The notes beneath the pieces are model-generated. The model did no database searches. It was not told the origin of the DNA and was given only the letters and a program-made list of their open reading frames with translations. Positions 1-64,000 of a stretch of DNA of 64,000 nucleotides are shown here, piece by piece. The translations under genes and the position numbers were made by a program. The stretch comes from Bradyrhizobium canariense. GTDB lineage: Bacteria > Pseudomonadota > Alphaproteobacteria > Rhizobiales > Xanthobacteraceae. The stretch spans positions 2,790,001 to 2,854,000 of the forward strand of contig NZ_LT629750.1 of NCBI RefSeq assembly GCF_900105125.1, read 5' to 3'. How positions within the stretch are numbered: position 1 is the stretch's first letter; each line of letters starts with the position of its first letter.

Positions 1-555
1 AAACATGACGTCCTCGGTGGGGGTTGCCTGCACCCGCACCTTGAGGCCTTTCATATCCTCGATCTTCCTGATCTCGCGCTTGGAATACATGTCGCGAAGA
101 CCGAGCGTCGCCAGCGCAATGACATGCGTACCCTGTACGGTTTCCGCGATCATCGCCTTGACCGCCCTGGATACCTCGGGATCGGCGATCGCCTTGATCA
201 GATGCGCTTCGGAGCGGAACAGGAAGTGCATCGACATCACGCCAGCCTCCGGCGACAACGTCGCGGCGTTGGCCGAGGAGGAAATGCAGAATTCGATATC
301 GCCTGATTTCACGAGCTGCAGCACCTGCGGCTCCTGCCCGAGCTGGGCGCCGGCATACTGGTCGATCAGCATCGTCCCCTTGCTCAATTCCTTGAGCTTG
401 TCGCCGAAAATATCGCCAAGTATTCCGTAGCCCGTCGTCTTCGGCTGATCATAGGCAAAGCGATAATGCTTCACCTCCTGCGCGTTCGCGCTTGCGGCCA
501 CCAGGATCGCTGATGCAGCCGCGGCCGCACCGAGAATTTTCCTCAGGCCGCCCAT
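1..555 (-). CDS. TRAP transporter substrate-binding protein, DctP family (partial, C-terminus outside window)
   Basis: Reading the minus strand from the ATG at 553-555 gives 185 codons that stay open to the window edge. The start is a classic Sec signal peptide (MGGLRKILG, then an Ala-rich core ending ASANA-QE). It is followed by the DctP-type N-lobe: HYRFAYDQPKTTGYG, GAQLGQEPQVLQLV and SGDIEFCISSSANAA. This is the periplasmic receptor of a TRAP uptake system for organic or sugar acids. It lies in the same direction as the dehydratase and uronate dehydrogenase upstream, so uptake of a uronate or aldonate is a reasonable inference. A 278-bp gap separates it from the dehydratase, so it may have its own promoter. 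The DctQ and DctM membrane partners would lie outside the window. Confidence 0.85.
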   Translation of the reverse strand, partial: MGGLRKILGAAAAASAILVAASANAQEVKHYRFAYDQPKTTGYGILGDIFGDKLKELSKGTMLIDQYAGAQLGQEPQVLQLVKSGDIEFCISSSANAATLSPEAGVMSMHFLFRSEAHLIKAIADPEVSRAVKAMIAETVQGTHVIALATLGLRDMYSKREIRKIEDMKGLKVRVQATPTEDVMF

Positions 556-786
556 CGTCTCCCCCGATGTTTTCCGGATCATCCCATCGGGGTCGTTTGA
601 TTGTCAATCGAACATCAGGCCGCGAACCCATAACGCACGTGCGAGATAGCTGATGACGATCGCGATTTACGCGGATGTCATCATCCGCCACCGGGTCGGC
701 TTAAAGCGACGCCCGATGACAGGCTCCGGCGGATGATCCAGTACGCCGCCGCGTCTCGCTTCAATCGCAACCTCGCCGGAATACTG

Positions 787-808
787 GATGCCCGCTTTCG
801 CGGGCATG
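787..808. repeat. Short hairpin, remnant of a palindromic intergenic repeat
   Basis: Arms TGCCCGC (789-795) and GCGGGCA (800-806) enclose a TTTC loop. The sequence (ggatgcccgctttcgcgggcatgac) matches the ends of the larger palindromic intergenic elements elsewhere in the window. It lies just past the dehydratase stop and could stabilise or end that transcript, but no U-tract follows. Confidence 0.5.
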
Positions 809-833
809 ACGACCGTCTATGCGAACGAAGAAG

Positions 834-2540
834 CTATCCTTTTCCCTTGCCGCGCATGAAATCGAAGTCGCAGCCTTCATCGGCCTGCAGGATGGTCTCG
901 TTGAACAAATGCGCGTAACCGCGCTTGGCCCAATCCGGCGTCGTTGCAGGCTTGAGCGCCGCACGCCGCTTTTCCAGTTCAGCGGCGTCAACCAGGAGAT
1001 CGATGCTTCGTTTGGCGACATCGAGGCGGATCATGTCGCCGTTCTTCACCAGCGCCAGCGGACCGCCCACCGCGGATTCCGGCGTAATGTGCAGGACGAT
1101 GGTGCCGAACGCGGTGCCGCTCATCCGTGCGTCCGATATCCGCACCATGTCCTTGACGCCGCCGCGCGCCAGCTTGCGAGGGATCGGCAAATAGCCGGCC
1201 TCCGGCATTCCCGGCGCGCCCTTGGGGCCGGCGTTGCGCAGCACCAGCACGTCGTCGGCGTTGACATCGAGGTCGGGATCGTCGACCCGCAGCGTCATAT
1301 CCTCGACGGATTCGAACACCACAGCACGCCCGGTATGCTGCAGCAGTTTGGGGCTCGCCGCCGAATGCTTGATCACGGCGCCGCGCGGCGCGAGATTGCC
1401 GTGCAGCACGGCCATCGCGCCTTCCGGCTTGATCGGACTGCTGCGCGGCCGGATCGCATCCTGGCCCGGGACTTCCTCCGCGCCGGCGACGACATCGCGC
1501 AGCGTTTGGCCGGTGATGGTCCTGGCGTCGAGGTCGATCAGGTCACCAAGCTGCTGCATCAGCTTCGGCACGCCGCCGGCATGATGGAAGTGTTCCATAT
1601 AATGCTCGCCTGACGGCTTCAGGTCGATCAGCACCGGTACCTCGCGGCCGAGCTTGTCGAAGGCTTCGAGATCGATGCGATGCCTGGTGCGGTTCGCAAT
1701 GGCCGTGAGATGAATCAGGCCATTGGTCGAGCCACCGATCGCCTGCAGCACCACCTGGGCATTCCTGAACGATGCCGCCGTCAGGAATTCACTCGGGCGC
1801 GGTCCCTTTGCAGCCGCCATCGCGGCGGCGACCCTGCCGCTGGCTTCGGCGGAACGGAAGCGTTCGGCATGCGGCGCCGGTATCGTCGCGCTCATCGGCA
1901 GCGACAGGCCCATGGCTTCGGTGATGCAGGCCATGGTGCTGGCGGTGCCCATTACCATGCAGGTTCCGACGGAAGGCGCCAAACGGCCATTGACCGCCTC
2001 GATCTCCACATCGTCGATCTCGCCGGCGCGATATTTTCCCCACAGCCGGCGGCAGTCGGTGCAAGCGCCGAGCACCTCGCCTTTGTGATGGCCCACCACC
2101 ATCGGCCCCACGGGGATCACGACCGTTGGCAGATCGGCGCTGAGCGCAGCCATGATTTGGGCGGGCAGCGTCTTGTCACAACCACCGATCACCACCACCG
2201 CATCCATCGGCTGGGCGCGGATCATCTCCTCGGTGTCCATCGCCATCAGATTGCGCAGGTACATCGAGGTCGGATAGGAAAAACTCTCCGCGATCGAGAT
2301 GGTCGGAAACACCATCGGCATCGCGCCCGAGAGCATCACGCCGCGCTTCACCGCCTCGATGATCTCGGGCACGTTGCCGTGGCAGGGATTGTAGTCGCTA
2401 TAGGTGTTGGTGATGCCGACGATCGGGCGATTCAACGCGTCGTCGGAATAGCCCATCGCCTTGATAAAGGCCTTGCGCAGGAACAGCGAAAACCCGGCGT
2501 CGCCATAACTCGTCAAACCCTTGCGCAGTCCGTCAGCCAT
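834..2540 (-). CDS. IlvD/Edd-family dehydratase, probably sugar-acid (aldonate/aldarate) dehydratase
   Basis: 568 aa, normal length for the family. Three cysteines are placed as in the Fe-S sugar-acid dehydratases: Cys53 (NPCHGN), Cys121 (GGCDKTLP) and Cys194 (VGTCMVMG). The Asp and Lys of GGCDKT are metal and lysine positions of the family. Such enzymes remove water from dihydroxy acids, either in branched-chain amino acid synthesis or in sugar-acid breakdown. The CHGN/TDCRRLW subgroup resembles L-arabinonate and D-xylonate dehydratases more than biosynthetic IlvD. The ATG at 2540 has a good AAGGAA ribosome site. Neighbouring uronate dehydrogenase, lactonase and TRAP receptor support a sugar-acid role. 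The exact substrate cannot be read from the sequence. Confidence 0.88.
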   Translation of the reverse strand: MADGLRKGLTSYGDAGFSLFLRKAFIKAMGYSDDALNRPIVGITNTYSDYNPCHGNVPEIIEAVKRGVMLSGAMPMVFPTISIAESFSYPTSMYLRNLMAMDTEEMIRAQPMDAVVVIGGCDKTLPAQIMAALSADLPTVVIPVGPMVVGHHKGEVLGACTDCRRLWGKYRAGEIDDVEIEAVNGRLAPSVGTCMVMGTASTMACITEAMGLSLPMSATIPAPHAERFRSAEASGRVAAAMAAAKGPRPSEFLTAASFRNAQVVLQAIGGSTNGLIHLTAIANRTRHRIDLEAFDKLGREVPVLIDLKPSGEHYMEHFHHAGGVPKLMQQLGDLIDLDARTITGQTLRDVVAGAEEVPGQDAIRPRSSPIKPEGAMAVLHGNLAPRGAVIKHSAASPKLLQHTGRAVVFESVEDMTLRVDDPDLDVNADDVLVLRNAGPKGAPGMPEAGYLPIPRKLARGGVKDMVRISDARMSGTAFGTIVLHITPESAVGGPLALVKNGDMIRLDVAKRSIDLLVDAAELEKRRAALKPATTPDWAKRGYAHLFNETILQADEGCDFDFMRGKGKG

Positions 2541-2583
2541 TTCAGTTCCTTTGCGCTACTTGCCGGCGCTCACTATTCAGATC

Positions 2584-2688
2584 GTCATTCCGGGGCGCGA
2601 GTGAAACGAGCGAACCCGGAATCCATAATTACGACAATGAGTATGGATTCCGGGTCTGCGCTGCAAGCGCGCGCAGCCCGGAATGACG
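2584..2688. repeat. Palindromic intergenic repeat (gtcattccgggg...cccggaatgac type)
   Basis: Begins gtcattccgggg and ends cccggaatgac, with a second inverted pair (cccggaatccat / atggattccggg) inside. It fills the gap between the uronate dehydrogenase and dehydratase genes. The same end sequences recur at 6394, 15028 and 40980. This is a typical mobile or miniature palindromic element of alphaproteobacterial intergenic DNA; when transcribed it can fold into a long hairpin. Confidence 0.8.
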
Positions 2689-2694
2689 TAAGAG

Positions 2695-3513
2695 TTATTT
2701 CCAGTCCACGATCCTGCTGCGGTCGCCGTCGAACTCCATGCCGCAGAAGGCGCCGCCCTGGTAGAAATCGCCGACCGGATCGGGCCCGATCTTGGCCTGC
2801 TCGGCCATGGCATGCTCGCGAAAATCCTCGCCCCGGCCGGTCGGACGATAGCCGAGGTCGTAGGCGCGGTGATTATCCCACCACGAGCGTTCATTGTAGG
2901 ATGCGCCGTAAAGAATTTCGAAATGAATATCGGGATGATCGAGCCCGATCCGGCAGAGCTGCACCAGGTCTTCCGGCTTGAGCCAGATCGAAAGCCGGCG
3001 ATGGTCCAGCGGCTTGTCGCCGAAATTGCCGATCCGGATGCAGGTGACGGCCAGTCCGTGCTTGTCGGCATAAAGCGCGCCCACCGCCTCGCCGAACACC
3101 TTGCTGACGCCGTAACGGCTGTCCGGGCGCGCGGTCACATCGGTCCCGATCCGGTGATGGCGCGGATAGAAGCCGACCGCGTGGTTCGAGGAGGCGAACA
3201 CGACGCGTTTGACGCCCTTTTTGCGCGCCGCTTCAAACAGATTGTAGCAACCGATAATGTTGGATTGCAGGATGTTGTCCCACGGGCCTTCGACTGAAAA
3301 GCCGCCGAAATGCAGGATGCCGTCGATGCCCTCGCAGATTTCCTCGACCTGTGCCGGATCGGACAGTTCCGCGGCCTTGAATTTCTCCTTGGCGCCGAGA
3401 TCGGCGGGCGGTTTCAGGTCGCTCAGCAGCAAGTCCGGATAGATCGGCGGCAGCAGTTTGCGCAGGCTTGTGCCGATTCCCCCGCAGGCGCCGGTCATCA
3501 ATATGCGTGGCAT
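2695..3513 (-). CDS. udh: NAD-dependent uronate dehydrogenase (SDR/epimerase fold)
   Basis: 272 aa from ATG 3511-3513 (MPRILMTGACGGIG). A longer reading from 3600 adds 29 unlikely residues. The Rossmann nucleotide motif is at residues 8-14 and the catalytic Tyr134-x3-Lys138 in DSRYGVSKVFGEA, with the SSNHAVGFY segment just before it. Length and these segments match uronate dehydrogenases, which oxidise glucuronate or galacturonate C1 to the aldaro-lactone with NAD+. It is divergent from the SMP-30 lactonase, which would open that lactone. Downstream on its own strand are the dehydratase and TRAP receptor. A related sugar dehydrogenase is the main alternative. Confidence 0.82.
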   Translation of the reverse strand: MPRILMTGACGGIGTSLRKLLPPIYPDLLLSDLKPPADLGAKEKFKAAELSDPAQVEEICEGIDGILHFGGFSVEGPWDNILQSNIIGCYNLFEAARKKGVKRVVFASSNHAVGFYPRHHRIGTDVTARPDSRYGVSKVFGEAVGALYADKHGLAVTCIRIGNFGDKPLDHRRLSIWLKPEDLVQLCRIGLDHPDIHFEILYGASYNERSWWDNHRAYDLGYRPTGRGEDFREHAMAEQAKIGPDPVGDFYQGGAFCGMEFDGDRSRIVDWK

Positions 3514-3672
3514 TTCATCCCTCTGTTTTATCGCGTGAAACGAGTATGGCGCGGCGATGACATGGCGGCAAGCGATGGCACACAAACATGCCCCGCACAC
3601 CGCGCAGGGTGTTCGGTCATCGCATCACACCCCGGCACGGATGCTTGCCGCTGCACGGTTGCGATGATAGCA

Positions 3673-3686
3673 GACCAGGACTGGTC
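3673..3686. promoter_or_regulatory. Palindrome in the udh/lactonase divergent promoter region
   Basis: GACCAG-GA-CTGGTC: perfect 6-bp arms, 2-bp centre, 30 bp before the lactonase start, in the 203-bp region between two divergent genes of one putative pathway. A dimeric repressor site is possible. No regulator gene adjoins it. Confidence 0.35.
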
Positions 3687-3716
3687 AGGAAGCACAGAGA
3701 ACAACGAGAACAGCAA

Positions 3717-4685
3717 ATGTCCGAAGCAGCATCAAATTCCGCCGGCTGGCGTCCGGCGACCTATTATCCAGATCCCGCAATCCACGCACTCGATCCCCGG
3801 TTCGAAAAGTACTGGCTGAAACTGTCGGCCGTCGAGCGGCTGACCACCGGCTTGCGCTGGGCCGAGGGCCCGGTGTGGTTCGGCGACGGACGCTACCTGC
3901 TGTGCAGCGATATTCCCAATCAGCGTATCATCAAGTGGGAAGAAGAAACCGGCGCGGTCAGCATCTTCCGCAAGCCGTCGAATTTCGCCAACGGCAATAC
4001 CCGCGACCGCCAGGGGCGCCTGGTCACCTGCGAGCATGGTGGCCGCCGCGTCACCCGCACGGAATATGACGGCTCCATCACGGTGCTGATCGACTCCTTC
4101 AATGGCAAGCGGCTGAATTCGCCGAATGACGTTGTCGTGAAATCGGACGGCTCGATCTGGTTCACCGATCCGATCTTCGGCCTGCTCGGCAATTACGAAG
4201 GCTACAAGGCCGAGCCGGAGCTCGACATGAACGTCTATCGGCTGGACGCCGAGACCGGCAAAGCCACCATTGTCGCCGAAGGCGTGCTCGGTCCGAACGG
4301 GCTGTGCTTTTCGCCGGATGAGAAGATTCTCTACGTGATTGAATCGCGCGGCGTACCGACCCGCAAGATCCTCGCCTACGACGTCGCTGATAGCGGCGAC
4401 AAGGTTTCCAACAAGCGCGTGTTCGTCGATGCCGGCCCCGGCACGCCGGACGGCATGCGCGCCGACATCGATGGCAATCTGTGGTGCGGCTGGGGCATGG
4501 GCGATCCCGAGCTCGACGGCGTCGTGTTGTTCGCGCCCGACGGCGTGATGATCGGCCGCATTGCGCTGCCCGAACGCTGCGCCAACCTTTGCTTCGGCGG
4601 GTTGAAACGCAACCGGCTGTTCATGGCTTCGAGCCAGTCGATCTACGCGCTCTATGTGAATACGCAAGGAGCATTAGGGGGATAG
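3717..4685 (+). CDS. SMP-30/gluconolactonase family lactonase
   Basis: 322 aa from ATG 3717 (MSEAASNSAGW); the frame is open further upstream but that part looks non-coding. Beta-propeller lactonase motifs are all present: WAEGPVWFGDGRYLLCSD near the N-terminus with the metal-binding Glu, LNSPNDVVVKSDG (Asn), LGPNGLCFSPDE (Asn) and GTPDGMRAD (catalytic Asp). Family members hydrolyse sugar lactones in a Ca/Zn-dependent way. Beside uronate dehydrogenase it probably opens the aldaro-1,4/1,5-lactone. No signal peptide is seen, so a cytoplasmic enzyme is likely. Confidence 0.88.
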   Translation: MSEAASNSAGWRPATYYPDPAIHALDPRFEKYWLKLSAVERLTTGLRWAEGPVWFGDGRYLLCSDIPNQRIIKWEEETGAVSIFRKPSNFANGNTRDRQGRLVTCEHGGRRVTRTEYDGSITVLIDSFNGKRLNSPNDVVVKSDGSIWFTDPIFGLLGNYEGYKAEPELDMNVYRLDAETGKATIVAEGVLGPNGLCFSPDEKILYVIESRGVPTRKILAYDVADSGDKVSNKRVFVDAGPGTPDGMRADIDGNLWCGWGMGDPELDGVVLFAPDGVMIGRIALPERCANLCFGGLKRNRLFMASSQSIYALYVNTQGALGG

Positions 4686-4747
4686 GCGTTCCCGCTCACC
4701 CTCCCCTTGAGGTCAAGGGTGCGGAGCAAACGGATCTCGCGAACAAC

Positions 4748-4783
4748 AAAAAAGCCGGAGCGGAATATCCGCTCCGGCTTTTT
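4748..4783. terminator. Strong bidirectional rho-independent terminator
   Basis: A 12-bp perfect GC-rich stem (AGCCGGAGCGGA, 4753-4764; TCCGCTCCGGCT, 4768-4779) with ATA loop, preceded by an A-run and followed by a T-run. It sits between the convergent lactonase (+) and aldehyde dehydrogenase (-) and can end both transcripts. Confidence 0.92.
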
Positions 4784-4803
4784 CTTAGGTCGCGAGGATT
4801 GGG

Positions 4804-6234
4804 TTATGCGGCGTTGAAGCCAGCGATCGCCTTGACCTCGAGGAACTCTTCGAAGCCGTACTTGCCCCATTCGCGGCCGTTGCCGGACTGCTTGTAGCCG
4901 CCGAACGGCGCGGTGCGATCGTTCGGCACGCCCTGCAGATTGACGTTGCCGGCGCGGATCTTGCGGCCGACCTTGCGAGCGGTCTCGACGCTGTCGGCCG
5001 AGACGTAACCCGCCAGGCCATAGGGCGTGTCGTTGGCAATCCTCACCGCGTCGTCTTCGTTCTTGGCACCCATGACCACGAGCACCGGCCCGAAGATTTC
5101 CTCGCGCGCGATGGTCATGTTCTCGGTGACGTCAGCGAAGATGGTCGGGCGAACATAGAAGCCCTTGTTGACGCCTTCCGGCAGGCCGGGGCCGCCGGCG
5201 ACCAGGGTCGCGCCTTCCTCGATGCCCTTCTGGATCAGGCCCTGGATCTTGTCCCACTGAATGCGGTTGACGACCGGACCGATGGTGGTGCCTTCGGCAC
5301 GGGGATCGCCGGCCTTGGTCTTGTCGGCCACACCCTTGGCGATGGCGGCGACTTCCTTCATCTTCGACAGCGGCACGATCATCCGCGACGGCGCGTTGCA
5401 GGACTGGCCGGAGTTGTTGAACATGTGCATCACGCCGCCGGTGACGGCCTTGGTCAGGTCGGCGCCTTCGAGGATGACGTTCGGCGACTTGCCGCCCAGT
5501 TCCTGGCTGACGCGCTTGACCGTCGGCGCGGCGCGCTTGGCGACGTCGATGCCGGCGCGGGTCGAACCGGTGAACGAGATCATGTCGATATCCGGATGCT
5601 CGCTCATGGCAGCGCCGACCTCAGGGCCGAGGCCGTTGACGAGGTTGAACACGCCCTTCGGCACGCCCGCTTCATGCAGGATTTCCGCGAAGATCAACGC
5701 CGAGGTCGGTGTGAATTCCGACGGCTTCAGGATCATGGTGCAGCCGGCCGCGAGCGCGGGCGCGACCTTGCAGGCGATCTGGTTCAGCGGCCAATTCCAA
5801 GGCGTGATCATGCCGATGACGCCGACAGGCTCGCGCACCACCACGGCCGAGCCGATGGTTTCCTCGAAATGATAGTTCTTGAGAACGTCGAGGGTCGCGA
5901 CAATGTGACCGAGGCCGGCGCCGGCCTGCAGCTTCTCCGCCATCGGCAGCGGCGCGCCCATCTCGTCGGAGACCGAAGCGCCGATGTCCTTGATGCGGGT
6001 CTTGTAGACCTCGATGATCCTGGAGAGCAGCGCCACGCGCTCCTCGCGGCTGGTCACGGAGAAGGTCTCGAACGCGCGCTTGGCGGCGGCTACGGCCTTG
6101 TCGACATCGGCCTTGGAGCCGAGCGCAACTTCATACATCGCTTCTTCGGTCGCCGGGTTGACGACGGGCGTGGACTTCTTGACGGCGGGATCGACCCAGG
6201 CGCCGTCGATGTAGAATTGCATGCGATTGACCAT
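4804..6234 (-). CDS. NAD(P)+-dependent aldehyde dehydrogenase
   Basis: 476 aa from ATG 6232-6234 (MVNRMQFYIDGAW), a standard ALDH N-terminus; the longer frame to 6399 adds a non-family leader. Landmarks: TPWNWPL with Asn147, QELGGKSPN with general-base Glu245, NNSGQSCNAPSR with catalytic Cys279, EEIFGPV and the C-terminal PFGGYKQSGNGREWG. It oxidises an aldehyde to an acid in the cytoplasm. Given the sugar-acid genes next door, a semialdehyde (for example 2-oxoglutarate semialdehyde) is a possible substrate. It is convergent to that cluster and separated by a terminator, so the link is only inferred. Confidence 0.87.
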   Translation of the reverse strand: MVNRMQFYIDGAWVDPAVKKSTPVVNPATEEAMYEVALGSKADVDKAVAAAKRAFETFSVTSREERVALLSRIIEVYKTRIKDIGASVSDEMGAPLPMAEKLQAGAGLGHIVATLDVLKNYHFEETIGSAVVVREPVGVIGMITPWNWPLNQIACKVAPALAAGCTMILKPSEFTPTSALIFAEILHEAGVPKGVFNLVNGLGPEVGAAMSEHPDIDMISFTGSTRAGIDVAKRAAPTVKRVSQELGGKSPNVILEGADLTKAVTGGVMHMFNNSGQSCNAPSRMIVPLSKMKEVAAIAKGVADKTKAGDPRAEGTTIGPVVNRIQWDKIQGLIQKGIEEGATLVAGGPGLPEGVNKGFYVRPTIFADVTENMTIAREEIFGPVLVVMGAKNEDDAVRIANDTPYGLAGYVSADSVETARKVGRKIRAGNVNLQGVPNDRTAPFGGYKQSGNGREWGKYGFEEFLEVKAIAGFNAA

Positions 6235-6393
6235 CGTAAACCTCTTGATTTCGGAGCGAATGAAGGGGGAACGGAGCGTTCGGCAGGCATCCTTGCACGA
6301 AAGCTGGGCAAATTGAACCGCCATATGCGGGGTGCCGCATTGCGGCGAACGCTGGATATAAGATTGGGGGTATGAGGGTGGCAAGACCTCAGC

Positions 6394-6562
6394 CGTCATT
6401 CCGGGATGCGCCGCCCAAACTCGGGTTTACCCGAGTTTGGCCATACGAATTTTCCAAGTCGGCAATAGCCGACTTGGATCGCGCAGGCCCGGAATCCATA
6501 CGCACGATGGTGGTTATGGATTCCGGGCTCGCGCTTCGCGCGCCCCAGAACGACGATTTCAG
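6394..6562. repeat. Composite palindromic intergenic repeat with two internal perfect hairpins
   Basis: Starts cgtcattccggg and contains cggaatccat / atggattccggg, as in the 2584 element. Nested inside are two perfect stems: CCAAACTCGGG / CCCGAGTTTGG (6415-6440, TTTA loop) and CCAAGTCGGC / GCCGACTTGG (6454-6477, AATA loop). It lies just beyond the stop of the minus-strand E1 gene and upstream of the aldehyde dehydrogenase. Confidence 0.75.
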
Positions 6563-6565
6563 ATC

Positions 6566-8932
6566 CTATACCGCCATTTTGCGGTGCCGCACGGGCGCGC
6601 CGACGGTGAGGCTTTCCGCCGCATCGATGATGGCGTTGGCATCCACGCCGTAGTGCCGGTAGAGGTCGTCGATGGTGCCGGTCTGGCCGAAATGCTCGAC
6701 ACCGAGCGCTTCGACGCGATGCCCGCGCACGCTGCCGAGCCAGCCCAGCGCCGCCGGATGCCCGTCGATCACGCTCACGATACCGCAATCGCGCGACAGC
6801 GGCGCCAGCAGCTTTTCCATGTGGCTGAGATGCGCCACGCCGCGCCGGTCACGGCGCAGCTTCCGCGCCGCGGTCCAGCCCGCATGCAGCCGGTCCGCCG
6901 AGGTGACGGCCAGCAGGCCGACATCCCGGTGGCTTTCACCGACAAAACCCACCGCTTCGATCGCCTCAGGCGCGACCGCGCCGGTATAGGCGATCACCAG
7001 GTCGCAGTTCGGCCCGGGCGGGCGCAGCCAATAGGCGCCATCGGTGATGCCCTTTTGCAGGTCAGGCGTCATGATCCGCTGCGCCTGCTCGATGGTCCGC
7101 GTCGATAGCCTCAGATAAACCGACCCGCCCTCGCCGGCTTCACCCTGCATATGCTGGAATCCCCAGCCCATGATGACGGCCAGTTCATCGACGAACGCCG
7201 GCTCGAACGAGGCGAGGCCATCCTGCGCCATCCCGATCAGGGGCGTTGCAATCGACTGGTGCGCGCCGCCTTCCGGCGCCAGCGTGATTCCCGATGGCGT
7301 CGCCGCCACCATGAAGCGGGCATCCTGATAACAGGCGTAGTTCAACGCATCGAGGCCGCGCTCGATGAAGGGATCATACAGGGTCGCGATCGGGAGCAGT
7401 CGCGCCCCGTTGATCGAGTGCGACAGCCCCAGCGCCGACATCAGGATAAACAGGTTCATCTCGGCGATGCCGAGTTCGATATGCTGGCCCTTTGGCGAAA
7501 AGTCCCAGTTGAAGGTGGACGGGATCTTCTCGCTCCGGAACAAATCGGCCTTTTCAGCGCGCGCAAACAGCCCGCGCCGGTTCACCCAGGCGCCGAGATT
7601 GGTCGACACGGTGACGTCGGGCGATGCGGTGACAATGCGCGAGGCCAGTGTGGTATCCCCGCGCGCCAGCTCGTTCAGCACCAGTCCAAACCCCTGCTGG
7701 GTCGACATTTGCGCTGCCGGCTTGAACGAAAGCTGCTGCGGGACCTCGATGACGTCGTCGCTCAGGCGGCGACGGCCGTCGCGATTGAACGGCGCCTCTG
7801 TCAGAAAAGCCTCCAGCTCCGCCGCGTCCTGAGACAGCCCTTCGAACTTCTCCCATTCATGGCCGGGCCGGATGTTCTGGGTGCTGCGCCATTTCTCCAT
7901 CTGGGCAACCGTCATCAATCCGGCATGGTTGTCCTTGTGTCCCTGGAACGGCAGGCCGACACCCTTGATGGTGTAGGCGATGAAACAAACCGGCCGGTCA
8001 TGATCGATCGACTCGAAAGCCTCGATCATGCTCGCCATGTCGTGGCCGCCGAGATTGGACATCAGCGCCAGCAATTCGTCGTCATTGCGCCGCTCGATCA
8101 GTTCCGACACCGCACCCTGATCGCCGATCTCGTCGCGCAGGTGCTTGCGGAACGCCGCCCCGCCCTGAAAGCACAACGCCGCATACATCTGGTTCGGGCA
8201 GGCATCGATCCACTGCTTCAGTGCCTCGCCGCCGGGCTCGGCAAACGCCGCCCGCATCAGCCTGCCATACTTCACGATGACCACGTCCCAGCCGAAATTG
8301 CGGAACATGGATTCGAATTTCTCCCACAGCCCCTCACGCACCACGGCGTCCAGACTCTGCCGGTTATAATCGACCACCCACCAGGTGTTGCGCAGCCCGT
8401 GCTTCCAGCCCTCCAGCAGCGCCTCGAAGATATTGCCTTCGTCCATCTCGGCGTCACCGACCAGCGCGATCATCCGCCCCTCGGGCCGGTCCTTCATCCA
8501 GCCATGCGCCGTGACGTAATCCTGCACCAGCGAGGCGAACAGCGTTTGCGCGACGCCGAGGCCGACTGAGCCGGTCGAGAAATCGACATCGTCGACATCC
8601 TTGGTTCGCGACGGATAGGATTGCGCGCCCTTGAAGCCGCGAAAATTCTCCAGCTTTTCGCGCGTCTGGTGCCCGAACAGATACTGGATGGCGTGAAACA
8701 CCGGGCTCGCATGCGGCTTCACCGCGACGCGGTCCTCCGGACGCAGTACCGAGAAGTATAAAGCCGACATGATATTGGCGAGCGACGCCGACGAAGCCTG
8801 ATGGCCGCCGACCTTCAAGCCATCGGTGTTGGGCCGGATGTGATTGGCGTGATGGATGGTCCACGACGACAGCCACAGGACTTTGCGTGCGAGCGCGGAC
8901 AGCAGTTCGAGGCGTGCGGGTTCGACGGCCAT
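6566..8932 (-). CDS. Thiamine-diphosphate enzyme, AceE-type E1 / transketolase-like
   Basis: 788 aa from ATG 8930-8932 (MAVEPARLELL). Thiamine-diphosphate motif at residues 159-190 (GDAEMDEGN ... WVVDYN). The N-terminal HHANHIRPNTDGLKVGGHQASS block and the pyrimidine-domain block near QHIELGIAEMNL resemble homodimeric pyruvate dehydrogenase E1 (AceE), though somewhat shorter than E. coli AceE. It may decarboxylate a 2-oxo acid or act as a transketolase. No E2 or E3 gene is adjacent. It is divergent from an Lrp-type regulator (138-bp gap), which probably controls it and hints at an amino-acid-derived 2-oxo acid, but this is inference. Confidence 0.78.
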   Translation of the reverse strand: MAVEPARLELLSALARKVLWLSSWTIHHANHIRPNTDGLKVGGHQASSASLANIMSALYFSVLRPEDRVAVKPHASPVFHAIQYLFGHQTREKLENFRGFKGAQSYPSRTKDVDDVDFSTGSVGLGVAQTLFASLVQDYVTAHGWMKDRPEGRMIALVGDAEMDEGNIFEALLEGWKHGLRNTWWVVDYNRQSLDAVVREGLWEKFESMFRNFGWDVVIVKYGRLMRAAFAEPGGEALKQWIDACPNQMYAALCFQGGAAFRKHLRDEIGDQGAVSELIERRNDDELLALMSNLGGHDMASMIEAFESIDHDRPVCFIAYTIKGVGLPFQGHKDNHAGLMTVAQMEKWRSTQNIRPGHEWEKFEGLSQDAAELEAFLTEAPFNRDGRRRLSDDVIEVPQQLSFKPAAQMSTQQGFGLVLNELARGDTTLASRIVTASPDVTVSTNLGAWVNRRGLFARAEKADLFRSEKIPSTFNWDFSPKGQHIELGIAEMNLFILMSALGLSHSINGARLLPIATLYDPFIERGLDALNYACYQDARFMVAATPSGITLAPEGGAHQSIATPLIGMAQDGLASFEPAFVDELAVIMGWGFQHMQGEAGEGGSVYLRLSTRTIEQAQRIMTPDLQKGITDGAYWLRPPGPNCDLVIAYTGAVAPEAIEAVGFVGESHRDVGLLAVTSADRLHAGWTAARKLRRDRRGVAHLSHMEKLLAPLSRDCGIVSVIDGHPAALGWLGSVRGHRVEALGVEHFGQTGTIDDLYRHYGVDANAIIDAAESLTVGAPVRHRKMAV

Positions 8933-9069
8933 GGTGGTGCTCCGGACACGGTGATTGAGTCCGGATGTTAGCGGGCCTGCGGTCGCTAAAAATCTCAAAT
9001 TCTCGCGACATACCGCCAAAAATTGGGATAAATTCCCACTACAGACCCCATTACCCAGAGTTTATACCA

Positions 9070-9531
9070 ATGCCCACGCTCGACGCCATCGATCGCAAAA
9101 TTCTCAGCCTGCTGCAATCCGACAGCCGGATGACGATGCAGGAGCTGGCCGACAAGGTCGGCCTGTCGGTTTCGCCATGCCATCGCCGCGTCAAGCTGCT
9201 GGAAGAGCGCGGCGTGATCACGCGCTACATCGCAACCGTCGACCAGAAGTCGCTCGGACTGCATGTCAGCGTCTTCATCTCGATCAAGCTGGCGCGGCAG
9301 AAGGAGGAAGATCTCAATCGTTTCGCCAGGGCGATTTCGAAATGGGATGAGGTTCTCGAATGCTATCTGATGACCGGAAACCGCGACTATCTGTTGCGCG
9401 TGGTCGCAGCCGACCTCTCCTCCTACGAAGCGTTCCTGAAAAACAAGCTGACGCGGCTCGACGGCATCGCCTCGATCGAGTCGAGCTTTGCGCTGAGCCA
9501 GGTCAAATATTCGATCGCGCTGCCGGTGTGA
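9070..9531 (+). CDS. Lrp/AsnC-family transcriptional regulator
   Basis: 153 aa from ATG 9070 (MPTLDAIDRKILSLLQ), the canonical Lrp start. N-terminal winged HTH (LADKVGLSVSPCHRRVKLLEERGVI) at about residues 21-46, then the RAM/AsnC ligand domain (WDEVLECYLMTGNRDYLLRVVAADL, then DGIASIESSFAL). Such proteins sense amino acids and act as octamers. It is transcribed away from the AceE-like gene, so regulation of that gene is likely. Confidence 0.92.
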   Translation: MPTLDAIDRKILSLLQSDSRMTMQELADKVGLSVSPCHRRVKLLEERGVITRYIATVDQKSLGLHVSVFISIKLARQKEEDLNRFARAISKWDEVLECYLMTGNRDYLLRVVAADLSSYEAFLKNKLTRLDGIASIESSFALSQVKYSIALPV

Positions 9532-9545
9532 GGACTTTGTTTATT

Positions 9546-9686
9546 GTCGTCCCTGCGAAAGCAGGGCCCCATAACCACAGGGTCTTAATTGTCGAAGAAA
9601 GCCGTCGACCACCGCGACAAGACAACTACCGCCGCGGCGTATGGGTCCCGGATCGCGCTTGCTACGCGCGCTTGTCCGGGACGACG
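9546..9686. repeat. Palindromic intergenic repeat (gtcgtccctgcg...gtccgggacgac type)
   Basis: Ends are cgtccctgcgaaagcaggg and cttgtccgggacgac, a second family of palindromic elements. It lies downstream of the Lrp gene in the convergent gap before the LysR gene and contains no convincing ORF. Confidence 0.6.
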
Positions 9687-9773
9687 AGGGTAGAATTATT
9701 TAGTTTTCAAAGAGCTGAACATCTATGTCTCCGAGGGCGCAATGTGCCGGGATCCACGTCGTTATCCCGCTAT

Positions 9774-10625
9774 TCAGTTCGCCAGCCGCTCGATGACGAG
9801 ATCGAGCAACGCGCGCAGCCGCGCCAGCCGTTTCAAGTCCCGATGATAACCGACATAGGTGTTCCGGCCGGGTGGCTGCTCGCCGAGATCAATGCGCTTC
9901 ACGCCCGCGAGCGTATCGCCGAGCGGCCGCGGCAGTACGGCGACACCGACGCCATGCGCACACAGCTGCGCCTGCACGTCGCGATTATTGCTGCGTGACA
10001 CAATGCGGGCATTTGGAAGAACGCGTTGCAGCCACACGGCGTCGGGCACGCCGCCAAACGCGGTGTCCATGGTGATAATCGGCGTCCCCGCGCCGTCGCC
10101 CGGGCGCGGCGATTTGAGACCTGATTTGAGGTAGACGCCGTATTCAATGTGCATCAGCCGGCGGGAAATCACTTCAGGCTCCCTGAACGGCGTAATCCGA
10201 AACGCCAGGTCGGCCTCGCGCCGCGGCAGGCTGTAAAGCCGGGCGTCGGTGAGCAATTCGATCACCACGCGCGGCTGCATCCTGGTGAATTCGGCAAACA
10301 CCGGCGTCAGCAGGTGGATACCAAACCAGTCCGATGAGGACACGCGAAGGGCCCCATCAAGGTGCCGGTCGTGACCGGCAAGCTGCCGCTGGACGGCCAG
10401 CACCTCTTCCTCGATCCGCTCGGCATGCGACAGCACCGCCGATCCTTCGTCGGTCAGCACGAAGCCGCCATCGGTGCGCTGAAACAGCGTTTGCCCCACC
10501 GCTTGCTCGAGCGCGCGCAGCCGTCGTCCCATGGTCGGCTGGCTCTGCCCGAGCTTGCGCGCCGCTGCGCCAAGCGTGCCCTCGCGGGCAACCGCGAGAA
10601 ATATCCGGAGATCGCTCCATTCCAT
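9774..10625 (-). CDS. LysR-family transcriptional regulator
   Basis: 283 aa if started at the ATG of MEWSDLRIFLAVAREG (10623-10625). A start 5 codons earlier (10640) would lie inside a palindrome. N-terminal wHTH: GTLGAAARKLGQSQPTMGRRLRALE, followed by the linker helix and a substrate-binding domain (LRVSSSDWFGIHLLTPVFAEF; ADLAFRITPF). It is divergent from an MDR-family oxidoreductase and probably controls it through the shared 105-bp region. Confidence 0.88.
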   Translation of the reverse strand: MEWSDLRIFLAVAREGTLGAAARKLGQSQPTMGRRLRALEQAVGQTLFQRTDGGFVLTDEGSAVLSHAERIEEEVLAVQRQLAGHDRHLDGALRVSSSDWFGIHLLTPVFAEFTRMQPRVVIELLTDARLYSLPRREADLAFRITPFREPEVISRRLMHIEYGVYLKSGLKSPRPGDGAGTPIITMDTAFGGVPDAVWLQRVLPNARIVSRSNNRDVQAQLCAHGVGVAVLPRPLGDTLAGVKRIDLGEQPPGRNTYVGYHRDLKRLARLRALLDLVIERLAN

Positions 10626-10634
10626 GGAATCGGC

Positions 10635-10656
10635 ATCCATTCAATTTTGAATGGAT
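10635..10656. promoter_or_regulatory. Perfect 22-bp palindrome, candidate LysR operator
   Basis: Arms ATCCATTCAA (10635-10644) and TTGAATGGAT (10647-10656) around TT. It sits 10 bp upstream of the preferred LysR start and 75 bp before the divergent oxidoreductase, where an autoregulating LysR protein would bind. Confidence 0.55.
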
Positions 10657-10730
10657 TTTATGCATTCATTTGGATTTCAAAACAATCCGCATGACCCTAG
10701 CTGGAGGGACGGAAACGGAAGGGATCCACC

Positions 10731-11732
10731 ATGGCTACAACGGATACAATGCAGGCGGCGGTTTTGGACAGTCCCAATCTACCTTTTCGGGTCGGCCCGA
10801 TCGCCCGGCCCAAGCCCGGGACCGGGCAGGTCCTGATCCGGATCAAGGCCAGCGGTGTCACTCCGCTGGACACCAAGATCTACGCGGGCCAGGCCGCTCA
10901 CGCCCGACATCCGCTGCCGGGCATCCTCGGGATGAATGTTGCCGGGGTTGTGGAAGCGATCGGAGACGGCGTGACCGGTTTCCGGCACGGCGATGAGATT
11001 TATGGGATGACGGGCGGCGTCGGTGGCCTGCAGGGATCGTTGGCGCAGTATGCGGCTGTCGACGCCGATCTGCTGGCAGCAAAGCCGGTCAATCTGACGG
11101 TGCGGGAAGCCGCTAGCCTCCCATTGAATGTCATCACAGCGTGGGAGGGCCTGATCGATCGCGCCAAGGTCCGCTCGGGACAGAGCGTTCTCATCCATGG
11201 CGGTGCCGGCGGCGTCGGCCGTATCGCGGTCCAGATCGCTCGTGCCAACGGCGCAGAAGTGTTCGCAACCGGGTCTGCCAACGACAAGACCTATATCGAG
11301 CAACTTGGCGCAGTCTTCATCGACTACAAGCAGACGCCGGCCTCGGACTACGTCGCCCAACACACCGCCGGCCGGGGATTCGATGTGGTGTACGACACCG
11401 TCGGCGGCTCCGTGCTGGATGCCTCGTTCAATACGGTAGCGCAGTTCGGTCACGTCGTCAGCGCGCTCGGCTGGGGTACCCACTCTCTTGCGCCGCTTTC
11501 ATTCCGTGCAGCGACCTATTCAGGCGTCTTTACGCTGCTGCCGATCCTGACCGGCAAAGGCCGCGCGCATCATGGGGAAATCCTGCGCGAGGCGACCAAA
11601 ATGGTGGAGTCCGGAAAGATCGAGACTCGCATCGACCCGCGCCGTTTCACGCTCGATACGATCCTCGATGCGTATCAGGCCCTCAAAGACGGGACAGCAG
11701 CCGGCAGGCTCGTGATCGATATCCCGGGGTAG
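10731..11732 (+). CDS. Zinc-independent MDR oxidoreductase (NADPH:quinone reductase type)
   Basis: 333 aa, usual for quinone oxidoreductase-like MDR proteins. Features: LRVGPI-like substrate domain with IKASGVTPLDTKIYAG, GMNVAGVVEAIGDGV, then the Rossmann motif HGGAGGVGRIAVQIAR (about residues 158-173) and C-terminal GTAAGRLVIDI. The zinc ligands of alcohol dehydrogenases are absent. It probably reduces quinones or enones with NADPH in the cytoplasm. A good ribosome site (GGAAGGGA) precedes ATG 10731. It is divergent from the LysR gene. Confidence 0.87.
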   Translation: MATTDTMQAAVLDSPNLPFRVGPIARPKPGTGQVLIRIKASGVTPLDTKIYAGQAAHARHPLPGILGMNVAGVVEAIGDGVTGFRHGDEIYGMTGGVGGLQGSLAQYAAVDADLLAAKPVNLTVREAASLPLNVITAWEGLIDRAKVRSGQSVLIHGGAGGVGRIAVQIARANGAEVFATGSANDKTYIEQLGAVFIDYKQTPASDYVAQHTAGRGFDVVYDTVGGSVLDASFNTVAQFGHVVSALGWGTHSLAPLSFRAATYSGVFTLLPILTGKGRAHHGEILREATKMVESGKIETRIDPRRFTLDTILDAYQALKDGTAAGRLVIDIPG

Positions 11733-11745
11733 GACGAAGACGCCT

Positions 11746-11769
11746 GAGAACGGGCGGATGCTCGTTCTC
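11746..11769. terminator. Weak hairpin between convergent genes
   Basis: Arms GAGAACG (11746-11752) and CGTTCTC (11763-11769) with a 10-nt loop, in the 45-bp gap between convergent MDR genes. No T-run, so termination is uncertain. Confidence 0.4.
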
Positions 11770-11777
11770 GCGCGGCA

Positions 11778-12860
11778 CTAGCGCCACGGCTCGACAATGA
11801 TCTTGGTATGCCGCTCGGGGTTGGCGAGGTCCGTAAACGCCTGGGCCACGCCGTCGATGCCGACGCTTGCCGTCACCAGCGACGCCGCATCGACCTGCCC
11901 TTCCGCGATCAACCGCAGGGAATAGGCAAATTCCTCCGGCGTGTAGCCCAGCACATATTGAACATTCAGCTCCTTCAGGATGCCGAGCATCGGCTCGGAG
12001 CGATCGGTTTCCATGCAGACGCCGACCACGACGACGCGGGCATCGCGCGGCGCGCCTTCGAACACCTGCTGCAGCACGCCGGGAATGCCGACGCATTCGA
12101 AGATCAGCGCGGGCTTGAGCGCTGGCAGCATCGCCTGCAACGGCGGCCGCGCCGCTTTTTCTTCCGGCGACATCGCCGCGTGCTCGGCCCAGGCCACGTA
12201 AGGTTGCGTGCGCGCGGGATCGATGACGATATCGGCGCCCATCTTCTCGGCCAGCGCGCGCCGCGCCGGCGAATAATCCGCGGCGACAATCGGATGCAAA
12301 CCCTTGATCTTCAGCGCTGCGATCACCGCAAGCCCGACCGGCCCGCAGCCGATCACCAGCGGCACCTCGCCGCCACGCACATTCGCTTTTGCCACGGCGT
12401 GAACGCCGACCGCGAGGGGCTCGGTCAGCGCCGCATGCTCCGCCGCAAGTCCGTTCGGCACTTCAAGCAGCAGCGCCTCACTGAGCACCATGCGCTCGGC
12501 ATAGCCGCCGACATTGTCGTTGGAATAACCGATGCCCTGCGGGCCCTCCGGCGTCAGCAGCGCGGGGAGCGAACACACCCGGGTGCCGGCTTTCAGCTTG
12601 CGCTGCGTGCCCGGCCCGTAATCGAGAATCTCGCAGCAAAACTCGTGGCCGAACACGACGTCGCGGGCCAAATCCATCGGTTTGCGGCCGGGAAGGTGCT
12701 TTGTCATTTCGACCATGCGATGGGCGTGCTTGCGCGCGTGCAAGTCCGAGCCGCAAATGCCGCAGGCCAGCGTCTTCACCAGCACCTGCCCCGCGGCCGG
12801 TTTGGGGTCGGGCAACGTGCCGACCACGATCTCGCCGTTCCTGAAAATGGCAGCGCGCAT
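11778..12860 (-). CDS. Zinc-binding alcohol dehydrogenase (MDR), single catalytic zinc type
   Basis: 360 aa from ATG 12858-12860 (MRAAIFRNGEIVVG). Catalytic zinc ligands appear in LACGICGSDLHARKH and FGHEFCCEILDYG. The four-Cys structural zinc loop is missing: the region reads VCSLPALLTPEGPQGIGYSNDNVGGYAE. The Rossmann motif is VIGCGPVGLAVIAALK. It oxidises an alcohol or diol with NAD(P)+; the substrate is unknown. It is convergent with the quinone reductase-like gene. Confidence 0.85.
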   Translation of the reverse strand: MRAAIFRNGEIVVGTLPDPKPAAGQVLVKTLACGICGSDLHARKHAHRMVEMTKHLPGRKPMDLARDVVFGHEFCCEILDYGPGTQRKLKAGTRVCSLPALLTPEGPQGIGYSNDNVGGYAERMVLSEALLLEVPNGLAAEHAALTEPLAVGVHAVAKANVRGGEVPLVIGCGPVGLAVIAALKIKGLHPIVAADYSPARRALAEKMGADIVIDPARTQPYVAWAEHAAMSPEEKAARPPLQAMLPALKPALIFECVGIPGVLQQVFEGAPRDARVVVVGVCMETDRSEPMLGILKELNVQYVLGYTPEEFAYSLRLIAEGQVDAASLVTASVGIDGVAQAFTDLANPERHTKIIVEPWR

Positions 12861-12966
12861 GGGTGTCCCTCGGATATTATGTGTTGTATTTCCCTTCCAC
12901 ATAAACATGGCGATGGAAACGGCGAAAGCGGAGCGGACCGTCCGAACGCTCTGCGATCGGACGCCG

Positions 12967-13953
12967 TCAGGGATTGGGCGACGGCTCGGACTGCACCAAC
13001 ACCTCAGATCGCCGCAACCGCTCCCGGTGCGCGGTATAAAGACCGCTGGCGACGATGATTGCGGCGCCGGTTACGGTCCAGACGTCAGGCACCTCGCCGA
13101 ACACGATGAAACCGAGGATACTGACCCACAGCAATTGCGTGTATGAAAACGGCGCGAGCACGGAAGCATCCGCATAGCGAAATGCCAGCACGACGATCCA
13201 CTGTCCCGCCGTCGACGCGATGCCGACGACAATGCCGAAGAAGATGTCGTGCCAGCTCGGATGGACCCAGACGAACGGCACCAGCGCGGACAGAATGCCG
13301 AGACCGACGATCGCGGAATAGGTCATGGTCGTGATCGCGTGCTCGGTGCCGCTCATCATGCGCGTCATGATCAAGGTGCAGGCCCAGGCCAGTGCCGACA
13401 CGATGGGAAAAAATGCAGCGGGATGAAATGCGCTGGAGCCCGGCCGCAGGACGATCAGCACACCGATCAATCCAACCGCGGTCGCCAACCAGCGGCGAAC
13501 GCCGACGCTCTCTCCGAGAAAGACGATCGACAGCGCGGTGACGAACAATGGCGAGACGAAGCTGGTGGCGGACGCTTCCGCCATCGGGAGAAATCGCAAG
13601 CCGGAAATGAAGAACAGCGAAGACGCGAGCAGCGCGACGCCCCGGACGACCTGCAGACCGGGCCGCCTGGTTTGCAGCGCATAAAGCGGCGAACCCGGCA
13701 GCATCGCGGGAAACATGATCAGCGCGAACACCAGAAATCGAATCCACGCGATCTCGGTCGAAGGCAGCGTCGCCGACAGATATTTCGACGTGACGTCCGA
13801 AGACCCCAGAAACACCGTCGATGCGAGGATCAGCGCGATGCCGCGGAACGGCCGATCGGCTCGCGCCGGCGCGGTACGTGCGGGCGGCTTCTTCGCGGGC
13901 AAAGGCAATGGAGCATGGTCCAGCCTGGCGGACACGGCTGATGGCGGGGTCAA
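12967..13953 (-). CDS. EamA/DMT-family inner-membrane transporter
   Basis: 328 aa, hydrophobic throughout with about ten membrane segments and the EamA duplication (first half beginning FRGIALILASTVFLGSSDV, second beginning FFPIVSALAWACTLIMTRM). The only upstream start in frame is TTG at 13953 (an in-frame TAG lies two codons before); a GTG at codon 7 is another option. The first 35 residues are Pro/Ala/Arg-rich and cytoplasmic. Probable metabolite exporter; substrate not predictable. Confidence 0.85.
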   Translation of the reverse strand: MTPPSAVSARLDHAPLPLPAKKPPARTAPARADRPFRGIALILASTVFLGSSDVTSKYLSATLPSTEIAWIRFLVFALIMFPAMLPGSPLYALQTRRPGLQVVRGVALLASSLFFISGLRFLPMAEASATSFVSPLFVTALSIVFLGESVGVRRWLATAVGLIGVLIVLRPGSSAFHPAAFFPIVSALAWACTLIMTRMMSGTEHAITTMTYSAIVGLGILSALVPFVWVHPSWHDIFFGIVVGIASTAGQWIVVLAFRYADASVLAPFSYTQLLWVSILGFIVFGEVPDVWTVTGAAIIVASGLYTAHRERLRRSEVLVQSEPSPNP

Positions 13954-14113
13954 CGGCTAAGCTCAGAAAAAAATAGATGATCGAATCAAGCGAGCTTTCA
14001 AGGAACGACAAATGTCCGCGATCGGCAAGGACCGAAAACAGGACGCCGATATGCGCGATTGAGCGCGACGGCTCGCCGCAGCCGCTGAAACACTTTGTAA
14101 AAGATCGTGTCCG

Positions 14114-14953
14114 CTACAACATCGGCAAGCCGCGTGGCTTCGGGCCGCGCGGAAACGCTTGATCCAGCAACGCCAGCTCGTTTTCGTTCAGCGTCAATTG
14201 GCCGGCCGCGGCGTTGTCGGCGGCGTGTTCGGAGGTCGAGGCTTTCGGAATGGCGAACACCTGGGGATCGCGCGTCAGGAAGCCCAAGGCGACCTGCCGC
14301 GGTGATGCGCCGTGCGCATCGGCGATCGTCTGCAGCACCTGCCCCGCTTGGCTGCGCGGTGACGGGAAATCATTGTGACCGAACGGCGAATAGGCGACCA
14401 CGGCGACGCCGTGCTGCTTGCACCACGGAATGACCGCGTGCTCGATGGCCCGTTCCTGCAGATGATAGAGCACCTGATTGCAGACGATTTTGCCGTTGCC
14501 CGCGACCGCTTTGAGTTCGTCGAGATCGTCGGCATCGAAATTGCTGACGCCCCAGCTGCGGATTTTCCCCGCATCGACCAATTCCTCGAACGCCGCGACG
14601 GTGTCCGCGAGCGGATACGATCCGCGCCAGTGCAGCAGATAGCAATCGAGCCGATCGGTTTTCAGCCGCGCCAATGAACGCTCGCAGGCTGTAATGGTGC
14701 CGCGCCGCGACGCGTTGCTCGGCAGGACCTTCGAGACCAGAAACACATCCTCGCGCCTTCCCGCGATCGCCTCGGCGACCACCGGTTCGGCATCGCCATA
14801 CATTTCGGCGGTGTCGATATGGGTCATGCCGAGATCGATGCCGCGGCGCAACGCAGCGACCGCGCTCTTGCGGTCCGCGCGATCGATGTACCAGGTGCCC
14901 TGCCCGATCACGGGTACTTCGACGTTAGTGTTGCCGAATATTCGCTGCCTCAT
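14114..14953 (-). CDS. Aldo/keto reductase
   Basis: 279 aa from ATG 14951-14953 (MRQRIFGNTNVEVPVIGQGTW). AKR signature: GIDLGMTHIDTAEMYGDAE with the catalytic Asp and Tyr, FLVSKVLP with the catalytic Lys, and LLHWRGSYPL with the catalytic His. NADPH-dependent TIM-barrel reductase of aldehydes or ketones; substrate unknown. It is close to AKR5-type proteins in length. Downstream of it lies the EamA gene on the same strand. Confidence 0.9.
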   Translation of the reverse strand: MRQRIFGNTNVEVPVIGQGTWYIDRADRKSAVAALRRGIDLGMTHIDTAEMYGDAEPVVAEAIAGRREDVFLVSKVLPSNASRRGTITACERSLARLKTDRLDCYLLHWRGSYPLADTVAAFEELVDAGKIRSWGVSNFDADDLDELKAVAGNGKIVCNQVLYHLQERAIEHAVIPWCKQHGVAVVAYSPFGHNDFPSPRSQAGQVLQTIADAHGASPRQVALGFLTRDPQVFAIPKASTSEHAADNAAAGQLTLNENELALLDQAFPRGPKPRGLPML

Positions 14954-15027
14954 GATTGCCTCGCTATCTCTCTTGCCGTCCTTGCGAACCGGCGGGGTCA
15001 CGAACACGCCCGAAGATAGTCAGGATC

Positions 15028-15170
15028 GTCATTCCGGGGCGATGCAAAGCATCGAACTACGATGTGCAATTGCACATCGGAGAATCTCGAGATTCCGGGT
15101 CTGGTGCTTCGCACCATCCCGGAATGACAGAAAAATATACGCTTCGTCGCTCACGCTCCTCGCAATGACG
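15028..15170. repeat. Palindromic intergenic repeats (two adjacent elements)
   Basis: 15028-15128 runs gtcattccggggcgatgc ... catcccggaatgac, containing the self-complementary gatgtgcaattgcacatc. It is nearly identical to the element at 40980. Directly after it, 15133-15170 (acgcttcgtcgctcacgctcctcgcaatgac) is part of a different family seen at 57904 and 58686. Confidence 0.8.
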
Positions 15171-16071
15171 AATTGATAACGCTGATGTCGGCGACCATGA
15201 CGGTGCCGGTCACCGACTCCGTGATGTACAGGCGGTCGCTGTTGTTGCCGCCGATTGCGACGTTGGTGCAGCTTTGTCCGGCGCAGGATTTGATGCGCGC
15301 GATCAACTCGCCATTGGGCGCAAACACAAACACATGGCCGAGCGATGCGTGCGCCACGAACAGGCGACCCGCTTTGTCCATCGTCATGCCGTCGGGACCG
15401 CTGGGACCGAACATCGAGCAGAAGCGGCCGACCTTCGAGACGCTGCCGTCCTTCATGAAGGGCATCCGCCACACCGCATTGTCGCGCGTCATCGCCACAA
15501 ACAGCACGGCTTCCGCGGGATCGAGCACCAGACCGTTAGGGCTGATGCCGGTGTCGATCAGGCAGTCCAGCCGCCCGCTCTTTGCCAGCCGGTAAACCCG
15601 CCCGGTCGGATCATGAAGGCCGGTTTGTCCCTGATCGGTGAAATAGATGTCGCCATTGGAGGCGAGATGCAGATCGTTGCACCCCTTGAAAGATTCCGAA
15701 TTGCGCGACGCCAGCACCGGCATCATCCGCCCTGCTCGGGCGTCGAGTTCCACAATGCCGCGCCGGTAATCGGCAACGAAAATGCGGCCATCGCGGCTGA
15801 TCTTCAGCCCGTTCGGCCATCCCTCATATTCGACAACGAGCGACCATTGGCCGCCGGGCGCGATCCTGAAGATGCGTCCGAACGGGATATCGACGATGTA
15901 GAGGTTGCCATCGGCGTCGAACGACGGACCTTCGATGAAGCAATCGGTCGGCTGGCCCGGCCGGTTGGCGTCGGCCCATTCCGTGTTGACGCCCTTGCGC
16001 CGGAACTGATCGGGCATCGCCGAGAAAACCTCGGCCTGAATAAGCCGTGGTGGAGTATCGAGATACATCAT
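15151..16071 (-). CDS. SMP-30/gluconolactonase family protein
   Basis: 306 aa, beta-propeller lactonase family. Motifs: EGPSFDADGNLYIVDIPFGRIFRI, EGWPNGLKISRDGRIFVADY, GCNDLHLASNGDIYFTDQG, ISPNGLVLDPAEAVLFVA and SGPDGMTMDKAGRLFVAH. The metal-binding Glu, two Asn and Asp are therefore all present. It is only distantly similar to the lactonase at 3717. Start ATG at 16071, or the adjacent ATG at 16068. The gene runs towards the aldo/keto reductase, and its last codons lie within the repeat-containing gap. Confidence 0.83.
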   Translation of the reverse strand: MMYLDTPPRLIQAEVFSAMPDQFRRKGVNTEWADANRPGQPTDCFIEGPSFDADGNLYIVDIPFGRIFRIAPGGQWSLVVEYEGWPNGLKISRDGRIFVADYRRGIVELDARAGRMMPVLASRNSESFKGCNDLHLASNGDIYFTDQGQTGLHDPTGRVYRLAKSGRLDCLIDTGISPNGLVLDPAEAVLFVAMTRDNAVWRMPFMKDGSVSKVGRFCSMFGPSGPDGMTMDKAGRLFVAHASLGHVFVFAPNGELIARIKSCAGQSCTNVAIGGNNSDRLYITESVTGTVMVADISVINSSLRGA

Positions 16072-16197
16072 CGTGTGGCGTCACCTGCATTGGGAATGAG
16101 GTGCACCATAGATGACATCGTCGGCGTCGTCGATTGCCTCGTTCTTGAGAGTCTTACTCATGACGCAGCCAACAAAACTGGACCCTCGCGTAAACTC

Positions 16198-16284
16198 GTC
16201 ATGCCCGGCCTTGTGCCGGGCATCCACGTTTTTGCGGCCAGAAAACAAGAAGACGTGGATGGCCGGGACGAGCCCGGCCATGAC
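16198..16284. repeat. Palindromic intergenic repeat (gtcatgcccggcc...ggccatgac type)
   Basis: Inverted ends gtcatgcccggcc / gggcccggccatgac-like with central cacgttttt...aagaagacgtgg pairing. It occupies the middle of the 329-bp gap 16072-16400 between nasC and the SMP-30 gene; nothing else coding is seen there. Confidence 0.7.
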
Positions 16285-16367
16285 GAAAAGGAACCATCGG
16301 AGTGCGTTCTCCTGATAACGCGCTTGCGTTGTCCAGTCGCCCGTCTCGAAGGATGGCGCAAGAGTGC

Positions 16368-16384
16368 CTCCTCACCATGAGGAG
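16368..16384 (-). terminator. Possible terminator hairpin after nasC
   Basis: Perfect 7-bp stem CTCCTCA / TGAGGAG with a 3-nt loop, 17 bp beyond the nasC stop. No U-run follows on the minus strand, so it may be an RNA 3'-end stabiliser rather than an efficient terminator. Confidence 0.4.
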
Positions 16385-16400
16385 CGAAAATGAACAGATC

Positions 16401-19115
16401 TCAGTTAGAAGCGGTTGCCAATTGACGCTGGTCGGAATCAGCGCCGGGAACAGGCGCCTGCGCGATCAACCGTTTCAATTCCGGAATGCACGAACCGCAA
16501 TTGGTTCCAGCCTTGAGCCGCGCTCCGATCTCGGCGGCGGTGCCGGCACCGGCTGCGATCGCATCACAGATCGTGGTGCGGCCGACACCGAAACAGGCGC
16601 AGACCACCGGGCCTGCGCTTGCGAGCCCGTCCATCGACCTGCCCGACAGCAAGGTCCGGCGTTGATCGTTGCTCAGGGCCTCCGCGGCAAACAGGCTCTT
16701 GACCACATTCCAGTCGCCGGCGTCGCGCGCGGGCCCCACGAACAGGCAGGTCTCGATGCGGTCATTCGAAAAGGACGCCGCCCGGTAGACCCCGCCGCCA
16801 ACATCCTTGTATTCGGCGAGATCGTCGCCGGCCGCGGCGTGCAGCCAGGATTGCCAACCCGCGAGATCGGCATTGTTGGCGAGCAGATAGCCGTGGCCGC
16901 CACTGACCGACACGCGCGTCCACCAGATCTGCGGCGGCAGGGCCAGTAGCGCGCGCGACAACGCAAAGCCGCGAAAGACATATTCGTATGGCACGATTGA
17001 TGCCGGCGTCGCCTTGTTCTCGGGCTGGCCGGAATATGGATCGGTAAATGGCGCCACCAGCGCGCCGACGCGCGCGTCGGACGCCGTCTCCTCACTCCAG
17101 TGGATCGGCGCGAACAGCATGCCGCGCTGCTGCCGCTCACTGACGACGACTTTGAGGATGCATTGTCCGTAATCGGTGGTGATGCGCGCAAAGCTGTCGT
17201 CGGTCACACCGGATTTTAGCGCGTCATCGGGGTGAATTTCGACGAACGGCTCCGGCAGATGCTGACCCAGCCGCGGGCTGGCGCCGGTGCGGGTCATCGT
17301 ATGCCATTGGTCCCTGATGCGGCCGGTGTTGAGCCGCAGCGGCCTCGCCGCCGTCGTCTCGGTCCGCAAGACAGGCACTTCCGGTGCAATGAAACGCGCC
17401 TTGTGGTCGTTGGAAAAAAATCTTCCATCGGCGAAAAGGCGCGGCCGCGGCGCCTCGCCGGCGCGTATCGGCCACTGCACCGGCGCCATCGCATCGAACG
17501 CCTCGTCCGACAGCGAACTCAACGCGCCGACATCGAAATCACGGCTGCCGCCATTTTCGAACGCCGATAGCGCGGCATGTTCGCGGAATACATCGGCCGC
17601 CGAGTTGAAATTGAAAGCCGCGCCAAAACCGAGTCGCTTTGCGACCTCGCCGACGATCCACCAATCGGGCTTGGTCTCTCCGGGCGGGGTCAGGAATGCG
17701 CGCTGACGCGAGATCCGCCGTTCCGAATTGGTCACGGTGCCGGATTTCTCGCCCCAGGCCTGCGCCGGCAACAGGACGTGCACACCTGAGTTGACGGTAT
17801 CGTTGGAGCGAACGTTTTCGGAAACCACGAACAGTTCAAGTTTACCAAGCGCCGCCCGCGCGGCGTCGGCATCCGGCAACGACACCGCGGGATTGGTGCC
17901 CATCACCCACAGTGCCTTGATTTCACCGCGCGCGATCGCCTCGAACATCTGGACCGCCTTCAGCCCTTCATGTGTCGCGATACGCGGCGCTTTCCAGAAC
18001 CTCCGCACCCGATCGATATCCGGCGGCGTGAAATTCATGTGCGCAGCGAGCTGATTGGCGAGCCCTCCGACTTCTCGTCCGCCCATCGCATTGGGCTGCC
18101 CCGTCAGCGAGAACGGCGAAGCACCGGGCTTGCCGATCCGCCCTGTCGCAAGGTGGCAGTTGAGGATGGCGTTGACCTTGTCGGTGCCCTGCGCCGACTG
18201 GTTGACGCCTTGTGAGTACAGCGTGACCACGCGCGGCGTGTTCGCAAACATCTGGAAGAACGCGGCGACATCTTTCTCGGCAAGTCCGGTCGCCAGCGCA
18301 GTCGCCGCCGTGCTGCCGGCGATGCTGCGCGCCCGCGCCATCGCGTCTTCGAAGCCGGCGGTATAGCGCTCGATGTAGTCGCGATCGAGCGCGCCATTGT
18401 CGGCGAGATATACCAATAGTCCGCTGAACAGCGCGGTGTCCGTGCCCGGCTTGAGGCCGAGAAACAGGTCGGCGTCTCCAGCGGTATCGGTGCGGCGCGG
18501 GTCGATCACGACGATGCGCGCGCCGCGGCGTTGCTTGTTGACAAGCATGCGCTGGAACAAGACCGGATGGCACCACGCGGCGTTCGAGCCTGTCAGCACC
18601 AGCAGGTCGGCTTCGTCGAGATCTTCATAGCAGCCTGGCACGGTGTCGGCGCCGAACGCGCGCTTGTGTCCCGCGACCGACGACGACATGCACAGCCGCG
18701 AATTGGTATCGACATTGGCGCTGCCGATGAATCCCTTCATCAGCTTGTTGGCGACGTAATAATCCTCGGTCAGCAACTGCCCCGAGAGATAAAACGCCAC
18801 CGCACCCGGGCCGTCGCGCGCGATGATGTGATGAAAGCGATGGGCAACATGGTCGAGCGCGTCGGTCCACGCCACCCGTTCCATGACGCCGTTGCTGCAG
18901 CGGATCATGGGATGGAGCAACCGGCCCTCGAGCCCGAGCGTTTCGCCGAGCGCCGAGCCTTTGGAGCAAAGCCGCCCGAAATTGGCGGGATGCTCGGTGT
19001 CGCCCGAAATCGCGGCACCGCCGTTGCCGTCAGGCGTCGCCAGCACGCCGCAGCCGACGCCGCAATAAGCGCAGGTGGTGCGGGTGGCGCGCAAGGCGGG
19101 ATCGATGGCTGTCAT
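16401..19115 (-). CDS. nasC: Assimilatory nitrate reductase catalytic subunit
   Basis: 904 aa molybdopterin oxidoreductase. The N-terminal [4Fe-4S] ligands are Cys15, Cys18, Cys22 and Cys50 (TCAYCGVGCGV ... GRLCSKG). The Mo-bis-MGD domains follow (NTNSRLCMSSSVAGHKRAFG; GTNPAVSLPD; LNTGRIRDQWHTMTRTG). The last ~60 residues form a BFD-type [2Fe-2S] domain (VVCACFGVG ... NCGSCIPELKRL), as in NasA/NasC-type cytoplasmic enzymes that take electrons from a flavoprotein. It reduces nitrate to nitrite. It is the last gene of narK-bjgb-flp-nasC, the order known in Bradyrhizobium. No nitrite reductase gene is in the window. Confidence 0.95.
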   Translation of the reverse strand: MTAIDPALRATRTTCAYCGVGCGVLATPDGNGGAAISGDTEHPANFGRLCSKGSALGETLGLEGRLLHPMIRCSNGVMERVAWTDALDHVAHRFHHIIARDGPGAVAFYLSGQLLTEDYYVANKLMKGFIGSANVDTNSRLCMSSSVAGHKRAFGADTVPGCYEDLDEADLLVLTGSNAAWCHPVLFQRMLVNKQRRGARIVVIDPRRTDTAGDADLFLGLKPGTDTALFSGLLVYLADNGALDRDYIERYTAGFEDAMARARSIAGSTAATALATGLAEKDVAAFFQMFANTPRVVTLYSQGVNQSAQGTDKVNAILNCHLATGRIGKPGASPFSLTGQPNAMGGREVGGLANQLAAHMNFTPPDIDRVRRFWKAPRIATHEGLKAVQMFEAIARGEIKALWVMGTNPAVSLPDADAARAALGKLELFVVSENVRSNDTVNSGVHVLLPAQAWGEKSGTVTNSERRISRQRAFLTPPGETKPDWWIVGEVAKRLGFGAAFNFNSAADVFREHAALSAFENGGSRDFDVGALSSLSDEAFDAMAPVQWPIRAGEAPRPRLFADGRFFSNDHKARFIAPEVPVLRTETTAARPLRLNTGRIRDQWHTMTRTGASPRLGQHLPEPFVEIHPDDALKSGVTDDSFARITTDYGQCILKVVVSERQQRGMLFAPIHWSEETASDARVGALVAPFTDPYSGQPENKATPASIVPYEYVFRGFALSRALLALPPQIWWTRVSVSGGHGYLLANNADLAGWQSWLHAAAGDDLAEYKDVGGGVYRAASFSNDRIETCLFVGPARDAGDWNVVKSLFAAEALSNDQRRTLLSGRSMDGLASAGPVVCACFGVGRTTICDAIAAGAGTAAEIGARLKAGTNCGSCIPELKRLIAQAPVPGADSDQRQLATASN

Positions 19116-19136
19116 GGGAGCGATCGCGTCATCAGG

Positions 19137-20354
19137 TTATGCGGCCTCCTGCCGGACCGCAAACGAGCGGCCGAACATCATGCCGCTGCGGATGCTTGCG
19201 ACAGGCTCGCGGGTGCGGATCAATTCGAGATACCAGAGCGCGTCGCCGACATCGCCGACCAGGACCGCCCCGGTGAGCCGGCCCTCGGATATCACGAGCT
19301 TTCTATAGGTCCCGCGCCTGATATCCTTGAGCATGATGGTTTCGCTGCCGTCGGCGCCGATGAAATCGCCCGCGGAAAATACGCTGACACCGGAGACCTT
19401 GAGATTGGTCGCGACCACGCTGCCGCCATAAACAGCGGTTTCGCCCGCCAGATGCCGTGCCAGAACGCGCGCCTGTTCGTAGGCCGGCTCAACCAGGCCG
19501 TAACAGATGCCGCGATGCTCGGCACATTCGCCCAGCGCGAAGATATCCGGTGCCGCGGTCTGCATGTGATCGTCGACGACGATGCCGCGGTTGACGGCAA
19601 TCCCGGCTTCCTTTGCCAGCGCGATATTGGGCCGAATGCCCGCCGCGAAAATCACCGCATCGGCATCAAGTTTTCGGCCATCCGTCAGTTCGACGCCCTC
19701 GACGCGGGTATCGCCGTGAATGCGCGCGGTGTTGGCGTTCAGCAGGACCTTGATGCCCTTCGGCTCGACCAGTGATTTCAGCAAGTCCGCGGCCGGCGCA
19801 TCGAGCTGGCGCTCCATCAGCCGGTCCATCAAGTGAACGAGCGTCACCGGGGCGCCCGCCTTGGCAAGGCCATAGGCCGCCTCCAGTCCCAACAGTCCGC
19901 CGCCAACCACGACAACGCGCTTTTTCTGCGCGGCCAGCGTCAGCAGCAGATCGACGTCGCGGGTATCGCGAAAGGTATGGACGCCGACGAGATCCGCGCC
20001 GGGTAAATTCAACCACAGCGGCATCGAACCGGTGGCGAGCACCAGCCTGGAAAACGAAACGCTCTCTTCATTGGCGATCTTGAGCTCACGCCGGCCGACG
20101 TCGATCTCGGTGGCCAAGCAGCCATATTTCAACGTGACGCCGCGGTCGCGCCACCATGTCGCGGGCTTGAGCTCGATGTCATGCGATTGCGTCTCGCCAG
20201 CAAGCACCGACGACAGCAACACGCGATTATAGGCAAGCCGTGGCTCGTCGCCGATCACGGCGATGGCGTAACGGCCCAACGCGACCTTGGCGAGTTCATC
20301 GACCAGGCGCGCAGCCGCCATTCCGTTACCGACGACAACCAGGGGTTCGCTCAC
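19137..20354 (-). CDS. flp: FAD-dependent NAD(P)H oxidoreductase of the nitrate operon
   Basis: 405 aa, GTG start at 20352-20354 (then SEPLVVVGNGMAAARLVDEL). Two dinucleotide-binding folds are present: the FAD motif VVVGNGMAAAR at the N-terminus and an NAD(P) motif VVVGGGLLGLEAAYGLAKAG around residue 150. DGRKLDADAVIFAAGIRPN and GIVVDDHMQTAAPDIFALGECAEHRG are typical of the NirB/rubredoxin-reductase group. In Bradyrhizobium the equivalent Flp passes electrons to nitrate reductase and/or the haemoglobin. It lies 12 bp after bjgb and 21 bp before nasC, so it is clearly co-transcribed. Confidence 0.92.
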   Translation of the reverse strand: MSEPLVVVGNGMAAARLVDELAKVALGRYAIAVIGDEPRLAYNRVLLSSVLAGETQSHDIELKPATWWRDRGVTLKYGCLATEIDVGRRELKIANEESVSFSRLVLATGSMPLWLNLPGADLVGVHTFRDTRDVDLLLTLAAQKKRVVVVGGGLLGLEAAYGLAKAGAPVTLVHLMDRLMERQLDAPAADLLKSLVEPKGIKVLLNANTARIHGDTRVEGVELTDGRKLDADAVIFAAGIRPNIALAKEAGIAVNRGIVVDDHMQTAAPDIFALGECAEHRGICYGLVEPAYEQARVLARHLAGETAVYGGSVVATNLKVSGVSVFSAGDFIGADGSETIMLKDIRRGTYRKLVISEGRLTGAVLVGDVGDALWYLELIRTREPVASIRSGMMFGRSFAVRQEAA

Positions 20355-20366
20355 GGCGGCTACTCT

Positions 20367-20792
20367 CTACTCGGCGGCCTGCGAGCGGCCATAGGCTTCG
20401 GAAATCATGAATCCGGAAAGCGTCCCGTAAGCCGTGGTCCAGGCATCCGCGACTTCAGGCGTCCATCCGTCTCCGAGTCCCTTTTCCAGCGTCCACAGCA
20501 ACGCGCCGCCGACGACCGGATAATGCTCCGGCTTTGCGCCGTAACTGACGTGGCGTTTGGCCAGCGCACTCGCGGCCGGCAATACGGATTCCAGATTGCC
20601 GAGCCCGTTCACCACGACGGCCAGCGTCGCCATCAGTTTCTTGCGCTGTTCCGTCATGTCGGATGGAAACATCGCCTTCACGGAGGGCGCGACTTCGAAC
20701 AGACGATCGTAGAACAGCACGGCCGCCTGCTCTGAAATCGGCGCGACTTTCGCAAAGCTCTGCTGCACGAGGTTGACTTGATCAGGTGTCAT
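20367..20792 (-). CDS. bjgb: Single-domain bacterial haemoglobin
   Basis: 141 aa, typical for a Vitreoscilla-type globin. Tyr28 (LFYDRLF) is at the B10 position and His81 (AKRHVSYGA) is the proximal F8 haem ligand; EHYPVVGGALLWTLEKGLG follows as in the family. There is no FAD/NAD reductase domain; the adjacent Flp is the probable reductase. In Bradyrhizobium the orthologue Bjgb takes part in nitric oxide detoxification linked to nitrate assimilation (published work as I recall it). Start ATG 20790-20792 with a GAGGAG ribosome site. Confidence 0.93.
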   Translation of the reverse strand: MTPDQVNLVQQSFAKVAPISEQAAVLFYDRLFEVAPSVKAMFPSDMTEQRKKLMATLAVVVNGLGNLESVLPAASALAKRHVSYGAKPEHYPVVGGALLWTLEKGLGDGWTPEVADAWTTAYGTLSGFMISEAYGRSQAAE

Positions 20793-20921
20793 GTTTGTTC
20801 ACTCCTCTTGTTGTCGCCTCGCCCCACAAGCGGGGCGAGGGTGAGAGAACCAAGCCGCCTCAACAGACGCTGCCGCTCACAGAGGAATTCCGGCACGCGC
20901 TGGCGGCGCTTCAGGCAGCCT

Positions 20922-22304
20922 TCACACCCGCGCCTCGGCGAGGCTCGTGGCGCCCGACGCCACCGGGCTCTTGCGCAGGTAGAACCACCATGTGAGCGCC
21001 AGGCAGGTCGCGTAGAACGCCAGATAGATTTCCAGGGCGAGCTGCGGACCACCGGTGACGGCGATCGACTTGCCGAAGCCGCTCGGGATCAGGTAACCGC
21101 CGCAGGCGCCGATCGCGCCGATGAAACCGAGCGCAGCACCGCTCTCGATGCTGGCGGTCTTCATGGCGAGCGCCCGGCCGGCTTCGCCCTTGCCCTGTGC
21201 CTTCCGCAGATTCTCCTCGCGGAAAATCGACGGGATCATCCGGTAGGTCGATCCGTTGCCGATTCCGGTTGTGACGAAAAGGATAAGGAACATCACGAGG
21301 AAGCCGGTGAAGTCCTTGATCCCGACGAAGTACAAAACACCGATCGTTGCAGCGCCCATCGCGATGAAATTCCAGAACGTGATGATGGCACCGCCGATCT
21401 TATCGGCGAGCAAGCCGCCCAATGGCCGCGACAGCGAGCCGACCAGCGGTCCAAGGAACGCGATGCCCAACGTGACAGCCGGGAATTGCGTCTTGATCAG
21501 CAACGGAAACGCCGCCGAGTAACCGATGAAGGAGCCGAACGTCCCGATATAGATGAAGGACATGATCCAGGTATGCTTGCGCCCGACAATGGCGAGCTGG
21601 TCCTTGAACGAGGATTTGGCCGAGGTGAGGTTGTTCATGAAGAAGACCGCGCCGAACACCGCGACGATCAGCGGCAGCACCCACATCAGTCCGGCGTTCT
21701 GGAGGTACACCCCCGCAACCGGTGTCGCCTGGTAGAGGTTGATAAGGCCGACCCCCATCAGAATGGGCGTCAACAGCTGGACGCTGCTGACGCCGATATT
21801 TCCGCCGGCGGCATTCAAGCCAAGCGCCCAGCCCTTCATGCGGTCGGGATAGAAGAAGGAGATGTTGGCCATGCTCGAGGCAAAGTTGCCGCCGCCGAGA
21901 CCTGCGGTGGACGCCACCAGCAGCATCAGCCAGAACGGGGTATCGGGCTGGCTCACGAAATAGGCGAGCCCGAGCGTCGGGATGAGAAGCACGGACGCGC
22001 TGAAGATGGTCCAGTTGCGGCCGCCGAACATCGTCACCGCAAACGTGTAGGGAAATCGCATCAGCGAGCCGATCAATCCCGGTATCGCCACCAGCTGAAA
22101 CAATTGGTCGGTTGTGTAGTGGAAGCCGGCCTGCGGCAATTTGGTCGCGACGATGCTCCAGATCAGCCAGACGGAAAATCCGACATGCTCCGCAACAATC
22201 GACCAGATCAGATTACGCTTGGCGACGGTTTTGCCCGTCGCGTTCCAAAACGCCTCGTCCTCCGGTTTCCATTCTGAGATCCAGGTCGGGTTCTGCTTGC
22301 TCAC
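20922..22304 (-). CDS. narK: NarK-type nitrate/nitrite transporter (MFS, NNP family)
   Basis: 460 aa from GTG 22302-22304 (then SKQNPTWISEWKPEDEAFW). This start is chosen because GAAAGGA lies 7 nt upstream; an upstream ATG at codon 50 of the longer frame lacks such a site. There are 12 predicted membrane helices. Nitrate-signature-like glycine-rich stretches are seen: TAGLGGGNFASSMANISFFYP in the first half and FVTTGIGNGSTYRMIPSIF in the second. The protein imports nitrate and may export nitrite. It is the first gene of the nas operon; a 129-bp gap precedes bjgb. Confidence 0.93.
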   Translation of the reverse strand: MSKQNPTWISEWKPEDEAFWNATGKTVAKRNLIWSIVAEHVGFSVWLIWSIVATKLPQAGFHYTTDQLFQLVAIPGLIGSLMRFPYTFAVTMFGGRNWTIFSASVLLIPTLGLAYFVSQPDTPFWLMLLVASTAGLGGGNFASSMANISFFYPDRMKGWALGLNAAGGNIGVSSVQLLTPILMGVGLINLYQATPVAGVYLQNAGLMWVLPLIVAVFGAVFFMNNLTSAKSSFKDQLAIVGRKHTWIMSFIYIGTFGSFIGYSAAFPLLIKTQFPAVTLGIAFLGPLVGSLSRPLGGLLADKIGGAIITFWNFIAMGAATIGVLYFVGIKDFTGFLVMFLILFVTTGIGNGSTYRMIPSIFREENLRKAQGKGEAGRALAMKTASIESGAALGFIGAIGACGGYLIPSGFGKSIAVTGGPQLALEIYLAFYATCLALTWWFYLRKSPVASGATSLAEARV

Positions 22305-22382
22305 TGAAGATTCCTTTCTGCCTGCGCTGAATGTCGATTCGTCCGGTGTCATCGCGGCCGCGTTCCAGACACGGAAGCGCAC

Positions 22383-22399
22383 GCTGGGGAGGCCCCAGC
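22383..22399 (-). promoter_or_regulatory. GC-rich leader hairpin upstream of narK
   Basis: Perfect 7-bp stem GCTGGGG / CCCCAGC with a 3-nt loop, about 80 nt upstream of the narK GTG and inside the predicted transcript. It could be the attenuator of an antitermination leader, but no U-run follows it. Confidence 0.45.
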
Positions 22400-22435
22400 C
22401 TAGCGGCGTTACAGTTCGGATGATTGATTTCGAGG

Positions 22436-22453
22436 GACGGCTTCGATGGCGTC
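22436..22453 (-). promoter_or_regulatory. Hexaloop hairpin at 5' end of narK leader, candidate NasT (ANTAR) target
   Basis: On the minus strand, GACGCC - loop AUCGAA - GCCGUC: five of six pairs, one C-C mismatch, and loop A at position 1 and G at position 4. ANTAR-domain antiterminators such as NasR/NasT recognise hexaloops with A1 and G4. It begins at the predicted transcription start of the sigma-54-like promoter. A convincing second hexaloop hairpin of the ANTAR motif was not found. Confidence 0.4.
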
Positions 22454-22464
22454 GGCATAGGCTA

Positions 22465-22481
22465 TTCAAGCTTCGTGCCAA
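22465..22481 (-). promoter_or_regulatory. Sigma-54-type (-24/-12) promoter of the nas operon
   Basis: Minus strand reads TTGGCAC-GAAGC-TTGAA. The -24 element TGGCAC is perfect and the spacing is exact; the -12 element is TTGAA rather than TTGC(A/T). Predicted start about 22454, giving a ~150-nt leader before narK. Nitrogen control of nitrate assimilation through NtrC/RpoN is well established, so the location fits. Confidence 0.6.
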
Positions 22482-22534
22482 GCCGCTGCAGCGCAAAAAA
22501 TTCAGGAATTATAATATGTTAGATATCGCGCCGG

Positions 22535-22559
22535 GCGGCGCTCCAAGTTCGAGCGCCGC
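22535..22559. promoter_or_regulatory. 9-bp-arm inverted repeat upstream of narK
   Basis: Arms GCGGCGCTC and GAGCGCCGC with a 7-nt spacer, 55-80 bp upstream of the sigma-54-like site. It could be an activator site or an RNA 3' hairpin of the region; function unknown. Confidence 0.45.
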
Positions 22560-22586
22560 TTCTAAAATTTGCGATTCGCTCAATCC

Positions 22587-22601
22587 TTGTGCGCCGCACA
22601 A
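22587..22601. promoter_or_regulatory. Perfect palindrome TTGTGC-GCC-GCACAA
   Basis: Perfect 6-bp arms with a 3-bp centre, about 110-120 bp upstream of the -24/-12 element, where sigma-54 activators bind. The arms are in the opposite order from the GCAC...GTGC NtrC consensus, so the binding protein is not identified. The rest of the 327-bp gap 22305-22631 holds only the leader and promoter described. Confidence 0.4.
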
Positions 22602-22631
22602 TAAATGAGCAAGAGGTTCGGATTGTATACG

Positions 22632-23546
22632 CTAGGCGTCCTCGGTCGCCTTGACGCCAAGCGGCTGCGGCGCCGTGCCCTGACCCGGCTTCATATGAAA
22701 CTCATACGTCATCAAATGCCACGGCGTCGTCGCCGGCTTGCCGTCGGGCATCACGGCGTCGGTGCGCTTTTCGATCTTGGCGATCAAATCGTTCTTCACG
22801 CCGAACACCACGTCGGAATCCAGATACTTGTCGCCGTCGATAAACACGTGAGTGATCAGCGGCTCATAGCCCCGCGCATTGGCGAGGAAATGCACATGCG
22901 CTGGCCGCATCGGATGCCGCCTGGTCTGCAGGATCATCTCACCGACCGGACCATCGGTCGGGATCGGATAGCTGCACGGCAGAATGGTGCGAAAGAAGAA
23001 CCGGCCATCGGCGTCGGTAACAAACCGCGCCCGCGATGATGGCCCCTGCGTCGCATAGGACGCCTTTTGCGAATCGTAAAAGCCGTCATCGTCGGCATGC
23101 CAGACGTCGACCGGCACACCGGCCAGCGGCTTGCCCTTGAGGTCGGTGACCCGGCTCTGCACGAACATGCGTTCTCCCGGCAGATTGGCGGAGATATCGG
23201 TGCCGTGCGGCATCTGTTTGTGTTCGCCGACATAGAACGGGCCGAGCACGGTGGTCTCGGTGGCGCCCTCGCGTTCCCTGTGGTTCACCGCATCGACCAG
23301 CATCGAAACCCCGAGCACGTCCGACAGCAGGATGAACTCCTGCCGGATCGGGGTGCATTTCTGCCCGGTGCGGGTCAGGAAATCGATCGCATATTCCCAT
23401 TCTTCGAAGGTCAGATCGGTCTTGCGGACATATTCGTGCAGCGACTTCACCAACTCCTGAAGCAGGAATTTGGCCCGCGGGTCCGGCGTCTCCTCAAAGC
23501 TGTCGATAACGGCGGCGGTCAATTCGGTGTCGTTGAATTGGGGCAT
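22632..23546 (-). CDS. Intradiol ring-cleavage dioxygenase (hydroxyquinol/catechol 1,2-dioxygenase type)
   Basis: 304 aa. The four non-haem Fe(III) ligands can be placed with family spacing: Tyr157 (DDGFYDSQ), Tyr193 (LPCSYPIPTDGP), His217 and His219 (MRPAHVHF). The N-terminal ~100 residues are the helical dimerisation domain (VNHREREGATETTVLGPFYV at its end). Length and the LGPFYVGEHKQMPHGTDIS region favour the hydroxyquinol/chlorocatechol group over plain catechol dioxygenases. It opens an ortho-diol ring to a muconate or maleylacetate. No other ring-cleavage pathway gene adjoins, although an FAD aromatic hydroxylase lies at 26653. Confidence 0.88.
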   Translation of the reverse strand: MPQFNDTELTAAVIDSFEETPDPRAKFLLQELVKSLHEYVRKTDLTFEEWEYAIDFLTRTGQKCTPIRQEFILLSDVLGVSMLVDAVNHREREGATETTVLGPFYVGEHKQMPHGTDISANLPGERMFVQSRVTDLKGKPLAGVPVDVWHADDDGFYDSQKASYATQGPSSRARFVTDADGRFFFRTILPCSYPIPTDGPVGEMILQTRRHPMRPAHVHFLANARGYEPLITHVFIDGDKYLDSDVVFGVKNDLIAKIEKRTDAVMPDGKPATTPWHLMTYEFHMKPGQGTAPQPLGVKATEDA

Positions 23547-23683
23547 TGGGACTGTCCTGCGGGTGCACGATTGCGGTCGCTAGCTTACACCAGCGACCCG
23601 GCCGGGGTAAGCATGTAGCGGTTGGAACAGAGCGCACTTTTCGGCTATCAAGACAACCCTCGACAGCACCGGAGACACGCCCG

Positions 23684-24958
23684 ATGTTAGCCCCGACCCC
23701 CGCCTCGCCCGAATCCGCCGGCATGTCCAAGGCCGCTTTCGACCGTATCGAGGATCATCTCAAGCATCGCTACATCGAGGCCGGCCGCTTTCCCGGCACC
23801 CAGTTGCTGGTCTATCGTCGTGGCAAGGTGGTCCACAGCGCGGTGCAGGGGTTTGCCGATGTCGAGCGCAAAGTGCCGGTAAAGGACGACACCATCTTTC
23901 GCATCTATTCGATGACCAAGCCGATCACGACCGTGGCTTTCATGATGCTGTTCGAGGAAGGCCGCGTCGCGCTCGATGAGCCCGTCCATAAATATATTCC
24001 GGAGTGGAAAAACCTTGGGGTTTTCGCAGCCGGGAACGCGCCGGGCTTCCTGACCAAGCCGCCGTCACGGCCGATGCTGATCGTGGACCTGCTGCGGCAT
24101 ACTTCCGGTCTGACCTATGGTTTCCAGCAGCGCTCCAATGTCGACGCCGCCTACCGCGAAAAGAAGATCGGCGAGGTCATCAAGGCCGGCACGCTGCAGT
24201 CGATGATCGAGGATCTTGCAAAAATCCCGCTCGAATTCTCGCCCGGCGACGCCTGGAATTATTCGGTCTCGACCGATGTAATCGGTTATCTCGTCGGCAA
24301 GATCAGCGGCCGGCCGTTCGAGCAGTTTCTGAAAGAACGGATCTTCGATCCGCTCGGCATGAACGATACCGACTTCTTCGTGCCGGCCGACAAGGTGCAT
24401 CGTTTCGCGGCCTGTTACTCGGCCGACCCGCAAGGAGGCATGACATTTCATGCTGCCGATCGCAAAGGCGGCCTGACGCTGCAGGATGATCCGACCACAA
24501 GCTCTTTCCTGTCGCCGCCCACGTTGATTTCAGGCGGCGGCGGGTTGTGCTCAACCGCGGCCGATTATCTCACCTTCTGCCGTGCGCTGCTCAATGGCGG
24601 CGAACTCGGCGGCGTCAGGCTGCTCGGTCCGAAGACGCTGGCGCTGATGACATCAAATCATCTTCCGGGCGGACGCGACCTGCCGGAGATGTCGCGCTCG
24701 CTGTTCAGCGAAGCGACCTACAACGGCATCGGCTTCGGTCTCGGCTTCTCCGTCACCATGGAACCCGCCAAAACATTAATCCCCGGCAGCGCCGGCGAAT
24801 ATGCCTGGGGTGGCGCTGCGACGACATCGTTCTGGATCGATCCGGCCGAGGAACTGATCGCGATCTTCATGACCCAGGTGCTGCCGTCGAGCGCCTATCC
24901 GTTGCGGCGCGAGCTGCGGACCATGGTTTACGCGGCGATTACCGACAGCAATCTTTAA
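23684..24958 (+). CDS. Serine hydrolase, beta-lactamase/esterase class C family
   Basis: 424 aa from ATG 23684 (MLAPTPASPESAGMSK). Catalytic Ser76-x-x-Lys79 (YSMTKPIT) and Tyr193 (WNYSVSTD) match the class C beta-lactamase fold used by many esterases and D-aminopeptidases. A further motif near SGGGGLCSTAADYLTFCRALL and the late WGGAATTSFWIDP (replacing KTG) fit esterase-like members. No signal peptide is visible, so it is more likely a cytoplasmic esterase than a beta-lactamase. It is divergent from the dioxygenase gene. Confidence 0.83.
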   Translation: MLAPTPASPESAGMSKAAFDRIEDHLKHRYIEAGRFPGTQLLVYRRGKVVHSAVQGFADVERKVPVKDDTIFRIYSMTKPITTVAFMMLFEEGRVALDEPVHKYIPEWKNLGVFAAGNAPGFLTKPPSRPMLIVDLLRHTSGLTYGFQQRSNVDAAYREKKIGEVIKAGTLQSMIEDLAKIPLEFSPGDAWNYSVSTDVIGYLVGKISGRPFEQFLKERIFDPLGMNDTDFFVPADKVHRFAACYSADPQGGMTFHAADRKGGLTLQDDPTTSSFLSPPTLISGGGGLCSTAADYLTFCRALLNGGELGGVRLLGPKTLALMTSNHLPGGRDLPEMSRSLFSEATYNGIGFGLGFSVTMEPAKTLIPGSAGEYAWGGAATTSFWIDPAEELIAIFMTQVLPSSAYPLRRELRTMVYAAITDSNL

Positions 24959-24988
24959 CGGACGGCTGGCAAGCCGGGGTTATGCGTT

Positions 24989-25723
24989 CTAGCCAAAATT
25001 CTGCAGCGCCGGAAACGTCTCCAGCAGCCAGATGCTGGCGGTGGATACCGCGCCGGTGAGAAAGGCAACGCCGGTGATGACCATGAGCACGCCCATCGCC
25101 CGCTCGACATTGGCGAGATGCCGTTTCATCCGCGAGAACAGCGACGAAAACCGCTCCAGCATGAAAGCTGCGAGCAGGAAGGGAATGCCGAGGCCGGCGG
25201 AATAAACCGCAAGCAGGCCGGCACCTTTCGTCACCGTCGCCTCGGCGGCCGCAACCGACAGGATCGCTGCGAGGATCGGCCCGATGCAGGGTGTCCAGCC
25301 GAACGCAAAGGCCAGGCCCATCACATAGGCCCCCCACAGCCCGACCGGCTTGGGTATCGCCAGGCGCCCTTCCCGCATCAAAAATCCAATCCGCGTCAAC
25401 CCAAGGAAATGCAGCCCCATGATGATGATCACGATGCCGGCAAGGATCGACAGCTCCGCCGACCAGGCGCGGATCAGCGTGCCGATCAGGGAGGCGCTGG
25501 CGCCAAGCGCCACAAATACGGTCGAAAAGCCCAGCACGAATATGAACGCTGAAATCATCACGGCCCGCCGTGAGGCGGACGCGGGTTCGTCATTGGCGAC
25601 GTGCTCGATCGTCGCTCCCGTCAGATAGATCAGGTAGGGCGGCACCAAAGGCAGCACGCACGGCGACAGGAAACTGACCAGACCTGCGATCAGCGCGGCG
25701 GGGATCGAAACATCGTGAATCAT
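24989..25723 (-). CDS. ccdA: Cytochrome c biogenesis protein CcdA (DsbD-type thiol transporter)
   Basis: 244 aa with six membrane helices. The two redox cysteines are Cys22 (FLSPCVLPLVPPY) and Cys146 (GWTPCIGPILAAIL), in the duplicated pattern of CcdA. The protein carries electrons from cytoplasmic thioredoxin to the periplasm for haem-lyase and other apoproteins. ATG 25721-25723. The gene is convergent with the serine hydrolase and isolated from other cytochrome c genes. Confidence 0.93.
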   Translation of the reverse strand: MIHDVSIPAALIAGLVSFLSPCVLPLVPPYLIYLTGATIEHVANDEPASASRRAVMISAFIFVLGFSTVFVALGASASLIGTLIRAWSAELSILAGIVIIIMGLHFLGLTRIGFLMREGRLAIPKPVGLWGAYVMGLAFAFGWTPCIGPILAAILSVAAAEATVTKGAGLLAVYSAGLGIPFLLAAFMLERFSSLFSRMKRHLANVERAMGVLMVITGVAFLTGAVSTASIWLLETFPALQNFG

Positions 25724-26193
25724 GAAGTCGGTATCATTCCTGGTGGCTGGCCGCGCCCCGCGCCTGGGCCAAACCTGACGCCGATCTGCGGGATTAATCC
25801 GGCTTCATGTAGCGGATGCACAAGATTATCTCGATCAATAATGCGGCACCGCCGGGAGCCGGGCCATTGATCGCCGCCGTGCCGGAGAGCCAGTTCCAGG
25901 CATTCCGCCTCGAAGCGCCCCAAATAAGTTCCAAATTGCCATAAGAATTAAGTCCTGCCCCGGCCGGCGGAAGATAGTACCTCTGAACCTAGAATTGCAT
26001 TTCCTGTTCGATCTATCCTATTATGCTTTGCAAATGCGCCGGATGACCGGCCGCCTTGTGGTGGCCTTTGGCGCGACAAAATTCCCGTGACTTAGCTAAG
26101 AATTCCACCATCCCAGCGAACTAAGCGGTATATAAGATGAATCCCTGACCCAGCTGTTCAGGGGCTTCTCGACCGAAGGACGGTAAAAGCAGA
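25724..26193. other. 470-bp non-coding gap upstream of the XRE regulator
   Basis: Divergent promoter region between ccdA and the XRE gene. No credible gene was found. It contains the short palindrome CTTAGCTAAG (about 26094-26103) and an inverted repeat CCCTGA / TCAGGG (26143-26163) in the presumed 5' leader of the XRE gene. Confidence 0.5.
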
Positions 26194-26589
26194 ATGAATA
26201 AATCAGCCGCAAAGAAGATGAAGCAGCGCAGTGCCGGAAAACCCGACATTGAACTGGGCAAGCGGATTCGATTGCGACGTGTCGAGCAACGAATTTCGCA
26301 AGCGGAGCTCGGTGAGCAGCTTGGCGTCAGCTTTCAGCAGGTCCAGAAATACGAGAAGGGCGTCAACCGCGTCGGCGCTGCTCGTCTTCAGCAAATTGCC
26401 ACCGCGCTCGATGTGCCCGTCACGTTCTTTTACGACGGTGACGGCAAGGCACGGGAAGTCGAAAGCCTGCTGTTTCTCGATAGCTCGTTCAGCCTGAGAT
26501 TGCTGCGCGCCTATAGCAAGATCAAGGATCAGACCGTGCAACGTCAGCTCGTGTCTCTGATGGAATCGATCGCCGCGAACGAAGACTAA
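26194..26589 (+). CDS. XRE-family helix-turn-helix regulator (PraR-like)
   Basis: 131 aa. HTH_3 domain at about residues 22-78: LGKRIRLRRVEQRISQAELGEQLGVSFQQVQKYEKG, then GAARLQQIATALDVPVTFFYD. This block is characteristic of a widespread alphaproteobacterial group that includes PraR of Rhizobium. The basic N-terminus (KKMKQRS) and acidic C-terminus are as expected. It is probably an autoregulated repressor for surface or quorum-related traits in relatives; its targets here are unknown. An inverted repeat in its leader (26143-26163) could be involved. Confidence 0.88.
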   Translation: MNKSAAKKMKQRSAGKPDIELGKRIRLRRVEQRISQAELGEQLGVSFQQVQKYEKGVNRVGAARLQQIATALDVPVTFFYDGDGKAREVESLLFLDSSFSLRLLRAYSKIKDQTVQRQLVSLMESIAANED

Positions 26590-26631
26590 CGTTTGACCCG
26601 CCAATTTTCAGGCGGCTTCACGAAACGTCAT

Positions 26632-26655
26632 GGCTGGTCCGGCCCAGCCTTTCTA
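26632..26655 (+). terminator. Probable terminator after the XRE gene
   Basis: Stem GGCTGG / CCAGCC (26632-26637, 26644-26649) followed by TTTCTAATTT, in the 63-bp gap between convergent genes. Confidence 0.5.
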
Positions 26656-28293
26656 ATTTATAGCGCCACGGACGTGATCGATCAGCGCCAGCGGATCGGA
26701 CGGCAGTTTGTCGCCGCGCCATGCGACGTGCTGATCCGGACGCGACAGCACGAGTTTGCTGCCGTTGAAAGCGGCAGTCTCGGGCTCTGCAATCTCAAGC
26801 AGCTTTAGCGGCACGCCCCGCTCGCGCGCCGCAGCCTGCAGCGCGGTAACGTCCACGGCGGAATCAAACCTCAACAAAGTGAACTCGGGTCCCATGGCGT
26901 CGTAGATCGAGGCGCCGCCCTCGCGCCACAGATGCGGGGTGCGGCAACCCGGCACGGTCGAGGGCGTATAGCTGCTCATCGTATAGGCCGGATGCTCAGT
27001 GCCATCATAGGCGATGATCGGCGAACGATCATAATAGGTGCCGAAGTTGAGGCCCGCGCAGGCATATTGCTGCACGTTGATCTCATAGGCGAGACGCCCG
27101 ACCTCCGCCCGCGCCAGCTCGCCGGCGGATCCCGCATCTTCGATTTCATCGGGGACCGCACCACGGCGGCGAATTTCAGCCTCGGCGTGCGACATCGCAA
27201 AACGCGAGACCTGGCTGGTGATCGGCCAGCGCTCCGCCTCATAGGCGTCGAGAATCGAAGCCGGCGCCCAGCCGTTGAGATGGGCGGCAAGCAGCCAGGA
27301 TAAATTCATCGCATCGGCGATGCCCGCGTTCATTCCGTAACCGGCATAGGGCACCCAGATATGGGCCGCATCGCCGGCGATGAACGCGCAACGATCGCGA
27401 AACTTGTTGGCGATCAGGCGGCGTCCGTACCAATCCTCTTTCGAGATGATGTCGTATTTGAAGTCCGCTCCCACGCCGAGAATGGTCCGAAGGCAGGCAT
27501 CGCGATCGACCGCCTCGAACTCGGTCTCGCCGGGTTTCATATAATTGTGCACCAGCCATCGCTCGCGGCCATCGATCGCGTACACCATGCCGGAGCGCCG
27601 CGGATTGATCGCGCCGGTGCCCCAGGCATTCGCGGACTGCTGGCGATCGATCAGCCCGGGCGCGCGGATGTAGGTCGACTGAACACGCTGGATGATGGCA
27701 TCCCCGGTCAGCTCCGCGCCCATCGCCTTGCGGACGACGGAGCGTGCGCCGTCGCAGCCAATGAGGAAGCGGCAGCTCAAACGCTTCACCGTCCCGGTTT
27801 CAAGATCGCGCAGGCTGACGGTTGCGGAAGTATCCTCCACCACCACGTCTTCGACCGATGTCCGGTTGACGATGCGGATGCGCGGTTGCGCGGCGGCATG
27901 CTCAAACAGGATCGGTTCAAGGAAGATCTGGTTGATGCGATGCGGCGGCTCCGGCGTCGGCCAGTTGCAATCAGGACCGTCCGTCATGGTGAAGCGGTCG
28001 CGACGGCAGGGAATTGGAATGCGCGCCAGTTCCCGCCCGGTAAACGACGTGCGATAGCTGATGTCATGCGGATAATCGGCCGGCAATCCGGCGTTGCGCA
28101 CCTGTTCGGCGATGCCGAGCCGCCGGAAGGTTTCCATGGTGCGAGCGGCAACGTGATTGCATTTCGGCTCCGGAGGCGCGGCACGGGCGCGCGTTTCCGC
28201 GACCGTGACGTTGATTCCCCGCCACGCCAGATCGATCGCCAGCGTCAGCCCAACCGGGCCCGCGCCCACGATCAGTACATCAGAGTCAGTCAT
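26653..28293 (-). CDS. FAD-dependent aromatic monooxygenase (class A flavoprotein hydroxylase)
   Basis: About 546 aa from ATG 28291-28293 (MTDSDVLIVGAGPVGLTLAIDLAWRG); the frame allows starts 3-4 codons earlier. GxGxxG at residues 9-14 binds FAD. The DG motif is FLIGCDGARSVVRKAMG, and the third flavin motif is CAFIAGDAAHIWVPYAGYGMNAGIADAMNLSW. A C-terminal thioredoxin-like domain (residues ~400-546) is typical of phenol- or 3-hydroxyphenylpropionate-type hydroxylases. The enzyme adds a hydroxyl to a phenolic ring with NAD(P)H and O2. The Bug-type receptor gene just upstream on the same strand could import its substrate. Confidence 0.85.
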   Translation of the reverse strand: MTDSDVLIVGAGPVGLTLAIDLAWRGINVTVAETRARAAPPEPKCNHVAARTMETFRRLGIAEQVRNAGLPADYPHDISYRTSFTGRELARIPIPCRRDRFTMTDGPDCNWPTPEPPHRINQIFLEPILFEHAAAQPRIRIVNRTSVEDVVVEDTSATVSLRDLETGTVKRLSCRFLIGCDGARSVVRKAMGAELTGDAIIQRVQSTYIRAPGLIDRQQSANAWGTGAINPRRSGMVYAIDGRERWLVHNYMKPGETEFEAVDRDACLRTILGVGADFKYDIISKEDWYGRRLIANKFRDRCAFIAGDAAHIWVPYAGYGMNAGIADAMNLSWLLAAHLNGWAPASILDAYEAERWPITSQVSRFAMSHAEAEIRRRGAVPDEIEDAGSAGELARAEVGRLAYEINVQQYACAGLNFGTYYDRSPIIAYDGTEHPAYTMSSYTPSTVPGCRTPHLWREGGASIYDAMGPEFTLLRFDSAVDVTALQAAARERGVPLKLLEIAEPETAAFNGSKLVLSRPDQHVAWRGDKLPSDPLALIDHVRGAIN

Positions 28294-28356
28294 TTCGGCC
28301 ATCAATCGTATCTCGAGAGAGTTTCAGCCAAAGATCAGCCAAGCGAATGGCCAGCG

Positions 28357-29340
28357 TCATTCCAGCTCGGCGCCGGAAGCCGTGACGATGCCAGCCCATC
28401 GATCCACTTCGGTCTTCACATAGGCGGCAAAGCTGTCCGGGGTCGATCCGGGTAGCGGCTCCAGCGCGGCGATCTTGAACTTGTCGCGCGCGGCGGGATC
28501 GGCAATCAACTTTGCAAGCTGCGCCGCCAATTGGTCGACGATCGGCCGCGGCATGCCGGCGGGGCCGACCACGCCCTGCCATGCGACAAGCTCAAAACCG
28601 GGAAGGCCGCTCTCGGCCAGGGTCGGAATGTCGGGCGCAGCCGTGACCCGCTTCGCCGTGGTCACGCCGAGAACCCTGACCTTGCCTTCGCGAATCTGCG
28701 GCAGCGCGGGTTGAAGATCCGCCACCATGAAGGGAACGTGTCCCGCGATCACGTCCAGCATCGCCGGTACGCTGCCGCGATATGGAACGTGGCGGATATC
28801 GATTCCCGCGGCCGTTTTCAGCATCTCGGCACCGAGATGCTGCGGACTGCCATTGCCGGCCGAGCCGTAGGCCAGCCCCGGCTTCGATTTGGCATAGGCG
28901 ATGAACTCGGACAGCGTATTTGCCGGAACGGAAGGGTTGACGATCAGCGCAAACGGCACGCCGGCGACCAGCGCGATCGGCGTAAAATCCTTCACCGGAT
29001 CGTAAGGCAGCTTCTTGTACAGCGTCTTGTTGATCGCGAGCGTGGTCGAAGTTGCGATCAGCAGCGTGTAACCGTCAGGCTGGGCTCTTGCGACCAGCTC
29101 CGCACCAAGCGTCGTGCCGGCCCCCGGCTTGTTCTCGACAATAACGCCGGCGCGAAGCCCGGTCTGGAGCTGATCGGCAACCAGGCGGCCGAGGAAGTCG
29201 GTCGTGCCGCCGGCGGGATAAGGCACGATGATCTTGATGGTCTGGCTGGGATAGCTACTCTCGGCAACGGTCGGCAGCCCCGTCAGCAAGGTCAGCGCAC
29301 CGCCACATCCGGCAATCGCCTGTCGACGATTCCACAGCAT
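28357..29340 (-). CDS. Tripartite tricarboxylate transporter-type (Bug family) periplasmic receptor
   Basis: 327 aa from ATG 29338-29340 (MLWNRRQAIAGCGGALTLL), a signal with a twin-arginine-like RRQ. Bug hallmarks: YPSQTIKIIVPYPAGGTTDFLGRLVADQL, ENKPGAGTTLGAELVARAQPDGYTLL, LAYGSAGNGSPQHLGAEML, and VRVLGVTTAKRVTAAPDIPTLAESGLPGFE. It binds a carboxylate or aromatic acid in the periplasm. The 63-bp spacing to the monooxygenase suggests an operon. No TctA/TctB membrane genes are present, as is common for Bug proteins. Confidence 0.88.
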   Translation of the reverse strand: MLWNRRQAIAGCGGALTLLTGLPTVAESSYPSQTIKIIVPYPAGGTTDFLGRLVADQLQTGLRAGVIVENKPGAGTTLGAELVARAQPDGYTLLIATSTTLAINKTLYKKLPYDPVKDFTPIALVAGVPFALIVNPSVPANTLSEFIAYAKSKPGLAYGSAGNGSPQHLGAEMLKTAAGIDIRHVPYRGSVPAMLDVIAGHVPFMVADLQPALPQIREGKVRVLGVTTAKRVTAAPDIPTLAESGLPGFELVAWQGVVGPAGMPRPIVDQLAAQLAKLIADPAARDKFKIAALEPLPGSTPDSFAAYVKTEVDRWAGIVTASGAELE

Positions 29341-29599
29341 TCGTCCTCCCAAACCCACATTCATTTTATTTCAGCGAATAGCTTCGCGAACCTGATTAGC
29401 TATCCCGGAGACATAGCAAAGGCAATCCAGCGCTTGCGGCGGTGCAGCAGCCGCACAGGTTTAATCAGAACGCAACTCCGACCCGCCAATATTCAGAAAC
29501 ATTTGCCGATCAGTCTTCACCTGATTCTTCGGCCCGATTTGAGCCCAGCCTGTTCATTTTTCAACGTCAGCGCCACGGCGCATCCCAGGGGCAACAGAT

Positions 29600-30913
29600 A
29601 TGCGAAGATTGACACTCATTGCCGTTGCCAGCGTGTTTGCAACCGCATCGGCATTCGGCCAAAGCGCGGGCACGGTCACTTCCGGCGCCTCGTCTCCGAC
29701 CAAACCCGCCGCCGCAACCGTGGCAAAGCCCGTGGCCGCATCAACAGCGGAATCACGTTCCTCGGCGGCGCTGGCGCTGTCACACGAGCCGACCTTCGAT
29801 CAGGGAACGGCGGGGCGGATCAAGGAGGCCGCGCTGAGCTATTCGGATCTGGCGGTGCGCGGCGGGTGGCCGATGATTCCCACTGATGCCAAATTCGTAT
29901 CCGGCGTGCCGGGACCGCATGACGATGTGCTGCGCAAGCGTCTTCTGATCAGCGGCGATCTTGCCGCCGACAAGGCCTCCGGCCCTTACGATGCCGATGT
30001 CACCGAGGCGGTGATGCGTTTCCAGGCGCGCCACGGCCTTGCGCCGACCGGCATCGTGACGCCGCGTACACTGGCCGCCCTTAACGTGCCCGTGCAGAAA
30101 CGCATCAGGCAGCTTGAGGCCTCGCTCGAACGCCTTGAAAACATGAATTTCGCGTTTGGGGAGCGCTACGTGGTCGTGAACCTGCCCGCGACATTCGCCG
30201 AGGCGGTCGAGAACGACAAGGTGGTCCGGCGCTATCGCGTGATCGTCGGCAAGACCGAAAAGCCTTCGCCAACGCTCACAGCCGAAATCACCAGCGTCAA
30301 TCTCAACCCGACCTGGACCGTCCCCTCGTCGATCGCGAAGACTGAAATCTCCGCCCATATGCGCAAGGATCCCGGTTATCTCTCCCGCATGCACATGGAA
30401 GTGCTGGATGCCCACGACAGCCCGATCGATCCGGGTTCGGTCGATTGGTCCGGCGCCCACACGCCGAACTTCACGGTGCGTCAGCAGTCGGGCACCTGGA
30501 ATGCGCTGGGCGCCGTGAAGATCGACATGCCGAACCCTTACTCGGTCTATATGCACGACACCAACCAGCGCAGCCTGTTCAGCGACGACTACCGCTTCGA
30601 CTCGCACGGCTGCGCACGGGTCGATAATGTGCGCGACCTCGCCGCGTGGCTGCTGCAGGAAGAAATGCCGAAATGGAATCGCGCCGCGATCGACGCCGCC
30701 ATCGCCACCGGCCAGCGCGAAGACATCGCGCTACCCAAGAAGGTCCCGGTGGCCTGGGTCTATCTCACGGCGTGGATGACAAAGGACCAGACCGTTCAGT
30801 TCCGCAACGACATCTATGACCAGGATGAACAGCTTCTGGAAGCCACCGCCGAGGAAGCGGCGTTTTTCAGCCAGGCCGCCAATCATCCATTGACGGCCCA
30901 TCTTGCGCAGTGA
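29600..30913 (+). CDS. L,D-transpeptidase with peptidoglycan-binding domain (LdtD/YcbB-like)
   Basis: 437 aa. Sec signal peptide (MRRLTLIAVASVFATASAFG). A PG_binding_1 domain covers about residues 110-150 (SGPYDADVTEAVMRFQARHGLAPTG). The YkuD catalytic domain follows (RYVVVNLPATFAEAVEN ... ITSVNLNPTWTVP ... MHDTNQRSLFS), with active-site Cys338 in DSHGCARV. It forms 3-3 cross-links in peptidoglycan or anchors lipoprotein to it in the periplasm. Length is shorter than E. coli YcbB (about 615 aa). It is not in an obvious operon; the next gene starts 50 bp later. Confidence 0.92.
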   Translation: MRRLTLIAVASVFATASAFGQSAGTVTSGASSPTKPAAATVAKPVAASTAESRSSAALALSHEPTFDQGTAGRIKEAALSYSDLAVRGGWPMIPTDAKFVSGVPGPHDDVLRKRLLISGDLAADKASGPYDADVTEAVMRFQARHGLAPTGIVTPRTLAALNVPVQKRIRQLEASLERLENMNFAFGERYVVVNLPATFAEAVENDKVVRRYRVIVGKTEKPSPTLTAEITSVNLNPTWTVPSSIAKTEISAHMRKDPGYLSRMHMEVLDAHDSPIDPGSVDWSGAHTPNFTVRQQSGTWNALGAVKIDMPNPYSVYMHDTNQRSLFSDDYRFDSHGCARVDNVRDLAAWLLQEEMPKWNRAAIDAAIATGQREDIALPKKVPVAWVYLTAWMTKDQTVQFRNDIYDQDEQLLEATAEEAAFFSQAANHPLTAHLAQ

Positions 30914-30962
30914 ATGGATAGTCTTCCAATACAATCAAAATTCCGCGTAACGGAAGACGCCA

Positions 30963-31694
30963 ATGATAATCCTTCACCACGGCTGGCGCTCCAGCGCATC
31001 GCGTCGCGTGCGGCTGTGCCTTGAGGAAAAAGGCCTCGACTATGAGGGCCATGTGGTCGACATGGCGCAGATGGAACACCATTCGCCGGAATATCTGAAG
31101 ATCAATCCGCTGGGCGTGATTCCGACGCTGATCCATGACGGCCGGCCGCTGCACGAGAGCGGCACCATCTGCGAATATCTCGACGAAACTTTTCCCGATC
31201 CGCCGCTGCGGCCGGACAGCCCCTACGATCGCGCGCTGATGCGCAACTGGATCAGGCATATCGACGGGCTGATTCACAATCTCATCATCTTCAACTGGCG
31301 GCACCATCTGCAAAAGGTCGCGGCGCAATGGTCGGACGAAGAACTGGCCGAGAAACTCAAGAACATCCCGAGCAAGGAGCGCCAGGAGTCCTGGTTACGG
31401 GTGGCGCGCAAGCCCTACACCGAGGAAGAGCGCGCCGCCGCGCGCGCCAAGTTGACCCATCAGCTTCTGGACCGGATGGAAGAAGCGCTGAAACCCGCCG
31501 GCTGGCTGGTCGGCAGGGCCTATTCGATCGCCGATATCGCCGCGGTGCCGTTTGTGAAGCGGATCGACGAGGAAATCGCTCCGGATGAGGTGACGGCACA
31601 GAAACATCCCCGCGTCACCGAATGGTGGACTAAAATACAGGCGCGACCGGCCTTCGCGCGGGCGAAATTCGATCCCTTTATCACCACGGTCTGA
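30963..31694 (+). CDS. Glutathione S-transferase family protein
   Basis: 243 aa. N-terminal thioredoxin-fold domain (ILHHGWRSSASRRVRLCLEEKGLDYE; NPLGVIPTLIHDGRPLHESGTICEYLDE) with the cis-Pro (VIPTL) and the ES glutathione-binding pair. The helical C-terminal domain includes WLVGRAYSIADIAAVPFVKR. It is longer than usual in the middle (residues 100-160). It may be a ring-dehalogenase or maleylacetoacetate isomerase-like enzyme; the substrate is not predictable. The ECH gene follows after 37 bp and is probably co-transcribed. Confidence 0.87.
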   Translation: MIILHHGWRSSASRRVRLCLEEKGLDYEGHVVDMAQMEHHSPEYLKINPLGVIPTLIHDGRPLHESGTICEYLDETFPDPPLRPDSPYDRALMRNWIRHIDGLIHNLIIFNWRHHLQKVAAQWSDEELAEKLKNIPSKERQESWLRVARKPYTEEERAAARAKLTHQLLDRMEEALKPAGWLVGRAYSIADIAAVPFVKRIDEEIAPDEVTAQKHPRVTEWWTKIQARPAFARAKFDPFITTV

Positions 31695-31731
31695 ACCACC
31701 GATCATAGCTTCATCACCGAAAGCAGCTCCG

Positions 31732-32553
31732 ATGCTCGATGTCCCCCAAACCAGCGACAAACCCTATGCCGACGGCAAGATCCTGCAACGGATCGCCGAT
31801 GGCGTCGGCGTCATCACCTTCAACAATGCCGAAAAGCGCAACGCCATGTCGCTCGACATGTGGGAGGGGCTGGGACAGGCCCTGATCGAACTGCGCGACG
31901 ATGCCGAGGTGCGCGTGGTGATCCTGGTCGGCGCCGGCGACAAGGCGTTCGTCTCGGGCGCGGATATCAGCCAGTTCGAGAAAACCCGCCACAACGCAGA
32001 GGCCTCGGAAGAGTATTCCAAGCGCAGCGCCGCGCAGCGCGCCCTGCTCGCCGATTATCCGAAACCGATCATCGCCTGCATCCGCGGCTTCTGCCTCGGC
32101 GGCGGCATGCAGGTCGCGATGTCGGCGGATATCCGCATTGCCGCTACGGACAGCCAGTTCGGCATTCCCGCCGCCAAGCTCGGCATCGCCTATGGCTTTG
32201 ATGGCTTGCGCCATCTGGTTTCGCTGGTCGGCCCTTCGTGGGCGCGGCTGCTGATGTACACGGGAATGCGGATCGATTCTGCGGAAGCGCTGCGGATCGG
32301 ATTGGTCGATCGCGTGATTCCCACCGGCGAACTCTGGGGCGAGACCATGGAGATCGCCCGCACCATTTCCGGCAATGCTCCGCTGGCGATCAAGGCTGCC
32401 AAGATCACCATTGCGCAGGTGCTGAAAGACCCTGACGATCGCGACATGAACGCGATCAGGCAGATCGGTACCGACTGCATGGACTCAGAGGATTTCCGCG
32501 AGGGCCGCCGCGCCTTCATGGAAAAGCGCAAGCCGCAGTTCAAGGGAAAATAG
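31732..32553 (+). CDS. Enoyl-CoA hydratase/isomerase family protein
   Basis: 273 aa crotonase fold. CoA-binding loop GVGVITFNNAEKRNAMSLDMWEG; oxyanion-hole motifs FVSGADISQFEKT and RGFCLGGGMQVAMSADIRIAA; helix QFGIPAAKLGIAYGFDGLRHLV. It hydrates or isomerises an acyl-CoA in the cytoplasm. At the second catalytic acid position the sequence reads AAKLGIAYG, so the usual Glu164 is not obvious and a plain hydratase is not certain. It probably shares an operon with the GST. Confidence 0.85.
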   Translation: MLDVPQTSDKPYADGKILQRIADGVGVITFNNAEKRNAMSLDMWEGLGQALIELRDDAEVRVVILVGAGDKAFVSGADISQFEKTRHNAEASEEYSKRSAAQRALLADYPKPIIACIRGFCLGGGMQVAMSADIRIAATDSQFGIPAAKLGIAYGFDGLRHLVSLVGPSWARLLMYTGMRIDSAEALRIGLVDRVIPTGELWGETMEIARTISGNAPLAIKAAKITIAQVLKDPDDRDMNAIRQIGTDCMDSEDFREGRRAFMEKRKPQFKGK

Positions 32554-32564
32554 CGCGGGGAAGT

Positions 32565-32768
32565 TCAGCCTCCCGGCTGCAAACGAAACCGTTCGAGAAG
32601 CCGGATTGCGGGAGCGACGGAATCGGCTTCGGGCCGGGTCTCGCGTCGGGTATCACATGGGCCGTCATGCTCATTCAAAAGACGCGCGAGTTCGTTGCAA
32701 TAGAGTCTCTTCCAGCTTGTGTTCAAGCTGGCGAGAAATTCAAGTTCGCGGCCGGTGAGAATTGACAT
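32565..32768 (-). CDS. Small hypothetical protein (uncertain)
   Basis: 67 aa from ATG 32766-32768 (MSILTGRELEFLASLNTSWKRLYCNE ...), hydrophilic, two Cys, no known domain recognised. It lies downstream of the small secreted protein on the same strand. There is no strong ribosome site, and the longer frame upstream looks non-coding. It may be spurious. Confidence 0.3.
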   Translation of the reverse strand: MSILTGRELEFLASLNTSWKRLYCNELARLLNEHDGPCDTRRETRPEADSVAPAIRLLERFRLQPGG

Positions 32769-32806
32769 CAGAAGCCCGGAATGCCGACACGAGCACGGCG
32801 TGGGAG

Positions 32807-33130
32807 CTACATCTTTTGCATTCCGGCGTATTGCCGGCCGCTGTAAGGGCCGACATGAACGCCGGTCTGCATGCATTGCGATTTCGCTGCCACGCACATC
32901 CGGAGGCTGTCGGCCTGCGCGCTGGAATCGCGTATGCACGAAGCTGCATAGGCGCTGCAGGTGTGAGGGATCGCAGCCCTGCGCATCGCCATCCTGTATC
33001 TGTAGGAGCGGCCTCCATCGGACGACGCGCAACACCTGCCATCCATCTTGGTGGCTGACGCTGTCGTGAATTCGGACGACAGAACGATGCTCGAAATCGC
33101 GAGCAACACGATAACGGCCAATCGCTTCAT
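32807..33130 (-). CDS. Small secreted Cys-rich hypothetical protein
   Basis: 107 aa from ATG 33128-33130. A near-perfect Shine-Dalgarno (AAGGAGGT) stands 5-7 nt upstream. Sec signal peptide (MKRLAVIVLLAISSIVLSS ... TTASA). The mature part has six Cys in pairs: GRCCASS, then C-x6-C in HTCSAYAASCIRD, then C-x6-C in RMCVAAKSQCMQ. This suggests a disulphide-bonded periplasmic protein. Its ribosome site overlaps the end of the DUF1501 gene (15-bp gap), so it is translated in the DUF1800-DUF1501 operon. I do not recognise the family. Confidence 0.7.
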   Translation of the reverse strand: MKRLAVIVLLAISSIVLSSEFTTASATKMDGRCCASSDGGRSYRYRMAMRRAAIPHTCSAYAASCIRDSSAQADSLRMCVAAKSQCMQTGVHVGPYSGRQYAGMQKM

Positions 33131-33145
33131 GGTAGACCTCCTTGA

Positions 33146-34399
33146 TTAGCCGACAAGACCGGCGGTCGGCACGATGTTGGCACTGTCAGGAAACACGGTG
33201 CTTGCGAGCACGCTCTCTTCCACTCTCAAATGATCCCTCAGCAGACCCTTGAGCACGGAGCGCAGATCGGTGGTTGGTTTGAGGTCGCGTCCCTCATAGA
33301 GTTGGCCGGGCTTCAGTCCCGGCCAGTCAGCGATCATGCGTCCGCCCTGGATTGCGCCTCCAGCGAGAAACGCGACGGTGCCTGTACCGTGGTCTGTTCC
33401 GGCAGTCCCGTTGATGCGTGCGGTGCGCCCGAACTCGGTGACGATCGCGACCACCGTCTCGCGCCAGGCCTCGCCCATGTTGGTCTCGATAGCGGCCAGC
33501 GCGCCGTCGAGGGCTCCCAGCAGATTGGCGAGCTGACCGGACGCCGCGCCTTCGTTGATGTGCGTATCCCACCCGACAAAGCCCACCGCTCCGACACGCG
33601 GGCCGTCCGGCTTGGCGAGAAAGCGGGCAGCGGTGCCGGCAGCATCGGCAAAATAGGCGCGCACGCGCGCAATGCCGGGCGGTGGCAGCGGGGTGCCGGC
33701 GGACTTCGAAGCCTCGCCTCCGGTGGGGCCGAGTGCCGCAAGGCGGATGCGCGCCTCAAGCGCAACCGCAAGTCCTGGATCGGTGTGCTGATAGAGGTCC
33801 AGCAAGCGGGCCTGGGTGTCGTCGCTGGCAGGAAGCAATTGCTGCGGGACCCAGGACATCACCGGGGCCTTGCCTCGCACCACCAGGGGCGTCACCGGAC
33901 CCACGCCGATGGCGCGGCTGCCGCGCAGATCCACCCGGCCGTCCGATGCCAGCGCGAGCAGAGCGCGATTGAGCCAGCCGGTATCGATCGCGCCGGGCCG
34001 AGCCACCCCGCTCTCGAGAACATCCTGGCCATCGAAATGCGAGCGCTCGCGATACGGTGTCGCCGTGGCATGAACAATCGAGGCTTGCTGTGCCTTGTAA
34101 AGCCGGTGCAGGTTTGGCATCGCGGGATTGAGCGCGAACAAGCTGTCGAGCGGCAGTGCGGGCGTTTTGCCGTCGAGCACCAGGGCGCGATCGCCGCGCA
34201 GGCTAATCCAGTCGGGGTCGCCGACCGGTGCCACCGCGCCCAGTCCGTCAAGAGCGCCTCTCAGTACGATGACGAGCATGCGTGGATCGCGGCCTTCCGC
34301 TCGTGCCAGCTTGGGCATTTGAGTCCAGGCAAAGAGAGCGCCGGAACCGATCAGCATCTCGCGACGGCTGGGCAGGTGGCGGCAAAAGGTCATGGTCAC
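33146..34399 (-). CDS. DUF1501 family protein (Tat-exported, sulfatase-like fold)
   Basis: 417 aa. N-terminus PSRREMLIGSGALFAWTQMPKLARA carries a twin-arginine (SRREM) export signal. The DUF1501 blocks are visible: RMLVIVLRGALDGLGAVAPVGDPDW, YRERSHFDGQDVLESG, VGFVGWDTHINEGAASGQLANLL and VVAIVTEFGRTARINGTAGTDHGTG, which resemble alkaline phosphatase/sulfatase metal-binding loops. Family function is not settled. It overlaps the DUF1800 gene by 4 bp (ATGA), the usual partner of DUF1501, and is followed by the small secreted protein. Confidence 0.9.
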   Translation of the reverse strand: MTMTFCRHLPSRREMLIGSGALFAWTQMPKLARAEGRDPRMLVIVLRGALDGLGAVAPVGDPDWISLRGDRALVLDGKTPALPLDSLFALNPAMPNLHRLYKAQQASIVHATATPYRERSHFDGQDVLESGVARPGAIDTGWLNRALLALASDGRVDLRGSRAIGVGPVTPLVVRGKAPVMSWVPQQLLPASDDTQARLLDLYQHTDPGLAVALEARIRLAALGPTGGEASKSAGTPLPPPGIARVRAYFADAAGTAARFLAKPDGPRVGAVGFVGWDTHINEGAASGQLANLLGALDGALAAIETNMGEAWRETVVAIVTEFGRTARINGTAGTDHGTGTVAFLAGGAIQGGRMIADWPGLKPGQLYEGRDLKPTTDLRSVLKGLLRDHLRVEESVLASTVFPDSANIVPTAGLVG

Positions 34400-35871
34400 C
34401 TCCTCTGGAGTTCAGCCGACATGAACAGCAGCGCCAGTGCCTGCTGACGGCTTTCGGCACGCCCCACGGTCTCCTTCACTTCGGCCGACACAGTCGATCC
34501 GAAGACGGCCTCGATGACATCATGGGGATCGACCTTGTCCGCTACGCGTTCAGCGAAGTTGTTGGCAACATCCAGCCGCCGCCCAATTCCGTCGATCCAG
34601 CTCGCCTCGTCGTCGGGAAAGCCTTTGGGTGACGAGGGTCGCCACAACGGCTCGCCGAGAAGCGCCTGCCCTGCCGTGAATCGCACGGGGTCGACTTGGG
34701 TAATGCCGGTTGCGCGCACGATGCCGACGACCCACTCGCTTGGACGTTTGAGTTTGGTGGGCGTCTGCGTCCAGGATTCGGCAGACGCGACCATCACCTT
34801 GGCCGTCTCCTTGAGATCGCCGCCGGTATCAAGGAAAGCCTTTGCCATCTTCTCAACCAGTGGCGCAGGCGGCGTATCGGAAACGAAGTGGCGTGCCAGC
34901 TTGGTGGCCAAATGCGTCGCAGTCGCAGGATGCGCCGCCAGATCTCGGAGTACGGCGCGGCCTTGCTCCACCCCTTCGTCCTCGTAGACCTTGCCCATCA
35001 CCGTCTTCGCGCCGGGTTCGTGCAGGCGCGGATTGAACGTGAACTCGCCACCATGCTCGGGGTTGTCGCCCGGTGGCACCAGGGTCCATCCGGTGAGCAC
35101 GTTGGCGAAGCTGATGACATCATCCTGGCTATAGCCGCTCCGAACCCCCAGCGTGTGCAGCTCCAGGGTTTCGCGCGCAAAATTTTCGTTGAGGCCACGG
35201 TTGCGATTGATGCCGGCGATCGAATTCGGCCCCATCGAAGCGGTGTTATCGAGGTAGAACAGCATGGCCGGATGGCCCTCGGCGGCCAGCAGCATATCGG
35301 CGAACCGGCCAAGCACGTGCGGACGAATCGCCTCGCGCTCATAGGCGCCGGACATGCTTTGGATCTTGTCAGCCGAGACGCAGAAATGATTGGACCAGAA
35401 CCAGACGAGCCGCTCGGTAAATCCGATTTCGGCGTTGAGAGCAGTTTCGGTGCGAAGCTTCGCCTCTTCGAGATAGATCGGCCGACCTGGGTCGGGAACG
35501 GCATCGGCGGCGATCTTTGCCGCCATCTCGTTACCGTCTTGCCCGGCGCCCTCAACCATTGAGGATGCCTCCGACATCTGTTGTCGTTTCGCTTCGTCCT
35601 GGGCTCGCGTTGCGACGATCGTTCGGGCTTGCCGCTTCGCGTTGGCATCGGCAACCGTGCGGAAAGCCCGAGAACTTGAAGGCAACGCACTTGAAGGCAG
35701 CGAACTTGAAGGTAACGCGGATGCCGCGACCTGGCCTGAAGGCGACCGCTCGAGTTCGGCGATCAAAGCCCCACGCGGGTCCGCCTCGATGGCCGCAATC
35801 GATCCCGGGCGCGGCCCCATGCCAAACCGGTGGAGGGCCAGCGCGGCCTCGGCTTTTGCGGAACTGCTCAT
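34396..35871 (-). CDS. DUF1800 family protein
   Basis: 491 aa. Family blocks: ALHRFGMGPRPGSIAAIEADPRGALIAEL at the start, RLVWFWSNHFCVSADK, YEREAIRPHVLGRFADMLLAAEGHPAMLFYLDN, NENFARETLELHTLGVRSGYSQDDVISFANVLTGWT and KGFPDDEASWID. A repeated short tract (SSSLPSSALPSS) at residues ~47-60 is an unusual low-complexity insert. No clear signal peptide. First gene of the operon with DUF1501. The pair occurs widely in Proteobacteria; the role is unknown. A BlaI-like operator motif precedes it at 35950. Confidence 0.9.
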   Translation of the reverse strand: MSSSAKAEAALALHRFGMGPRPGSIAAIEADPRGALIAELERSPSGQVAASALPSSSLPSSALPSSSRAFRTVADANAKRQARTIVATRAQDEAKRQQMSEASSMVEGAGQDGNEMAAKIAADAVPDPGRPIYLEEAKLRTETALNAEIGFTERLVWFWSNHFCVSADKIQSMSGAYEREAIRPHVLGRFADMLLAAEGHPAMLFYLDNTASMGPNSIAGINRNRGLNENFARETLELHTLGVRSGYSQDDVISFANVLTGWTLVPPGDNPEHGGEFTFNPRLHEPGAKTVMGKVYEDEGVEQGRAVLRDLAAHPATATHLATKLARHFVSDTPPAPLVEKMAKAFLDTGGDLKETAKVMVASAESWTQTPTKLKRPSEWVVGIVRATGITQVDPVRFTAGQALLGEPLWRPSSPKGFPDDEASWIDGIGRRLDVANNFAERVADKVDPHDVIEAVFGSTVSAEVKETVGRAESRQQALALLFMSAELQRR

Positions 35872-35949
35872 AGCAACGGCCCGAAAGATACGAAGCTACA
35901 GCGCGCGGGTAATGACCTAGCGCTTATAGCCTCAACATGACTACAAGAC

Positions 35950-35970
35950 GTAACGCTACGACTCGTAGCA
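35950..35970. promoter_or_regulatory. Operator-like motif upstream of the DUF1800 operon (shared with BlaI promoter)
   Basis: GTAACGCTAC followed by GACTCGTAGCA. Inside it, GCTACGA-C-TCGTAGC is a perfect 7-bp-arm palindrome (35955-35969). The 10-mer and 7 of the next 11 bases recur at 39013 in front of the BlaI gene. It lies 79 bp upstream of the DUF1800 start. Confidence 0.55.
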
Positions 35971-36076
35971 CTAAGGGCTGTTCAGCGCAAGTCCCGAGTG
36001 AGTCCCGAGCGCGGCTCTCAAACCCCCGGTCAGATCGAGCCTGACTTCCGCAGCAATTTGCGGCCTGTGAATTGCC

Positions 36077-38617
36077 TCAGGACTGCGGACCCAGCGCGAT
36101 CCTTCCGATCATGCCGTCCTTGACCAGGCCTATTCTCCATTCCGCCGAGCCGTTGGCGAAATGGGCCATGTAGACGTCGCTGTCGAGAGCGGTGACGCCC
36201 CGAAACGAGACGGCTCGCAGCGCGCCAAGCTTGGCGAGAATTGCCTGGTCCAAGGCAAGCTGCTGACGCGTCTGCGCCGCGACTTCAGGGGTCATGCGAT
36301 CGTAGTTCGGTTCGCCGCGGCCCAAGGCCTCGATATATTGGCGCAGCATCTCCTCGCTGCGGGCCAATGGAGCGGTGCGCCGCGACGCCGCGTGCTCCGG
36401 CTGACTGCCCGCAGCGGACGCTTCGACGTTATGATAGCGGGTGCGCTGTCCCGGCAGGACGATCTCCAGACATTGTCCTGACGTGTCGGCGACGACCCAT
36501 GGACTGTCGACATAGGTCAAGACCGAGGATGACATATTATCACCGATCATGCCCTGGGCCGTGCGTTTTCCCTCGGAGTCCAACTTGTACAGGCGGATGT
36601 CGCTCCCGCTGCTGTTGTAGAACAGCAGTTTGATCGGCGCGGTCTCGCCGTGAGATCTCAAACCCTGCTCGTCGGAACAGGCGGCGACCCCGCCGAGCGC
36701 ATCGTTGCCATCAGGCCGGAACAGGACATCGTCCGCTTTGCCGTCCGTTCCCAGCAGAAGCCGAAACTCGGCAAACCCATTGGCGAACTTCACGCCATAA
36801 ATGTCGTAACCGCCAGGACCGACGCCGCGAAAGAAGATCGACTCGACCGCGCCGAGGGCTGTCAGCATCGCCTGCAGCTCCGAGGCCTGACGGCGGACCC
36901 TGGCAGCCAAAGGTGCACTCATGCGGTCATAGTTCGGGGTGCCGCGTTGCATGTCCGCGATCCCTCTCAGGAGCGCATCCTTGCTGCCTGGCACCGGCAT
37001 CTGTTCTCTGAATCGATCCGGAGCTTCGGCAATTCGCCGTGCAAATTGTTCTTCGACCATCGTTGCCCTGGCAACGTCGACCCGCGGCGCGAGCCGGGCG
37101 CCTGACGTCGGCTGCTGAAACAGGATTCGGGTCACCTTTGCCTGGTCGTCGCGCAGGAAAATGACGAGGTCATCCTGGTCGCTGGAAAAGGCATCGGCGC
37201 CATGAGCGGTGACTTCGAATTTCGATCGCCCCGTCTCCTGCACAAGCATCCGATCGCCCTCGCGGGTTACGGTGAGCACGCGGTTTGCCGTCAACTCGTA
37301 CCAGCCGACATACGAATCGAGCCGACTTGCATCGGCCTCGGTGCCCGGGCCGGACATTTGGGCGATCCGAACCGCTCGCAAGTCGTGGTCGTTCTGGCGC
37401 AACATCAACTCTGGTCGTCGTTCGCCATCGATGGCGAACGTAATCTGGCCGGCGGCAGCCGGGTAGGAATAAGCGCCGTTCGGCTCCACGGAGAATCGGA
37501 GCTTTCGCTGCCCGGTGAGTTGTCCGAAGAGATCATTGCCTTCCCGAAAAACGGCGAAGATCGATGCTGGACCAACCGAATAAAAATCGACCAGTTGCGG
37601 CTTGCGCACGGCGGTCGTCGCGTCCGCTGCGCCGCCAATGACCGGCGTCGATCCCGGCGAAGTGCTGTAGGCGATGCTGCCGGCAGATACGATGACAACC
37701 GGCGCAATGGCCGCTGCGGTCCAGATCCGTTTCCGCCACCCTGCCCTTGCAGGCACGGCGGGTGCGCCAAGAATACGCGCAACGCGGGTGTGGACCGTAC
37801 ACCCCCTTGCCATCTCCAGGCCCGCCGGCACCTGCCGACCATGCTGCATGAGATCGAGGAGAATCTCGGCGTAGCAAACCCTGTCTTCAAGAACTTCGAT
37901 CGCACGGGCGTCGCTGATGATTTCGGCAAGCTCAGCCAGCCGGATCAGATGCCACCAGGCAAACGGGCTGAACCAGAACACCGCACGATTGAGCGAGGCC
38001 AAAACCAGCACGTAGAAATCGCCATGGGCGACGTGGGCGCCCTCGTGCACAAGCACGGCTTGCCGCTTCGGGGAATCCCAATCGAAACATTGAGGAGGAA
38101 GCAGAATGGTTGAGCCGAAGGTGACGGGGCCGCCGATGGCAACGCTCACGCGCACGTCTGCGCCGGCACACCAGGATTCACGGATCGGTTTCGCGGCACG
38201 GACCAGCCGCCACGTCAGGTAGATGCCGACGGCCAATCTCAGCAACAGCGCTCCGGCAACAAATGCGTAGACCGCCGTCGCGACGGCCCACCCATTGACG
38301 GCTTCGTGCGTCTTGCCGTGAACTGCACCGGGGATGTCGAATTCCGACGGGAGCGACGACGAGCCAAGCGGCTCCGCCAGAGAACTCCCGGCGGGCCAAA
38401 GGTTTTCCGATGCCGGTACCGGCAACGGATCCAAGGTGATGGTTACCGTGGTCCAATGCATCAGCAGCGGCATCGACAATGACGCCACCAGCACTGATAT
38501 CCAGGACGTCATCTGCACATGCGGATTTTGGATACGGAAAAGAATCAAGCCAACCCATACGACGCTGCCGAGCAGCAAGGAGCGCAGCGCCGATTCCGCC
38601 AGAATCGCCAGCATCAT
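36077..38617 (-). CDS. M56-family (BlaR1/MecR1-like) membrane metallopeptidase with non-canonical repeat sensor
   Basis: 846 aa. N-terminal four-helix membrane region; zinc site His191-Glu-Gly-Ala-His195 (VLVHEGAHVAHGD) with likely third ligand Glu232 (LAEIISDARAIEV); then a further membrane helix at ~302-318. The large C-terminal part is not a penicillin-binding domain. It holds two DUF3471-like segments (about 345-410 and 435-500) and two copies of another domain beginning RGxPNYDRM (about 557-636 and 765-846). BlaR1 proteins sense a signal outside and trigger BlaI cleavage. Overlaps the BlaI gene by 4 bp (ATGA), so it is the sensor/protease partner. Confidence 0.87.
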   Translation of the reverse strand: MMLAILAESALRSLLLGSVVWVGLILFRIQNPHVQMTSWISVLVASLSMPLLMHWTTVTITLDPLPVPASENLWPAGSSLAEPLGSSSLPSEFDIPGAVHGKTHEAVNGWAVATAVYAFVAGALLLRLAVGIYLTWRLVRAAKPIRESWCAGADVRVSVAIGGPVTFGSTILLPPQCFDWDSPKRQAVLVHEGAHVAHGDFYVLVLASLNRAVFWFSPFAWWHLIRLAELAEIISDARAIEVLEDRVCYAEILLDLMQHGRQVPAGLEMARGCTVHTRVARILGAPAVPARAGWRKRIWTAAAIAPVVIVSAGSIAYSTSPGSTPVIGGAADATTAVRKPQLVDFYSVGPASIFAVFREGNDLFGQLTGQRKLRFSVEPNGAYSYPAAAGQITFAIDGERRPELMLRQNDHDLRAVRIAQMSGPGTEADASRLDSYVGWYELTANRVLTVTREGDRMLVQETGRSKFEVTAHGADAFSSDQDDLVIFLRDDQAKVTRILFQQPTSGARLAPRVDVARATMVEEQFARRIAEAPDRFREQMPVPGSKDALLRGIADMQRGTPNYDRMSAPLAARVRRQASELQAMLTALGAVESIFFRGVGPGGYDIYGVKFANGFAEFRLLLGTDGKADDVLFRPDGNDALGGVAACSDEQGLRSHGETAPIKLLFYNSSGSDIRLYKLDSEGKRTAQGMIGDNMSSSVLTYVDSPWVVADTSGQCLEIVLPGQRTRYHNVEASAAGSQPEHAASRRTAPLARSEEMLRQYIEALGRGEPNYDRMTPEVAAQTRQQLALDQAILAKLGALRAVSFRGVTALDSDVYMAHFANGSAEWRIGLVKDGMIGRIALGPQS

Positions 38618-39000
38618 TTTTTCCCTCCCTTCGCCTTCGCCTTCGCAACTTGGTCAGCAAGCATGCGCAGCTGCCGTTGATCGAGCATGGCTGTGTCCAC
38701 CATGCCGACCAAAACCTCTTCGACGGAACCGTTGCAGAACCAGTCAACGATGCGCTGGACGGCTTTCGCCGCAACCCGTCCGCGCGGCTCAGCCGCATGG
38801 TAGACATAGGTTCGCCCATCGACCGTGTGCGTCGTGTAACCCTTATCTTCCAGCCTTCGCAGCACGGTCCGAACGGTCGATTCCTTGAGAGGACGAGAAA
38901 GCCGCTCACGCACGGCCTCCGCCGTGACCGGGCCGTTGGCCCAAACCAGCTGCATTACCTCTCGTTCGAGGTCACCCAGTTCGGGCAGGCTTTCATCCAT
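38614..39000 (-). CDS. BlaI/MecI/CopY-family transcriptional repressor
   Basis: 128 aa. Penicillinase_R winged HTH: LGDLEREVMQLVWANGPVTAEAVRERL, then ESTVRTVLRRLEDKGYTTHTVDGRTYVYHA, followed by the C-terminal dimerisation helices (AVQRIVDWFCNGSVEEVLVGMV). Such repressors bind dyad operators as dimers and are removed when the cognate M56 protease is activated. It overlaps the M56 gene. A dyad-like motif is 13 bp upstream of its start, fitting autoregulation. Confidence 0.93.
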   Translation of the reverse strand: MDESLPELGDLEREVMQLVWANGPVTAEAVRERLSRPLKESTVRTVLRRLEDKGYTTHTVDGRTYVYHAAEPRGRVAAKAVQRIVDWFCNGSVEEVLVGMVDTAMLDQRQLRMLADQVAKAKAKGGKK

Positions 39001-39012
39001 GTTGGGCCTCTT

Positions 39013-39033
39013 GTAACGCTACAGATCGTCGCA
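39013..39033. promoter_or_regulatory. Operator-like motif upstream of the BlaI gene
   Basis: GTAACGCTAC followed by AGATCGTCGCA, flanked to form TGTA-ACGC-TACA, a TGTA...TACA dyad like those bound by BlaI/MecI proteins. Same core as 35950-35970. Confidence 0.55.
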
Positions 39034-39177
39034 TACGTGACGGCGTTCGGCAATATCTGGGTTGGGGCAGCTTCCGGAAAACCGAGGCTTCCAGACGAGC
39101 GCAGCGATTCCGGATTCCGTTGGAGTTCCGCATAGCGCTGCGGTCATCCCAGTTCCTCGCCCGGTCCGCTGATTTGG

Positions 39178-39767
39178 GCAGTCCAGTCCCCTTCTCAAAA
39201 ATTTTCCTGTTTCCCGCCCGGTGGAAACACCTCCATATCCCGCGCCGTCCCGGCCCCCGGAGAGGGGCGTATCGCGATCGTCACGGACGTTGGGCATGGG
39301 ATGCGGTGGACGCGGCGGCGGCGGGCGCGCGATGGCGTCGCAGGGCGGGTTCGCAGGAGCCCGTGAGCGATCGCCGGGCGCGCGGACGAACGGCGCCAAC
39401 GCGGACGGCGAAGTCGTGTGGTCCTGGCACCCGTTGCTGGTGTCAAGTTGGCGGAGGTGACGTCGGCCCGACCGGGTCCGGCAAAACCTTAAATCCGCCG
39501 ATGACGGTGACAAGAGGAATTCGTCGCCGGGGAGAGCACGAAGTAAGCCGTTAAAACCATTGCGTGCGGGAATGCCGGGTGAACCCGGTGGACTCGTGGT
39601 GACTAACTCGTGTGCTTTCCACCCTTTGCACGCGAGGCTGCGGGTGCGGCGGGCACCCGGCATTCCCCACGCCCTCTCAGGGCGAAAGTATTTGTAAAAG
39701 CTCGGGCGCATCGCGCCGCGAGATCGCGGATGCGCGTTTGGGGTTTTTCCTGGCTGTCTGAAAATTG
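39178..39767 (-). repeat. Long interspersed repeat, copy A (~590 bp)
   Basis: This stretch, read on the minus strand, matches copy B at 58002-58577 along its whole length, including a 68-bp identical block (39548-39615 versus 58148-58215). It fills most of the 866-bp gap between the BlaI and dehydrogenase genes. The conceptual ORFs in it (for example one reading LVTTSPPGSPGIPARNGF) also occur as spurious hypothetical proteins in Bradyrhizobium genomes, as I recall. No transposase is inside. Confidence 0.85.
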
Positions 39768-39866
39768 AATCCGTAGCGACTCACTGAGCGCGAATGCACG
39801 CCACATTGCGTCGTCCCCGCGTGCGCGAAGACGTTGAGAGCAAAGCGCTCTCCGGGCCGTACCGCT

Positions 39867-40949
39867 CTACAGCGCCGCGAGCACTGCCTTCGCAATATCG
39901 GCGGTCCCATTGCGGCCGCCGAACTCCATCGGCTTGATGCCATCAGCATAGGCCTTGTCGACGGCCTTCTCGATGCGCTCGCCGGCCTCAGTCGCGCCTT
40001 CAAGGCCATGCTTGTCGGCGAGCCAGTCCAGCATCATCGCCGCGGAAAGGATCATCCCGGTGGGATTGGCCTTGCCCTGCCCCATAATGTCGGGCGCGGT
40101 GCCGTGACATGGCTGGAACACGGCGTAACGGTCGCCGATGTCGGCGGACGGCGCCATGCCCATGCCGCCGATCAGGCCCGCCGTCATGTCGGAGAGAATG
40201 TCGCCGAACATGTTCTCCATCACCATCACGTCGAAATCCCAGGGCCGTTTGACCAGCATCGCCGAGCAGGCGTCGACATAAAGCCGGTCGGTCTTGACGT
40301 CGGGATGGCGTTGAGCGGCCTCATCAAACATCTCGCGAAAGAACGCGAACGCCTTGAACACATTGGCTTTATCGACACAGGTTAATCCTCCATTGGCACG
40401 CCCGCGCGCCTTGCGGCGCTCCGCCAGCCGAAACGAGAATTCAAACAGCCGCTCCGACGTCTTGCGCGTGATCACCAATGTTTCGCGCGCTTCGGTATCG
40501 GTGACGACGCCCTTGCCCATCGAGGCAAACAGCCCTTCGGTGGATTCCCGGATCACCACCAGATCGATGCCGCGCTGGTCGGCGCCGACGATCGGACTGG
40601 GTACGCCGGGGATCAGCCGCGCCGGACGCACGCCGGCATAGAGGTCGAAGTGAAAGCGCAGCTCCACCTGCGGCATGATCTCGGTATTATCGGGGTAACG
40701 CACCGACGGCAGGCCGCAGGCGCCGAGCAGGATCGCATCCGCCTCCTCGCACAGCCGCACGGTGCTGTCAGGCATCGACTTGCCGGTCTCGCGATAATGG
40801 TTGGCGCCGGCCGGCGCGTCGGTGAAGCGAAACTTCAGACCCGATTTCGACTCGATCTTGCGCAGGACCTCGAGCGCCGGCGCCATCACTTCAGGCCCGA
40901 TGCCGTCGCCGGCAAGCACGGCGATATGGAATGTGTCGTTAGCTGACAT
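39867..40949 (-). CDS. Tartrate dehydrogenase / isopropylmalate dehydrogenase family
   Basis: 360 aa beta-decarboxylating dehydrogenase. N-terminal IAVLAGDGIGPEVMAPALEVL; VVIRESTEGLFAS; CVDKANVFKAFAFFREMF with the catalytic Lys; Mg-binding Asp residues in VMENMFGDILSDMTAGLIGGMGM; NAD-binding region PCHGTAPDIMGQGKANPTG. The HGTAPD and IRESTEG loops point to the tartrate/isopropylmalate dehydrogenase-like subgroup rather than leucine biosynthesis. It oxidises a 2-hydroxy dicarboxylate with NAD+. Nearby minus-strand ADH and CoA-transferase may be a separate unit. Confidence 0.86.
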   Translation of the reverse strand: MSANDTFHIAVLAGDGIGPEVMAPALEVLRKIESKSGLKFRFTDAPAGANHYRETGKSMPDSTVRLCEEADAILLGACGLPSVRYPDNTEIMPQVELRFHFDLYAGVRPARLIPGVPSPIVGADQRGIDLVVIRESTEGLFASMGKGVVTDTEARETLVITRKTSERLFEFSFRLAERRKARGRANGGLTCVDKANVFKAFAFFREMFDEAAQRHPDVKTDRLYVDACSAMLVKRPWDFDVMVMENMFGDILSDMTAGLIGGMGMAPSADIGDRYAVFQPCHGTAPDIMGQGKANPTGMILSAAMMLDWLADKHGLEGATEAGERIEKAVDKAYADGIKPMEFGGRNGTADIAKAVLAAL

Positions 40950-40979
40950 GGAATTTCCTTAAGAGACGGAGAGTTTGAT

Positions 40980-41080
40980 GTCATTCCGGGGCGATGCGAA
41001 GCATCGAACCCGGAATCTCGAGATTTCCCGATGTGCAATTGCACATCTGAGGTCTGGTCCTTCGGACCATCCGGAATGAC
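40980..41080. repeat. Palindromic intergenic repeat
   Basis: gtcattccggggcgatgc ... ccatccggaatgac, with gatgtgcaattgcacatc inside; nearly the same as 15028-15128. It fills the gap between the tartrate-type dehydrogenase and the ADH. Confidence 0.8.
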
Positions 41081-41086
41081 AGTTAT

Positions 41087-42154
41087 CTACGGCGTCAACA
41101 CCGCGCGACCGACCAGCCTGCCCTTCTGCAGATCAACCAGTGCCTCATTGGCTTTGGCAAGCGGCATCGGCGTCACCGGAATTGGCGCGATCTTCTTGGT
41201 GCGCACGAGATCGAGCAGCTCCTGGGTTTCCCTGAGATTGCCGACATAGCTGCCCTGGATGGTGATGGCCTTGATCGGAATCAGCGGCAGCGCCCATGGC
41301 GCGCCGCCGCCGAACAGCCCGACGATCACGAGCTTGCCGCCTTTGGTCAGGCAGTCGAAGCCAAGCTGGGTAGTGGCGGCATTTCCGACGAGATCGATCA
41401 CCGCGCGGATCGGCCCGCCGGCTTTCTTGGCGAGCTGTTCCAGCGCATCGGGCGCCTTGCCGTCGACCGTCGCCAACGCACCGGCTTTTTCCGCAGCCTC
41501 ACGCTTGCGTGCGTCGATATCGACGACGATAGCGCCCTTGCCGCCCATTGCCTTCAGAAGCGACAGCGCCATCAGGCCGAGGCCGCCGGCGCCAAAAATG
41601 ACGATCGGCGTGTTGAAATCGGCTTCGACCTTCTTCAGCGCGCTGTAGGTCGTAACACCGGAACACGCATAGGGCGCGGCGGTGACGGGATCGAGGCCCT
41701 TCAAATTCAGGAGATAACGCGGGTGCGGCACCGTCATGTAGTCGGCATAGCCGCCGTCGCAATAGACGCCCAGCGCATTGGGCTTCAGACACATATTCTC
41801 TTCGCCGGCGAGACAGGTCTCGCACTTGCCGCAGCCGAGCCAGGGATAGACCAGCGCGACGTCGCCGGCCTTGAGATCGGCCTTGTCGCCGGCCTTGACG
41901 TCCGGTCCGAACGCCACGATTTCGCCGACCGTCTCATGCCCCATCGTTCGCGGCAGCGAGACGCCGCGATCCTTCAGCGAAAGCGGCTTCCGTCCGTGGC
42001 CGAGATCATAACCGCCTTCCCAGATGTGCAGATCGCTGTGGCAGACGCCGGCCGCCTTCACCTTGATCAGCACTTGCGTTCCCGACGGTTGCGGCGTGGG
42101 CTGGTCGACCTCTTTCAAAGGAGCGTTGAACTCGACAACCTGGAAACTCTTCAT
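41087..42154 (-). CDS. Zinc-dependent alcohol dehydrogenase
   Basis: 355 aa MDR enzyme with both zinc sites: catalytic in AGVCHSDLHIWEGGYDLG and MGHETVGEIV, structural in GCGKCETCLAGEENMC. Rossmann motif VIFGAGGLGLMALSLLK. The insert DLGHGRKPLSLKDRGVSLPRT between the catalytic ligands marks a specific bacterial subgroup. It oxidises a primary alcohol to an aldehyde with NAD+. The gene starts at ATG 42152-42154. Confidence 0.88.
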   Translation of the reverse strand: MKSFQVVEFNAPLKEVDQPTPQPSGTQVLIKVKAAGVCHSDLHIWEGGYDLGHGRKPLSLKDRGVSLPRTMGHETVGEIVAFGPDVKAGDKADLKAGDVALVYPWLGCGKCETCLAGEENMCLKPNALGVYCDGGYADYMTVPHPRYLLNLKGLDPVTAAPYACSGVTTYSALKKVEADFNTPIVIFGAGGLGLMALSLLKAMGGKGAIVVDIDARKREAAEKAGALATVDGKAPDALEQLAKKAGGPIRAVIDLVGNAATTQLGFDCLTKGGKLVIVGLFGGGAPWALPLIPIKAITIQGSYVGNLRETQELLDLVRTKKIAPIPVTPMPLAKANEALVDLQKGRLVGRAVLTP

Positions 42155-42256
42155 CGCTTCTCTCCCGATGTTTTTGTTGGTTTTTGCTCATTATTCTCTT
42201 GGACCGACACTGCCACGTCCGCGCAGTCGAAACAAACGCGCAAGGCCACATGCGCT

Positions 42257-43462
42257 TCAGCGCTGCAGGGCCATCGCAGGCTTTCCGGTGAAGGCCGCGA
42301 TTTCGTCTTCCGACAGACCGCTCTCCTTGAGATAGACAACCGTATGCTCGCCCAGCGTCGCCGCGCGCCGGCCCGCCGAAACCTTGGCTCCGGACATCCG
42401 GAACGGCAAATTCATGACCTTGAACGTGCCGCCATCATCCTCCACTTCGGCCAGCGCGCCGCGGTGCGCGATCTGGGGATCGGACAGGGCTTGCGCCACG
42501 GTGCGATAGGCCGAACTGGGAACTCCGTTCTTGTTGAGTTCGGCAAGGCATTGTTCGGTCGAGAGGGTGCGCGACCACGTCTCGATACCGTCCATCAGGC
42601 CTTCCCAGTTGGTGCGCCGATCAGTGTATTTCGCAAAGCGCGGATCGCTGATCCATTCGGTATGGCCGGCAGCCGTGACGAGGTTCTGGAACGTCTTTTC
42701 GCTGGCGATGGCGATCATCACATAACCATCCGCGGTCTCGACCGGGCCGAACATCGGGCGGCTCGGCGACGCCACCGCGAATTGCGACCACTGCACTTCA
42801 TTCAGGGTCAGGCTGAGCATCGATTCCATCATGGAAACGTCGATGTGCTGACCTTTTTGGCTATCACGACGCTGATACAGCGCCGCCGCGATGGCTCCGA
42901 ACGCATAGACACCGGTAACGACGTCGGCGTGATAAATGCCGCAATAGTCCGGCCGGCTTCGCCCCGGCTGGTACGACAAATGAGCCATGTCGTAACCGGA
43001 GGCCGCATGGATGACCGGCGCGTAGGCCGGCAGTTCGGCTGACGGTCCGGTCTGGCCGTATCCGGAGATCGAACAATAGATCAGTTTTGGATTGAGTTGC
43101 CGCAGCGAATCGTAGTTCAGCTTCAGTCGTCGCATCACGCCGGGGCGAAAATTCTCGACCAGAATATCCGCGCTCAAAACCAGCTTGCGGACGACTTCAA
43201 TCGCGTTCGGCGATTTCAGATCAAGCACGAGACTTTTCTTGCCGGCATTGAGTTGGCCGAAGGCCGAGCTGGACTTATTCCGGACCGGCGGGCGGGTCCT
43301 CATCGTCTCCCCTTCGGCCGACTCGATCTTGATGACCTCCGCTCCCATGTCCGCCAGCATCCGCGTGCAATGCGGGCCGGCGATCGTGGTCGAAAAATCA
43401 AGCACGCGAAGGCCCTGGAAGCTCTTTGTCAAATTACCCTCATCGTTTCCCGCTATGGTCAT
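42257..43462 (-). CDS. Family III CoA-transferase (CaiB/BaiF)
   Basis: 401 aa from ATG 43460-43462 (MTIAGNDEGNLTKSFQG), chosen because AAGGAG lies 8 nt upstream; a TTG two codons earlier is less likely. Hallmarks: GLRVLDFSTTIAGPHCTRMLADMGAEVIKIE, LDLKSPNAIEVVRKLVLSADILVENFRPGVMRRL and the segment CGIYHADVVTGVYAFGAIAAAL containing the conserved Asp. It moves CoA between a donor acyl-CoA and an organic acid. Substrate unknown. The region upstream (43463-43648) is shared with the divergent glgA. Confidence 0.9.
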   Translation of the reverse strand: MTIAGNDEGNLTKSFQGLRVLDFSTTIAGPHCTRMLADMGAEVIKIESAEGETMRTRPPVRNKSSSAFGQLNAGKKSLVLDLKSPNAIEVVRKLVLSADILVENFRPGVMRRLKLNYDSLRQLNPKLIYCSISGYGQTGPSAELPAYAPVIHAASGYDMAHLSYQPGRSRPDYCGIYHADVVTGVYAFGAIAAALYQRRDSQKGQHIDVSMMESMLSLTLNEVQWSQFAVASPSRPMFGPVETADGYVMIAIASEKTFQNLVTAAGHTEWISDPRFAKYTDRRTNWEGLMDGIETWSRTLSTEQCLAELNKNGVPSSAYRTVAQALSDPQIAHRGALAEVEDDGGTFKVMNLPFRMSGAKVSAGRRAATLGEHTVVYLKESGLSEDEIAAFTGKPAMALQR

Positions 43463-43528
43463 TTCCAAAGCTCCTTAGTTTCGCGTTCTTGGGCCGCGTT
43501 CTTCCGCGCGGCGTGACCCTAAATTGCG

Positions 43529-43576
43529 CCGACACGGCAGGGAAGCATTTCCCTTGAGATCGACCTGCCGTGTCGG
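43529..43576. promoter_or_regulatory. Perfect 13-bp inverted repeat upstream of glgA
   Basis: CCGACACGGCAGG (43529-43541) and CCTGCCGTGTCGG (43564-43576), 22-bp spacer. It lies about 50-100 bp upstream of the predicted glgA transcription start, the usual place for sigma-54 activator binding, and 67 bp upstream of the divergent CoA-transferase. Confidence 0.6.
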
Positions 43577-43598
43577 AGCATTTTACTCCAAAGCAAAA

Positions 43599-43615
43599 CT
43601 GGACCCATTCTTGCA
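43599..43615 (+). promoter_or_regulatory. Sigma-54-type (-24/-12) promoter of glgA
   Basis: CTGGACCCATTCTTGCA: the invariant GG and GC are at exact spacing, the -12 element TTGCA is perfect, and the -24 element is CTGGACC in place of CTGGCAC. Predicted start about 43627, 22 nt before the TTG start codon. Confidence 0.55.
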
Positions 43616-43648
43616 TAGCTGGAATTTAGGCTGGTCCGAGGGCACTTC

Positions 43649-45064
43649 TTGAAAGTACTGTTCGTCACCACGGAAATGGACGACTTCGTCCGCGTCGGCG
43701 GTCTTGCGGCCGTGTCAGCCGCCCTCCCCCGCGCACTGCGCCTTCGGAACGACGTCAGGATTTTTCTTCCCGGCTATCAGGACGTCATCGAGCAACTCAC
43801 CCATATTGAAATCATCGGCCATTGCCCGGCTCTGGCGGAAATGCCGGCCTGCACGATTGGGCTGGCATCAACCAGGGACGGTCTTCCCGTCTACGTTCTG
43901 TTGTGTCCGCAACTCTACGATCGACCCGGTAACCCCTATGGCGACGCCTCGGGGCGGGACTGGCCCGATAACGATCTTCGCTTCGGACGATTTGCCTCGG
44001 CGGCAGCCCGGTTGGCAGCGGGCATGGTGGACAGAAACTGGGCAGCGGACCTCGTTCACGCCAACGACTGGCAGGCCGCGCTTGTGCCGGCCTACCTCGC
44101 CTGGAATGCGGTCAGGATCCCGAGCATCCTGACCATCCACAATTTGGCCTATCAGGGCCTGTTCCCGAAAGAGTCGCTGCGCCGGATCGGTGCGCCGGAG
44201 AACTCCTTCCATATCGATGGGCTCGAGTTTTACGATAAATTATCCTTTCTCAAGGGCGGCATTGTCTACGCTTCGCATCTGACCACGGTCAGCGAGACCT
44301 ATGCCAGGGAGATCACCACGCCGGAGCTCGGCTGCGGGCTCGAGGGGCTGCTGCGCATTCGCTCCGACGCAGCACAATTGACAGGCATATTGAACGGCAT
44401 CGACGAAAGCTGGGACCCGCAGGTGTGCGCGCAATTGGCGCAGCCATTTGGTGCCGGGGATTGGGAAGGCAAGCGGGCGAACGCCAACTACGTACGCCAG
44501 CAATTCGGGTTGGCAGTGTCGCGCGGTCCGATTTTCGGCCTCGTTGCCCGTCTCGTTCACCAGAAGGGCGTCGATCTCGTGCTATCGGCTGCGGACGAGA
44601 TCATCGAAGCCGGAGGACAGATTGTCGTGACCGGCAGCGGCGAGCCTCATATCGAACAGGCTCTGGTCGAAGCACATCGCCGCCGGCCGGACGCCATCGG
44701 CGTCGCGCTCGGATTTAACGACGGCCAGGCCCGGCGGATTTTTGCCGGCAGTGATTTCACCCTGATGCCGTCGCGGTTCGAACCTTGCGGATTGAGCCAG
44801 ATGTACGCGCAGAAGTTCGGATCTCTGCCGATCGGTCATCAGACCGGCGGGCTGGCGGAAACCATCCTGGACGGCGAAACCGGATTTCTGTTCACCCAGC
44901 CTTCCACGGAATCGTTTCTTGGCGGCGTCCGGCGCGCGTTCACGACCTTCGCGACCAAGGATCGCCTCAACTCGATGCGCCGCAACGCGATGTCCCGGTC
45001 ATTCAGCTGGGATATCTCCGCAGCGTGTTACGGCGCGCTGTATCGGAAGGCGTTGTCGGCTTAA
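43649..45064 (+). CDS. glgA: Glycogen synthase (GT5 family)
   Basis: 471 aa with TTG start at 43649 (MKVLFVTTEMDDFVRVGGLAAV), which aligns exactly to GlgA N-termini; GAGGG is just upstream. Domains: N-terminal GT5 catalytic domain with HANDWQAALVPAYL and SILTIHNLAYQGLFP; C-terminal GT1 domain with FGLVARLVHQKGVDLVLSA, VTGSGEPHIEQAL and PSRFEPCGLSQMYAQKFGSLPIGHQTGGLAETI. It transfers glucose from ADP-glucose to alpha-1,4-glucan. The usual Lys15 of KxGGL is Arg15 here. Somewhat distant from canonical GlgA; a related alpha-glucan synthase activity is possible. No glgB/C/P is adjacent, but a debranching enzyme lies downstream. Confidence 0.88.
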   Translation: MKVLFVTTEMDDFVRVGGLAAVSAALPRALRLRNDVRIFLPGYQDVIEQLTHIEIIGHCPALAEMPACTIGLASTRDGLPVYVLLCPQLYDRPGNPYGDASGRDWPDNDLRFGRFASAAARLAAGMVDRNWAADLVHANDWQAALVPAYLAWNAVRIPSILTIHNLAYQGLFPKESLRRIGAPENSFHIDGLEFYDKLSFLKGGIVYASHLTTVSETYAREITTPELGCGLEGLLRIRSDAAQLTGILNGIDESWDPQVCAQLAQPFGAGDWEGKRANANYVRQQFGLAVSRGPIFGLVARLVHQKGVDLVLSAADEIIEAGGQIVVTGSGEPHIEQALVEAHRRRPDAIGVALGFNDGQARRIFAGSDFTLMPSRFEPCGLSQMYAQKFGSLPIGHQTGGLAETILDGETGFLFTQPSTESFLGGVRRAFTTFATKDRLNSMRRNAMSRSFSWDISAACYGALYRKALSA

Positions 45065-45096
45065 GGCGCATGATCCGAAAAAAGTGGCGACCGCCC

Positions 45097-46332
45097 TCAC
45101 GGCACGTTCCGTCGCGTTTCCGGCATCACCAACCAGACCAGGGCAAGACCCAGCGCCGCGACGCCGGCAAGCCCGGTGAAGGCGACGCTGCTGCCAAATT
45201 TGTCGCTGGCATAACCGGCAAGCACGGTGCTCAGTGACGCACCAATCCCGGTCGCGGTGCCGACAATACCTTGCGCAAGGTTGAAATGGCCGCTGCCGCA
45301 CGCGACGTCCGCGACAATCAGCGGCACCATCACGCTGAAGACCGCAGCCGTGATGCCGTCGAAGATCTGCACGGCCACCAGGAAATACGGATCGCTGACG
45401 GTCGCGAACAGCAGACCGCGGATCGCCAGCGCCGCAAAACCAAGTAGCAGCAATGGCCGCCGTCCCCATTGCTGCGCCTTGCGCCCGACCGAGGGTGACG
45501 TCCACGCCACGATGGCCTGCGGCACGACGATACAGGCGGCGATCAACACCGGCGCCCACCGGCTCGACCGGGTGGTGACAACGCCCGCCATCAAGGGAAG
45601 CATCGCCGCGTTGGCGAGTTGCAGCAGGAAGATGCTGCCGGCGAAGATCAACAGCGCGCGCTGACGTATAAGGCTGAGGATACTGGTGACCTTGACGGCA
45701 TCCACCTCGGGCTCGACAGCGCCATGCGCGTGGGTGGCATCAACTTCGCGCTCACGGATACGGGCGAGCGAGAGCAATGCGGGAATGGCGAGGATAAAGG
45801 TGACGATAAATACCGAGCGGCTGGACAACAAATAGCCGGAGGTGCCCATGACGGCGGCGGCTGTTCCGTTGCCGAGCGACGCGAAACGGGCATTGCGTCC
45901 GAACCGCTCGCCGATCGCATGTGGCCCGACCAGGCCGAGGCTGATCGCGGCAATGGCCGGACCAAGCACACAGCTCGCGGCGGCGTGCAGTGTCGCAGCC
46001 ATCACGACGACAGGGAAAATCGGCCATACCGCATATCCGAGCGCGCTGGTGCCGATGGTCGCGACCGCGAGCGCCGCCACCAGCCGTTCGGAGCGCGCAG
46101 CATCGACGATGGCTCCGCCGGGCATCTGCCCGATCAGGCCGACGATTCCACCGATCGACAACACCAGACCGATCTGGGCCTGGGTCCATTTTTCCGTCGT
46201 CAGATAAACCGCGACAAACGGACCGAACCCGGTCTGCACATCGGCCAGAAAGAAGATAAACCAGTCGAGGCCGCGCAAGCTCTCGCGCGAAGGAGACCGT
46301 TTCGGCGGCGGAGCTCCCGGCTCAGCACGCAA
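45097..46332 (-). CDS. Major facilitator superfamily transporter
   Basis: 411 aa, about 12 membrane helices. Begins with TTG at 46332, the only upstream start found in frame (no ATG or GTG before the PRC-barrel gene); the first ~20 residues are cytoplasmic. Family features: LSIGGIVGLIGQMPGGAIVDAARSERLVAAL in the first half, and WTSPSVGRKAQQWGRRPLLLLG after the middle loop. It is probably a drug or metabolite efflux or uptake permease, substrate unknown. Lies between glgA (convergent) and the PRC-barrel gene. The short sequence gcatgatccgaaaaaagtgg past glgA (45068-45087) is a common Bradyrhizobium intergenic fragment. Confidence 0.83.
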   Translation of the reverse strand: MRAEPGAPPPKRSPSRESLRGLDWFIFFLADVQTGFGPFVAVYLTTEKWTQAQIGLVLSIGGIVGLIGQMPGGAIVDAARSERLVAALAVATIGTSALGYAVWPIFPVVVMAATLHAAASCVLGPAIAAISLGLVGPHAIGERFGRNARFASLGNGTAAAVMGTSGYLLSSRSVFIVTFILAIPALLSLARIREREVDATHAHGAVEPEVDAVKVTSILSLIRQRALLIFAGSIFLLQLANAAMLPLMAGVVTTRSSRWAPVLIAACIVVPQAIVAWTSPSVGRKAQQWGRRPLLLLGFAALAIRGLLFATVSDPYFLVAVQIFDGITAAVFSVMVPLIVADVACGSGHFNLAQGIVGTATGIGASLSTVLAGYASDKFGSSVAFTGLAGVAALGLALVWLVMPETRRNVP

Positions 46333-46436
46333 CGGCGCGTTGCGATCGCCACCAATCGCTCGCTCGCGATCACCGCCACCGTTCCTCTCAATCGGGTATA
46401 TGGATGAGCGAGCGAACAGGATCTCTCTCCGCTTCT

Positions 46437-46967
46437 CTATTGGTCGTCAAATTGTAGCGGTTCCAGATTGCCAGAGGCGCCAAGCACCACGATCGGCGTA
46501 TCCTCTTTGTATTCAGGCGCGGCCTTGACCTGGTCCTTTGTCAGTTCAAGCGTGACGGCGTCGCTCTTGTCGGAAACGCGTCCGAAACGCAGCGCGTTCC
46601 AGTCCACGACGATCTTTCGGCTGCCGACACCGAGAAAGCCACCGAAATCGATCACAGCCGCGCGCACGGTACCGGTGCGATCGACGATCACATCGACGAT
46701 GTGCCCCATATCCTCATTCGCCGCGCTACGAACGTCGCGGCCCAGCACGCCATGTGCCTCCTTCGCGCCAAGGATGGTGACCGATGGCGGCGGCGCAGGC
46801 GGAGGCTCTTTCGGTGGGGCTGGCGGCGTTGCATTTTGCGGCGGGGCCGATACCGGCGGATTATTAGCTGCCGGCGGCGAACCCGGGTTGTCGGCTGTCC
46901 AGGCCGGAGCCGCCGCGAGCGATAAAAGAATGATGGCAAGCGACGCGACCAGGCGGTTTACGCGCAT
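46437..46967 (-). CDS. PRC-barrel domain protein, secreted
   Basis: 176 aa from ATG 46965-46967 (MRVNRLVASLAIILLSLAA). Signal peptide cut near APAWTA. Then a Pro-rich linker (PPVSAPPQNATPPAPP...) of about 45 residues. A PRC-barrel follows: SVTILGAKEAHGVLGRDVRSAANEDMGHIVDVIVDRTGTVRAAVIDFGG. PRC-barrels bind RNA or proteins, or act in electron transport; rhizobial examples are periplasmic stress proteins. The 25-bp gap to the upstream debranching-enzyme gene suggests co-transcription. Confidence 0.85.
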   Translation of the reverse strand: MRVNRLVASLAIILLSLAAAPAWTADNPGSPPAANNPPVSAPPQNATPPAPPKEPPPAPPPSVTILGAKEAHGVLGRDVRSAANEDMGHIVDVIVDRTGTVRAAVIDFGGFLGVGSRKIVVDWNALRFGRVSDKSDAVTLELTKDQVKAAPEYKEDTPIVVLGASGNLEPLQFDDQ

Positions 46968-46992
46968 ATGGCCTCCTCCATCGAGTGCGGCT

Positions 46993-49194
46993 TTAATGAG
47001 CCAGCACGATCGAAACCTGAATCTGGCCGCGCGTGCGCAACACCTCCATCGATACGTCATCACCATGACGGCGAACACGGAGATCGACGCTTGAAGGGCC
47101 AAGCTGCAAATCGCGCAGCACCACCTCATTGAGGAAGGCCGGCAAGCGCGGATTGCGCAAGCGAATTTCACCACGCTGCACATCGAATTCGAGACCGAGT
47201 GCTGCTTCGAGCAGCGTAAACGGCGTCGCGCTTGCCCAGGCCTGCGGCGCGCAGGCGACCGGATATAGCGTCGGACCGCGCTGCTTTTCGCGTCTGAAAC
47301 CGCAGAAAAGCTCCGGCAACCGCCGCAAATCCATATAGGCGGCAGCGTCGAACAGGCCCTTGAACACATGCTCTACCGCATGCTTCAGCCCGTAACGCCC
47401 GAGCCCAAGCGCAATCAGCGCGTTGTCGTGCGGCCAGATCGAGCCATCATGATAGGACATCGGGTTGTAGCGCGCTTCGCCGCGCGCCACGGTGCGAATG
47501 CCCCAGCCCGTGAAGAAGTGCGGCAGCATCAAATCGGCGGCGACCTTGCGGGCGCGGTCTTCACGAACGATGCCGGTAAACAAAAGCTGCCCTGCGTTTG
47601 ACGCCCGCACCTTGCACGGTTGCTTGGCGCCGTCGAGCGCAAGCGCGTAGGTCCCGAGTTCCTCGCACCAGAATGCGTCCTCAAATCGCTCAGCGAGCTG
47701 CTTCGCATCCGCTTCGAGCTTTTGGGCCTGATCGGTCTTGCCAAGACGCAGTGCGCAACGCGACGCCAGTTGCTTGCCGGCAAAAACGTAGCCCTGCACT
47801 TCCGCGAGCGCGATGTACCCCTCAGCCAGCCGGCCGTCGGCATGGAAGATCGCGTCGTAGGAGTCTTTCCAGCCCTGATTGGCAAGCCCCTTTTCGGAAG
47901 CGCGCTGATATTCGACAAATCCGTCGCGGTCGGGATCGCCGGCGCCGTCGATCCAGCGTAGCGCGGCTTCGATCGCCGGCCACAGCTCAACCAGCGTCTC
48001 CTCGTCGCCCGTGCGCTCGACGTAAAGGCCTGCCAGCAACACGAACAGCGGCGTCGAATCGACGCTGCCATAATATTGCGCGAACGGCACTTCGTGCAGC
48101 GAAGCCATCTCGCCGCCACGCATCTCGTGCAGGATCTTTCCAGGTTCGGCGTCGGCAAGCGGATCAGTCGTTTTTGCCTGATAAAATGCCAACCGTTTCA
48201 GCACACCACGTGCGACCCGCGGATCGATCCACAACATCTGCAACGCGGTGATGATGCCGTCGCGGCCAAATGTCGTCGAATACCAGGGGATGCCGGCATA
48301 GGGATATCGCCCCTGCGCGGTATCCGTCATCAGCATATTGAGGTCGGCCATCGATTGGCACACCACCTCGTTGAAAATGTTGTTTGACGTCTCGATGCTG
48401 GCGGCGCCCCTGGTCGACTGACGCATTTCACGGCGATGCGCCAGCAATCCCCGGAAGAACGGAACCGGCTTGAACGGCGCCGGTTTGTTGCAGGATGCAG
48501 CTACAAACAATGAGCTTGACTGCTGCGGTGCCAGGTCGAAATGATAGGTTGCGGCATTCACCGCAAGGCGCGTCGGCCGCGGATCGAAATGCAGCGCCGT
48601 GGCGCGGATCTTGCCGTCGAGCCCTTTATATTCGAGCATGACGTCGGTGGGGCCGAGCAGCTTGCTGGTGCCGACCCCTCGCCGGGGCCGCCTTTCGCCG
48701 CGCACTTCGAACAGATCGGCGAAGTCGTTGTCGAACAGCAGCGTCACGTCAAAGCTTGCCTGGTTCTCGCCGTGATTCTGAATGCCGATGCGCTGATAGG
48801 CCGTTCCGCGCCATAGGAAGACCGTGCGCACAATGTGCAGCATATCCTTCTGCAGCACGATCCGGCCGTCGCGGTACACATCGGGATTGGTGAGATCGAT
48901 CGTCAGCGCAGAATTGTCGTCGCGCAAATTCGACCCGAGCAACAATGGCTGGACGTCATTGAGGACAAGTTCCAGCCGGGCAAGATAACGCGTGTCCGCA
49001 TTGAACAGCCCGTCGGGTCCACCGGCGGATGCGCCGATGTCGCCGTGGCTATCCAGCACAATGAAGGTGTCGTCGTGCTTGAGCGAGCGCCGCGGCCTCG
49101 CCGCGGGCCCTGTCATCGGAATGTAGAAAGGCGATTCTGCGACCAGTTCGACGGTTCTGGCCGTCATGGCTTGAGTTACGACTTCGGCTGGCAT
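46993..49194 (-). CDS. Amylo-alpha-1,6-glucosidase (glycogen debranching-type, GH63/GH133-like)
   Basis: 733 aa from ATG 49192-49194 (MPAEVVTQAMTARTVELVAE), preceded by GAGGT; a GTG 18 codons upstream (49248) is possible. The N-terminal beta-domain carries LKHDDTFIVLDSHGDIGASAGGPDGLFNADTRYLARLEL. The (alpha/alpha)6 barrel has YPYAGIPWYSTTFGRDGIITALQMLW, and later SYHDGSIWPHDNALIALGLGRYG and RRLPELFCGFRR. This is the profile of bacterial glycogen debranching enzymes. It probably trims branches made in glucan turnover, fitting glgA. Confidence 0.87.
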   Translation of the reverse strand: MPAEVVTQAMTARTVELVAESPFYIPMTGPAARPRRSLKHDDTFIVLDSHGDIGASAGGPDGLFNADTRYLARLELVLNDVQPLLLGSNLRDDNSALTIDLTNPDVYRDGRIVLQKDMLHIVRTVFLWRGTAYQRIGIQNHGENQASFDVTLLFDNDFADLFEVRGERRPRRGVGTSKLLGPTDVMLEYKGLDGKIRATALHFDPRPTRLAVNAATYHFDLAPQQSSSLFVAASCNKPAPFKPVPFFRGLLAHRREMRQSTRGAASIETSNNIFNEVVCQSMADLNMLMTDTAQGRYPYAGIPWYSTTFGRDGIITALQMLWIDPRVARGVLKRLAFYQAKTTDPLADAEPGKILHEMRGGEMASLHEVPFAQYYGSVDSTPLFVLLAGLYVERTGDEETLVELWPAIEAALRWIDGAGDPDRDGFVEYQRASEKGLANQGWKDSYDAIFHADGRLAEGYIALAEVQGYVFAGKQLASRCALRLGKTDQAQKLEADAKQLAERFEDAFWCEELGTYALALDGAKQPCKVRASNAGQLLFTGIVREDRARKVAADLMLPHFFTGWGIRTVARGEARYNPMSYHDGSIWPHDNALIALGLGRYGLKHAVEHVFKGLFDAAAYMDLRRLPELFCGFRREKQRGPTLYPVACAPQAWASATPFTLLEAALGLEFDVQRGEIRLRNPRLPAFLNEVVLRDLQLGPSSVDLRVRRHGDDVSMEVLRTRGQIQVSIVLAH

Positions 49195-49260
49195 TTGACC
49201 TCGCGCGGTTTCCCCGGGCCTTGCGATAAACGCACTAGGACTCAACACTACCGCGATACA

Positions 49261-51024
49261 TCAGGCCGCATGTGTCGCAAGGCGGCTCATTTCCTGCGTC
49301 ACCAGCTCACGATACGGGCCTTGGCCTTGCATCAGCCGATCCGGCGAACCATCCTCGATGATCTTGCCGGCTCTCAACACCACCACCCTGTCGAAATTGC
49401 GGAGTGTCGCCAGCCGATGGGCAATCGCAACCACGGTGCGGCCGCGCATCAGGCGGCTCAATGCTTCGCGGATCGCTTCCTCGGATTCGCTGTCGAGTGC
49501 GGCGGTGGCTTCATCGAGCAGCAGGATCGGCGCATCCTTCAGGAATGCGCGCGCAATCGCAATGCGCTGCCGCTGACCACCCGAAAGCTTTACGCCGCGA
49601 TCGCCGACCATGGTCGCGAGCCCCTCCGGCAAGGTCTCGACGAAATCGCACCGGGCTGAGATGGCTGCGCGCAATACTTCGTCATCTGTCGCCGTCGGCC
49701 GTCCATAACGGATGTTTTCCAGGATCGAGCGCTGAAACAACGAGATATCCTGCGGCACGACGGAGATCGCCTCGCGCAAGCTTTGCTGCGTGACGCGAGA
49801 TATATCCTGACCATCGATCGTGATGCTGCCTTTCTGCACGTCGTAGAACCGCTGCAACAAAACGAACAGGCTGGATTTACCGCCGCCGGACTGACCAACC
49901 AGCCCAACCCTTTGGCCGGCCTGAAGACGAAGGTTGAATCTTTCGAACACCTTGAGACCACCGGGATAGCGGAACGAGATGTTGTTGAAGGTGATCGCCG
50001 CTCCTGCCTTTACCAGAGGCTCGGCTTCAGGGTGGTCCTGCAGCTCATGCGGAAGCAGCAGCGTTGCAATCGCTTCTGTCAGCCGCGCGACGTGCTGGGT
50101 CACGTCGACCAACGCCACCGCAAGATCGCGCGTCGCACTCAGAATCGAAATTCCAAGTGTGCAGACCAGAACGACATCGCCGGTCGATGCGGCGCCACGT
50201 TGCCACAGCATGATCGCCCAGGCCAGCAAACCGATGATCAGGGCCACCGTAACTGCGGCGTGAGCGAGCCTTAATTTTTCGAGATAGCGGAGACTACGGC
50301 CTCGCGCGGTCAATTCACGGTTGACGGTTTCATCAAACCGGTCGTGTTCGAATCTGAGACCACAAAACGCGCGCACCAACGGCATGTTGTTGATGACGTC
50401 GACCATCTCGCCATCGACGGCAGCGGCCTTGTTGGCGAAATCGTCATGCAGTGGCTTGCCCGCGGCGGCCAGCTTGAACAGCGCAAACACCATGGCCACG
50501 GCAACGACGATCAACCCGCCCGCCATCGCCGGACTGACCGTGCTGATCAGCGCAATCGCCGCAACCGTCGCAAAGCACGGCGGTATCACATTCCAGACAA
50601 ACATGTTTTCGACGGTGAAGACGGCATTGGATGTGGCCGTAATGCGGCTGGTCAGCATTCCCGGCAGGCGGTCGGAGAAGTAGCTCGGCGCGTGTCCGGT
50701 CAAATGACGAAATATGTCGCGGCGGAGGTCGCCGGTCACACCGACAAAGGTAAAGCTCGCTGTCCAGCTCGCGATCCGCCACAGAAAATTGTCTGCCGCG
50801 ATCAGCGACATGAGAAAAACGAATGCCAGCCATACGCTGCCCGCACGGGCCGGACCGCCAGTCAATCCGTCAACCAGGTTCTTGACGCCATATTGCGTGC
50901 CCACGGAACAAGCTACCGCTGCAGCAACCGCGATCAGGATGACCGCGTGAGGTCCTGGGCGCTGGCGGAGATAGCGCAGCACGAAGGCGAGCGGTCGGTG
51001 CGCATATCCTGAAAGATTGTCCAT
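49261..51024 (-). CDS. ABC transporter, fused membrane and ATP-binding domains (exporter type)
   Basis: 587 aa from ATG 51022-51024 (MDNLSGYAHRPLAFVLRYL); the longer frame to 51294 adds non-family residues. N-terminal six-helix ABC_membrane domain, then ATPase with Walker A GLVGQSGGGKSSL, signature KLSGGQRQRIAIARAF, Walker B APILLLDEATAALDSES and switch His (AIAHRLAT). Closest in style to MsbA/multidrug half-transporters (homodimer). It may export a lipid or glycan. It is divergent from a glycosyltransferase, and 66 bp separate it from the debranching gene. Confidence 0.9.
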   Translation of the reverse strand: MDNLSGYAHRPLAFVLRYLRQRPGPHAVILIAVAAAVACSVGTQYGVKNLVDGLTGGPARAGSVWLAFVFLMSLIAADNFLWRIASWTASFTFVGVTGDLRRDIFRHLTGHAPSYFSDRLPGMLTSRITATSNAVFTVENMFVWNVIPPCFATVAAIALISTVSPAMAGGLIVVAVAMVFALFKLAAAGKPLHDDFANKAAAVDGEMVDVINNMPLVRAFCGLRFEHDRFDETVNRELTARGRSLRYLEKLRLAHAAVTVALIIGLLAWAIMLWQRGAASTGDVVLVCTLGISILSATRDLAVALVDVTQHVARLTEAIATLLLPHELQDHPEAEPLVKAGAAITFNNISFRYPGGLKVFERFNLRLQAGQRVGLVGQSGGGKSSLFVLLQRFYDVQKGSITIDGQDISRVTQQSLREAISVVPQDISLFQRSILENIRYGRPTATDDEVLRAAISARCDFVETLPEGLATMVGDRGVKLSGGQRQRIAIARAFLKDAPILLLDEATAALDSESEEAIREALSRLMRGRTVVAIAHRLATLRNFDRVVVLRAGKIIEDGSPDRLMQGQGPYRELVTQEMSRLATHAA

Positions 51025-51319
51025 ATGCCTGCAAACCCTTTGGTAGAGAAGAAGAAATCTTGTCTCACTGTGTTTCACTCGAATGGTCGGCGGGTGCTTT
51101 CTTGCAGCTCCCACCGTGTCGCCATCACCGCGCAATAATTCTGCACCAGTAACAACGGCACAAATCTGATCGGGCGTGGTGGCATCAGCATGGCCTTGGC
51201 GTGGAGGAAGTGCGCTTCTTTGGGAACTTCGCATATGCAGAAACGTTCCCTGTCCGGCATGCCGGTGCCAACCGCAAAGTGGGGCTTTTTTCACTCAGAC
51301 CATGACAGGAGACGGATAG

Positions 51320-52387
51320 ATGCGCATCGCGCAGGTTGCACCGCTAACGGAGGCTGTACCGCCCAAGCTATATGGCGGCACCGAGCGGGTGGTACATTGG
51401 CTGACCGAGGAGCTGGTGGCGCTGGGAAATGACGTGACGCTGTTCGCCAGCGGCGACTCCCATACCTCCGCGAAACTGGACGCGACATGGCCAAGGGCGC
51501 TGCGCCTTGACGGCTCCGTCCGCGATCCCAACGCGCTCCATATGGTGATGCTGGAACGCGTTCGGCAAAAATGCGACGACGAGGAATTCGACTTCCTCCA
51601 CTTTCATCTCGATTATTATCCGTTCTCGCTGTTCTACCGGCAACCGACTCCCTTCCTGACGACGCTGCACGGCAGACTGGATCTGCCTGAGCATCAACCT
51701 GTGTTCACCACCTTCTCCGCCGTTCCGGTGATTTCGATCTCCAACGCGCAGCGGCGGCCGGTACCGCAGGCCAATTGGGTGCGGACCATCCATCATGGTT
51801 TGCCGGAAAAATTGCTGACGCCACAGCCGGTGACTCCAGGTTATCTCGCCGTGCTGGGCCGGATCGCCCCCGAAAAAGGCGTCGACCGCGCCATCAAGAT
51901 CGCGATCCGATGCGGCATTCCGCTGAAGATCGCTGCGAAGGTGGACCGCGCCGACCAGGAATATTACGACGAGATTATTCGTCCCCTGATGGCTCACCCG
52001 CTTATCGAATATATCGGCGAGATCAGCGATCACGAAAAATCAGACTTTTTGAGCGGCGCTATCGGATTGCTGCTGCCGATCGACTGGCCCGAGCCGTTCG
52101 GCCTCGTCATGATCGAGTCGATGGCGTGCGGCACGCCGGTGATCGCCTATAATCGCGGTTCGGTTCCCGAGATCATCGATGAGGGCCTGACCGGCTTTAT
52201 CGTCGAAGACGAAACCAGTGCTGTGGCCGCCGTCAACCGGCTTCCGGATTTGAACCGCAACGCGATCCGCAAGCAGTTTGAAACACGCTTCACCGCGCGC
52301 CGCATGGCGCTCGACTACCTCGCCGCCTATCGCAGCCTGATGGAAGCCGCCAAGCCTCGCATCAAGCTGGTGAGCAGCGCCGAATAG
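51320..52387 (+). CDS. GT4-family glycosyltransferase
   Basis: 355 aa, GT-B fold. N-terminal domain MRIAQVAPLTEAVPPKLYGGTERVVHWLTEELVALGNDVTLFASGDS; C-terminal GT1 domain LAVLGRIAPEKGVDRAIKIA and PEPFGLVMIESMACGTPVIAYNRGSVPEI, the EX7E motif of retaining transferases. It probably uses a nucleotide sugar to build a polysaccharide or glycolipid. The 295-bp gap to the divergent ABC exporter holds no other gene. Confidence 0.9.
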   Translation: MRIAQVAPLTEAVPPKLYGGTERVVHWLTEELVALGNDVTLFASGDSHTSAKLDATWPRALRLDGSVRDPNALHMVMLERVRQKCDDEEFDFLHFHLDYYPFSLFYRQPTPFLTTLHGRLDLPEHQPVFTTFSAVPVISISNAQRRPVPQANWVRTIHHGLPEKLLTPQPVTPGYLAVLGRIAPEKGVDRAIKIAIRCGIPLKIAAKVDRADQEYYDEIIRPLMAHPLIEYIGEISDHEKSDFLSGAIGLLLPIDWPEPFGLVMIESMACGTPVIAYNRGSVPEIIDEGLTGFIVEDETSAVAAVNRLPDLNRNAIRKQFETRFTARRMALDYLAAYRSLMEAAKPRIKLVSSAE

Positions 52388-52393
52388 CCGAGA

Positions 52394-53137
52394 TTAATTT
52401 CCGGGGATCGACTCGGTTTTGCCGAAGCGCCGCTCATAGGCCTTGATATAGGCTTCCGGAGAGGGCTTGAGGTGACGCCGGGTGAGCGCGATCAAATCGT
52501 CCCGCCGCGATCCGCGAAGCGCCTTGATCATATCCAGATGATCAAGGCGCGCGCGGTCGAGTGATTCAGGAAACGCATTGGCGTAGAACCTGATCCCGTA
52601 GACCTTCTGCGCCAGTAGATCGATCGTTTCGATCAGGCTGGCATTGCCGCAGAGCCCGAACAAAGCCTGGTGAAAGCTAAGGTTGCTGTAAAAGACGGTC
52701 AGCAGTTCGCCCGCAGTGACGGCTGCGGCGTGCTGGCGCTGCAGTTCTTCCAGCCGTTCAATATCCTGCGCGCTAACCGGAAACGGAATGATGCGGACCG
52801 CCATCACTTCCAGTTCTTCCCGAACCGCGTAAATCTCCTTCACTTCCTGAGGCGTTAGTCCGCGGACCATGGCGCCGCGATTGGGGATGCGTTCGACGAG
52901 GCCCTTTTTTTCCAGCTCGAAAAGCGCCAGCCGCACGTCGCCGCGGTGGGTCTGGAACAGATCGCAGAGATCCTGCTCGATCAAACGCTCTCGCGGCAGA
53001 CGTCGTCCGAGAACGATATCTTCCTCGATACTCCGCGCGATGATGATGGCTGCCGCGGGTTCGCGCGCCGGCGCTTCGAGCGCCGAACCGGATTTGGCCG
53101 CTCGCCCATCCGCCCGTGTGAGTGGCTTTCCGGCCAT
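52394..53137 (-). CDS. GntR-family regulator, FCD subfamily
   Basis: 247 aa from ATG 53135-53137 (MAGKPLTRADGRAAKSG). The GntR wHTH is around residues 35-95 (ARSIEEDIVLGRRLPRERLIEQDLCDLFQTHRGDVRLALFELEKKGLVERIPNRGAMV), and the FCD all-helical effector domain follows (EIYAVREELEVMAVRI ... HLDMIKALRGSRRDDLIALTRRHL). Divergent from the Liv-type ABC transporter. A palindrome between them (53204-53219) fits its operator. Confidence 0.92.
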   Translation of the reverse strand: MAGKPLTRADGRAAKSGSALEAPAREPAAAIIIARSIEEDIVLGRRLPRERLIEQDLCDLFQTHRGDVRLALFELEKKGLVERIPNRGAMVRGLTPQEVKEIYAVREELEVMAVRIIPFPVSAQDIERLEELQRQHAAAVTAGELLTVFYSNLSFHQALFGLCGNASLIETIDLLAQKVYGIRFYANAFPESLDRARLDHLDMIKALRGSRRDDLIALTRRHLKPSPEAYIKAYERRFGKTESIPGN

Positions 53138-53190
53138 ATGTTCTCCGATCGAGAGACGCCGCACCCGGCGCAGCCCGCATCGGGGAGAAT

Positions 53191-53220
53191 AATATTGAAA
53201 ACTATATTGTAAACAATATT
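53191..53220. promoter_or_regulatory. Palindromic operator candidate of the GntR regulator
   Basis: ATATTGT-AA-ACAATAT (53204-53219) is a perfect palindrome with the T.GT..AC.A layout of the FCD/FadR group. A second AATATTG half-site (53191-53197) pairs with CAATATT (53214-53220). The site is in the 168-bp region between the regulator and the ABC operon. Confidence 0.65.
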
Positions 53221-53305
53221 CAACGGGACTACGATCCCCGCCGAATAACAAAACGAGCGGACGAGCAGACTGAAGTCTGCGGCGGATCGCACAGGGGGAG
53301 ACGAT

Positions 53306-54562
53306 ATGAAAAAAGATCGCCAGCAATCCGTCCTCGGCCGCAAGAACAGCGCAAATCCAACTCTGTCGAAGCCGCAGAGCCGCCGCCAATTCCTTCTGAA
53401 GACAGGCGGCGTGCTTGCCGCCGGCGCATTCGGCGCGGTGCCATTGCGCGGCTGGGCCGCCGACCCCGTCAATATCGGCGCGCTTTATCCAACCACCGGA
53501 AGCATGGCGCAAATCGGCGTCGGCTGCGTCGCTGCGGCCAAACTCGCGGTCGAGATGATCAACGACGCCGGCGGCATCAAATCGCTCGGCGGCGCCAAAC
53601 TCAACCTGATCCTCTCCGACGTGCAGAGCGACACCACGGTCACCCGCACCGAAACCGACCGGCTGATTACCGGAAATAAATTGTCGGCGATCCATGGCTG
53701 CTTCGCCAGCGCGCTGACGCTGATCGCCAGCGAAGTGGCGGAACGCGCAAAGGTGCCGTTGCTTACCGGTTCGAGTTCAGATCAGCTCAACAAGGGACGG
53801 ACCTACACCTTCACGCCGTTTGCGCGCGCCTCGCAGTTTGCGCGGGCGCAGTTGCAGATGGCGAAACTCGTCAGCGACAAGCCGAAGGTCGCCGTGATCT
53901 TCGAGAATACCGCGTTCGGCACCTCGACCTCGAACGGGCTCAAGGAGCTGGCGCCCGCCGAGGGCGTCGAGATCGTCATGTTCGAGCCCTACTCTGCCGG
54001 GTTCACCGACGCGAGCCCGCTGATCAACAAGGTCAAATCGTCAGGCGCCAACGCCCTGTTCTCGGTTTCCTACCTCAACGACCTCATTCTGATCGTGCGG
54101 ACCGTCAAGCAGGTCGGCCTCGATATCGCGATCAACGGCGGCTCCGGCGGCTTCGTGATCCCGGATTTCTACAAGAATGTCGGCAAGCTCGCAGAAGGCT
54201 TGCAGGGTGTGGCGCACTGGAACCACGACATGGACGACAACGCCCAGAAGGTGAATGCCGAATACAAAAAGCGCACCGGCGATTTCCTGTTCGAATATGC
54301 CGGCGGCTTGGTCGCGCAGACCTTCATGATCGCCGACGCGCTGGAGCGTGCAGGCTCCCCCGATCCGCAAAAGGTTCGCGAAGCGCTGTCGACGCTCGAC
54401 GTTTCGTCGGGCTACGCGGCAATGGCGCCGGGCGGAAAGGTCAAATTCGGCCCCGACGGCAAGAACGTATATGGCCGCCCGGTCGGGGTGCAGTGGCAGA
54501 ACGGCGATCTGGCCAGCGTGTTTCCGAAGGAAGATGCCCGCGCACCGCTGCTGAAAACCTGA
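53306..54562 (+). CDS. Branched-chain amino acid-type ABC transporter, periplasmic binding protein
   Basis: 418 aa. Begins MKKDRQQSV with a GGGGGAG ribosome site. Twin-arginine signal SRRQFLLKTGGVLAAGAFGAVP, ending near WAADP. The receptor follows the LivK/Peripla_BP_6 pattern: NIGALYPTTGSMAQIGVGCVAAAKLAVEMINDAGGI and VRTVKQVGLDIAINGGSGGFVIPDFYKN. The ligand may be an amide or aromatic acid rather than an amino acid; this cannot be read. First gene of the operon; livH begins 15 bp later. Confidence 0.9.
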   Translation: MKKDRQQSVLGRKNSANPTLSKPQSRRQFLLKTGGVLAAGAFGAVPLRGWAADPVNIGALYPTTGSMAQIGVGCVAAAKLAVEMINDAGGIKSLGGAKLNLILSDVQSDTTVTRTETDRLITGNKLSAIHGCFASALTLIASEVAERAKVPLLTGSSSDQLNKGRTYTFTPFARASQFARAQLQMAKLVSDKPKVAVIFENTAFGTSTSNGLKELAPAEGVEIVMFEPYSAGFTDASPLINKVKSSGANALFSVSYLNDLILIVRTVKQVGLDIAINGGSGGFVIPDFYKNVGKLAEGLQGVAHWNHDMDDNAQKVNAEYKKRTGDFLFEYAGGLVAQTFMIADALERAGSPDPQKVREALSTLDVSSGYAAMAPGGKVKFGPDGKNVYGRPVGVQWQNGDLASVFPKEDARAPLLKT

Positions 54563-54577
54563 CGCCGGTCGGATCAG

Positions 54578-55447
54578 ATGTTGGAGACAGTGACCCAGGC
54601 CGTGATCAACGGCCTGCTCATCGGCGGCATCTACGCGCTCGTCAGCATCGGCGTCACGCTGATCTTCGGCGTGGTCAAGATCGTCAATTTCGCCCAGGGC
54701 GAATTCGTGATGATCGGGATGTATATCAGCTTCTTTCTCGCCACCTATTTCGGCATCGATCCGCTGGTATCGCTGGTCGTCACCATGCCGGTGCTGTTTT
54801 TGGCGGGCGTGCTGATCCAGCATTTTCTGATCCGCAGGGTGCTGGGGCCGAACGACATGCCCCAGATCTTCCTGACATTTGCCTTGTCGCTGCTGCTGCT
54901 GAACCTCGCGCTGATGTTGTTCAGCGCGAACTACCGCACCGTCCACACCTCCTATTCGGATGAAGCCTTCCATCTCGGCGGCCTTTATATCCCGGTGGCA
55001 AAACTCATTGCCTTTGTCGTCGCGATGATCCTGAGCGGAGCGCTCTGGGTGTTCCTGCACACCACCGATCTCGGCAAGGCGATGCGCGCCGCATCCCAGA
55101 ACCGGGACGTCGCTACATTGATGGGCATCAATCCCAACCGCGTGTTCTGCGTCGCGCTCGGCATCGCGCTGGCGCTGGCCGGCGCGGCAGGCTCGCTGCT
55201 GATGCCGTTCTACTCGGCCTACCCATTTGTCGGACAAGTCTTCGTGCTGATGGCGTTTGTCGCTGTGGTGCTGGGAACGCTTGGAAACGTCATGGGTGCG
55301 CTGATCGCCAGCCTGATGATGGGAGTAGCGGAGTCGCTCGGCATTCAATATGTCGGCGCCGATTCCGGATTGATCGTCGTGTTCGCCATGCTTCTTCTGA
55401 CGCTGGCCTTTAAGCCCAACGGTCTTGGCGGCGGGAGAGCGCGCTAG
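54578..55447 (+). CDS. livH: ABC transporter permease, LivH type
   Basis: 289 aa, about eight membrane helices. MLETVTQAVINGLLIGGIYALVSIGVTLIFGVVKIVNFAQGEFVMIGMYISF is the classic LivH opening; TDLGKAMRAASQNRDVATLMGINPNRV is the coupling (EAA-like) loop. The stop overlaps the livM GTG by one base (TAGTG), so translation is coupled. Confidence 0.93.
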   Translation: MLETVTQAVINGLLIGGIYALVSIGVTLIFGVVKIVNFAQGEFVMIGMYISFFLATYFGIDPLVSLVVTMPVLFLAGVLIQHFLIRRVLGPNDMPQIFLTFALSLLLLNLALMLFSANYRTVHTSYSDEAFHLGGLYIPVAKLIAFVVAMILSGALWVFLHTTDLGKAMRAASQNRDVATLMGINPNRVFCVALGIALALAGAAGSLLMPFYSAYPFVGQVFVLMAFVAVVLGTLGNVMGALIASLMMGVAESLGIQYVGADSGLIVVFAMLLLTLAFKPNGLGGGRAR

Positions 55448-56433
55448 TGCACAAAATCAGCAAATGGAGCGTGCTTTCGATCGCGGCGCTTGCCGCGGTT
55501 ATGATCGTGCTGCCGCAGGTGGTCACCAACGGTTTTGCGATCGACATCTTCATCCGCATCCTGCTGTTCTCCTTCATCGGGGTCGCCTGGAATCTGATGG
55601 GCGGGTACGCCAAGCAGTTGTCGCTGGGACACGCCGCCTATTTCGGACTGGGCGCCTACACCTCGACGATCATGCAGGTCGATTTCGGCATCTCGCCCTG
55701 GATCGGGATGGTCGCGGGCGGCGTGGTGGCGATGCTGGCGAGCCTGCCGATCGGCTGGCTGTGTTTCCGCCTGCGCGGCCCTTATTTCACCATCGCCACC
55801 ATCGCGACCGCGCAAGCGTTGATGCTGATCTTCCTGAAATTTCGCGACTTCGCCTGGGGCGCCGAAGGCACGACCATTCCAAATCTCGGCAACGCACCGC
55901 TGATGATGCAGTTCGACGCAAAATCCTCTTACTATTACGTCGTGCTCGGACTGCTCGCCTTCGGGCTCGCGATCACCTACCGGATCGAAAACTCCTGGAT
56001 GGGTTATTATCTCGTCGCCATCGGCGAGGATGAAGACGCTGCCGAAGCCATCGGCGTCAACGCGCCGAGCATGAAGCGCAACATCTACATGATCAGCGCC
56101 TTCCTCACCGCGCTGGCCGGCACGTTTTATACCCAATACATCTACTTCATCGATCCCGCGACCGCCTTCAGTTTCAATATCTCGATCGAGGCCGCGCTGG
56201 TGTCGATCGTCGGCGGCATCGGAACGTTATGGGGACCGGTGATCGGAACCATCTTATTGGAGACGACATCCACGCTGTTGCAAAGCTGGCTCGGCAGCTC
56301 GATCGCCGGTCTGCAACTAACCGTCTACAGCCTGATCCTGATGGCCGTCATTCTGTGGCGGCCGACCGGGTTGATCGGAGTCGTGACCGACGCCTATCAG
56401 CGCTATGTCCACCGCCGTCCGGCGCGAGCGTAG
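55447..56433 (+). CDS. livM: ABC transporter permease, LivM type
   Basis: 328 aa, GTG start overlapping the livH stop. Membrane protein with GVAWNLMGGYAKQLSLGHAAYFGLGAYTSTIM and the coupling loop IGEDEDAAEAIGVNAPSMKRNIYMISAFLTALAGTFYTQY. It forms the translocation pathway with LivH. Confidence 0.93.
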   Translation: MHKISKWSVLSIAALAAVMIVLPQVVTNGFAIDIFIRILLFSFIGVAWNLMGGYAKQLSLGHAAYFGLGAYTSTIMQVDFGISPWIGMVAGGVVAMLASLPIGWLCFRLRGPYFTIATIATAQALMLIFLKFRDFAWGAEGTTIPNLGNAPLMMQFDAKSSYYYVVLGLLAFGLAITYRIENSWMGYYLVAIGEDEDAAEAIGVNAPSMKRNIYMISAFLTALAGTFYTQYIYFIDPATAFSFNISIEAALVSIVGGIGTLWGPVIGTILLETTSTLLQSWLGSSIAGLQLTVYSLILMAVILWRPTGLIGVVTDAYQRYVHRRPARA

Positions 56434-56442
56434 GCGACAGCC

Positions 56443-57186
56443 ATGGCAGACGCGCTAATTATCCGTGGATTGAGCAAACGCTTCGGCGGCCTGCGCGCCG
56501 TGCAGGACGTCAGTTTTTCGGTGAAGGAAAACGAGACCGTCGCACTGATCGGACCGAACGGCGCCGGCAAGACCACGAGCTTTCATCTGATCACCGGCTT
56601 TCATCGGCCCGACTCAGGCTCGGTGATGGCCTATGGCCGCGAGATCGTCGGCCTGAAACCTCATGATATCTGCGCGCACGGCCTGGCGCGAACGTTTCAG
56701 GTCGCAAAGCCGTTTGGCGCCATGACCGTGCTCGCCAACGTCATGACCGGCGCTTTCCTGCGCGACAAGAACGCCACTGTCGCGCGTGAGAAGGCCCGCG
56801 AAGTGATCGAGTTCGTCGGCCTCGCGGCCAAGGAGAACACGCCGGCGAAGGATCTGACCACGATCGATCAGCGCCGGCTTGAAATGGCGCGGGCGCTGGC
56901 CACCCAGCCGCGGCTGCTGCTGCTCGACGAGGTGATGGCCGGGCTAAATCCATCCGAGATCGACCAGGCGGTCGGCCTGATTGGAAAGCTCTCCCAGCGC
57001 GGGCTTACCATCGTCATCGTCGAACACGTGATGCGCGCCATCATGGCGGTTGCCCGTCACATCGTGGTGCTCGATCACGGGCAGAAGATCGCCGAAGGCT
57101 CCCCTAAGGAGATCGTGGAAAATCCGGAGGTGGTCCGCGCCTATTTGGGCTCCTATGTGCATCCACCGACCGCGGGAGAGAGCTAG
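56443..57186 (+). CDS. livG: ABC transporter ATP-binding protein, LivG type
   Basis: 247 aa. Walker A GPNGAGKTT (residues 37-45), Walker B LLLLDEVMAGLNPSE, switch His in IVIVEHVMRAIM. The ABC signature is degenerate: LTTIDQ at 139-144 instead of LSxGQ, with RRLEMARAL after it. In a LivG/LivF dimer this signature would complete the LivF Walker A site. The stop overlaps the livF GTG (TAGTG). Confidence 0.93.
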   Translation: MADALIIRGLSKRFGGLRAVQDVSFSVKENETVALIGPNGAGKTTSFHLITGFHRPDSGSVMAYGREIVGLKPHDICAHGLARTFQVAKPFGAMTVLANVMTGAFLRDKNATVAREKAREVIEFVGLAAKENTPAKDLTTIDQRRLEMARALATQPRLLLLDEVMAGLNPSEIDQAVGLIGKLSQRGLTIVIVEHVMRAIMAVARHIVVLDHGQKIAEGSPKEIVENPEVVRAYLGSYVHPPTAGES

Positions 57187-57890
57187 TGCTCCAATTATCA
57201 GGCGTGAGCGCAAGCTACGGGTCGGTGCCGGCGATCCACAATGTCAGCATCGAGATCGGCGAAGGTGAAGCTGTCGGCCTGTTGGGCGCCAACGGTGCCG
57301 GCAAAAGCACAACCCTGCGCGCAGTCTCCGGCCTCGTGAAAATGACATCGGGCATGGTGACGTTTGCCGGCGTCAATCTCGCGTCGCTTCCGCCGCATAA
57401 AATTCCGGAATTGGGGATCGCCCATGTGCCGGAAGGCCGCCAGGTTTTCCCTGACATGACCGTGCAGGAAAATCTCGAGATCGGCTCCTACGTGCCGAAG
57501 GCGAAAGCGGAACGCAGCCGTACCCTTGAGCTGGTCTATGGCATCTTTCCGCGATTGGCCGACCGCAAGAAGCAACTGGCGGGCACCATGAGCGGCGGCG
57601 AGTAGCAGATGCTCGCGGTCGGCCGCGGCCTGATGCTGAAGCCGCGGCTTTTGATGCTTGACGAACCCTCGTTGGGCCTGGCCCCCGTCATGACCGATGT
57701 GACCTTCGAGAAGATCGGCGAAATCCACAAGATGGGCACCGCCATCTTGTTGGTCGAGCAGAATGTCAGCCGCGCGCTGTCGCTGGTTCAGCGCGCCTAC
57801 GTGCTGGAAAGCGGCAATGTGATCATGCAGGGCACCAGCGCCGAACTCGCCAACAACAAGCAGGTACAGGCGGCGTATCTGGGGATCTAG
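57186..57890 (+). pseudogene. livF: LivF-type ATP-binding protein interrupted by an in-frame amber codon
   Basis: GTG at 57186. The 234-codon frame has the length of an intact LivF: Walker A GANGAGKST (34-42), IAHVPEGRQVFPDMTVQENLEIGSY, MSGGE, then TAG at 57603-57605, then Q-MLAVGRGLMLKPRLLMLDEPSLGLAP and AILLVEQNVSRAL in the same frame. The amber replaces the Gln of SGGEQQ, one C-to-T change from CAG. Halves: 139 aa (57186-57605) and from ATG 57609 onward 93 aa. The rest of the coding sequence looks intact, so this is a recent mutation, a readthrough case or a sequencing error. No other livF copy is seen in the window. Confidence 0.85.
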
Positions 57891-57903
57891 CGAAACACTC
57901 CGT

Positions 57904-57984
57904 CGTCATTGCGAGGAGCGAAGCGACGAAGCAATCCAGAATCTTCAACTTGGCTCTGGATTGCTTCGCTGCGCTCGCAATGAC
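57904..57984. repeat. Palindromic intergenic repeat (gtcattgcgagg...gcaatgac type)
   Basis: gtcattgcgaggagcg ... gctgcgctcgcaatgac, containing gaagcaatccaga / tctggattgcttc as the inner stem. It starts 14 bp after livF. Confidence 0.8.
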
Positions 57985-58001
57985 GGCCGCTAGCCTCGAT
58001 C

Positions 58002-58577
58002 CAAATTTTCAAACAGCCGAGAAAAAGATGCGCGTCCGCGATCCCACGGCGCGATGCGCCCGGGTTGTGCAGGAATCATCCGCCCGGAGGGCGTGGGGAA
58101 TGCCGGGTGCCCGCCGCACCCGCAGCCTCGTGTGTAAAAGTGAGATGGCACACGAGTTAGTCACCACGAGTCCACCGGGTTCACCCGGCATTCCCGCACG
58201 CAATGGTTTTAACGGTTTCCTTCGCGCTCTCCCCGGTGATCGGGCTTTCTTGTCACCGTCGTCCAGCGGATGAAGGTTTTGTCAGAGCCCGGTCGGGCCG
58301 ACTTCGCCTCCGCTGAACTTGACGCCGGCGTCGAGGCGTCAGGACCACACGACTTCGCCGTCCGCAGCAACATCTGTCGTCTGCGCGCCGTTGACCGCTC
58401 ACGGGAAACCCGCCCTACGATCACGTCACACGCCCGACGCTGCCGCGTCCACCGCATCCCGCCCCGCGTCCGTGACGATCGCGATACGCCCCTGTTTGGG
58501 GCGGGACAGATTCGGCTTACAGCTGTTTCTAGCAGGCAAGGAAGCGAAATAATTTCGAAAACAGAACTGGACAGCAG
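58002..58577 (+). repeat. Long interspersed repeat, copy B (~576 bp)
   Basis: Opposite orientation to copy A at 39178-39767, similar along its length with a 68-bp identical block at 58148-58215. It fills most of the 895-bp gap between livF and the alkylsulfatase. No gene is credible inside it. Confidence 0.85.
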
Positions 58578-58597
58578 AATCACTGGAGCGAGCAGCG

Positions 58598-58673
58598 TAG
58601 CCCGGATGAGCCAAGCGATATCCGGGGCGGCATCGCATTCGCTCCCGGATATCGCTTCGCTCATCCGGGCTAC
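58598..58673. repeat. Palindromic intergenic repeat (gtagcccggatgag...ctcatccgggctac type)
   Basis: gtagcccggatgagc / gctcatccgggctac inverted ends enclosing gcgatatccggg / cccggatatcgc. Adjacent to copy B. Confidence 0.8.
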
Positions 58674-58685
58674 GATATCTTCACC

Positions 58686-58769
58686 GTCGTTGCGAGCGCA
58701 GCGAAGCAATCCATCTCATCACAGAAGGAAAGAATGGATTGCTTCGTCGCTCCGCTCCTCGCAATGACG
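58686..58769. repeat. Palindromic intergenic repeat (cgttgcgagcg...gcaatgac type)
   Basis: gtcgttgcgagcgcagcgaagcaatcc ... ggattgcttcgtcgctccgctcctcgcaatgac, same family as 57904. Ends just before the alkylsulfatase stop. Confidence 0.75.
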
Positions 58770-58785
58770 TTGGACTGCTTTTCGC

Positions 58786-60732
58786 TTACGCCACCGCCGT
58801 CCGCTTCGGCTCGACGATCTCGAACATGCGCGGGAATTCATCCATCAGCATCATCAGCTCGCCAAGCCGCATCGGATTGCCGGCGAACTTGATCTTGCCG
58901 GCTGCCACGGCTTCCGGAAAGGTCGTCTGCTTCGCGATCACTTCGTCGAGCGTGCTGCGCGGCAGGGTGAAGCTGGCGTCTGCCGCGGATGCCTGCGCGC
59001 CCGCGACATAGGTCAGCGCGCAGTTCTCGAGGTTGAGAACAAAATTCTCGTTGGTGTCGGTAAAACTCCAGTTGAGCACGATGCGCTTGCCTTCGGCCTT
59101 GGGGCCGTTGAGCCGGACGCCGAGCACGTCCCATAGCTGCTCGGTGCGCAAGGCCGCTAGCGTCTCGCGCGGCATTGGCGGCCGCGGCGGCGCTTTCGGC
59201 ATGCCCTGCCGCAATTCCTGCGCCCCGAACAGATAGGCGTTGCGCCAGGTCGCGCTCTCGGCGGAATAGCCGAGCTGCTCGAAAGTATCGGCGAGCATGG
59301 CGCGGGCGCGCTGGTTGTCGGGCTCGGCAAACACCAGATGGCTTACCGCCTGCGCCACGAAACGGAATTCGCCCTTCGCAAAATCCTTGGCGGCGCGATC
59401 GAGGATCGCGTCCGCGCCGCCCATGTATTCGACATATTTGCGGCCGGACTCAACCGGCGGCAGCGGATCGAGATTGACCGGATTGGCGTCGTACCAGCCG
59501 AGATATTTCTGGTAGATCGCCTTCACATTATGCCGGATATGGCCGTAGTAACCGCGCCCGTGCCACGCACCGTCGAGGCTCGCCGGAAGCTTGATGGTCT
59601 CGGCGATTTCGGGGGCCGTGAGCCCGTGATTCATCAGGCGGATGGTCTGGTCATGCGCAAACTTATAGAGATCGCGCTGCTGGCGGATCATGGTGTCGAT
59701 CCGCTCCTGGCCCCAGACCGGCCAGTGATGCTGGCCGCACATGGCGTCGGCCTTGCCACCCCACATCTGCAACGCTTCGCCAAGATATTTCGACCAGGCG
59801 AGCGCATCACGCACGTCGGCACCGCGGAACGGCAACAGATTGTGGAAATTGTGGGTGCAGTTTTCCGCCAGGTTCAACAGCTTGTAGCGCGGAATGAAGA
59901 AATGCATTTCCGCCGGCGCTTCACTGTTCGGCGCCATCTGAAATTCGAACTCCAGCCCGTCGATGGTTCGCTTGTCTCCGGTCGCGATGATCAGATCGGT
60001 CGGACGCAACAGCGCGACCGAGCCTGCCGCCATCGATTTGCCAAGTCCGCAATCGACCTGCCCGCGCGGCCCCTTCGCCAGGAACGGCCCGAACTGATAT
60101 TGCGCGCGCCGCAGCATCGCCGGCCCCGCGATGATGTTTTCCGAAACGGCGTGCTCCATGAAAAGATTGGGCGCGATGATCGGGACGCTTCCGCTCGCCA
60201 GCGTTTCGTCGTCCAGCACACCGCGCGCCCCGCCCCAATGATCGGTATGGGTGTGGGTGAAGATGACAGCGGTGACCGGCCGCTTGCCGCGGTGCTGGAA
60301 ATAAAGCTCCATCGCGGCGCGCGCGCCTTCGATCGAGGTCAGCGTATCCACCACGATCACGCCACGATCGCCCTCGATCAGCGTCATGTTGGCGATGTCG
60401 AGGCCGCGGATCTGGTAGACGCCGGGCACTACCTCGAACAGGCCGTGATGCATGTTGAGGCGCGACTGCCGCCACAGGCTCGGGTCGACCGTCGTGGGCG
60501 CGTCCGCGGCGGCGAGAAAGCCATAGGGTTCAAGGCTCCAGACCACCCTGCCCTGCGCCGACATAATCTTCGCATTCTCAATCGTGCCCAGAAAGCCGCG
60601 CGCCGCCTCGTCGAAATCGCGCGTATCCGAAAACGGCAGCGCTTTCAGAGTCGCGGCGTGCTGCGCGACAACCGATGCCGAGGCTTCCTTGGGGGTTTCC
60701 TTGGGGGCTTCGTTGTTGGCTGTCTCGGTCAT
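58786..60732 (-). CDS. Alkylsulfatase-type metallo-beta-lactamase fold hydrolase
   Basis: 648 aa from ATG 60730-60732 (MTETANNEAPKETPKE). The N-terminal MBL domain has THTHTDHWGG (His160, His162, Asp164, His165), the two-zinc site of SdsA1/BDS1-type sulfatases. The central helical dimerisation domain and the C-terminal SCP2-like domain (LNWSFTDTNENFVLNLENCALTY) are both present. The enzyme may cleave sulfate from primary or secondary alkyl sulfates, or another ester. No signal peptide with this start, unlike Pseudomonas SdsA1. Not in an operon with the neighbouring Liv genes. Confidence 0.85.
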   Translation of the reverse strand: MTETANNEAPKETPKEASASVVAQHAATLKALPFSDTRDFDEAARGFLGTIENAKIMSAQGRVVWSLEPYGFLAAADAPTTVDPSLWRQSRLNMHHGLFEVVPGVYQIRGLDIANMTLIEGDRGVIVVDTLTSIEGARAAMELYFQHRGKRPVTAVIFTHTHTDHWGGARGVLDDETLASGSVPIIAPNLFMEHAVSENIIAGPAMLRRAQYQFGPFLAKGPRGQVDCGLGKSMAAGSVALLRPTDLIIATGDKRTIDGLEFEFQMAPNSEAPAEMHFFIPRYKLLNLAENCTHNFHNLLPFRGADVRDALAWSKYLGEALQMWGGKADAMCGQHHWPVWGQERIDTMIRQQRDLYKFAHDQTIRLMNHGLTAPEIAETIKLPASLDGAWHGRGYYGHIRHNVKAIYQKYLGWYDANPVNLDPLPPVESGRKYVEYMGGADAILDRAAKDFAKGEFRFVAQAVSHLVFAEPDNQRARAMLADTFEQLGYSAESATWRNAYLFGAQELRQGMPKAPPRPPMPRETLAALRTEQLWDVLGVRLNGPKAEGKRIVLNWSFTDTNENFVLNLENCALTYVAGAQASAADASFTLPRSTLDEVIAKQTTFPEAVAAGKIKFAGNPMRLGELMMLMDEFPRMFEIVEPKRTAVA

Positions 60733-60778
60733 GTCATTGTCCTCCCTCGTCCATCTACGCTTGAAATGAGTTTCTCTG

Positions 60779-60818
60779 TCGTCATGGCCGGGCATGACCC
60801 GGACATGACGAACTCCAA
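60779..60818. repeat. Short palindromic intergenic repeat remnant
   Basis: gtcgtcatggccgggcatgacccggacatgac, a fragment like the 16198 element, between the alkylsulfatase and acyl-CoA dehydrogenase genes. Confidence 0.5.
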
Positions 60819-60820
60819 GG

Positions 60821-62101
60821 TCATGACGGATGCGCCGCGAGATAGGGCGAGCTTTCGACCGACCACGAAGGCATCGGCTCCATGCGGAATATCTGCCGCA
60901 GGTGCACCTCGTCCGGACCATCGCCGATCCGGAGCAAGCGTCCCCAGGCCAGCGCCTGATGGATCGGCGTATCATCCGATCCGCCCATGGCGCCGAACAC
61001 CTGCATGGCGCGGTCGGCGATCCGCTGCAGCATCGCGGGCACCGCGACCTTGATCAGCGACACGTCGCGCCAATTCTTTATGGAAGAACTTGTCTTTATG
61101 GAAGAACTTGCGCCATGATGGCCGCTCTGATCCAGCCGCCACGCGCAGCGATAGGCGAGCAAGCGCGCCTGCTCCAGCTCGACACGGGATTCGGCAATCC
61201 AGCGTTGTATGGTGTCATATTGAATCACGGTGCGGCCGAACGCCGAGCGTTCCGCCGACCGCACCATCATCAATTCGATCAGGAGCTCGCACAGCCCGAT
61301 CGAGCGCATGCAATGATGGATCCGCGCGGGTCCGAGCCTGACCTGGGAGACCTTGAAGCCTTCGCCCTCTCCGCCAAGCAGGTTCGCTCTGGGCACGCGG
61401 ACATTGTCAAAGGCGAGTTCGCCGATCGGCGCCACGTGATCCTCGCAGCCCATCCAGCGCAGCGACCGAACCAGGCGGACGCCCGGCGAGTCCATCGGCA
61501 CGATGATGCAGGAATGGCGACGGGTTCGCTCCGCGTCCGGGTCGGTCACACCCAACACGATCAGGAAACTGCATCGCGGATGCGCCGCGCCGGTGATGAA
61601 CCATTTACGCCCGGTGATGATGTAGTCATCACCGTCGCGGATCATTCTGGTCGCGATATTGGTGGCGTCCGACGACGCGACATCAGGTTCGGTCATCCCG
61701 AATGCCGAACGGGTCTTGGCCTCGAGCAGCGGCCGCAGCCAGCGTTGCTTCTGTTCAGATGTCGCGCAGTTCTGCAGCGCGATCATGTTGGGGACATCGG
61801 GCGCCTGACAGTTGAAGACTTCAGAAGCCCAGAACAGCCGCCCCATGATCTCGGCCAGCGGCGCGTATTCAAGGTTTGAAAGACGGGTCCCCGGCTCGTC
61901 GGCCGCAAGTTCGGGCAGACCGAGATTCCACAATCCCGCCGCCCGCGCCTTCTGTTGCAGATCGCCCATGAAAGGCGGCGCTTCGCGATGGTTCGCAACG
62001 TGGTCGACCCAGGCGCGGTGACGGGGGAGCACCTCCTGATCGAAAAACGTCTGCAGCTTCTTGCGCCACTGTTCCGACCGGCCGGAAAGCTCGAAATCCA
62101 T
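60821..62101 (-). CDS. Acyl-CoA dehydrogenase family protein with in-frame tandem duplication
   Basis: 426 aa from ATG 62099-62101 (MDFELSGRSEQWRKKLQTF). FAD/acyl-CoA motifs: FGMTEPDVASSDATNIATRM, ITGRKWFITGAAHPRC, GEGFKVSQVRLGPARIHHCMRSIGLCELL and IADRAMQVFGAMGG. It removes hydrogens from an acyl-CoA, passing electrons to ETF. At 61075-61110 an 18-bp unit is present twice in tandem, giving SSSIKT/SSSIKN (about residues 331-342) before the DRAMQVFGAMGG helix. It is divergent from an IclR regulator. Confidence 0.88.
   Translation of the reverse strand: MDFELSGRSEQWRKKLQTFFDQEVLPRHRAWVDHVANHREAPPFMGDLQQKARAAGLWNLGLPELAADEPGTRLSNLEYAPLAEIMGRLFWASEVFNCQAPDVPNMIALQNCATSEQKQRWLRPLLEAKTRSAFGMTEPDVASSDATNIATRMIRDGDDYIITGRKWFITGAAHPRCSFLIVLGVTDPDAERTRRHSCIIVPMDSPGVRLVRSLRWMGCEDHVAPIGELAFDNVRVPRANLLGGEGEGFKVSQVRLGPARIHHCMRSIGLCELLIELMMVRSAERSAFGRTVIQYDTIQRWIAESRVELEQARLLAYRCAWRLDQSGHHGASSSIKTSSSIKNWRDVSLIKVAVPAMLQRIADRAMQVFGAMGGSDDTPIHQALAWGRLLRIGDGPDEVHLRQIFRMEPMPSWSVESSPYLAAHPS
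61075..61110. repeat. Exact 18-bp tandem duplication inside the acyl-CoA dehydrogenase gene
   Basis: tctttatggaagaacttg occurs twice head-to-tail (61075-61092 and 61093-61110). The frame is kept, adding six residues. Confidence 0.9.
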
Positions 62102-62163
62102 GATGTCTCCCCGCTGATGGAGCGACATCTAAACGCATATTAGAACGGATGGCAAATATGTTT

Positions 62164-62199
62164 CGATATATTGACAAAATTTCATATCGTGTTCATTAT
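62164..62199. promoter_or_regulatory. Divergent promoter with inverted repeat, IclR/acyl-CoA dehydrogenase
   Basis: CGATAT (62164-62169) and ATATCG (62184-62189) flank a perfect -35 TTGACA (62171-62176); CATTAT at 62194-62199, 17 bp away, could be the -10. An IclR dimer site here would overlap the promoter. Very short or no leader before ATG 62205. Confidence 0.4.
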
Positions 62200-62204
62200 T
62201 TAGC

Positions 62205-63023
62205 ATGGCTGCACCGTCCTCAGGTTCGTCCGCGCTATCCCGGTCCAAAATGGCGGGAGATCAAACCGATCCCTCGTTCGCGACCACCCTGGCGCATGGG
62301 CTGGATGTGCTGGCCACTTTCCGCAACAGCCCCGGCTCGCTGTCGAACGCCGACCTCGCGCTGCATACCGGCCTGTCCCGGCCGACGGTATCGCGGCTCA
62401 CCTACACGCTGGCGCAACTCGGCTATCTCAAGCGCGATGCCAAGGGCCGCTTCGAGCTCGGCCTTGGCATCCTGGCCGCGGCATATCCCGTGCTGTCAGC
62501 GCTGAAAGTCCGGCAACTGGCGCGGCCGCTGATGCGCGACTTCGCAGCCTATGCGGGCGGCACCGTATCGATCGCGATGCCGTTCGGTCTCGACTTCATC
62601 TATGTCGAAACCCTGCGCACCACCGACGCGGTGCCGCACATTCCCGACGTCGGGTTTACGGGATCGCTCGCCACCACGGCGGTCGGGCGCGCATTGCTGT
62701 CACTCTCCACCCCGGAAGAGCTCGAACTCTACGTGCAAACCACCAGGACGGAGCGCCCGGACGAGATCGAATACGTTCGAACACGGACGCTGCCGGATAT
62801 TGAGCTTTGCAAGGAACGGGGATTTGCCATCTCGCTTGGCGAGTGGCGGCGGGAGATATTTGGTGTCGCGGCGCCGCTCTATCGTACGCCGGCGGGCGAC
62901 TGCCTGTCGGTGAACTGCGGCATTCCCTCGTTTCGATTCAGCGCCGAGCAGATCGAGCGCGAATGCGGGCCGCGAATCCTCGGCCTCGCGCGCAGCATTC
63001 GATCGCTCGTTGCCAACGTCTAG
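62205..63023 (+). CDS. IclR-family transcriptional regulator
   Basis: 272 aa from ATG 62205; a second ATG 15 codons in (62250, MAGDQTDPSFATTLAHG) is also plausible. N-terminal wHTH: GLDVLATFRNSPGSLSNADLALHTGLSRPTVSRLTYTLAQLGYL. The GAF-like effector domain follows (VSIAMPFGLDFIYVETLRTTDAVPHIPDVGF; TAVGRALLSLSTPEELELYVQ; GFAISLGEWRREIFGVAAPLY). It probably controls the divergent acyl-CoA dehydrogenase and the Bug receptor downstream. Confidence 0.92.
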   Translation: MAAPSSGSSALSRSKMAGDQTDPSFATTLAHGLDVLATFRNSPGSLSNADLALHTGLSRPTVSRLTYTLAQLGYLKRDAKGRFELGLGILAAAYPVLSALKVRQLARPLMRDFAAYAGGTVSIAMPFGLDFIYVETLRTTDAVPHIPDVGFTGSLATTAVGRALLSLSTPEELELYVQTTRTERPDEIEYVRTRTLPDIELCKERGFAISLGEWRREIFGVAAPLYRTPAGDCLSVNCGIPSFRFSAEQIERECGPRILGLARSIRSLVANV

Positions 63024-63113
63024 GGAAACACCGCGCCACAGCACCGACTTCGTTACGCCAATCGGATCAGAAAACACGTCGACGAAACGACGTTGCGACC
63101 ATGGGAGGAATCA

Positions 63114-64000
63114 ATGAGCGCAATCCGCGCGGCCGCTCTGGCCGCAAGCGTTGCGGCGCTGTTGTTTGGCACGGATTTATCCGCGCAGGCGCAGAGCAGC
63201 TATCCGGACCGGCCGATCCATGTCGTCGTGCCCTACCCGGCGGGCGGCATCGTCGACATCGTCGCCCGTGCCGTGACCGAGCAGGTCGGCCGCGACTGGA
63301 AACAGGCGATCGTTTCGGATTCGAGACCCGGCGCCAACAGCAACATCGGCACAGCGTCCGTCGCCAGAAGCGATCCGGACGGCTACACCTGGCTGGTCAC
63401 AGGCCCTGCAGTGCTGGTCAATCCCACTCTATACAAGGACGCCGGCTGGGATCCGATGCAGAACTTCAAATGCGTTGGACTTGCGGTCTGGAATCAAAGC
63501 GTCGCCGTCGTCAATCCCTCAATGCCGGTCAAGACGCTCGCCGACTTCGTGGAATATGCACACAAGAGACCGGGTCAGCTCAACTTCGGAAATCCAGGCA
63601 CCGGCTCGTCGATCGATTTGACCGCGAAGAAGCTGTTCAATGTTGCCAACATCGATCTCGCCAATATCGGCTACAAGGGCCAGCCGCCGGCGCTGGTCGA
63701 CCTGATGACGAACCGGATGAATTTCGAGGTCGTGTCCCTCGCGCTGGCGCTGCCGCACATCAAGGACGGCACCGCAAAGCCGCTTGCGGTCTTTACCGAC
63801 AAGCGCGTGCCGGATCTTCCTGACGTGCCGACCATCGCCGAAGCCGGCTATCCCGGCGCGTCCTATGTTTCCTGGTACGGAATCTATGTGCCCGCGGCAA
63901 CGCCGGATGATATTGTCGAAAAAATCCACAATGGGATCAACAAGGCGCTGGAAAATCCTGATGTTCAGCGTCAGCTCGCGGTCGCCGACATCCCGGGCAA
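63114..64000 (+). CDS. Bug-family periplasmic receptor (partial, C-terminus outside window)
   Basis: Open from ATG 63114 to the window edge, 295 codons. GGGAGGA lies 5 nt upstream. Signal peptide MSAIRAAALAASVAALLFG ... SAQA-QS. Bug motifs: YPDRPIHVVVPYPAGGIVDIVARAVTEQVG, DSRPGANSNIGTASVARSDPDGYT, NFGNPGTGSSIDL and LAVFTDKRVPDLPDVPTIAEAGYPG. Downstream of the IclR gene on the same strand, so it may supply substrate for the acyl-CoA dehydrogenase pathway. It differs from the Bug protein at 28357. Confidence 0.9.
   Translation, partial: MSAIRAAALAASVAALLFGTDLSAQAQSSYPDRPIHVVVPYPAGGIVDIVARAVTEQVGRDWKQAIVSDSRPGANSNIGTASVARSDPDGYTWLVTGPAVLVNPTLYKDAGWDPMQNFKCVGLAVWNQSVAVVNPSMPVKTLADFVEYAHKRPGQLNFGNPGTGSSIDLTAKKLFNVANIDLANIGYKGQPPALVDLMTNRMNFEVVSLALALPHIKDGTAKPLAVFTDKRVPDLPDVPTIAEAGYPGASYVSWYGIYVPAATPDDIVEKIHNGINKALENPDVQRQLAVADIPG

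Follow-up and report, generated by a model that had tools for sequence, protein, structure and literature searches.

A single in-frame amber codon in a livF gene of Bradyrhizobium canariense is probably a recent null allele

The livF gene at the end of a liv gene cluster of Bradyrhizobium canariense is probably a recent null allele, in which a single nonsense substitution truncates LivF right after the signature pentapeptide. The gene lies in the window, by which we mean the whole stretch of 64,000 nucleotides that was analysed (positions 2790001-2854000 of the single 7,841,944-base contig of the chromosome). Across 53306-57890 of the window, the gene order is binding protein, LivH, LivM, LivG and LivF. 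LivF is therefore found in a cluster with a binding protein, two permeases and LivG, and livF is the last of the five neighbours. The features are as follows, in positions of the window.

53306..54562, forward strand: substrate-binding protein gene (Peripla_BP_6), an open frame (ORF and profile match).
54578..55447, forward strand: livH-type permease gene (BPD_transp_2), an open frame (ORF and profile match).
55447..56433, forward strand: livM-type permease gene (BPD_transp_2), an open frame (ORF and profile match).
56443..57186, forward strand: livG ATPase gene, an open frame, with LTTIDQ at residue 138 where LSGGQ would be expected (ORF and profile match).
57186..57605, forward strand: first part of livF, 139 codons from a GTG start, running from Walker A (GANGAGKS) to MSGGE and followed by TAG.
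57603..57605, forward strand: in-frame amber codon, codon 140 of livF, which is glutamine in 36 of 36 compared orthologues.
57609..57890, forward strand: second part of livF, in frame with the first, 93 codons starting at an internal ATG, with LLMLDE, the D-loop, VEQN and a BCA_ABC_TP_C tail.

Judging from the gene spacing, the five liv genes would form one operon, and the cluster is predicted to encode an ABC importer of the branched-chain amino acid type, one of many such importers in the genome. Scans of the region gave matches at the level of chance, both for promoters (1 match, 1.2 expected) and for terminators (6 matches, 4.7 expected). Directly 3' of livF, at 57893-58780 of the window, we noticed three pairs of long inverted repeats (30-46 bases, 89-97% complementary), which we take to be REP-like palindromic elements.

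The original prediction had placed an in-frame TAG in the signature region of livF and had regarded the rest of the gene as intact. Reading of the frame confirmed both points. Between the GTG start and the closing TAG (57186-57890), the only internal stop is the TAG at 57603-57605, codon 140 of 234, which sits between MSGGE and QMLAVGR. The match to the LivF profile NF008626 spans the whole length as two halves in the expected parts, the first half alone matching positions 5-142 and the second half alone positions 145-236 of 237. Scored singly, the halves reach 125 and 97.8 bits, far under the whole-protein cut-off of 441 bits. With X at the stop, the LivF sequence aligns without gaps over residues 1-234 to the closest solved structure, 1JI0 ('ABC transporter'), with which it shares the order of Walker A, signature, Walker B and C-terminal tail. 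The gene differs from the LivF family of branched-chain amino acid importers by the TAG at codon 140, which breaks the frame that would otherwise carry Walker A, signature and Walker B without interruption. It had also been proposed that the signature motif is what is hit. This did not hold for the pentapeptide itself; Walker A and all five signature residues (MSGGE) are upstream of the stop. Downstream of it are the elements that we take to be the signature helix, Walker B (LLMLDE), the D-loop and the switch region, following the usual naming of such motifs.

We compared the gene with its relatives. The search confirmed 143 of them and gave 80 loci. The orthologue comparison covered the 36 loci with identities of 74% or more and left out 44 whose identity does not exceed 54%. 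Among the closer loci, the relatives of livF are mostly from Bradyrhizobium. As codon 140 is a glutamine codon throughout the 36 orthologues, none of which contains an internal stop, the stop is no feature of the family. At the level of the genus, 265 genomes were searched, and 54 including our own matched livF at E <= 1e-110, the other 211 giving no match of that strength. None of the 53 other genomes with a strong match has an internal stop, in a search to which a split by frameshift would be invisible; this set overlaps with the 36 orthologues. When livG-livF was used as a DNA query against 60 relatives, strong matches (E = 0) came from the genome itself and from five others. In the tree, the present livF stands on a separate end branch among mostly Bradyrhizobium orthologues, with weakly supported forks nearby. 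The frame is thus disrupted relative to intact orthologues, as in a recent nonsense pseudogene. Recently formed bacterial pseudogenes with a single nonsense substitution are a known kind, and livF shares with them the one disrupting change, the intact orthologues and the open frames of its operon neighbours. Nothing sets it apart from them, and it would be too young for relaxed constraint. Among the titles and abstract beginnings covered by our literature search, no title concerned such a livF nonsense allele in Bradyrhizobium, which is not proof of absence.

In the protein database, the 139-residue form of LivF appears once, as P0122, the window's own protein, in a single-member cluster. Apart from it, the best 120 of 6409 matches to the first half comprise 119 proteins with identities of at most 91%, and with the read-through LivF as query the best 120 matches are at most 93% identical. 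Because this database is clustered at 90%, near-identical strains may hide inside its clusters. The contig recorded for P0122 has 7,842,044 bases and is thus 100 bases longer than the one analysed here (7,841,944). In the search with the second half, nine of the 120 listed proteins have exactly 93 residues, as would result from a start at the same internal ATG (P0181, P0201, P0202, P0207, P0215, P0224, P0227, P0254 and P0264); their longest contigs measure 304 to 5735 bases and come without context, so a broken gene and a contig end or gene-calling effect look alike in them. The same search also returned P0160, a protein of 100 residues with 179 members and no source given.

We then asked how old the stop is. 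Against the eight nearest relatives, dN/dS is 0.014-0.056 after the stop and 0.088-0.130 before it, and a comparison with the relative L092 after the stop gave 23 synonymous and 2 non-synonymous differences. The same pattern is seen among intact relatives, where 269 pairs in the 80-88% identity band gave a median pN/pS of 0.070 after and 0.224 before the site of the stop; the 30 pairs of the present gene with a relative gave 0.051 and 0.193, respectively. Residues unique to the present LivF number two before the stop and none after it. Three-taxon distances with ten outgroup pairs place 0.4-3.6 non-synonymous changes on the gene's own branch over ~213 sites after the stop, with a dS of 0.09-0.29 for that branch; these distances are noisy, as DNA identity to the nearest relatives is 86% and the tree has weakly supported forks close by. 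Full neutrality over the whole branch would give ~19-61 non-synonymous changes (dS multiplied by sites, calculated by hand). The part after the stop is thus as constrained as in intact relatives, which implies that the stop is either young, having occurred late on the branch, or bypassed. An old, decaying pseudogene was rejected, as constraint after the stop is not relaxed. The stop would have arisen late on the present lineage, or the second part would still be in use.

Constraint before and after the stop would equally be seen if the natural strain had an intact livF and the TAG were a sequencing or assembly error, or a variant confined to the sequenced culture. The TAG is known from a single genome, and the consensus of that genome is imperfect, with indel errors at the contig ends. 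The contig represents a circle whose overlap was left untrimmed, with bases 1-21500 repeated at the end, and over the ~19.8 kb collinear overlap the two assembled copies differ by 30 gaps and no substitutions, pointing to errors of the indel type at the contig ends. An erroneous TAG, however, requires a substitution. With only indels between the end copies, a random substitution error inside the contig is unlikely, and the inside of the contig should be at least as good as its ends. Moreover, among the ABC, permease and binding-protein matches listed for the genome, livF is the only one with a stop. We therefore consider an error or culture variant unlikely, though it is the least improbable of the alternatives to a null allele.

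The comparison of the two end copies brought up a further observation. A segment of 1748 bases (10512-12259 of L216, our own contig) is inverted in the other end copy (L219), with 100% identity. Inverted repeats of 24 bases flank it and contain possible start codons of two opposed ORFs of 370 and 247 amino acids, neither with a Pfam match, and it is adjoined by a tyrosine recombinase gene (Phage_integrase, 12388-13347). The segment resembles an invertible DNA switch that would select one of two genes.

The counts of stops in other transporter genes were obtained as follows. In a search for ABC proteins in the genome, 150 of 238 first-look candidates were scored and 152 matches obtained; among those listed, livF alone has an internal stop. 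No internal stops were found in 82 permease-domain matches or in 78 binding-protein matches. A PF00005 search, in which 150 of 313 candidates were scored, gave no stop in 150 rows, which include neither the present livF nor its livG. Among the matches listed for the three protein families, livF is thus the only conserved gene with an in-frame TAG. Genome-wide reassignment of the amber codon was rejected on the basis of these three families and of the operon's own TAG stops.

If livF is a null allele, ribosomes would stop at codon 140 and release a fragment of 139 residues that includes Walker A and MSGGE but lacks the signature helix, Walker B, D-loop and switch region. Neither ATP hydrolysis nor proper pairing with LivG would be expected of such a fragment, and the importer would therefore be without its own LivF and without the partner signature for the ATP site of LivG. 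The stop should leave expression of the four genes upstream of livF unaffected, since livF ends the cluster. A paralogous LivF might in principle serve the binding protein, permeases and LivG, an idea that is unsupported; among the matches listed, no LivF paralogue of the genome comes closer than 47-49% identity. The original prediction had offered a newly dead transporter as one possibility, and this is the simplest reading of our results, with the stop present and late on the lineage and the own LivF presumably non-functional. Besides the imperfect consensus and the clustering of the protein database, two points count against a null allele. The constraint after the stop is equally expected if the second part is still translated, and an ATG lies one codon past the stop, preceded by a stretch whose predicted pairing (-5.4 kcal/mol) is stronger than those of livH (-3.3) and livG (-4.4).

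Taking these points into account, we considered the possibility, also raised originally, that LivF works as two halves. A ribosome that stops at the TAG would restart at the ATG at 57609, and the two fragments would form a working split LivF. In addition to the continued constraint on the second part, there is a start codon close to the stop with a sequence resembling a Shine-Dalgarno (SD) element; the -5.4 kcal/mol refers to its pairing with the anti-Shine-Dalgarno tail, for which livM and livF themselves reach -7.4 kcal/mol. A review describes post-termination ribosomes that move more than 40 nt in either direction and restart near the stop, at the first start codon with an SD-like sequence ahead of it (PMC5972666). 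On the other hand, 5 of the 50 in-frame internal ATGs of the operon, 57609 included, pair as strongly or more, and the cut would part the signature loop from its helix. A stop is found in this gene in none of the 53 other genomes, among which a frameshift split would go unseen. Stop aside, 7 of the 9 relatives shown have identical codons 135-142, and nothing around the ATG therefore looks adapted. We regard a working split LivF produced by restart at this ATG as very improbable; it would be divided between signature loop and helix, form an ATPase with LivG and amount to a natural, one-mutation split of a nucleotide-binding domain. Proof that the halves work together would make them a clean natural experiment on the ways in which an ABC ATPase domain tolerates division.

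The other bypass that had been suggested is readthrough, in which a near-cognate or suppressor tRNA reads the amber codon and gives enough full-length LivF. Here too the constraint continuing after the stop is in favour, and ordinary low-level misreading requires no special tRNA. A dedicated tRNA was not detected. In our survey, 150 of 156 candidates were scored and 46 Rfam tRNA places were listed; a CTA anticodon is absent from the 44 tRNAs that ARAGORN identified there, in a list that is incomplete, as the expected tRNA-Ile(gat) and tRNA-Ala(tgc) are missing from it. These two tRNAs are expected in rRNA operons, and their absence is probably a limit of the search. A pattern for tRNAs with a CTA anticodon matched 6 places in the genome (38 in a reversed control), none of which was a tRNA according to ARAGORN. 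A search for PylS gave one match of 22.6 bits, with none over the cut-off of 178 bits. In addition, general amber suppression would be costly because TAG ends four of the five genes of the operon. Readthrough is, in our estimate, just as improbable as the split LivF. Compared with genes known for readthrough or reinitiation, livF shares the constraint past the stop and the ATG immediately after it, and differs in that no stop occurs in the 36 orthologues, no suppressor tRNA was found and no dedicated signal was seen. Beyond the continued constraint, nothing positive emerged for readthrough or two working halves: neither an amber tRNA, in the incomplete tRNA list, nor PylS was detected, and the codons around the stop look unadapted. 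Of these two bypasses, reinitiation is the stronger candidate, possible but unproven.

Concerning LivG, the translation of the ORF confirmed that it reads LTTIDQ. This had been considered a degenerate signature, but it turned out to be normal for the family. The 36 loci contain 35 orthologous LivGs (one locus is without LivG), of which 34 keep LTTIDQ and the remaining one has LTTMDQ. We also surveyed the 29 best paralogous loci of the genome (L002-L030), in which 28 LivGs and 28 LivFs could be aligned at the signature, one locus giving no LivG row and one no LivF row. LSGG is present in none of the 28 LivGs and the looser LSxGQ in three, in contrast to [LM]SGG[EQ] in all 28 LivFs. Local damage to the LivG signature was thus rejected, as the sequence is conserved in orthologues and typical of paralogues. 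That LivF supplies the sole LSGG-type signature of the pair was borne out; as an oddity of this operon the claim failed, as it is the rule in the paralogous loci surveyed. In the aligned column that we take to be that of the switch histidine, the LivG paralogues have H in 28 of 28 and the LivF paralogues Q in 25, K in one and H in two of 28; this region reads VEQN in all 36 orthologous LivFs and in 1JI0. The Walker B glutamate is kept in all 28 LivGs and all 28 LivFs of the paralogous loci. Among the titles and abstract beginnings searched, no title dealt with degeneracy of the LivG signature, which again is not proof of absence. Each ATP site of an ABC transporter combines the Walker motifs of one subunit with the signature of the other, according to a published article (PMC6703430). 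On the basis of these alignments, the LivG/LivF pair seems to combine a consensus ATP site with an altered one, and the consensus site would consist of the Walker motifs and histidine of LivG with the signature of LivF.

Our results, as far as sequence can tell, point to an ordinary recent loss-of-function mutation in livF, beside a LivG that appears normal for its family. The strain probably lacks one of its many importers of the branched-chain type, which has little meaning beyond annotation, where livF should carry a mark as disrupted. The more general side result is the asymmetry between LivG and LivF across 29 paralogous loci of this importer family.
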